From a virus: a stretch of 27,462 bases of DNA. This document shows, piece by piece, positions 1 to 27,462 of this stretch (positions are counted from its first letter, which is position 1; each line of letters begins with the position of its first letter). The notes below the pieces were generated by a model. The model was given only the letters and a program-made list of their open reading frames with translations, was not told the origin of the DNA and did not search any database. The stretch lies in the IMG/VR virus record IMGVR_UViG_3300030333_001523, positions 1-27,462 of that record; one strand, 5' to 3'. The position numbers and the translations under genes were made by a program.

Positions 1-1037
1 GCATCTACATCTTCAAAGATAATTTCTTTACATCTGCTACGAGACAAATTCATCTCAGCAATTCGTAATCTTGTTGCTACGATTGCAGGGTTCACATCTC
101 CATTAGCAGGGATTCCTGAAACTAGTATTGCAGGGCATAAAGCGTTCCCTGTTTTAGCAGGGTTTGTAGCATCACAAGTGCTTGGTATTGCAGAAGTATT
201 GCCTGCATCTGAACCTGCACTACCTTTATAAATAGCACCTACAGATACGTTTTCAATCTTGATTTCTCGTACAGGTACAGTTCCTAAAGTAATAGCTAAA
301 GTATTCTGTTCTGTCTTTAATACTTTCTCTATTTCCTCTGTAACATTCTTAGCTGTTACAGGAAGTGGTACATCTCTTGGTGCAGAATAAACTCCTGCGT
401 CTCCTCTGAAAAAACTTTTATCAGCAAACACAGTTTGGTCAACTGCTACTGTAGTAGTAGCCACACCACCAACAGCAAGAAAACTGATAGCCATGTTGGG
501 GGAGAATCCCATTTTAGTAAGTAATGAATAAGGCGATTTAAGTACATTGAATGTTGTCTTCCATTTACCTGATTCGGCATTTAATGTTTCGATTTTGTTG
601 ATAAGCCAATCTCTAGCGACAACCATTGCTCTGTATGTTTGAATAATTTTTCGTGGTAGAGAGAAGTAAACTCTTCTAGCTTCAGGTTGTAGTAGCCCTA
701 TAGTAAGCATAGCTACAGAACCAACTAGCGTGTACAACATATTGCTGTACAAAATTGTAGATAAAGTTTCTAACTGTAGTAAAGAAGTTTCTGCTCCACA
801 AGCCGTCACACCTAAGTATGAATAACAATTGTTTACGTAAGGTAATGCATAGGTAAATGGGTTAAGATACGCACTTACTAATCCAACAGCACCCAATAAT
901 AAAAGAGAAATAGTAAATATGTAACTTGCTATCTTGCTAATTATTTTTAAAAACTTTGGGGCTTTAAAATTTTCAGGAGGAAACGTAACGTCTTTACCAA
1001 GTAGTTTAAACAAAACTCTATCTAATCTAGACTTCAT
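1..1037 (-). CDS. Putative membrane-associated phage protein, C-terminus cut by the window edge
   Basis: An open frame starts at the ATG at 1037 and reads at least 345 codons to the window edge without a stop. I do not recognise the family. What can be seen: a basic N-terminus, hydrophobic segments at about residues 35-58 and 98-116 that look membrane-spanning, and a weaker hydrophobic Gly/Ala/Val stretch at about 179-198. After that comes a soluble, beta-prone region with cysteines near residues 289, 301 and 336. Its start overlaps the stop of the preceding 63-codon gene as ATGA, so the two are probably translationally coupled. It follows fibre-type genes at the end of the virion block, so it could be a virion membrane-contact or DNA-ejection protein or a lysis-related protein; none of these is shown by sequence. 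The frame is secure, the function is not. Confidence 0.75.
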   Translation of the reverse strand, partial: MKSRLDRVLFKLLGKDVTFPPENFKAPKFLKIISKIASYIFTISLLLLGAVGLVSAYLNPFTYALPYVNNCYSYLGVTACGAETSLLQLETLSTILYSNMLYTLVGSVAMLTIGLLQPEARRVYFSLPRKIIQTYRAMVVARDWLINKIETLNAESGKWKTTFNVLKSPYSLLTKMGFSPNMAISFLAVGGVATTTVAVDQTVFADKSFFRGDAGVYSAPRDVPLPVTAKNVTEEIEKVLKTEQNTLAITLGTVPVREIKIENVSVGAIYKGSAGSDAGNTSAIPSTCDATNPAKTGNALCPAILVSGIPANGDVNPAIVATRLRIAEMNLSRSRCKEIIFEDVD

Positions 1038-1225
1038 TTTTTGTCTGCCTTTTCTATGGCTTTAACAACTTTCCAATATTTGCTTAAGCCCGTAGACTTA
1101 TCTGTTTTAGAAATCTTACCATCTTTAACTGTTGCTTTTAAAGCATTAGCTAATTCTAGTAACTCAGGTAAACAATCTGAATACTCTTCTATATAATCAT
1201 ACTTACATTTTAATAAGCAAACCAT
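1034..1225 (-). CDS. Small hypothetical protein (63 aa)
   Basis: This short protein of unknown function has an acidic middle (YIEEYSDCLPELLELA) and a Lys-rich C-terminus, consistent with a compact helical protein. The start is well supported: a strong Shine-Dalgarno sequence GGAGG lies 6 bases upstream of the ATG at 1225. The stop overlaps the start of the downstream membrane protein gene (ATGA), which suggests coupled translation. Similar small helical proteins before membrane genes in phages can be lysis or chaperone accessory proteins, but there is no motif here to support a specific role. Confidence 0.7.
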   Translation of the reverse strand: MVCLLKCKYDYIEEYSDCLPELLELANALKATVKDGKISKTDKSTGLSKYWKVVKAIEKADKK

Positions 1226-1251
1226 TACGACCTCCTATGGTTTTAATTTAA

Positions 1252-1566
1252 TTACGAAATACCCCTTGCTGAACACCAGTCATCTACCATTGTGTCTATT
1301 TCTGCATCTGTGTAGTCTCTCCATACATGAGTGCCTGACCCCGGAGCAAGTGGACAATTCTCCTCATAAGCCATAGCAGGGTCGTTGTCTCTAACATCTT
1401 TTACATATGTTTTAAGTTGTGCCACTGTCAATTCAGTTCCAACTCCTGACCCCACTCCAATCCAAGTATCATCAACTAAATGATGAAAATAGCCATGGTC
1501 AGATAAACCTGATGGTCTTCTATTTCCATGTTCTCCATTTACAAAACTGTATTTAATTATTGCCAT
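1252..1566 (-). CDS. Hypothetical virion-region protein (104 aa)
   Basis: Unrecognised acidic protein of 104 residues with many aromatic and His residues in the first half (GLSDHGYFHH, DTWIGVG) and a second half (LTVAQLKTYVKDV) that looks helical. No signal peptide or membrane segment is visible. The start at 1566 overlaps the stop of the upstream gene as TAATG, so it is in the same transcriptional unit as the fibre genes. Position after the fibres and the helical 263-aa protein suggests a small virion or assembly protein, but that rests only on context. Confidence 0.65.
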   Translation of the reverse strand: MAIIKYSFVNGEHGNRRPSGLSDHGYFHHLVDDTWIGVGSGVGTELTVAQLKTYVKDVRDNDPAMAYEENCPLAPGSGTHVWRDYTDAEIDTMVDDWCSARGIS

Positions 1567-2357
1567 TACTTATTAACTCCATTTTTAAACAACCATTCAC
1601 TTCTGACTAATTCAGTAATACCAATATGGTTCATTGTTTTTATGTACTCTTCCCCAAATGTTTCTACACATTTATCTAAAAACTCATACAAATGGTCTAT
1701 AGATGGGTATGCTTTTTCTGCAATTAAACCTTCGCATTGGTCTATGTATTGCTTAATGTAATTGCGAGCAGTTTGTAGGTGTATGCCGTACTGTTCCAAA
1801 TACTCAGCATTACCCTGAGTAATACTCCCTGTAAGCACCATGTCTCTGTGGGATTGCCTAAACGCTTGCCTAATATGATGTCTTATCTCATCTAACTCTG
1901 CATCTTCCTCATCCCATAACACAGGAATATTATTGTTCTTTCGTATTTCTTCGTATGCTTCTTGAAAGATAGCAATCTCTTTTAATGCACCTTCTATATA
2001 AATCTTTGATGCTTCCATACCTGCTTTTGCTTCAGCAATTTTTATACGAGATAGTTCTGTATCTTCTTCTTCCCATTCTTTAATTTGTACTTTTAATTTT
2101 TGGTGCTTAAAATAAGCATCTCTCAATGCTTCTTTTTTGCGTTCTATCTGTGCAAGGCACTGCCTTAATCTTCTGTAAGGACTATCTGTAAGCATAGTAA
2201 GAGTCATTAACTGATTAGTAGTCTGTGTATTCTTTCTACCTAAAGAATTATTGGCTCGTTCCATCTCAACCATGCGTTCAGAAATCTTCTGAATTTTGTC
2301 AGAAGTAATAGTTGCCATCCCTCTAATAGAATTTTGTATTTGGGCTAGTTCGTTCAT
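1566..2357 (-). CDS. Alpha-helical, coiled-coil-like virion-region protein (263 aa)
   Basis: The sequence is almost entirely helix-forming and charged. Residues about 15-50 and 70-150 contain heptad-like stretches (KIQKISERMVEMERANN, QLKVQ/KEWEEE-type segments), and the C-terminal third is also helical. The segment TNQLMTLTMLTDSPYRR, about residues 47-63, is distinctive and I associate it with a family recurring in marine phage genomes; that is memory, not a search. No enzyme motif is visible. The ATG at 2357 overlaps the stop of the propeller-repeat fibre gene (ATGA), and its own stop overlaps the next start (TAATG). A structural or assembly-chaperone role for the neighbouring fibre proteins fits context; a distal tail component is the alternative. 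Confidence 0.7.
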   Translation of the reverse strand: MNELAQIQNSIRGMATITSDKIQKISERMVEMERANNSLGRKNTQTTNQLMTLTMLTDSPYRRLRQCLAQIERKKEALRDAYFKHQKLKVQIKEWEEEDTELSRIKIAEAKAGMEASKIYIEGALKEIAIFQEAYEEIRKNNNIPVLWDEEDAELDEIRHHIRQAFRQSHRDMVLTGSITQGNAEYLEQYGIHLQTARNYIKQYIDQCEGLIAEKAYPSIDHLYEFLDKCVETFGEEYIKTMNHIGITELVRSEWLFKNGVNK

Positions 2358-3382
2358 GTTCCTGAAAGCCCTCCACCATCTGCTGAAATTGTAACTAAGT
2401 CTCCTACATCAGCAGCATCATCTTCAGATGCTATTGTAATCTTATCTATAACGTTAGAGCCGTTTGTTGATGACCCACCTTCATTGTCTCCACCTGCAAA
2501 TTCACCTCTAGTTCCATCACTCCAACCACTCATGCTCGTTCTAGCAACAGTAGCATCTCCAAAACTTGAAGCGTTTCCTTCTGACGCAACTGTCATAAAT
2601 TCCATCACAGCAGAAGAACTATTTCCTCTGAAATAAACTGCTCTAGCAACAGACGAAATCATATAACCTTCTTGGTCTGTTGCTCCTAAAGTTCCAGTAC
2701 TTGAGGAATCTGCTGAAGTAGAAAAAGTATGGTATTCAATAACATCTTCATTACCTGCACCACCATCATAACCACCTGCAATTAAAAATTTACTGTTTCC
2801 ATTACTTGCAGCTATCCCACTTTTAGCTTTGTCTAAGTCCCCTGCATCTGTTCCAGTAGATGCTGATGCAATAGTAAAATATTCTTTAGAATCAATTCTT
2901 CCTGATGCTGCTCTTCCACCACAACAAAACAATAATGTGCCATTACTAGCACCTCCTGCACCACCCATACGAGCACCAACTCCAAGGTCTGCAAAATCAG
3001 CTTCACTACCAGTTGTAGCAACAGTGATTTTGTCAGTATCTGTTACGTTATTAGATGATGATGTTTTACCACCAGCAAATATTCCTAAAGTTATATTTGA
3101 ACCTGAACCTTTTAATCCAAATCTAGCACTTTGCAAATCACCAAAGTCAGATGTGTTTCCATCTGTAGTGACAGTTTTGTATTGAATTACATTAATTGGA
3201 GTTTCTGAACTAGTACCATCTTGCCCTCCACCTAGTACAGCCCTAGTTCCTGCAAATAGAGGGTCTACAACACCTACAAATTCAAGACTATTTAACTTCT
3301 CAATATTGTCATCAGTTCTAGTGTTAACTTTTTCAATATCTGTTATAGCAATAGTATTAACTTTTTCTATTTCATTAGCCAT
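2354..3382 (-). CDS. Tail fibre-type protein with propeller-like repeats (342 aa)
   Basis: After a short N-terminus with a repeated 'EKVNT/EKLN' motif (residues about 5-31), the rest is built of about six degenerate repeats of 45-50 residues. Each has an aromatic-hydrophobic strand followed by T/S-x-A-T/S-x-G, then a DFGDL-like turn, and an (F/L)AGG strand (IFAGG, CCGGR, IAGGY, FAGGD). This pattern is typical of Kelch-like or generic beta-propeller segments in phage fibre and receptor-binding proteins. The likely role is host recognition or a fibre accessory at the virion surface. The gene starts immediately after the larger fibre gene (TAATG overlap). The short N-terminal motif may attach it to the virion. 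No catalytic motif is visible. Confidence 0.75.
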   Translation of the reverse strand: MANEIEKVNTIAITDIEKVNTRTDDNIEKLNSLEFVGVVDPLFAGTRAVLGGGQDGTSSETPINVIQYKTVTTDGNTSDFGDLQSARFGLKGSGSNITLGIFAGGKTSSSNNVTDTDKITVATTGSEADFADLGVGARMGGAGGASNGTLLFCCGGRAASGRIDSKEYFTIASASTGTDAGDLDKAKSGIAASNGNSKFLIAGGYDGGAGNEDVIEYHTFSTSADSSSTGTLGATDQEGYMISSVARAVYFRGNSSSAVMEFMTVASEGNASSFGDATVARTSMSGWSDGTRGEFAGGDNEGGSSTNGSNVIDKITIASEDDAADVGDLVTISADGGGLSGT

Positions 3383-5184
3383 TAAGCATGCTCTATTACG
3401 TCTATGCTAGGCATTACAAACAGCACATCATCTGTTACTGCAATCCCAATTCTTTGTACATAGTCTCCATCATCTGAAGGGGCAGTTTTAGTAATAGCCC
3501 CCACCGATTCTCCTAAATAAACAGGGTCACCAGCATCAAATGCTTCTGCATCCATTCTCCAAATGCCATGTGTTAATACATAACAATCGTCACCATCACT
3601 TGCAGCATCATTTGTAGCTATACCAATAGCAGGGTCTGTTACATTCCCTGCGTCTGCTCTTGCTTGAGCAACTTTTCCACTACTATTTATATAAACAGCA
3701 TCTCCTTGAGAAACACTTCCTGCACTATCAAAACCTATAACTATTCCATAGCCTGAAGTATTGCTTGCAGGTTCAGAAGTAGCCATTCTTGAACCACCTA
3801 ATTTAATGTACTTAGCATCAGTTGTAGATATGTCTTGTGCAAATGTAACCCCACCACCATCTGCGATAGTAATAGCATTATCTCCATCAGTAAAATCAAT
3901 AGTTGCAGTTTGAACACTATCACCTGTAGTTATTGTTCCAGTAGTTGTAATAGTATCTATATATGCGTCTTTCCACCTCACACCTGTAGTACCTAAATCA
4001 ACATCACTGTCTGATTGAGGACCAAATATATTGTCTGCAACATATACTTGCTCTACGTTTGCAGCATAAAAATGTATTTCATCTTCAGTTTCAAAATCTA
4101 TTTTAGTTTGGTCATCTTCACCAATTTTAATGTCAGTAGCTAACAAAGAGGTAATACCTGTTTGAGCAGCATCAACTGTAATAGTTAAATCGTATGGGTC
4201 TCCATCAGTACCGTTGTCAGTATCAGTCCAGTTAGTAGTAACACCACTTCCAATTATCTTTACTTCTTTAGCGTTAGATATTGTTACTTCATCACCACTA
4301 TCATCTTCTAATATAAATGAAGTCATTCCACCCGTACCAGCACCAATGTCAGACAATACTTCAGAACCTGTTCTGTAATCTACGTTACCTGAACTATCTA
4401 ATACTAAAAATTTATCTGTATCTGTACCTGCTGCACTAACTGAACTTAATGTTAAGCTAGTACCACTTAGTGCATTTCCTGTAAGTAATACTGTTCCTGC
4501 AGCATCAGGGAATGTAATTGTCCTATCTGCTGTTGGGTCGGTAATAGCAAAAGTTGTTTCGTTACCGTCTGCTGTTGCGCCTTCAAAAGTTAAAGGACTT
4601 GCACCTTGTAAAGTTGCTCCAATAGTTAATGTGTCTGCAGCAGCATCACCTAAAACTAAATTACCATTTAATGTAGTAGTTCCAGTAACTGTTAATGCTC
4701 CACCTACTGTAGCGTTACCTGCTATAGCAAATGTAGAACTAGCTACAGTTGAGTTAGGTGTAATAGTTACATGAGCAACGTAAGTGCCTTGACTGTTAAT
4801 GTCATTACCCATAGTAAAGACACCACCAGCAGCATTTTTAAATTGCCACCTATCTCCTGCATCATCACCTTCATCAGCAAAGAAATATAAAGGAGCATCT
4901 CCTCCTTCATTGGCTCTTATGTTAATTGTTTCTGCATCTAATTCTGATAGATGCACTTTATCGTCAAATTTAATTCTTCTTTTAGAAGCACCACTAACAA
5001 TCTCTATGTCAAATTCGCCTGCTGTAGTGTGAGCAATACTCCACGCACCATTGGAATCAGTAGTTGTTGTAGCCCTAACATTAGCCACAGTGTTCTTATC
5101 ATATAAGTTTACAGTCGCACCCGATACGGCTGTGCCTGCATCATTATATAAAAACCCTGCAAAATTAATAGCTGGATTTGCCAT
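3382..5184 (-). CDS. Large tail fibre / appendage protein (600 aa)
   Basis: Residues about 5-85 resemble a carboxypeptidase-regulatory-like (prealbumin-like) beta sandwich: GFLYNDAGTAVSGATVNLYD, later DSNGAWSI and GEFDIEIV. Residues about 130-240 hold low-complexity phage-fibre repeats (VGGALTVTGTTTLNGNL, TADRTITFPDAAGTVLLTG), which usually form trimeric shafts. The last 130 residues contain GDAVYINSSGKVAQA and GDPVYLGESVGAI, two matching halves that resemble the capsid-cement/DUF2190-type beta domain often found at the end of such fibres. It probably forms the main adsorption fibre, with the adjacent propeller-repeat protein as a partner. It abuts the nuclease-like gene (stop at 5185). Confidence 0.8.
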   Translation of the reverse strand: MANPAINFAGFLYNDAGTAVSGATVNLYDKNTVANVRATTTTDSNGAWSIAHTTAGEFDIEIVSGASKRRIKFDDKVHLSELDAETINIRANEGGDAPLYFFADEGDDAGDRWQFKNAAGGVFTMGNDINSQGTYVAHVTITPNSTVASSTFAIAGNATVGGALTVTGTTTLNGNLVLGDAAADTLTIGATLQGASPLTFEGATADGNETTFAITDPTADRTITFPDAAGTVLLTGNALSGTSLTLSSVSAAGTDTDKFLVLDSSGNVDYRTGSEVLSDIGAGTGGMTSFILEDDSGDEVTISNAKEVKIIGSGVTTNWTDTDNGTDGDPYDLTITVDAAQTGITSLLATDIKIGEDDQTKIDFETEDEIHFYAANVEQVYVADNIFGPQSDSDVDLGTTGVRWKDAYIDTITTTGTITTGDSVQTATIDFTDGDNAITIADGGGVTFAQDISTTDAKYIKLGGSRMATSEPASNTSGYGIVIGFDSAGSVSQGDAVYINSSGKVAQARADAGNVTDPAIGIATNDAASDGDDCYVLTHGIWRMDAEAFDAGDPVYLGESVGAITKTAPSDDGDYVQRIGIAVTDDVLFVMPSIDVIEHA

Positions 5185-5580
5185 TTAACTTCTCCCTAAA
5201 CGAGAACTGTCTCTAAACTGTAAGGCTTCTCTAGTTGTACCTAGAGGGTCTTGTGCTAGATAATCCTCATCTACAAATATTAATGTTATCCCTTGACCTG
5301 CTAACGACTCCCTTGCAAATATATCTCGTGCTCTAGTATCAGCACCTAGTTCGTAGTGATAGTATACACCTTGAACATTAACTGCCAAATTAGGTGGGTT
5401 GTTAAATAAAAAGTCAATAACTAATCCACCCTTGTCTAGTCTACCACCCATTAAAGGAGATTGGTAGGTAAAGTCTTCATTAGGTTCGTAACCTAACTCT
5501 ACTAAAGATGCATAGAATTGCCATTCAGGTAGTGAACCTGTCCATCCTTCAGGAACTACAGTAAGTGATGCTCTTAACAT
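5185..5580 (-). CDS. Vsr/EDxHD-like nuclease-fold protein (131 aa)
   Basis: Counted from the chosen start, the sequence shows an early PEWQFYASLVELGY helix with E19. Next comes a GRLDKGGLVIDF strand with D56, then NLAVNVQGVYYH with Q70 and H75. An Arg/Asp helix with D81 and D86 follows, and then GITLIFVDEDYL. This order (helix with Glu, strand with Asp, strand with a Tyr-His tail, helix, strand) matches the very-short-patch-repair/EDxHD branch of PD-(D/E)xK nucleases. Expected activity is DNA cleavage or nicking; no search was run. The ATG at 5580 is chosen because it makes a TAATG junction with the upstream stop; an in-frame ATG at 5604 would add 8 residues and overlap that gene more. It is odd to find it between tail-protein genes: it may be a virion-carried nuclease, a remnant of a homing element, or a catalytically dead structural fold. 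Confidence 0.6.
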   Translation of the reverse strand: MLRASLTVVPEGWTGSLPEWQFYASLVELGYEPNEDFTYQSPLMGGRLDKGGLVIDFLFNNPPNLAVNVQGVYYHYELGADTRARDIFARESLAGQGITLIFVDEDYLAQDPLGTTREALQFRDSSRLGRS

Positions 5581-5873
5581 TATCCATCCAATACTACTAC
5601 CCAACTAACTTTGTCATTGTTAGTTGCTGCATCTACATATAAGCTACTAAATGGAACGGTTCCCCCAAGTTCTGCAAAACTAATTTCAATAGTATTAGTT
5701 GCAGCTAACTCGTAACCGTTACTAGCACTAACATCACTAGTACCAAAGTAAACTAATCCTGAATTACCAGCAAGAGCCTTTACTCTAATCCACCTAACTT
5801 TGTTAACTGTATTAGATATTTGTACTCTTGTACCTGCTGAAGATACATTTGTAGTTCCACCATCAAGTATCAT
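5580..5873 (-). CDS. Small beta-rich virion protein (97 aa)
   Basis: Short protein with alternating hydrophobic strands and no charged helices: TRVQISNTVNKVRWIRVKA, a GLVYFGTSDVSASNGYEL turn, then NTIEISF and LYVDAATNNDKVSWVVV. This is the pattern of small beta-sandwich virion proteins common in tail or head-surface positions of marine phages (my recognition, no search). It starts within the last codons of the propeller/nozzle-like gene (ATGA overlap) and ends on the start of the nuclease-like gene (TAATG). The role is probably structural. No cysteines or membrane segment. Confidence 0.7.
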   Translation of the reverse strand: MILDGGTTNVSSAGTRVQISNTVNKVRWIRVKALAGNSGLVYFGTSDVSASNGYELAATNTIEISFAELGGTVPFSSLYVDAATNNDKVSWVVVLDG

Positions 5874-7801
5874 GGTTCCACCAATGTTATTCGTGACGAG
5901 CCACGTTCATCATACCCTGTGTACTCTATTCCTGTAGCTGAAGTTACATCTACGTAATAGTTTCTAGTTCCTCCTCCATCATCTCTAAAAGTAAACTCTT
6001 GTAACAAGTTACTTTCTATAGAACTTATTAAAGCACTTCTTAATTGTTTAGGGTTTTTACCTTTATAAGTATTATTTAAATCTACTTCTACAGTGTGACC
6101 GTATTTAGCTTCTAGTTTCTTCCTAAATTCTAATGTAGTAGATACTACGTCAGGAGACTTAGAAGTATCAGACCCTCTAGATAAAGTTAACTTAAACTTT
6201 ATTGACCTAAAAGAAACCCCAACTCCACTACCAAAAGTATATGTAGTAGTACCACTACTGCTAATAGTTCCTAAACTAGTATAAGAAGTAGAGTAATCAA
6301 TAGCATATTCAACAGCTACTGTTTCATCACTAGATGCATCTTCTACTTCTACTTTTAATTTTAAAGCTAACTTATCTACTTCTACTTGCTGTGCATCAAA
6401 CCAAGGAGTTTCATGGAAACCAGTAGATTCATAAGCATAATCTGTACCATCTACAGCTACTAACTGAGATGGGTTAGTTACATCAAAAGGAATTAATTGA
6501 TGGTATACCTGACCATCTAGCCCCCACCATAATCTGTAATCACCTTTACCTGCATTAGATACAAGCATTTTATCTACAGGCTTTCCTGCTTTAGAAGAAG
6601 GAGCAATCCATTTGGTTTCCCAACCTGTATCATTCCATGCAACTATAGAAGATTGACCACTACTGTCAGCTATAACTTGAGCACTGTGCCCACTTATACC
6701 TGCAGATGCACCATACTGAAACGGTATATCTGTAGCTGCTTGAGCACCGGGTGCAGTAGTAGCATCTACTGCTGCTATTAATTCTGTATGTGTTCCTACT
6801 AATTTCTTAATAGTTCCTCTGTATGTAGCAGGTAAACCATCATCTCTATCAGGACCCATAACCGTAACAACGGCATTGTTAGTTCCATTAATGTATTTAT
6901 ATATACCTAAACCTGATGGGTTGTATATTGAATCTCTCCATCTAACAGAACCTGTTCCATTAAATTGATGAAACGGTAATTGAAATTGAGTTTCAACCCA
7001 TCTAGTATTGCTAATATCATGTGCAAACAAACCTACTTTAGTTGCTGCATAAAGTATCTGTTCACCTGCAGCATCTCTAGCTACAAACAAATCAGTTACG
7101 TATTCTTCTTGAACTGGCAACAACGCATCATTAACAGGTGTTCCACCTATAGTTAGCGTGTACCAAAGTTGCCCTGACTTATCTATTCCCCACAACCTGT
7201 CATCCCAAAACGATAAAAACCTAGCGTCTGTAGTTTTATCTACAACTGTTGTAGCAGAAGAAAAATAACTATATCCCCCTTCATGAGCAACAACTATATA
7301 ATCAGTACCTGACATACTTACTGTAATAGAATCAGTAGGAGTAGCAGGAAAACTATAAGCAGAACCTCCATTAGTTACTTGTGTCCAATGGTCTCCACCT
7401 TCAGAGTAGTAATAAGGAGTATTCCCATATCCAGCATATAACTCAGTTCCTAAATCTTGTATAAAAGTAATAGCACCTGTTATTGCTGTACCATCAGATA
7501 ACTCTGCAGTAGTTGCAGCAGACAATGCAGGAAGTACAAGGTGATGTCTGTGACGTAAGTTACAAGTAGAATGCCATGCTCTGTCTGCGTCAGCAGGACC
7601 TTGCATCCTTTCTACACCAATACCACCACGCCAATCAGACCAAGCAATAATAGATGAACGTAAGTTACTGTCTCTAGTTGTGTCACCAATAGTAACTTTA
7701 GACGGGTATATAGATGCCAATACACTTTGTACTGGTCTATTTAATGGGTAGTAAGTACCACCTAAATATATCTCGTTATCATCTACTACTTTATTTGCCA
7801 T
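5870..7801 (-). CDS. Large beta-rich tail protein, nozzle/propeller-like (643 aa)
   Basis: The N-terminus (residues about 8-60) carries a conserved-looking block: LGGTYYPLNRPVQSVLASIYPSK is followed by SNLRSSIIAWSDWRGGIGVERM. Residues about 100-440 then hold repeated short beta blades with Trp/Tyr-rich turns (YYSEGGDHWTQVT, FLSFWDDRLWGIDKSGQLWYTL, WVETQFQLPFHQFNGTGSVRWRDSIY), consistent with a beta-propeller. The C-terminal third (about 450-640) is more sandwich-like. In short-tailed phages the gene after the adaptor encodes a propeller-containing nozzle (T7 gp12 position), so that assignment fits size and place. A hub or fibre-network protein is the alternative. It overlaps the adaptor-like gene by TAATG. 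There is no tape-measure-like coiled coil. Confidence 0.65.
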   Translation of the reverse strand: MANKVVDDNEIYLGGTYYPLNRPVQSVLASIYPSKVTIGDTTRDSNLRSSIIAWSDWRGGIGVERMQGPADADRAWHSTCNLRHRHHLVLPALSAATTAELSDGTAITGAITFIQDLGTELYAGYGNTPYYYSEGGDHWTQVTNGGSAYSFPATPTDSITVSMSGTDYIVVAHEGGYSYFSSATTVVDKTTDARFLSFWDDRLWGIDKSGQLWYTLTIGGTPVNDALLPVQEEYVTDLFVARDAAGEQILYAATKVGLFAHDISNTRWVETQFQLPFHQFNGTGSVRWRDSIYNPSGLGIYKYINGTNNAVVTVMGPDRDDGLPATYRGTIKKLVGTHTELIAAVDATTAPGAQAATDIPFQYGASAGISGHSAQVIADSSGQSSIVAWNDTGWETKWIAPSSKAGKPVDKMLVSNAGKGDYRLWWGLDGQVYHQLIPFDVTNPSQLVAVDGTDYAYESTGFHETPWFDAQQVEVDKLALKLKVEVEDASSDETVAVEYAIDYSTSYTSLGTISSSGTTTYTFGSGVGVSFRSIKFKLTLSRGSDTSKSPDVVSTTLEFRKKLEAKYGHTVEVDLNNTYKGKNPKQLRSALISSIESNLLQEFTFRDDGGGTRNYYVDVTSATGIEYTGYDERGSSRITLVEP

Positions 7802-9069
7802 TATTCAACTACTCTTCCTGTAATTAAAATAGGAAAAGCACGTTTAGCTTGTTCTGCTAAACCAAACCAAAAAGCTGCTTGTTGTCTTTTAGCATCAGGG
7901 TCTACGTTAGGACCCCCTGACGCTGCAGCAAACGCTAAAGCTGTGGCTCTAGCTATTATATAAGCGTCATCTATTTCACTAGTTCCTGCATCTGTAGATA
8001 ACAATGCAGGCTTATCCCCACCAGTAATCTTAAGAAGTGCATACCCTGCTTCAGTTCTACCTGAGTCAGTAAGCACTAAGTCTCTAGCACTTCTATCTAT
8101 TTTCCATAAATGTTTAGGAAAAATTTCATATACAGCAGTATCGTTTTCTACTACTTTAATATCGTCTATTCTAATTTGACACGCACCAAAATCAGAAGTA
8201 ATTCCATACTTTAATCCTATAGATATAATTGCTGTATCTAGTTCAGGATTGGCTAAAGCTATTCGTACATAAGTCCATGTGTCTGCAGATAATGCAGGAA
8301 CAGATAATGTTTCTAATGGACTAGCACAACTAGCAGAATCATCTAAAAGTATTGCTAAGTTTCCTGCAGTAACATCTACATTAGACTTAATCCAACATTC
8401 TAAGTAATCATATTTAGATATATCTTTACTACTTATAGAATCTGTTGCTATATCATTTTGAGAAGCACCTGCAGCAATAACAAACTTATTACAACCTGTA
8501 CCTCGTTTTTTATCTTCAGTATCTACAGTAACTGTAATATCTGAATCTACCGTTTCGTCAAAAGCACTGTTACAAGAATGGAGTATAGTGCTACTAATAG
8601 AACTACGGTAATAAATGTGATTGATAATTGAAATGTTAGAAGGAATGTCATATCTAAGACTCCTGCCATCTGCATAAATACCAAGACTTTCTACTGGGTC
8701 GTACACTTGCCCTGTAGAGTCTACTATTGCCTGATTAATAAAATCATGAATAACATCAGGGTTATACGGCTCATCCCATATTTCATATTCATCAGAACTA
8801 GCTACAGTAAAGCTAGCATTTTGTTGAAATTGAATAGTGTTATTACTAGCTGTATAGTCATTAACATATTGAGTAGTTTGAGTAGTCCCATCACTAGCAT
8901 CAGTAACAAGAATTAACTTACCGTTGTAAGTATCATCTCCACCTCTAAACGTATTAACGTCTATAAGGGTATTGTTAGTTCCACCTGTAGCATTACCAAC
9001 TTTTAAAGCCCCTAGGTTGTACCCTATGGATTGCCTAAGTTGTTTTCGAGTTCTCCCTTGTACAGGCAT
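7801..9069 (-). CDS. Adaptor-like virion protein with inserted lectin-like domain (422 aa)
   Basis: The N-terminus (VQGRTRKQLRQSIGYNLGAL) is a basic amphipathic helix of the sort seen at the start of head-tail adaptor or connector proteins in marine podoviruses. Residues about 20-110 form a small beta domain ending in YEIWDEPYNPD. Residues about 165-310 look like an inserted carbohydrate-binding or jelly-roll sandwich (SKYDYLECWIKSNVDV, SADTWTYVRIALANPELDT, CQIRIDDIKVVE). The C-terminal part returns to helices (AYIIARATALAFAAASGG, KRQQAAFWFGLAEQAKRAF) typical of adaptors. GAGG lies about 7 bases before the ATG at 9069. The combined adaptor-plus-lectin reading is inferred; a single-domain tail protein is the alternative. 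Confidence 0.6.
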   Translation of the reverse strand: MPVQGRTRKQLRQSIGYNLGALKVGNATGGTNNTLIDVNTFRGGDDTYNGKLILVTDASDGTTQTTQYVNDYTASNNTIQFQQNASFTVASSDEYEIWDEPYNPDVIHDFINQAIVDSTGQVYDPVESLGIYADGRSLRYDIPSNISIINHIYYRSSISSTILHSCNSAFDETVDSDITVTVDTEDKKRGTGCNKFVIAAGASQNDIATDSISSKDISKYDYLECWIKSNVDVTAGNLAILLDDSASCASPLETLSVPALSADTWTYVRIALANPELDTAIISIGLKYGITSDFGACQIRIDDIKVVENDTAVYEIFPKHLWKIDRSARDLVLTDSGRTEAGYALLKITGGDKPALLSTDAGTSEIDDAYIIARATALAFAAASGGPNVDPDAKRQQAAFWFGLAEQAKRAFPILITGRVVE

Positions 9070-9083
9070 AGTTAAACCTCATT

Positions 9084-9245
9084 TTATTCTTCAGCAGATT
9101 CCTCTTGCTCAGAACGTAATTCTATTATTGTTCTTTTTAAAGTAACTATTTGTAACTCTAAATTAGTAATAGTATTTATCTTCTGTTGCAACACTTCAGC
9201 TATATCTGCTTGTGTTATTTCCAACGTATTGTTATCTGCGACCAT
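9084..9245 (-). CDS. Small coiled-coil protein (53 aa)
   Basis: This frame is short but placed exactly between two solid genes. The ATG at 9245 overlaps the upstream stop as TGATG, and the frame ends with TAA 14 bases before the ATG of the adaptor-like gene. The product begins MVADNNTLEITQADI and continues with heptad-like IAEVLQQKINTITNLEL and IVTLKRTIIELRSEQ, ending in an acidic tail. It is a predicted short coiled coil, probably oligomeric. Context suggests a small assembly or virion protein. It fills what would otherwise be an unexplained 175-base gap in a tightly packed operon. Confidence 0.6.
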   Translation of the reverse strand: MVADNNTLEITQADIAEVLQQKINTITNLELQIVTLKRTIIELRSEQEESAEE

Positions 9246-9601
9246 CAGATTCCCCTATAATATATTCTATTGTTTGTACTTTCTCTACGCTTTTCTGCGT
9301 ATTCTTTAAATTCTTTTAACTGCTTACCTATCTCTTTACGTTCTTTAGCAGTTGGTTTCTTTTTAGAATCCAACCCCCTACATTCTAACAAGAATGTTTC
9401 TAACGCTTGAGCAGCCATATCTTCTATATGTGAAGGAGATATGTCAGGGTCAGCAGGTATCTTAACCACTTGTGCCCTGCCTGTCACTGGGTCACGAAAT
9501 TGAAATGTATGTACAACAATGGACACCCCAGTTTCAGCGTTGTTTCCAACACTTTCTTCGCCTACATAAGTAGACCCTTGAGGTGTCCAAAGTTCAACCA
9601 T
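9245..9601 (-). CDS. Hypothetical virion-region protein (118 aa)
   Basis: The first half is beta-prone (MVELWTPQGSTYVGEESVG, then VSIVVHTFQFRDPVTGRAQ). The second half is a charged helix-turn-helix-like pair (SPSHIEDMAAQALETFLLE, then a Lys/Glu-rich stretch KKPTAKERKEIGKQLKEF). It ends in a basic tail NNRIYYRGI. I do not recognise the family. Its start abuts the stop of the 248-aa decoration-like gene, and its stop overlaps the next small gene (TGATG). A head-completion or assembly role is plausible from position only. Confidence 0.65.
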   Translation of the reverse strand: MVELWTPQGSTYVGEESVGNNAETGVSIVVHTFQFRDPVTGRAQVVKIPADPDISPSHIEDMAAQALETFLLECRGLDSKKKPTAKERKEIGKQLKEFKEYAEKRRESTNNRIYYRGI

Positions 9602-10347
9602 TAATATAAGTTCATCAACATTACTGTATGGAACTCATTATCCACACCAACTTTACCGTGCATTCTAGCAAGAGCAGGAGTAGTATCAGCACCAACAGCA
9701 ATAAGTTGTCCTGTATGGTTTTGACTTGCACCTACTAATGTACCTACTGCAGGTGTACCATCAATTTTAGCAGCAGCTAAACCTGCTACTTGAATCCAAC
9801 CATAATAGTTAGCTTCTAAGTCAGCACAAGTTACACCAACAAATCTACCTGCAACTGCAGCAGGAGCAACAACAATGTCCTTATATGGACTCTTAATAAG
9901 ACCTGCTTTATCCGTACCTGCTGTAATAGCAGTTTGAAATCCATCAGGTTCATCTATAGTAAATATTACTGTTCCACCAGCTGCTCCAGCAGGATGAGAT
10001 TTAATTTTGTACATCTCATGTGGGGTTGTATCGTCTTCATTAAAAAAGAGATAACCTTCTGCATAAAGATTTTTTACAGCACCATCAGTGCTACCAGCAA
10101 AAGTAATACCTATAGTTGTATCACCTACTGCAGGACTAGTTGTAATTACCAAGTCTTCATCATGGTCACCTGACGGTGCTTCTGAAGCTACAACTAAACC
10201 TTCACCTATTGCAGTACCACCATTTTCTACGTACCTAAATTTTCTTCCATCAGGAAAAGCCATTTCGGCTCCGAGAACTTGTCGTTGGTCAGATGTAGTT
10301 ATTTTTTCAAACCCATATCTACCACCTATAGTTGTTGGAAAAGACAT
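9601..10347 (-). CDS. Decoration- or cement-like head protein (248 aa)
   Basis: The N-terminal 40 residues (FPTTIGGRYGFEKITTSDQ, LGAEMAFPDGRKFRYVENG) are followed by repeated small beta elements rich in Gly, Ala, Thr and Asp. The C-terminus reads GTPAVGTLVGASQNHTGQL and ARMHGKVGVDNEFHTVMLM, which fits a capsid-surface or cement protein. Pairs of small beta domains like this are often annotated as head decoration proteins in phages with HK97-fold shells. A strong AGGAGG lies 6 bases upstream of the ATG at 10347. It sits two genes after the major capsid protein with an unusual 115-base gap before it, so expression may be set separately. A tail-surface role cannot be excluded. Confidence 0.6.
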   Translation of the reverse strand: MSFPTTIGGRYGFEKITTSDQRQVLGAEMAFPDGRKFRYVENGGTAIGEGLVVASEAPSGDHDEDLVITTSPAVGDTTIGITFAGSTDGAVKNLYAEGYLFFNEDDTTPHEMYKIKSHPAGAAGGTVIFTIDEPDGFQTAITAGTDKAGLIKSPYKDIVVAPAAVAGRFVGVTCADLEANYYGWIQVAGLAAAKIDGTPAVGTLVGASQNHTGQLIAVGADTTPALARMHGKVGVDNEFHTVMLMNLY

Positions 10348-10462
10348 TTTAAACCTCCTATAAGGTTTTATTATTTACAGGGTTTCCCCCTGCGACTAAC
10401 CGTTAATTTTATAGAGCCACGGTCAATCTTTACAACTCTTAATGTGCATTATACATCAGATA
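10348..10462 (-). promoter_or_regulatory. Intergenic gap in the late operon with small hairpin and TATAAT box
   Basis: This is the longest gap inside the otherwise overlapping late genes. Read on the minus strand it contains a TATAAT hexamer (complement at 10448-10453) without a good -35 element. It then has a 5-bp hairpin, CAGGG/CCCTG (10378-10392), with a purine loop just before the strong ribosome binding site of the decoration-like gene. It could be an internal promoter or an RNA-processing site that raises expression of that protein. There is no U-run, so a rho-independent terminator is unlikely. Confidence 0.3.
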
Positions 10463-10909
10463 CTAAGAACATCCCTCTCGTTGACATTTCTTTTTATAAA
10501 AAGTCATCTTAGATGCTGCACCTGCAGCGTTTGCAGCTTCTGCTACAAAGCCACAAACGTCACAGGTTCTAGTTACTGTAGTGAGCACAATAGGTTCTTC
10601 TACAGCTTCTTCCTTAATCTCAGTAGCTGTGCCACAAACACCATTTGTGCCACTCCATTGACACGTACAACTTTCACTTGGCTTCCAAGGAAACATACCT
10701 ATCTTAGCTTTTCTTAATACATAATCAGGATTACCGGGAACTCCTTTTATAGCAGTTCCTACTGCTGCATTAATTTTACCATCTTCACTGTAACTAGGCT
10801 TGTGCCTATATAAAGTAGTTTTGGCTTGCCACTCATCTATGTATTTCATAGAAAAACCAGTGTTAGCTAATTCTATTCTTTGTTTGTTTCGTTCAGTTAT
10901 ACCTGCCAT
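10463..10909 (-). CDS. Cys-rich, zinc-ribbon-like protein (148 aa)
   Basis: The first 75 residues are basic and mixed (ERNKQRIELANTGFSMKYI, GNPDYVLRKAKIGMFPWKP). The C-terminal half has seven cysteines: C81, C83, C92, then C116 and C119 (CDVC), then C142 and C147 near the very end (KKKCQREGCS). The CxxC followed by a CxxxxC pair about 23 residues later looks like a metal-binding ribbon or finger, and the CxC...C cluster could be a second partial site. GAGG lies 6 bases before the ATG at 10909. Position directly after the capsid gene suggests a head-completion or capsid-associated protein. I do not recognise the family, and metal binding is inferred. Confidence 0.65.
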   Translation of the reverse strand: MAGITERNKQRIELANTGFSMKYIDEWQAKTTLYRHKPSYSEDGKINAAVGTAIKGVPGNPDYVLRKAKIGMFPWKPSESCTCQWSGTNGVCGTATEIKEEAVEEPIVLTTVTRTCDVCGFVAEAANAAGAASKMTFYKKKCQREGCS

Positions 10910-10923
10910 TTATACCTCGACTA

Positions 10924-11796
10924 TTATGAAGTTGCTAAGTCACCAATTTCAAATTGTACTGCTGCACCTCTAGTGTCATCTAATTCAAAAACACCATAGT
11001 CTGCTGTCATAACAATTTCTGTTGCTCTAAGTGATGCATCTCTTTGTCGCTCAGTTCTAGTGTCAACACTAGTAAGTGCTGCTAACGCAGTCTTATCAGC
11101 AATAACACCATAACCTGAGTCAACGCTTCCAGTCTTTTCAATGTTTCCATCTTCAAAAATTGGAACACCATTAATTGGTCGCAATCCACTATAGAAGTTA
11201 GACAACAAATCTGCTGACCAACCTGAAGAAATTTCAGCATTGTTACCTGCAGTTGTTGCTGCTTCTTTAGATAAAGTTGCTATAGCATTTGGATGGTGAA
11301 CAATGTACAACTGAGAACCAAATTTATTTGCTTTTGCATTAGAAATGATTGCGTGTACGTTAGCAGCAGTCATGCTTCTGCCGTCTGCTCCAAGAGCAGT
11401 ACCACTATTCAAACCTGTGTAAAGAGCAATAACATCAGTATCTTTCTTTCGAGCCATACCATCACCTAACTGTCTTCCAATAATTGAAAAGACGTTATTA
11501 GCTGATTGCCTTACAAGTTTGTCTGTAAGAATAACTTTTGCACCAACCTCACTGGCTGTAAGGTCTACAGTAGTCATTCCAATATCTTCTTCATCAATGA
11601 TGTCTACTCCATCTTGTAAGTCACTCATTGACATTGTTCCTACTTTAGGAACAGTTACTGTCTTAGCACCTTTTGGCAAACTAAATTGTTCGATAAGGGC
11701 TAAAGCAGGGGCGTTGTGCTCTTCTGTGTATCGAGCAGAACTAATGATAATTTTTTGGGCATTTTCTAAATTACCCGTTGTGGCTGTTTGTGCCAT
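10924..11796 (-). CDS. Major capsid protein, HK97-fold type (290 aa)
   Basis: The protein forms the capsid shell. Evidence: location directly after a scaffold-like gene, a length of 290 residues typical of small HK97-fold coat proteins, and composition with an N-terminal helix (IISSARYTEEHNAPALALI). A beta strand with VTVPKVGTMSMSDL follows, then an E-loop-like acidic segment (VDIIDEEDIGMTTVDLTAS). A long spine-like helix runs VFSIIGRQLGDGMARKKDT. An A-domain with KFGSQLYIVHHPNAIATLS and GLRPINGVPIFEDGNI completes it, and the C-terminus is a strand (GVFELDDTRGAAVQFEIG). GAGG lies 9 bases before the ATG at 11796. No fused protease or decoration domain is seen. Confidence 0.85.
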   Translation of the reverse strand: MAQTATTGNLENAQKIIISSARYTEEHNAPALALIEQFSLPKGAKTVTVPKVGTMSMSDLQDGVDIIDEEDIGMTTVDLTASEVGAKVILTDKLVRQSANNVFSIIGRQLGDGMARKKDTDVIALYTGLNSGTALGADGRSMTAANVHAIISNAKANKFGSQLYIVHHPNAIATLSKEAATTAGNNAEISSGWSADLLSNFYSGLRPINGVPIFEDGNIEKTGSVDSGYGVIADKTALAALTSVDTRTERQRDASLRATEIVMTADYGVFELDDTRGAAVQFEIGDLATS

Positions 11797-11826
11797 AGGA
11801 TTACCTCTTTATATATGTATTAAGTT

Positions 11827-12621
11827 TTAACCTAAGCCAGCAGCCCTTCGTGCTGCAGCTGATGCTTGAGGAGACCTATCGCCTTGGTTATACCTATCAA
11901 GCCACCTGTCCTCATCACTGGAAGGAGCCGGTGTACTTTGACTATTGTCAAACTCTTGAGCCGGAACTAGCTGTGCCTTCAGCCTAGCTATCTCTGCATC
12001 TTTGTCTCTATCACTTTTAAGACGTTTTGCAGCATCTTCCATCTGTTGAGGGTCAGGAAATTTACGTAATTCAGCAAGGTCTTTTAACTCAAGTCCGTAT
12101 TTAGTTGCAAAGTGTTCAGCAGCATTAGCTTGACCTTGTAAAAACCTAGCTTGCTGTTCAGCTTGTTGTTGCATCTGTACTACTTGAGATTGTTGTGCAG
12201 CCCAATTCTGTGATATCTGTGCTGCTTGGTCAGGCAAATATCCTGCCTGTTCTAGTTGTTGCCTATAGTTATCAGTCTGTTGTCTTAACTGATTCTGTTG
12301 TTGCTGATTTCTGTATTCTAAATTTTGCTGTTCTATTTCTTGCATACGTTTTTGCAAGTCATCTACAGCAGGGTTTACATCAGGAACAGGAGTTTCAGGT
12401 ACAACAGGAGTTTCTGATTCTTGGTTAAGCACTTCCGGTTCAGGTGTGGGTTGTGCAGGAGTTTCAGCTTCAGGTGATTCTGAAGGTGTTTCGTCAACTG
12501 CTTCTGTAGGAGTGTCTTCAAATGTGTTAACACCTGCAAATTCTTCTGTAATATCTGTAGTGGTTCCACCTGAGAAATCCTCAGAAGGTGCACTTTCCGG
12601 TTGTTCTGCCTGATTGACCAT
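11827..12621 (-). CDS. Scaffolding protein (264 aa)
   Basis: This protein is expected to guide procapsid assembly and then leave or be degraded. The N-terminal 95 residues are acidic and Pro/Glu/Thr-rich, probably disordered. Residues about 97-165 are a Gln-rich coiled coil (EIEQQNLEYRNQQQQNQLRQ and following). Residues about 180-220 form a charged helix (MEDAAKRLKSDRDKDAEIAR). The C-terminus is Arg/Ala-rich (SPQASAAARRAAGLG), a common coat-binding tail. This architecture and the place immediately upstream of the capsid gene define scaffolds even without sequence similarity. AGAGG lies 8 bases before the ATG at 12621. No protease motif is seen. Confidence 0.8.
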   Translation of the reverse strand: MVNQAEQPESAPSEDFSGGTTTDITEEFAGVNTFEDTPTEAVDETPSESPEAETPAQPTPEPEVLNQESETPVVPETPVPDVNPAVDDLQKRMQEIEQQNLEYRNQQQQNQLRQQTDNYRQQLEQAGYLPDQAAQISQNWAAQQSQVVQMQQQAEQQARFLQGQANAAEHFATKYGLELKDLAELRKFPDPQQMEDAAKRLKSDRDKDAEIARLKAQLVPAQEFDNSQSTPAPSSDEDRWLDRYNQGDRSPQASAAARRAAGLG

Positions 12622-12669
12622 AGGTATACCTCTCGTTATTTTAAATAACCCTTAGTATACCCTTAAGAT

Positions 12670-15600
12670 TTAAGGTACTGCAACACCAGTAGGCATAAAC
12701 ACATTAGGAGGTCCATATAAAGAAGCATGGTAGGCTTTAGCTTGAGGTGTAACACCTCTATAAAAATCCCCGTACCAATAAGCTAAAATAAAATCTAAGT
12801 TGCCACCTTCTCTAGCATCATTTATTACAACTTGTTTACGTTGATTGTTACGCAATGTATTTAAAGTTTTTAAATACGGGTATTGTTTTTCTAAATTATA
12901 CCTATCTTGTGTAGACCCGTTTATATATTCATTCCAAATAGCTAATATTTGAGGATTGTTGGCTGCAGCAGGATATAGTTGACTTAAATCTTTACCAGCA
13001 TCCCAATACTCTTTCATGTATTGGCTTGATTTAATATACGACTTTTCTGTAGCTGTATCATTTTTACTTAACTCAGCACTAAAAGCTGCATAAACTCCAT
13101 CATTTAAAGTTTCAGAGTTTACTCTAAGTGCTTCTACGTATTCATTTCGTGCATTAAAAAAAGCATCCCAATTTGCAGAATCAGGATTTTCTGAATCAAT
13201 TTTTATTTCGTAATAACCTGCTAATAACAAGTCTACTTTGTTTCTAATATCATCTATTTGACCTGCATCATTATACATTTTTGCATAATACGCTTCCCTA
13301 ATACTGTCTTCAGCGTTTTGTATAGAATATTCATAAACTTCTCCTATACCTAATTTAGCACCTTCATATTTTAAATACTTTTTAGAACGCTCTTCTCTCC
13401 ATTCTTTAGGAGTAATACCATCTTTTTTGTTCCCTTCATACCAAGCTAATAGTTTAGAGTCTGATTTTTGTTGGTCAAAAAGTAATTCTTGTCTAACTTT
13501 AGAAGCAACAACACCTGCTTGCTTAGTTTGTTTTACTGAAATTTCAGGAAATGCTTGCTCTGCTCTTCTACGACCAGCTTGTAACAATGCTCCTCCACGT
13601 TCAGGATAGAAAGAATTTTTTAATCCTTCAATAAAAGGTAATTGTTTTTTGTCAGGTTCTCTTAATTCTTTTTGAAACTCTTCATATTCTTCAGGAGTTA
13701 AAGACAATCTAAACTCAGCACGCTCTAATCTATTCATATTTCTAAACTCAGCAACTTTCTGAGCCATAGGTCTATCTTCTAACCCTCTAAGTTCTTCAAA
13801 GGTTTGATATGTCCAATCAGCCATATCTGAAACTAATTGCCCTACGCTTCCAAATACACTGTCATATAAGTGGTTTAATCTATCAGGACTAGAAACTATG
13901 TTATCTATTAACTCTCCACCTATAGGAACATCTTCAACAGGAAGTTCTTCTATAACTCCTGCAAGTTCTCTAATAGTTTTACTAGTTCTTCTAGTGTATT
14001 GCTCTTCTAATGGAGCATCTTCATCTTCTACTATTTGAGATTGTCTCCATGTATCAAAGCCAGTTAACTGTTCACCAGCTACGTTAAATACTTCAGGCAT
14101 AGGTAATTCATTAATTGGGAATGTTGACTTCCAAACTTCTTTACCCCATGCAGCTTTACTAAAATTAGCATCTTCGTCACTGTTTTCTGATAAGAAAGTT
14201 ACTGCACCAAATACAGTGTTCCACTCACGTAATCTGTGAGGAATTACTATATATTGTGGTTTAGGTCTTTGAGTAACAGGGTCTAATATGTGTTCTCCTG
14301 CTTCATCTCTTTTAGGTGGAAGCATAAAAATAAGACCGTTGTATCTAATGTATTCAGGAATATCGTAATACAGTGCTTTACCTTCGTATTCAAATTGTTT
14401 ATTCCAACCTTCTTGAATAGCCCAGTAACTGTATATTGCTCCCCCTATATACATTGATGCTTGTTTAGGACCCATAACTTCTTTAAGTCCTCGACCTGTA
14501 GCACCTCTAGCTTCCCTATACCCTAATCCAAATGTTAAAGGAGATACGGTTCCATTGTTAACAGATTTAGCATATTTTTTAATTTGTTCATCTACGCTAC
14601 CAAATTCAAACAATGGTCCATTAGGCACTGGGTCTTTAACTGGTCTAACTACAGGATGTAAATCAATACCTAATGTTCTGAAAGGAACTTTAAAACCTTC
14701 AGCAGCAGCATTTAAAAATAAAATATAATTATTCCAATCTCTAATTTGCCAGCCACCTTTATAGAAATCTAAAGTAGCATCAATACTGTTATCTGCAGCC
14801 CTTTGTGCAAAATCCCAATCCATTAATCCTTTAGGAGTATCTCCTGAAATTCCACCTTTCCATTCTTCAGTAAGTTCTTTGTAAAAATCTTCTTTTGATA
14901 ACTTCATTAAACGGTTCATTTCTGCTTTACCGTTTATTCCTAATTCATTTAATTGTTTTATAAATGATTTTCTAGCTACAGCTAAACGTGGTGCAGCTTC
15001 AAATGCACCACCTACTGTAGGCATAAAGTTTTTAAATTGATTAGTTAAACTATTTTTTAATTCTTTTTCTATTTGATTGGTGCCACCTGTAATTAGTATT
15101 GCACCATCTGATTGTCCTGCATCTCTAAATTCTTTTATCATACGTCTTTGTACAGAATTTAAATTTATATATCCTTGTGTACCTGAAGACCATCCACCTA
15201 GCCGTTCCATTAACTCAACAAAGTTATCTTCTTTGTTAAAAAGAATTTTGTTAAAACTACGACCTAACTCTCCAACTACTTTATCAGGAGTAACACCTGC
15301 TCTAAATTGAACAGTAAACATATCTATAATTGCGTTACGAACCCAAAACAAAGGGCTATAAGTAGTAAACACAGACCTAAACCAACCATTGCTAGCAGCA
15401 ATCTTAGCTAAGAATGCATTTTCTCCAACTGCTAAATATCCATGTCTGCCGTTAACTTCTTGCCAAATATCTTTAGGTACAGGTTGATTATCTCCTAACC
15501 CACCAAATACTTTTCGCTTACCATTTTCATAGTAAACAAAATACCCAGTACCGTTTGCAGGTTCAGGAATTGCTTTAAGAAGAGCACCGTCTTCATCAAT

Positions 15601-18327
15601 ATAAATATCAGTTAAATCTTTAAGAACTTGTCTGTCTGCATCATAGTTAAGTAATTCAACTATTGTTTTTGTTGTTTTGTTAGATTCTGCTCTGTATTCT
15701 GCCCGTATTGCCTGTAATGTTAAAGAATCAAAATCTAAAGGATTACGTCTACCTAAAGCAGTTTTTATATTATTTGAAAGAGCCATAACTCCATCATCTA
15801 ATACAGAAGTATCTCTTAAATTAGGTTTTACATTATATCTTTGAGTTCCAGCAAACTCTATGTACTCAGTAGGAGTATACCAATCATAAAATTCTTCCCA
15901 ATGTTTTAATTGTTCTTGACTAATAATTCCTGCATTTGCAAGCCTAGTTCTTTGTTCAGCATAAAATGTTTGAACACTTTTAGCCATTTTTTCTATTGCA
16001 TCTACTTGTTCATCAGTATAGTTATAAGTATTTTTAATCCATGTACGGTCATCAAATTGATACAAGTTGTCATCTGTAATTTGAATATCAAACTCACCTG
16101 TTTCAGGGTTTTGCATATTAGGGTTTTCTCTTTTCCCCGGTACAAATTTTTTCCCTGATTCTTCTGCAAGTTTTTGTCTAGCAAGTTCTTTTCTGTTAAA
16201 AGCATCTTTAATATTTTTTAATGTTTTAACCATTACATATTGATTTACTACTTCAAGGTTAACATTAGATTTTTTTAGTTCAGGAAGTATTTGACCTTTA
16301 TATAAATTTATAACTCTAATATTTGCTTTTTGTCCTGCTTTATCTGCCCATCTGTGAAGATTGTCAGCAACATTAACAAATTCTTTTAATGCTAATTGAC
16401 CTCCCGATAAACTAGACCTATATAAATTATTTACATATTGTCTAATCATTTCACCTTGGTTCCAATACTTACTAATACCTCTAAGGTAAGAGTCTGCAGT
16501 AGGTCCTAAAGTATTAGGAAATAATGCTCTTATAGTTTTAGAAAGTATGTTAGGTCCATTAGAACCTAATTTATTTGTAGTTGCATTAACTTCCCCTTTA
16601 GATATATCTTTTTCTACATTAAACAAACCATCATCATCAGGAATTTCTGATTTAATTTGTTCATACACTTCAGGTTTCATTTCTGCCTGACTAGGAACTC
16701 TATTAACATCAGGTTGGTCTAAGTCAAATCTAGGTCTAGGATTTAATTGGTCTCCAAATTCGTAAATGTCTCCATAATCAGGAGCAAATGGAATAGTCGT
16801 ATTAATAGGGTATCTATTAGCAGCAATGGTTTCTACTGGAATTTCATCAACTGCCTGTAATGCTTCAAAATCATCAACTACTTTTTTAATATTGCCACTA
16901 GATATTACTGAAACTTTTTCTATAGGGATTCTTTGGTCAGTTGCAGCAATAATTTCTTGACCTGCTTCTCTAGTATACCAACCATCTGCATCATCAAACT
17001 TAATTGCAAGTAAATAAGTGTCATCTATATTATTTACAGCACTAAACCAAGGTTTTCCTGAAGCATTAATTCGTTGTTCAGCGTTCCATCTAGGGTCTAA
17101 ATATCCGTATTCTAATCCACGCCTGTACTCTGCAGCATCTACTACTCTATATAACTGTTCAGGAGCAGATGAAGGTGCAGGTTCATCCATTATAGCCATT
17201 CTTAGTTTTTGTTCAGCAGTCGGCTTAACACGTACTTCAAAACCCGGTCTATTTATGTTTGCACTCCGAAAATTTTTTCCTTTTTCTATTTCAAAAGTCT
17301 TAACAGAAACAGGTATGTCACGACCTGCATTTGGAAGTTGCATTTGTTGTTCAGCATATTGCTGGTCCATGTAACCACCGGGTCGGTCCATTTCATCAAT
17401 CTCTGCTTGGCTTCTTCTTGCTGCTGCTGTATCCCCTCTTGTTCCATCATCATATCTTGGGTCATCAGCTTCAAGTTGCCTTATTCGTTCAGCTTCATCT
17501 ATAGGAGTTGCTTGAGTTGTTGGACTTTTACGACCTCCTAGTGCACGAAATGGTGCTGTAATTGCTCTTTCTGCTGCTCTTTCTGCTGCAGCTATTGGAG
17601 TTAATCCAAGTTCAGTTGCACGCAATCCTGCTCGTAGTGCTGGGTTGTTAGCTGCTGTTGCACCAACTCTTGCTGCTGCTGCTGCTCCACGTATTGCTCC
17701 AGCAGATGGTATTGCAAAGTATGGTGCTTCTTCTGCTATTCCTCTAGCGTAAGGAAGAGTAGGGTATAATTCTTGTCCTATTTCTCTACGTTGTTGCTCA
17801 GAAACAATTTCACCTGTTTCTCTTTCTATTTGTGCAACTTCTCTATCTGTAGCTTCACTTCTTCTAGTTTTTGCTTGCCACGGTTCAGGAATATTAAGAC
17901 CTTCTAATACAGTTCCTGCTATTGCTCCTACAGGATTAATATTCATAAATTGGTCAAATGCACCAGCCGGAGAAAACTTTCCTTCAGGTGTTACATATTG
18001 GTCAACATTAGGAACCATTCTTCCTTCAGTAAATCTACTAATTGGTCTATACCAAGGAGACTGTTCAGTTACACCTTCATTTAATTGCCATGTTGCAGGT
18101 ATTGTTTCTATAGCTTGATTTACAAACGGTTGAACTACACGCCCATGAACAAAATTTAAACCAGCCCCCAAGCCTTGTAATGTAGGCATAACTCCGGGAA
18201 CTTGAGCAATTCCACTACCTGCTGCTCGGGCAGCAGGAAATAAATACTCTTGGAATACAGTGGGGTCTGCTGCAGGTTCTTGAGTGTCAGGGAAATAATC
18301 CCATTGATGCCACCATGTGTGGGGCAT
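12670..18327 (-). CDS. Giant polyvalent-type virion protein with ART-like and LPD38-like regions (1885 aa)
   Basis: A single uninterrupted 1885-codon frame starts with TAATG overlapping the stop of the 114-aa gene. Residues 1-260 are Ala/Gly/Pro-rich with hydrophobic stretches at 200-260; 265-340 is probably a flexible linker. Residues about 390-480 resemble an ADP-ribosyltransferase-like fold: LYRVVDAAEY (R394), YGYLDP, an aromatic-Ser strand GKPWFSAV (F428, S429), and GQEIIAATDQRIPIEKVSV with E458. Residues about 590-900 are charged and helical. Residues 978-1010 (GWFRSVFTTYSPLFWVRNAI, then IDMF) match my memory of the LPD38 domain of large polyvalent proteins (Pro-x-Phe, RN, then Asp). The rest to 1885 is helical. 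It is probably carried in the capsid and injected with DNA; T4 Alt is a precedent for an injected ART. The size also fits a T7 gp16-like internal protein. ART and LPD38 calls are unverified. Confidence 0.6.
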   Translation of the reverse strand: MPHTWWHQWDYFPDTQEPAADPTVFQEYLFPAARAAGSGIAQVPGVMPTLQGLGAGLNFVHGRVVQPFVNQAIETIPATWQLNEGVTEQSPWYRPISRFTEGRMVPNVDQYVTPEGKFSPAGAFDQFMNINPVGAIAGTVLEGLNIPEPWQAKTRRSEATDREVAQIERETGEIVSEQQRREIGQELYPTLPYARGIAEEAPYFAIPSAGAIRGAAAAARVGATAANNPALRAGLRATELGLTPIAAAERAAERAITAPFRALGGRKSPTTQATPIDEAERIRQLEADDPRYDDGTRGDTAAARRSQAEIDEMDRPGGYMDQQYAEQQMQLPNAGRDIPVSVKTFEIEKGKNFRSANINRPGFEVRVKPTAEQKLRMAIMDEPAPSSAPEQLYRVVDAAEYRRGLEYGYLDPRWNAEQRINASGKPWFSAVNNIDDTYLLAIKFDDADGWYTREAGQEIIAATDQRIPIEKVSVISSGNIKKVVDDFEALQAVDEIPVETIAANRYPINTTIPFAPDYGDIYEFGDQLNPRPRFDLDQPDVNRVPSQAEMKPEVYEQIKSEIPDDDGLFNVEKDISKGEVNATTNKLGSNGPNILSKTIRALFPNTLGPTADSYLRGISKYWNQGEMIRQYVNNLYRSSLSGGQLALKEFVNVADNLHRWADKAGQKANIRVINLYKGQILPELKKSNVNLEVVNQYVMVKTLKNIKDAFNRKELARQKLAEESGKKFVPGKRENPNMQNPETGEFDIQITDDNLYQFDDRTWIKNTYNYTDEQVDAIEKMAKSVQTFYAEQRTRLANAGIISQEQLKHWEEFYDWYTPTEYIEFAGTQRYNVKPNLRDTSVLDDGVMALSNNIKTALGRRNPLDFDSLTLQAIRAEYRAESNKTTKTIVELLNYDADRQVLKDLTDIYIDEDGALLKAIPEPANGTGYFVYYENGKRKVFGGLGDNQPVPKDIWQEVNGRHGYLAVGENAFLAKIAASNGWFRSVFTTYSPLFWVRNAIIDMFTVQFRAGVTPDKVVGELGRSFNKILFNKEDNFVELMERLGGWSSGTQGYINLNSVQRRMIKEFRDAGQSDGAILITGGTNQIEKELKNSLTNQFKNFMPTVGGAFEAAPRLAVARKSFIKQLNELGINGKAEMNRLMKLSKEDFYKELTEEWKGGISGDTPKGLMDWDFAQRAADNSIDATLDFYKGGWQIRDWNNYILFLNAAAEGFKVPFRTLGIDLHPVVRPVKDPVPNGPLFEFGSVDEQIKKYAKSVNNGTVSPLTFGLGYREARGATGRGLKEVMGPKQASMYIGGAIYSYWAIQEGWNKQFEYEGKALYYDIPEYIRYNGLIFMLPPKRDEAGEHILDPVTQRPKPQYIVIPHRLREWNTVFGAVTFLSENSDEDANFSKAAWGKEVWKSTFPINELPMPEVFNVAGEQLTGFDTWRQSQIVEDEDAPLEEQYTRRTSKTIRELAGVIEELPVEDVPIGGELIDNIVSSPDRLNHLYDSVFGSVGQLVSDMADWTYQTFEELRGLEDRPMAQKVAEFRNMNRLERAEFRLSLTPEEYEEFQKELREPDKKQLPFIEGLKNSFYPERGGALLQAGRRRAEQAFPEISVKQTKQAGVVASKVRQELLFDQQKSDSKLLAWYEGNKKDGITPKEWREERSKKYLKYEGAKLGIGEVYEYSIQNAEDSIREAYYAKMYNDAGQIDDIRNKVDLLLAGYYEIKIDSENPDSANWDAFFNARNEYVEALRVNSETLNDGVYAAFSAELSKNDTATEKSYIKSSQYMKEYWDAGKDLSQLYPAAANNPQILAIWNEYINGSTQDRYNLEKQYPYLKTLNTLRNNQRKQVVINDAREGGNLDFILAYWYGDFYRGVTPQAKAYHASLYGPPNVFMPTGVAVP

Positions 18328-18671
18328 TAGAAATAAATAAACCTTGTACTAGGAGCATATCTTCTTGTTGACATACCTTTTTGTGCAGGAGTTAATCTGC
18401 CGTATCTTTCAGTAAAAGGTTGCCTAGATAAGAAGTCTGTAAACGTAGTCATTTTTGACGGGTCAGTTCTGTTCATTAACTCTCTACCTTTAACCCCTAA
18501 GTATTGGTCATAAACATTACCAAATTGCCCAGCAAAATAATCACGTGGTGCTTGACTAGCACGGTCTCCCGTTCCAAAAGCCTGACCTATTGCACCTAAG
18601 TATGCAGTTTGTGGGTCAGTCTCTAGCATAGTTTGATAGTAATCATCAAATGCGTTCATTCCATTTGCCAT
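18327..18671 (-). CDS. Small hypothetical virion-region protein (114 aa)
   Basis: A 114-residue protein with an acidic helical N-terminus (FDDYYQTMLETDPQTAYLGA), a Gly/Gln middle (AFGTGDRASQAPRDYFAGQF), and a basic C-terminus (MSTRRYAPSTRFIYF). It lies between the 665-aa and 1885-aa proteins, one base after the former's stop region, and its own stop overlaps the start of the giant protein (TAATG). Its last residues resemble the GGYQPAYGRYLL-like segments of the preceding 665-aa protein in being Arg/Tyr-rich. The three may act together inside the capsid, by analogy with the internal core proteins of T7-like phages; this is an inference from order. Confidence 0.65.
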   Translation of the reverse strand: MANGMNAFDDYYQTMLETDPQTAYLGAIGQAFGTGDRASQAPRDYFAGQFGNVYDQYLGVKGRELMNRTDPSKMTTFTDFLSRQPFTERYGRLTPAQKGMSTRRYAPSTRFIYF

Positions 18672-18672
18672 A

Positions 18673-20670
18673 TTACATTCCTCCCATAGCTACTGGATTA
18701 AATGCTGTACTTATAAAGTCAGCAAATCTACTAGCACCTTGTGGTCCATATTGAGTTTGATACAAATCAAATATGTTTCCTAAGTTTCGGGCACCTCTAT
18801 CACCTAACGCTCTGTTTCCTAACGCAGCTAATGATGCAGAAACTATTTCACCTTGTGTTGGTTGAAGCCCAAATGTTGCTGCATATTGTGGGTCAGAAAT
18901 AGTTTGCCCACCTAAAGAAGCTAAATAGTTTTGTAATCCACCAAAAGAACTTCTTATATCTTCTAGTCCTCTTCGTTGACCACTTTGCAAATATTCTCCA
19001 AATCCTCCACCTTGCGTACCCATTCCAGTAACCATTGGTAAATTACCACTAGCTTGATTTAATAAATATCTACCATAAGCAGGTTGGTATCCACCGTATA
19101 AATTAGCACCTGCTAAAACACCTATTGGAACTTCTCCGATTTGTCTTGCCCTATAACGCCTAAAAGCGTCTGCCGGTTCTAAACTTAAATCATATGCTTG
19201 TTGACCTAATCCTGTCATAGCCCCTGCACTTCCTAGCCCACCTGCATACGCACTAGGTGTACTTGCTACAGCACCTGCACCTGCAGGAATAGGTTGTGTT
19301 GCAAATACTCCTTCTTCAGCTTGTAAATCTACAGGCTCACCTGCAGGAGAAACTGGAGCAGGAACTGTTGGAGCAGGAACTATAGTAGAACCTGTTGCTC
19401 TTACTCCTCCATAATCTTCTGAAAAATCAGCAGGAGCAGGAGTAGTAATAGCATCTTGTTGTGCTTTTGCTGTTCCAGCTTCTGTTGATATTTTTGGAAC
19501 ACGTTTTTTAGTTGGTCTTATTATTTCTCCATTAGGTCCATAAGTTACTACTTCTCCATTTTGAAATGTAAAACCTTGTGGTATACGACCTTCTTTTAAA
19601 AACTGTTCATTTGCAGCATCTACTTCATTTTGCAAATTACCAATATTTTCAGTTACTGATTCAGGTACATCACCTGATTCATCAAATTCTTGTGTAGTTG
19701 CAAGTTGTTCTGCAACTGTCACAGGAACTGGAGTTACTGTAGTGTCAGGAACAGGTAAACGTGTTCTTACTCCACCAGTAGCATCATCTTCCATTGAAGA
19801 AACAACAGGAGCAGTTGCTATAGGTATTTGTGGAATAACAGGTTGAACTCCACCTAATCGGTCAAGTTCAGCTTGACTTGCTGCTATATTAGCAGCAGTT
19901 ACTGCATTAAGGTAAGAACCATAATCTCCTGAAGCGTAGTCAATAAAATCTTGAGTTGCTTGTGAAACGATTCCTTTAGCTGGTTCAACAAACCCGTAAG
20001 CTGCTGCTGTAGCAGCATCAACAGGACCTAAAGGTCCTATATCTGCTGCTGGACCTAATGGAGAAGTGCCAACTGGCACTCCAGCAGCTATTTGATTTTG
20101 CGTATTTCTTAAATTTCTATAATAATTTGAAGAAGATGTAATTTGTTCAGGCGTGTAACCACCTGCTGCTAAAGCCCTAGGGTTCATTAAATCTGCTTCA
20201 GGAATTAAATTTGCAGGAGGTGTACCTATTGCGTTCATTAATCTTAATTCTGCATCACTAAATTGATAACCAACACCGGGAGCCACATAATCAGACGGTA
20301 ATAAAGGACCATATTGTTGATTCCCAAATGCGTAAGCGTTTTCTATTGGAGTAGAAGCCCCTACTGGAATACCACTTAAATCTAAACCTTGATTAACTGG
20401 AATTGGTGGAGGTGTTACTTGAGTTTGACTTCCAACATCACCTTCATAATCAGTAAAAGTATTTTGACCTATTCCTAATTGTTGATTAATAAACCTGCCA
20501 AAAGCATTAGAGTCAGTAGGTCTTCCCCCTGTCATATTAGTAAATTGAATAATTAATGCTCTTTGTTGGTCAACTGGTAGTGCAGAAAATGCTGCACTTT
20601 GAGAGTACATAAATGGTATTTCATTTAATTGCGTATCGTCATACATACCGTGTCCAATTTGATGTGGCAT
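18673..20670 (-). CDS. Pro/Ala/Gly-rich virion protein of unknown function (665 aa)
   Basis: The first 70 residues are ordered-looking (PVDQQRALIIQFTNMTGGRP, FGRFINQQLGIGQNTF). Residues about 85-480 are largely low complexity with Pro/Ala/Thr/Val-rich linkers (TVTPVPVTVAEQLA, TIVPAPTVPAPVSPAGEP). The last 170 residues have repeated short helices rich in Gly, Gln, Tyr and Arg (EPADAFRRYRARQIGEVPIG, AGANLYGGYQPAYGRYLLNQ). No enzyme motif or membrane span is seen. It abuts the portal gene on one side (TAAATG) and the 114-aa gene on the other. A capsid-internal or ejection protein is the best guess. The alternative, a long assembly or length-determining protein, lacks the expected coiled coil. 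Confidence 0.65.
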   Translation of the reverse strand: MPHQIGHGMYDDTQLNEIPFMYSQSAAFSALPVDQQRALIIQFTNMTGGRPTDSNAFGRFINQQLGIGQNTFTDYEGDVGSQTQVTPPPIPVNQGLDLSGIPVGASTPIENAYAFGNQQYGPLLPSDYVAPGVGYQFSDAELRLMNAIGTPPANLIPEADLMNPRALAAGGYTPEQITSSSNYYRNLRNTQNQIAAGVPVGTSPLGPAADIGPLGPVDAATAAAYGFVEPAKGIVSQATQDFIDYASGDYGSYLNAVTAANIAASQAELDRLGGVQPVIPQIPIATAPVVSSMEDDATGGVRTRLPVPDTTVTPVPVTVAEQLATTQEFDESGDVPESVTENIGNLQNEVDAANEQFLKEGRIPQGFTFQNGEVVTYGPNGEIIRPTKKRVPKISTEAGTAKAQQDAITTPAPADFSEDYGGVRATGSTIVPAPTVPAPVSPAGEPVDLQAEEGVFATQPIPAGAGAVASTPSAYAGGLGSAGAMTGLGQQAYDLSLEPADAFRRYRARQIGEVPIGVLAGANLYGGYQPAYGRYLLNQASGNLPMVTGMGTQGGGFGEYLQSGQRRGLEDIRSSFGGLQNYLASLGGQTISDPQYAATFGLQPTQGEIVSASLAALGNRALGDRGARNLGNIFDLYQTQYGPQGASRFADFISTAFNPVAMGGM

Positions 20671-22515
20671 TTATGCACCTCCTGTAGGTGGAACTAATCC
20701 TATATTTTCTAATCTAGTTTGCGTACTTTGACCTCCGGGTCTTGGAGTTCCGGGAGGAACTGAAGGACCTACTGGAGCCGTTGGAGGAACTGGTGGTACC
20801 CCAAGTGCTGCATCAGGCATTACTTGAGGTGGTAATCCGGGAGGTCCACCACCTTGAGGTGGCATTGGTGCCCCCTGACCCATTCCCTGTGGTTGTTGGC
20901 TTTGTGCCATTAGTTGAGCACGTTCCATGCTCTTCATCATAAACACATTCATCAACTCGCCCCTATAAAATTCTACCAAATCATCTCTGCCTTGTCTTTG
21001 TGCTGCCTGTAACAGTGTCCATAACTGTGCTTCAGGCAAAACTTTTTCGGCAAGTTGTACTCTGATAGAGTCTTCCATAGAGTCTGCTGACTGCAAACCA
21101 AGTATTTTATCTCGTATAAATATGTCAGGTAGTAGTGGAGTTTCACCTTCACGTGCTATCTGAGCCATGCTCATCTTTGACATATCGTCTTGTGGTAGTT
21201 GTCCGATAAAGTCTACTTCGACATCACCAGCATCACGTATAGTCTCAGGAGTAATTTCTTCTGAAAAATACATTCTGTTTTTATCCTGACCACTAAGTTC
21301 CATAGCTTTAAATGCACCAGTAACATACTGGTCACATAAGTGGTGGAACATACTTCTATAACATTTTTCTAATGCAATTAGTCTAGGAGCAAGTACAGTT
21401 TCAACACCTTGACGCAAAGTATTTATTGCGAATCCTGATAATTGAAATTCTAATTGCCCGTATATAGAGTGTGGTAATCCACCTCTTTGCATTTCGCCTG
21501 AGATTAATCCCATAAACACGCCTGACTCTCTAGCCATTTCCAGTAATCCTAGTGGCTCTACGTCTTCGCCTTGTCCTAATGCAATCTCAGAACCTTCCTT
21601 GTATGGGTCTTCTTCCAGCGTTTTAGTTCCATCACGTGACCTGACTTTAAGTCCTTGTCTACGTGAACGTGCTGTAAGTTCAAGCATCACACTCATCATA
21701 AAGTTGTGCTTTTCAAACAAATCACGGGAAGACTTATAGCAAGATTCACCATAGTCTTCTACGGTATCTAAGTTTCCTGACTCTGATATTGCCTGTACTA
21801 GAGGTTGTGCTCCTACAGGTCCAATAACTACAGGTACTTTGTCAGAACCATGTTTAGTTCTTTTCTTTAAAATAACTGTATCGGTACAAACTATATTATC
21901 TTCAGAATCAAAGAAGTCATATATATCTATACCGTCATCATCATCAGGACCCATGCCTTCGCCTTCTACCTCTACACCATATATAGCTTTAATTTCTGTA
22001 GGAGTTTTCTTAGTCTTGTAACAAGCCCAAGCTAAACCGTTAGGTCCTTCTCCCCAATATGTGTGGAGTGGGTCCCAAGGTTGTATATCTACATAAGTAT
22101 CGCCTTCTTTATTCTTTACAAGCGTTGCTCTTACTGCATACCAACCACGTAAAGTAATGTACCAAGATAGCTGTGCTTTTACAGTAGGTTGAAACCTAGC
22201 TGTTACTCTATCGTCAGCACTTTTAAGTAATCCTATTAGGAATCTTTCTTTAGCATCATTGTTTTCCCTTTGCTCTCTTTCAGCATTGTTGTAGGGAACA
22301 CGCACAACCATCTCAGATGTAGTCATCCAAGAAATAAGTTTGTCTGCGTATACTTGTGGTTCGTTAGATGTGTAAGATTGATATCCCTCTCCTGCATCAA
22401 ACTCTTCGAGTCTGTACAGTTTGTGGTCATCATCCATTCTTGTACGTAAAGGTTCAGTCAATTCATAGTGATTATCGACTAAAGCCGTTATTTCTTCAGG
22501 TTTGTAGTTAGCCAT
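20671..22515 (-). CDS. Portal protein (614 aa)
   Basis: The portal forms the dodecameric vertex through which DNA is packaged. Evidence: immediately downstream of the large terminase (stop and start abut, TAAATG), 614 residues, and the expected layout. An N-terminal helical region (ITALVDNHYELTEPLRTRM, YTSNEPQVYADKLISWMTTS) precedes a body with WYITLRGWYAVRATLV and VDIQPWDPLHTYWGEG. Helical stem/crown regions follow near residues 250-420 (YKSSRDLFEKHNFMMSVMLE, LSGFAINTLRQGVETVLAPR). The final 70 residues are Pro/Gly/Gln-rich and probably disordered. No fused MuF-type head protein is seen. The assignment rests on gene order plus overall character. Confidence 0.85.
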   Translation of the reverse strand: MANYKPEEITALVDNHYELTEPLRTRMDDDHKLYRLEEFDAGEGYQSYTSNEPQVYADKLISWMTTSEMVVRVPYNNAEREQRENNDAKERFLIGLLKSADDRVTARFQPTVKAQLSWYITLRGWYAVRATLVKNKEGDTYVDIQPWDPLHTYWGEGPNGLAWACYKTKKTPTEIKAIYGVEVEGEGMGPDDDDGIDIYDFFDSEDNIVCTDTVILKKRTKHGSDKVPVVIGPVGAQPLVQAISESGNLDTVEDYGESCYKSSRDLFEKHNFMMSVMLELTARSRRQGLKVRSRDGTKTLEEDPYKEGSEIALGQGEDVEPLGLLEMARESGVFMGLISGEMQRGGLPHSIYGQLEFQLSGFAINTLRQGVETVLAPRLIALEKCYRSMFHHLCDQYVTGAFKAMELSGQDKNRMYFSEEITPETIRDAGDVEVDFIGQLPQDDMSKMSMAQIAREGETPLLPDIFIRDKILGLQSADSMEDSIRVQLAEKVLPEAQLWTLLQAAQRQGRDDLVEFYRGELMNVFMMKSMERAQLMAQSQQPQGMGQGAPMPPQGGGPPGLPPQVMPDAALGVPPVPPTAPVGPSVPPGTPRPGGQSTQTRLENIGLVPPTGGA

Positions 22516-23865
22516 TTACCAACGCCTTACACTGATTGTCTTATTTTCAGTCACGTATCCGTAACCATACCGATTTATTATGCCATATATTACAGCTTTT
22601 ACACCGTGGTTGTATCTATCCTCCGGTGTATTTCCTACAATATTACCATCTCTATCTGTTTTCCACTTATAAGCACGGCTTTGCCCGTCAAAAGGATTAG
22701 GATGTACACCTAACTCAGATAAAATCCCTTCACATTTAGGGTTAAAGACTATTCTAGCATCTCTTTGTTCTACAGGGTCAGTCTTTAAAAAGGCTTTTAG
22801 CCTTTCAGTTCCTTCATTTATTCTGATTTTTTGTGAATCAAAATAAATTCCAGTCTTCTCTAGCCACACTTCTGCAGGTGCAGCCATAGCCTGATGCTGA
22901 TAACCTGCAATATCTATCACTCCAAACTGTGCATCCTTCCACCAAGGTCTGCTTTGAGCAATATCTATAATGTCATCTGTGACTAAGTTACGCTCATATA
23001 TCTCATCAATGACTCTTATTTGGTCATTTACAATTTGGACTATTTCGCAAGCATACGCTTCAGAATATCCGGGGTCAATCCAAATATGCACAGGAATATC
23101 GGGTTCATACTCAACATCTTGTATGTGAATGTCAGGTCTTACCTCATTAAACACAAGCCCTTGTGGTGGTGAGGGTATACCTTCTATACGTTCCATAAAG
23201 AAATCGTCAGAAGCAGCTTGTTCCAGTGCTAGTATTTCAGGGTCTTCCCTGCCACCGGGGTACAAATACTGGTTGGAGTAGCTTGGTAAAGAGAATGCTT
23301 GTTCATCTTTACTTGAAGTATGTTTCCATGCCTGATACATTTGTGGGTACCAGCCTAGTGAGCCTTCAAACGTACCAGCTAAAAACAGCCAACCACGTTT
23401 AGGTGCACATCTTCCACGCAATCTATTAAAAGTTTCTAAGTCTAACTGACTAGCTTCGCAACCAATTATTCCATTAGGTGCTCTCATAGCTAGAGTTCTA
23501 GGGTCTTTTGCAGATTTAGTTTCTATACGAGTGCCGTCTGCAAGTATTATCCTGCCGGGGTCTACACGTTTAGTGGATTCTGCCAGTAGTCCTAACTCAG
23601 AAAAGTCTTGTACTAGGTATTCAAACTCTGCTCTAGTCCTTTCGTAGTCTGCAGCGACCAGCCAATAGAGACCGGGCTCGTCATTTTCTAGGAATCTAGC
23701 AAGTAAATACTTAGAAGCTACCATAGATTTGCCAGCTTGTTCACCACCAGCTACTAGGATAAATCTTTTTCGGGAGGACAGTATAGGTTTTTGGAGTTCA
23801 GTAGGAGAGAAATTTATTTTCTCGTATATGTAATCAGCAATTTCATTAATATTCGCAATCGCCAT
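22516..23865 (-). CDS. terL: Terminase large subunit (449 aa)
   Basis: This is the ATPase-nuclease of the packaging motor. Numbering from M1 at 23865: the Walker A motif is GEQAGKS (41-47), preceded by an adenine-binding-like QKPILSSRKRF. The Walker B-like strand is GIIGCEASQ with E137 as catalytic glutamate. A coupling motif LAGTFEGS lies at 162-169. The RNase H-like nuclease part has D264 (IWIDPGY), D287/E288 (VIDEIYE) and D318 (GVIDIAG). The 449-residue length is normal. An in-frame ATG at 23883 would add six residues and overlap the upstream gene further; the later ATG gives a 20-base overlap. The small terminase lies two genes upstream and the portal is directly downstream. All key residues appear intact. 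Confidence 0.92.
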   Translation of the reverse strand: MAIANINEIADYIYEKINFSPTELQKPILSSRKRFILVAGGEQAGKSMVASKYLLARFLENDEPGLYWLVAADYERTRAEFEYLVQDFSELGLLAESTKRVDPGRIILADGTRIETKSAKDPRTLAMRAPNGIIGCEASQLDLETFNRLRGRCAPKRGWLFLAGTFEGSLGWYPQMYQAWKHTSSKDEQAFSLPSYSNQYLYPGGREDPEILALEQAASDDFFMERIEGIPSPPQGLVFNEVRPDIHIQDVEYEPDIPVHIWIDPGYSEAYACEIVQIVNDQIRVIDEIYERNLVTDDIIDIAQSRPWWKDAQFGVIDIAGYQHQAMAAPAEVWLEKTGIYFDSQKIRINEGTERLKAFLKTDPVEQRDARIVFNPKCEGILSELGVHPNPFDGQSRAYKWKTDRDGNIVGNTPEDRYNHGVKAVIYGIINRYGYGYVTENKTISVRRW

Positions 23866-24109
23866 TGTAAACTTCGGACACATAAGTTGGTGTGCCCTCT
23901 CCCATATGACTTCCTAAAACATTATATTCAAAAAATTCATTTGCTTCTTCTGCTGTCATATCATCTTCTAACACAAATATCTCAATAATTTTATCTACCG
24001 AGTAAACAATCGTGTTGTCTTTCGCATTTATTCCTAGTATCGCAGAAGAAAACTTATCTCTTTCTAAGGAATCCCCACCTAAATACAACCTATCTTCAGA
24101 ATCAATCAC
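23846..24109 (-). CDS. Conserved small phage protein between terminase subunits (87 aa)
   Basis: Starts with GTG at 24109, overlapping the small-terminase stop by 8 bases, and ends 20 bases into the large-terminase frame. The sequence has a beta N-terminus (RLYLGGDSL, FSSAILGINAKDNTIVYSVD), a helix (DMTAEEANEFFEYN) and the block VLGSHMGEGTPTYV. The EEANEFFEYNV...GEGTP block resembles a small protein family widespread in phages and often found near terminase or replication genes; this is recognition from memory and the function is unknown. Tight overlap with both terminase genes suggests its amount is linked to theirs. Confidence 0.75.
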   Translation of the reverse strand: MIDSEDRLYLGGDSLERDKFSSAILGINAKDNTIVYSVDKIIEIFVLEDDMTAEEANEFFEYNVLGSHMGEGTPTYVSEVYNGDCEY

Positions 24110-24578
24110 CTTTTTTTCCTTTTAAAATATTTTCGACCTGCTCATGTGCAGTTAACTCACTTGATGTGTCCTCACTTTCAGTATTTTTACTATCCTTAAA
24201 GCGTTTACGCATCTCACTAAGAACTTCTTTAGCCGTATCATCTACCACAGTTGTCTGAGGTCGATATTTATCAGCCCAATGAGCGTTCAATAAAGTAATC
24301 AACAATACAGGATTATCTTTAGGACCTTGGTCTTTCACCCTAGATACTGCCAAATCCTGTAGCATTTCTCGGAAATTATGCTTCGCATCCTCAAATCTTT
24401 CTTTAAATCCCTGAACATTATTCTCTATCCACCTCATAGGAGTACGTCTATTAACGCCTAACTCCTTAGAAGCAGCACGAATACTGCCTACCTCTGCATA
24501 CAAAGCAAGGAAAGCATCTTGTCTAGCCTTAATATCATCAGGCTTTGACCCTTCTATCCAAGAATTAGTAGCTGCCAT
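24102..24578 (-). CDS. terS: Terminase small subunit (158 aa)
   Basis: The small terminase recognises phage DNA and recruits the motor. The N-terminal part contains a helix-turn-helix: RQDAFLALYAEVGSIRAASK followed by ELGVNRRTPMRWIENN, residues about 19-54. After it come a central oligomerisation-like helix region (FKERFEDAKHNFREMLQDLA, then VSRVKDQ), the segment NPVLLITLLNAHWADKYRP, and a polar acidic/Lys C-terminal tail. Size, HTH placement and position two genes before the large subunit fit well. The ATG at 24578 overlaps the stop of the tiny basic gene upstream (TAATG), with AAGGA further upstream. Confidence 0.85.
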   Translation of the reverse strand: MAATNSWIEGSKPDDIKARQDAFLALYAEVGSIRAASKELGVNRRTPMRWIENNVQGFKERFEDAKHNFREMLQDLAVSRVKDQGPKDNPVLLITLLNAHWADKYRPQTTVVDDTAKEVLSEMRKRFKDSKNTESEDTSSELTAHEQVENILKGKKGD

Positions 24579-24661
24579 TATTTCTTTTTCCTTCCCATCT
24601 TCTTCTTTTTCTTCGGAGGTCTACCCATTTTGCTACCGTAAGTACCTTTTCCTTGTGGCAT
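24578..24661 (-). CDS. Tiny basic protein, GKGTYGS...GRPPKKKK type (27 aa)
   Basis: A 27-residue reading frame, MPQGKGTYGSKMGRPPKKKK followed by a Lys-rich end. The start is decided by a strong AAGGAG seven bases upstream of the ATG at 24661; a longer in-frame ATG would run back into the neighbouring gene without such a site. The stop overlaps the small-terminase start (TAATG). I recognise the GKGTYGS-GRPPKK pattern as a recurring tiny protein of marine T7-like and related phages, function unknown. Its basic character suggests nucleic-acid binding or charge neutralisation. Confidence 0.7.
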   Translation of the reverse strand: MPQGKGTYGSKMGRPPKKKKKMGRKKK

Positions 24662-24674
24662 ATCTATCTCCTTA

Positions 24675-24941
24675 TTACCATTTAACCTTATTAGCCCAAT
24701 ACGCTGCAGACATCTTACCTTTAGCAATATTCTTAGCATGTCGAGCCTTAAATGACTTAGCACGGGGAGTCATAGTCTTATCCCCAGTCTTACCCTGCTG
24801 ACCAAACCTTATAGTTTTAGTCTTATCACCCACTTTAGCAACAACAACGTGTGACTTCGTAGGGTGCTTCGGAGTTCTTTTAGGCTTATTATACCCACTA
24901 ACTCCAGCATTTTTTAATTTAGAATCTTTCTTAGGTGCCAT
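24675..24941 (-). CDS. Conserved basic phage protein, GYNKPKRTP family (88 aa)
   Basis: The product is strongly basic with the signature block LKNAGVSGYNKPKRTPKHP, then KSHVVVAKVGDKTKTIRFGQ, and ends in MSAAYWANKVKW. This block is shared by a family I know from phages and large DNA viruses, possibly catalogued as DUF6321 (from memory, unverified). Function is unknown; the KTIRFGQQG strand and the Arg/Lys helix suggest nucleic-acid binding. The start at 24941 is chosen because conservation begins there; an ATG at 24977 would add 12 residues unlike the family. No Shine-Dalgarno sequence is visible before it, unlike its neighbours. This is the first gene of the leftward late operon. Confidence 0.8.
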   Translation of the reverse strand: MAPKKDSKLKNAGVSGYNKPKRTPKHPTKSHVVVAKVGDKTKTIRFGQQGKTGDKTMTPRAKSFKARHAKNIAKGKMSAAYWANKVKW

Positions 24942-24947
24942 ATCTAA

Positions 24948-24977
24948 TTTATACCATACAAATGTTAATATACACAA
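24948..24977 (-). promoter_or_regulatory. Candidate promoter for the leftward late operon
   Basis: On the minus strand a TTGTGT box (24977-24972) and a TATAAA box followed by T (24953-24948) are separated by 18 bases. Transcription would begin near the ATG at 24941, implying a leaderless message; the first gene indeed lacks a visible ribosome binding site. The -35 match is only fair, so the real late promoter may lie farther upstream in the switch region. Confidence 0.3.
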
Positions 24978-24978
24978 C

Positions 24979-25059
24979 GAGAGGGGTTAATCAGGCTAGC
25001 ATCTGCCATGCTATCGACCAGCCTACGATACGTTGTCTGTACTAATTCGTGGTCCTCTC
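24979..25059. repeat. Nested inverted repeats at the strand switch
   Basis: Outer arms GAGAGG (24979-24984) and CCTCTC (25054-25059) enclose AGGC/GCCT (24993-24996, 25021-25024) and a 6-bp hairpin TAGCAT/ATGCTA (24997-25002, 25008-25013) with a 5-base loop. The element lies between the leftward operon and the rightward 56-aa gene. It could fold as RNA in the leader of the rightward gene, or act as a binding site between divergent units. It does not have a tRNA cloverleaf. Confidence 0.45.
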
Positions 25060-25075
25060 ACATAAGGAAACTAAA

Positions 25076-25246
25076 ATGAACATACACGACCTACAAGGTC
25101 TAACTAATAAACTAGGTGACCTGTCCAAAAGAGTAAACAAAATAGAAGAAATATCTAAAATTAGCTACTACTCACTAGTAATAACAGCACTAAACTCCTT
25201 AACTCTTCTTATAATTATTCTCTTTTTAGTACTTGTTAGTCCTTGA
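25076..25246 (+). CDS. Small membrane-anchored coiled-coil protein (56 aa)
   Basis: First gene on the plus strand. The first 30 residues are a charged amphipathic helix (LQGLTNKLGDLSKRVNKIEE), probably a short coiled coil. Residues about 34-54 are a single hydrophobic span (SLVITALNSLTLLIIILFLV) at the very C-terminus, so it is likely tail-anchored with the N-terminus in the cytoplasm. The ATG at 25076 is preceded by AAGGA with 7-base spacing; a longer in-frame ATG at 25049 lacks a site and is less likely. It may be a holin-like, superinfection-related or host-membrane-targeting protein, but one span and no family match leave this open. Confidence 0.65.
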   Translation: MNIHDLQGLTNKLGDLSKRVNKIEEISKISYYSLVITALNSLTLLIIILFLVLVSP

Positions 25247-25261
25247 CAAATAAATTATAAT
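25233..25261 (+). promoter_or_regulatory. Candidate sigma70-type promoter at the edge of the GTWAC region
   Basis: TTGTTA (25233-25238), a 17-base spacer and a perfect TATAAT (25256-25261). A TTGACA also occurs at 25243-25248, but its spacing to TATAAT is too short. Transcription would start near 25268, exactly within the first pair of AGTAAC motifs (25266-25278), so a protein binding those motifs could block it. The -35 box overlaps the end of the 56-aa gene. Confidence 0.4.
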
Positions 25262-25265
25262 AGAA

Positions 25266-25370
25266 AGTAACAAGTAACTATTTCTATTCTATTTAAATTT
25301 ATTTTCTAGTAATAAGTCATTAGTTAATAACCTCCAGTATAAAGAAAATAGGAACTAGTTACTTGTTACT
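25266..25370. repeat. Perfect 15-bp inverted repeat with 75-base spacer
   Basis: AGTAACAAGTAACTA at 25266-25280 is exactly the reverse complement of 25356-25370. Each arm contains two GTAAC cores spaced 7 bases apart, so the pair presents four sites in dyad arrangement. It could form a long hairpin in RNA or a looped protein-DNA complex. The left arm overlaps the expected start of the promoter at 25233-25261. Confidence 0.7.
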
Positions 25371-25390
25371 GTTACTAGTAACTAGTTACT
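25371..25390. repeat. Overlapping palindromes built from GTTAC/GTAAC
   Basis: GTTACTAGTAAC at 25371-25382 is a perfect 12-bp palindrome, and AGTAACTAGTTACT at 25377-25390 is a perfect 14-bp palindrome sharing its right half. They directly follow the right arm of the 15-bp inverted repeat, making a run of five GTWAC cores between 25357 and 25390. This is the densest point of the motif cluster and the most likely core binding site. Confidence 0.65.
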
Positions 25391-25496
25391 AAGGGCTCTT
25401 TTTAGAAAAATTAAATTTCTACGGGTATACTCCCTCTAATCACACATTCCACAAGACATACCCCCTGTTACCTAAAACCAAGAAACCATTAACTGC

Positions 25497-25524
25497 ACCT
25501 AGCAACTGATTACAGTTACTAGGT
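25497..25524. repeat. Strong hairpin, 12-position stem with ATTA loop
   Basis: Arms 25497-25508 and 25513-25524 pair at 11 of 12 positions (one C-A mismatch) around a 4-base loop ATTA. The right arm contains the AGTTACT motif. After the hairpin on the plus strand comes TTGTTAATAG, too poor in T for a confident terminator. It may be a transcription attenuator, a structured RNA or an origin hairpin. Confidence 0.5.
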
Positions 25525-25663
25525 TTGTTAATAGCTTCTTCGCACACGTTGTAACTATGTTACGAAGTAACATCAGAATTCAGGGAAAAAAATAGCTTCT
25601 TTTCTCGGGTACCCGTTACCAGTAGCAAAGTTGATAGTTACTGCTTTTTATACTGGTGGCATA

Positions 25664-25780
25664 TAGATATATAGGTTATTTCTAGTATTAGGGTACTTTA
25701 GGGTATCAAGTAACTATTAATACGCTGTATCGAGCTTCTAGGGTGTTTTATACCTAAACACCAGGATATTTATATATCTA
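25664..25780. repeat. 10-bp inverted repeat enclosing a smaller hairpin
   Basis: TAGATATATA (25664-25673) is the exact reverse complement of 25771-25780. Inside lie an AGTAAC motif (25709-25714), two AGGGTA repeats, and a hairpin GGTGTTT/AAACACC (25742-25748, 25756-25762) with a 7-base loop. A further ACCAGGA/TCCTGGT pair (25760-25766, 25824-25830) competes with it. The AT-only outer arms could be an unwinding element. Confidence 0.4.
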
Positions 25781-25862
25781 TTATTACTATTTAGCTACAA
25801 ATTACCCTATTTTTACCCTATTTTCCTGGTTTTTTCTCTGTTTTGGTCAAAAACAACGACAT

Positions 25863-25877
25863 TGGGAATCATTCTCA
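25863..25877. promoter_or_regulatory. Fur-box-like 7-1-7 dyad upstream of early promoter
   Basis: TGGGAATCATTCTCA matches 12 of 15 positions of the 7-1-7 Fur consensus TGATAATCATTATCA. It lies about 40 bases before the -35 box of the early promoter. The left half is weak (GGG in place of GAT). Between it and the promoter is a TTTGTG/CACAAA dyad (25886-25891, 25902-25907). The match could be chance in AT-rich DNA. Confidence 0.2.
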
Positions 25878-25916
25878 TTTATTATTTTGTGCCTGTGTAG
25901 TCACAAATATTGACTA

Positions 25917-25945
25917 TTGACATTAACAAAAACAACAACTATGAT
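25917..25945 (+). promoter_or_regulatory. Strong sigma70-type promoter for the rightward gene block
   Basis: TTGACA (25917-25922, perfect -35), a 17-base spacer, and TATGAT (25940-25945, one mismatch from TATAAT). Transcription would start near 25952, giving a 30-base leader with AAAGGAG before the ATG at 25982. It is the best promoter match I saw in the window and is suited to immediate expression by host RNA polymerase after infection. Confidence 0.75.
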
Positions 25946-25981
25946 TGACCCATAAATTAAATCAACAAAGGAGTTGACACA

Positions 25982-26350
25982 ATGAAGCTGACAAAACAAG
26001 AAAATTTGAGATTTGCAGAAAATATGGTGAGGAGAGTAGAAAAAGAATGGGAGATATTTAATAATTTAGTTTCATTAGCCAAAAATGCAAAAGAAATTAA
26101 TATCCAAGAAATGAATCAAGATTATTTAATACTTAGCATCAAGACACAATTAAGAAAAAGACAATTGACAGTTGCACAAATCGAAGCTGGTGTATATATG
26201 GGTTGCAAAACTACTCTAGTACAGAAAAGAAGAAAAGCATACAAGCAAGAAATTATGCATCTAGAATCTCAAATGATTCAATATACAGGGGGGGTAAACT
26301 GGACTATAAATAATTTTTCAGAAGAATTTAAAACTGCTCTAAATAGTTAA
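25982..26350 (+). CDS. Hypothetical early-region protein (122 aa)
   Basis: First gene behind the strong promoter, with AAAGGAG 8 bases before the ATG at 25982. The product is charged and mostly helical (KQENLRFAENMVRRVEKEWE, KTQLRKRQLTVAQIEAGVY, VQKRRKAYKQEIMHLESQM). The basic middle could bind nucleic acid, but no HTH or zinc motif is clear. Family not recognised. Near the 3' end a run of seven G (26288-26294) encodes TGGV in an otherwise AT-rich gene. Gain or loss of one G would end the frame within a few codons, so the run may be a sequencing-error or slippage site. Composition is more AT-rich and Lys/Glu/Ile/Asn-heavy than the virion genes. Confidence 0.65.
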   Translation: MKLTKQENLRFAENMVRRVEKEWEIFNNLVSLAKNAKEINIQEMNQDYLILSIKTQLRKRQLTVAQIEAGVYMGCKTTLVQKRRKAYKQEIMHLESQMIQYTGGVNWTINNFSEEFKTALNS

Positions 26351-26359
26351 ATTAGTAGA

Positions 26360-26398
26360 CCTGAGCAAGTCTAAAAACTGCTCAAATAAATAAACAAG
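26360..26398 (+). repeat. Intergenic dyad element, copy 1
   Basis: 39-base unit beginning CCTGAGCA and ending AAATAAATAAACAAG. It contains the dyad TGAGCA (26362-26367) and TGCTCA (26379-26384), half-sites 17 bases apart start to start, and sits between the 122-aa and 92-aa genes, just before the ribosome binding site of the latter. Copy 2 begins at 26717 and copy 3 at 27069. Confidence 0.75.
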
Positions 26399-26413
26399 AA
26401 GGAGATTAAAATA

Positions 26414-26692
26414 ATGTATAGATGGATAATTACAAAAGATAGAATCAGCACACCAACAGATATATCGACTGTTGGAGGTAGGGGCGGGAATGCATGGAAC
26501 ATAGATGTTTTAACTTCTAACCCTCAACATTTTAGCTTATATGATGATGATAAAGTTTGCTATGCTGAAGGAATGATGTACTCAACAGATGATGACCATA
26601 ATACTGAAGAAGCATTATTTAGCCCATTGGATAGCTTTGGTAGGGGGTATTGGGGTTGCACTGATATTAAAGTTGATGGGGATTGGGTATAA
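26414..26692 (+). CDS. Hypothetical small protein (92 aa), YDDD-type
   Basis: AAGGAG lies 9 bases before the ATG at 26414. The sequence shows YRWIITKDRIS at the start, FSLYDDDKVCYAEGMMYS in the middle and FSPLDSFGRGYWGCTDIKV near the end. This layout (WIITKD, LYDDD, EG, PLD-FG, GCT) resembles a small conserved protein of unknown function that I recall from actinobacteria and phages. It is predicted to be a compact beta fold, acidic, without membrane segments. The dyad repeat flanks it on both sides. Confidence in the frame is good; function is unknown. Confidence 0.7.
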   Translation: MYRWIITKDRISTPTDISTVGGRGGNAWNIDVLTSNPQHFSLYDDDKVCYAEGMMYSTDDDHNTEEALFSPLDSFGRGYWGCTDIKVDGDWV

Positions 26693-26716
26693 CAAGAATA
26701 TAAATAAATTATCAAT

Positions 26717-26755
26717 CCTGAGCATGATTCAAAACTGCTCAAATAAATAAACAAG
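26717..26755 (+). repeat. Intergenic dyad element, copy 2
   Basis: Same 39-base length as copy 1, with an identical last 20 bases and the same half-sites TGAGCA (26719-26724) and TGCTCA (26736-26741) at 17-base spacing. Differences are confined to the loop. It lies between the 92-aa and 94-aa genes, upstream of AAAGGA. An AGTAAC motif overlaps its end (26754-26759), like those of the switch region. Confidence 0.75.
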
Positions 26756-26774
26756 TAACAAAGGAAAAAACACA

Positions 26775-27059
26775 ATGACAAACGAACAAATCATAAAAGA
26801 ATTTTTAAATAATAAATCAGCAAAGAATCAAAACAATTCATTAACAAGCACAGGAGACAAATTATATAGTTATAGATTTTTAATAGCAGAAAAGGCACCA
26901 ACAACTACAGTAGGAGAATTTGCAACAGTAATCAATGATTTTTCAATAGGTAAGATAGAAGAAATTACAGGGATAAGGAGTATGACAACAAGACAACATA
27001 TTGGACTATTAAAAAGAACAGCACAAAATCAAGGAGAAGAAACAATAATATTAAATTAG
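26775..27059 (+). CDS. Hypothetical small protein (94 aa), SYRF...TTRQH type
   Basis: AAAGGA lies about 10 bases before the ATG at 26775. After a polar, Asn/Lys-rich N-terminus the sequence has LYSYRFLIAEKAPTTTV and later RSMTTRQHIGLLKRTAQNQG. The pattern LYSY...IA...S-TT-x-x-H recurs in small phage-encoded proteins of unknown function, by recollection only. The conserved Tyr and His could be functional, but no fold is assigned. It lies between dyad repeat copies 2 and 3 and is co-directional with its neighbours. Confidence 0.7.
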   Translation: MTNEQIIKEFLNNKSAKNQNNSLTSTGDKLYSYRFLIAEKAPTTTVGEFATVINDFSIGKIEEITGIRSMTTRQHIGLLKRTAQNQGEETIILN

Positions 27060-27068
27060 TAGATATAA

Positions 27069-27104
27069 CCTGAGCAAGTTTTAAAACTGCTTAATTAAAT
27101 TAAG
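27069..27104 (+). repeat. Intergenic dyad element, copy 3 (diverged)
   Basis: CCTGAGCAAG start as in copy 1, with TGAGCA (27071-27076) and TGCTTA (27088-27093, one change, still pairable as G-T in RNA) at the same 17-base spacing. The loop is a perfect palindrome AGTTTTAAAACT (27077-27088). The 3' part differs and forms a second hairpin GCTTAAT/ATTAAGC (27089-27095, 27099-27105). Preserved half-sites despite sequence drift suggest the dyad is the functional part. Confidence 0.65.
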
Positions 27105-27124
27105 CGTTAAAGGAGAATTTAACA

Positions 27125-27462
27125 ATGGCTACAAAGCAACAAAAAGAATTTATTTACAATTATGTAAAAGCAATTAGAGATGAGAACATTAAATATTCTG
27201 CAAAATCTGAAACTTTAAAAGCTATTGATGGAAGTTTAATATTTATATGTAAAGGTGATAATTGGTGTTTATCTACTTATTTTGCTCATGATGAAGAAGA
27301 ATGGAAAGAAGCAATAGATTGGAAACCTAACTGTTTTACAATATGGGACGTAGAAGTTTATGAAACTAGCAAAAGTCATTTAATCGCATACAATGAACAA
27401 AGCAAACCTAAAAATAGGCGTACTGATAAAGAAATAAAACAGATTTTATCATTAACTGACGT
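27125..27462 (+). CDS. Hypothetical protein, C-terminus cut by window end (at least 112 codons)
   Basis: Starts at the ATG at 27125 with AAAGGAG 9 bases upstream, and stays open to the window edge. The sequence is Lys/Glu-rich with several Trp: FIYNYVKAIRDENIKYSAKS, then LIFICKGDNWCLSTYFAHD, then WDVEVYETSKSHLIAYNEQS. Family not recognised. It appears soluble, with no membrane segment. It follows dyad repeat copy 3 and continues the rightward gene block. Confidence 0.65.
   Translation, partial: MATKQQKEFIYNYVKAIRDENIKYSAKSETLKAIDGSLIFICKGDNWCLSTYFAHDEEEWKEAIDWKPNCFTIWDVEVYETSKSHLIAYNEQSKPKNRRTDKEIKQILSLTD

What the first reader, a model, noticed from the sequence alone, without database searches (positions are those of the whole stretch)
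12670..18327. Giant injected-type protein that may combine an ADP-ribosyltransferase-like domain with an LPD38-like region
Seen: one uninterrupted 1885-residue frame between the portal and scaffold genes. It has an ART-like segment at about residues 390-480 (R394 in LYRVV, an aromatic-Ser strand at 427-429, E458 in GQEIIA) and an LPD38-like segment near 978-1010 (SPLFWVRN followed by ID). Known: polyvalent phage proteins combine effector domains and are thought to enter the host with DNA; T4 Alt is an injected ADP-ribosyltransferase. Inference: this phage may deliver a host-modifying enzyme inside its largest virion protein. The usual R-S-ExE signature is incomplete (Gly two residues before E458), so it could be a divergent or inactive fold.
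Basis: partly seen in the sequence, partly recalled or inferred. Interest (0 to 1): 0.75.

Follow-up and report, generated by a model that had tools for sequence, protein, structure and literature searches.

The report
Cysteine-free giant phage injection protein
This marine phage gene encodes a very large virion protein of a family that phages most likely thread through their tails into bacteria; members of the family, this one included, have almost no cysteine, whereas the toxin-like enzyme suspected inside this copy could not be confirmed.

Summary
The 1885-residue frame is real, on the minus strand (12670-18327). Its C-terminal half is a divergent member of the LPD38 polyvalent family. Pfam places LPD38 at residues 1320-1511.

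The ART part is not supported. Residues 387-475 are a real shared module: a 199-aa protein of an Alishewanella phage is 36% identical there. Of R394/S429/E458, only R394 is kept in that relative. No Pfam, PDB-sequence or profile test finds an ART, and the AlphaFold model is uninformative. ART-PolyVal does precede the same core in several relatives.

The stronger result is cysteine avoidance. This protein has none in 1885 residues. LPD38 giants from 79 viral contigs have 22 in 207,753 residues, against 0.77% in other large ORFs of the same loci; their shared core has none in 67,150. Proven ejection proteins of T7, N4 and P22 behave the same way (1 in 7,864). One LPD38 giant, JC1 gp69, was found in purified virions. 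I conclude it is an ejected virion protein: a conserved delivery core with fast-evolving N-terminal cargo. N4 polymerase is the published precedent; I found no report extending the rule to LPD38 giants.

The parts
12670..18327 (-). Giant LPD38-type protein, 1885 aa, zero cysteine; proposed virion-packaged, ejected protein
16888..17169 (-).
   Evidence: 36% identity, E 5e-9, to WGH49662 of Alishewanella phage; no ART profile support
13762..16263 (-). Delivery core, residues ~689-1522 (collinear with the core of LPD38 giants)
   Evidence: HMM of 13 giants: E 6.5e-18, pieces 689-819 (weak) and 1175-1522; HMM of 37 further cores: 775-819 and 986-1118 (weak), 1387-1513
15322..15366 (-). Conserved TxxPxFxxRNxxRD motif (here TTYSPLFWVRNAIID, residues 988-1002)
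14695..14718 (-). Counterpart of the conserved FLNARxQG motif (here FLNAAAEG, residues 1204-1211)
13795..14370 (-). LPD38 domain, residues 1320-1511
   Evidence: PF18857 E 2.3e-13, 51.1 bits against cut-off 27
18327..18671 (-). 114-aa protein, zero cysteine; proposed small member of an ejection trio
   Evidence: position, size and composition only
18673..20670 (-). 665-aa protein, zero cysteine; proposed middle member of an ejection trio
   Evidence: position, size and composition only
20671..22515 (-). Putative portal (614 aa, 5 Cys)
   Evidence: position only; no family hit
22516..23883 (-). Terminase large subunit
   Evidence: phrog_2 E 1.6e-19; tblastn to phage terminases
11827..12621 (-). 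Putative scaffold (264 aa, zero Cys)
   Evidence: position and composition only
10924..11796 (-). Major capsid protein
   Evidence: PF25209 E 1.6e-10; phrog_267

Best explanation
The gene encodes a giant virion protein that is packaged in the head and threaded through the tail into the host at infection. Shown: the C-terminal half is the LPD38-family core; the protein and its orthologues contain no cysteine; the family is almost cysteine-free; the N-terminal third evolves fast while the core is under strong constraint. Inferred: the core (~690-1520) is the packaging and delivery chassis, the N-terminal ~640 residues (with the 387-475 module) are cargo that acts on the host, and the 114- and 665-aa neighbours are the other two ejection proteins of a T7/N4-like trio. 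Cysteines are probably excluded because the chain must pass the tail unfolded and refold, where a disulfide or mispaired thiol would be fatal.
For: LPD38 E 2.3e-13; collinear core match E 6.5e-18; conserved motifs. Zero Cys in 1885 aa, P about 1e-6 at the rate of the other window ORFs, also zero in L001 and L002. Sixteen LPD38 giants incl. the window: 3 Cys in 38,258 aa against 0.90%. 79 IMG/VR giants: 22 in 207,753 aa; 29 representatives below 50% identity: 11 in 82,809. Core 0 in 67,150 and cargo 22 in 140,603, against 334 in 43,148 in other ORFs of at least 500 aa. Positive controls: T7 gp14-16, N4 gp50-52, P22 gp7/16/20 together 1 Cys in 7,864 aa, while their portals and tail proteins carry cysteines. 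LPD38 giants occupy the slot after internal virion protein B in SAR11 podoviruses. JC1 gp69 is in CsCl-purified virions, 51 unique peptides (PMC9144972). dN/dS about 0.05-0.15 in 961-1520, higher in the N-terminus. [quoted passage not shown]
Against: No proteomics of this phage. Window capsid and scaffold are also cysteine-free, so for short proteins the signal is not specific. The 114- and 665-aa genes have no detected homologues outside the orthologous contigs. The core model has no relative in the PDB, so no shared fold with T7 gp16 or N4 vRNAP is shown. Family members are homologous, so the 79 giants are not independent counts.
Confidence: 0.78

Rival explanations
1. One reading: residues 390-480 are an active or recently active ADP-ribosyltransferase delivered by the giant protein, like T4 Alt.
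For: Order of motifs (R394, W-F-S, E458) and length fit loosely. The only distant relative lies in an Alishewanella phage array next to a Pfam ART-PolyVal gene (E 2.1e-11). ART-PolyVal sits just upstream of the same core in L053 (341-508), L060 and others.
Against: S429 and E458 are not conserved in the relative. No Pfam, NCBIfam or credible PDB hit; hhalign scores against ART-PolyVal and the array proteins lie among decoys; an ART-PolyVal HMM made from copies in LPD38 giants finds nothing there. AlphaFold pLDDT 37. Between window and L001 the segment has 6 nonsynonymous and 0 synonymous changes and a 6-aa indel.
Confidence: 0.2
2. The giant is a structural head protein (internal scaffold or portal-associated core) that stays in the particle; low cysteine is only the usual bias of virion proteins.
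For: It is encoded between putative portal and scaffold; window capsid and scaffold also have no cysteine.
Against: Large non-giant ORFs of the same loci have 0.77% Cys and T7/N4/P22 portals and tail proteins have cysteines. Relatives carry enzyme cargo such as methylases, helicases and ARTs, which makes little sense for a retained scaffold.
Confidence: 0.15
3. Cysteine absence is a by-product of composition or codon bias with no link to ejection.
For: None found; AT-rich marine genomes vary in cysteine use.
Against: The depletion holds within each genome against its own other genes, in phages of hosts from Bacillus and Escherichia to Pelagibacter and cyanobacteria, and in GC-rich Burkholderia.
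Confidence: 0.03

Closest known systems
LPD38 / DarB-like polyvalent giants (e.g. Burkholderia phage JC1 gp69, Vibrio phage 1.232.O, E. coli phage PTXU04)
   Same: LPD38 domain, P.F..RN motif and collinear core, giant size, zero cysteine, late-gene location
   Different: Window copy is divergent (core E about 1e-17 to the family profile), lacks the methylase/helicase cargo seen in JC1 and 1.232.O, has a long C-terminal tail after LPD38 and lies between putative portal and scaffold
LPD38 proteins of SAR11 podoviruses (HTVC034P gp44, Lederberg EXVC029P gp8)
   Same: LPD38 core; third gene of a cysteine-free small/medium/giant trio
   Different: Those are 1229-1254 aa without recognised cargo and lie after the tail tubular genes next to internal virion protein B
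Bacteriophage N4 virion RNA polymerase (gp50)
   Same: Giant ejected protein without cysteine, in a trio with 150- and 644-aa proteins that are also cysteine-free
   Different: No polymerase domain found here; the LPD38 core model has no fold relation to any PDB chain
T7 gp16 (internal virion protein D)
   Same: Equivalent slot in T7-like SAR11 relatives; zero cysteine
   Different: No sequence or fold similarity detected; no lysozyme domain found
ART-PolyVal (PF18760) in LPD38 giants
   Same: Relatives L053, L060, L062 have it N-terminal to the same core
   Different: Window segment does not match the ART-PolyVal profile

Membership tests
LPD38 phage polyvalent proteins (PF18857) | LPD38 domain above Pfam gathering score | tested here: met
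   51.1 bits against 27; orthologues 55 bits
LPD38 phage polyvalent proteins (PF18857) | Collinear upstream core with P.F..RN and FLNA motifs | tested here: met
   weaker than in other members, FLNARxQG is FLNAAAEG here
LPD38 phage polyvalent proteins (PF18857) | More than one recognisable functional domain in the chain (polyvalent) | tested here: inconclusive
   No second Pfam domain; the 387-475 module is shared with another phage but unnamed
Phage ejection (internal virion) proteins | Present in purified virion | not testable with these tools
   Only by homology: JC1 gp69 in virions (PMC9144972)
Phage ejection (internal virion) proteins | Leaves the virion and enters the cell envelope or cytoplasm | not testable with these tools
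   Inferred from cysteine avoidance and gene context
Phage ejection (internal virion) proteins | Cysteine-free or nearly so, as in T7, N4 and P22 | tested here: met
   0 in 1885 aa; controls
T7 gp16 / N4 vRNAP homologues | Shared fold or sequence | tested here: not met
   Core model of relative L062 (pTM 0.84) has no PDB match, best E 0.78; no PDB sequence match
ADP-ribosyltransferase superfamily | Profile match to a known ART family | tested here: not met
ADP-ribosyltransferase superfamily | Conserved catalytic triad (R/H - S/Y - E/D) in homologues | tested here: not met
   Only R394 conserved in the Alishewanella relative
ADP-ribosyltransferase superfamily | ART fold | tested here: inconclusive
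   AlphaFold pLDDT 37.4 with three near-identical rows

The most novel reading that the evidence does not exclude
The LPD38 core is a dedicated delivery chassis with a fold not represented in the PDB. Phages fuse interchangeable effectors to it, and nearly every cargo so carried is purged of cysteine. Cysteine absence in a long phage protein would then be a general sequence signature of passage through the tail, allowing the injected proteome of uncultured phages to be read from genomes.
Probability: 0.55. Interest if true: 0.75.

Novelty: new member of a known kind. Interest (0 to 1): 0.55.

Why it matters
Which phage proteins enter the cell with the DNA is known for few phages and is normally settled by proteomics or microscopy. 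A cysteine-free rule that holds in proven ejection proteins (T7, N4, P22) and in about 95 LPD38 giants gives a cheap genomic test. The precedents I found (N4 polymerase, Zobellviridae proteins) noted it for single groups. The well-predicted ~830-aa LPD38 core with no PDB relative is also a concrete target for structure work on how large enzymes pass a narrow phage tail.

Tried and rejected
ART by Pfam, PHROG, NCBIfam, PDB profile and hhalign: no support. AlphaFold of residues 370-512: pLDDT 37, discarded. More relatives of the ART-like module by degenerate DNA patterns in IMG/VR and GTDB genomes: only the two known orthologues; all other hits were chance, out of frame or unrelated. tblastn hits of the Alishewanella relative to an Aeribacillus and a Synechococcus phage (E 2-4): rejected as chance. 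ART-PolyVal in Bacteroidota genomes gave 2 of 296, too few for a control profile; replaced by copies inside LPD38 giants. Cys background from ORFs of 100-300 aa (1.6%) was not used for the main comparison, since short ORFs include spurious frames.

Full report
WHAT IS THERE. The frame at 12670-18327 is real, 1885 codons, ATG start, on the minus strand in the late gene block. Order of transcription: terminase large subunit (phrog_2), putative portal, 665-aa protein, 114-aa protein, the giant, putative scaffold, major capsid protein (PF25209). Portal and scaffold are named by position only. The record is a 27.5-kb viral contig; two orthologues (97% and 95%) lie in IMG/VR contigs, and the one examined has ORFs of the same order and near-identical sizes.

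THE LPD38 CLAIM. Pfam LPD38 matches residues 1320-1511 (E 2.3e-13). In ten LPD38 giants aligned over their C-terminal ~850 residues (A3), the segment TxxPxFxxRNxxRD holds several invariant positions and lies upstream of LPD38; the window has TTYSPLFWVRNAIID at 988-1002 and FLNAAAEG at 1204, the counterpart of FLNARxQG. An HMM of 13 giant cores matches the window at 689-819 (weak) and 1175-1522 (E 6.5e-18 overall). A second HMM, of 37 IMG/VR cores, gives collinear pieces at 775-819 and 986-1118 (both weak alone) and 1387-1513 (overall E 3e-11 for 1e5 sequences), and nothing for the reversed sequence.

THE ART CLAIM. The named residues exist. The segment 387-475 is homologous (36%, E 5e-9) to the C-terminal part of a 199-aa protein of Alishewanella phages Slicko01 and Slickus01. 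That gene is one of seven in a row with a common N-terminal stretch like MKIDxLYESxLxE; its upstream neighbour is a Pfam ART-PolyVal (E 2.1e-11). This is suggestive context. But R394 alone of the three named residues is kept in the relative. No ART profile recognises the segment, hhalign scores to ART-PolyVal and to the array proteins lie within those of decoys, and an ART-PolyVal profile made from copies within LPD38 giants gives nothing there. AlphaFold with three near-identical rows is uninformative (pLDDT 37.4). I therefore do not file it as an ART; the fold is open.

CYSTEINE. The giant contains no cysteine; at the rate of the other window ORFs (0.73%) the chance is about 1e-6. Its orthologues have none either. 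Distant LPD38 giants proved the same: JC1 (3224 aa examined) and Vibrio 1.232.O (2899 aa examined) have none. In 16 giants from phages of Vibrio, Escherichia, Burkholderia, Achromobacter, Aeromonas, Thalassomonas, Bacillus, Bacteroides, Pelagibacter, a cyanobacterium and an uncultured source there are 3 cysteines in 38,258 residues, all in the Bacteroides phage. In 79 giants from IMG/VR there are 22 in 207,753 residues; 66 have none. In 29 representatives below 50% identity, 11 in 82,809. The C-terminal core has 0 in 67,150 and the variable N-terminal cargo 22 in 140,603, while other ORFs of 500 aa or more in the same loci have 334 in 43,148 (0.77%). The cargo matters most, because it consists of unrelated domains (methylase, helicase, ART, MuF-C, ParB, pyrophosphatase), so common descent does not explain its depletion. 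The 80 loci are the best of at least 586 and are redundant, so the counts are not independent.

CONTROLS. Proven ejection proteins: T7 gp14/15/16 have 1/0/0 cysteines, N4 gp52/51/50 none in 4,294 residues, P22 gp7/20/16 none in 1,309, whereas most portal, tail, spike and terminase proteins of the same phages have about 0.3-1.5%; scaffolds and the N4 capsid protein have none. In SAR11 podoviruses the LPD38 giant is third in a cysteine-free trio that starts with internal virion protein B. The window has the same kind of trio (114, 665 and 1885 aa, no cysteine), though in another order and place and without detected homology of the two small members. Caveat: window capsid and scaffold also lack cysteine, so the test has power only for long chains.

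DIRECT EVIDENCE IN A HOMOLOGUE. JC1 gp69, an LPD38 giant, was identified in CsCl-purified virions with 51 unique peptides (PMC9144972). The polyvalent-protein paper lists LPD38 as found only in phage-type proteins and proposes packaging and injection (PMC5512222).

STRUCTURE AND EVOLUTION. AlphaFold of a family core with 37 aligned sequences is confident (pLDDT 83.6, pTM 0.84), mostly helical. Foldseek finds no PDB chain (best E 0.78, TM about 0.1) and, in BFVD, many phage polyvalent proteins. The model is of a relative (L062), not of the window protein. Among the three window-type orthologues dN/dS is about 0.05-0.15 in residues 961-1520 and clearly higher in the N-terminal third, including 385-485: a conserved chassis with fast cargo.

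MECHANISM. Shown: family, core, cysteine absence, rate gradient. Inferred: packaging, ejection, cargo role, trio. Proposed reason: a chain that must pass the tail unfolded and refold cannot risk disulfides or thiol cross-links. The depletion in a Bacillus phage (0 in 1679) suggests that periplasmic oxidation in Gram-negative hosts is not the only cause.

NOVELTY. Cysteine absence is published for N4-type virion polymerases (PMC2784036 citing Kazmierczak 2002; PMC3715699; PMC3915230) and Zobellviridae proteins (PMC10747016). Searches of the held library found no extension to LPD38 or DarB-like giants, nor a general rule; subscription literature is not covered. The window protein itself is a new, divergent member of a known kind.

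Noticed in passing
L004:3167-8200 (Alishewanella phage vB_AspM_Slicko01, record 86525-91558): Seven consecutive genes share a short N-terminal stretch like MKIDxLYESxLxE and have 2 cysteines in 1656 aa. One is a Pfam ART-PolyVal, four share FHxT...FFLSTAR...ExEDRI, resembling ARTs. Possibly an undescribed array of tagged, ejected effectors.
   Followed up: partly
L028:9983-13606 (Pelagibacter phage HTVC010P): The LPD38 giant of HTVC010P is annotated as several shorter ORFs, whereas HTVC034P and Lederberg have one frame; sequencing frameshifts or a decayed gene.
   Followed up: no
window 16963-16968; L001: Orthologue L001 has a six-residue in-frame insertion in the ART-like segment just before E458.
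   Followed up: no
L040-L119, ORF directly upstream of the giants: The ORF just upstream of LPD38 giants is itself cysteine-free in 46 of 67 cases (0.34% Cys overall), so it may be another ejected protein.
   Followed up: no
L060, residues 326-662 of its giant: Two tandem ART-PolyVal domains directly upstream of the LPD38 core.
   Followed up: no
L090: Exceptional LPD38 giant with 8 cysteines in 2988 aa, none in its core; may carry cargo that tolerates or needs thiols, or reflect another delivery route.
   Followed up: no
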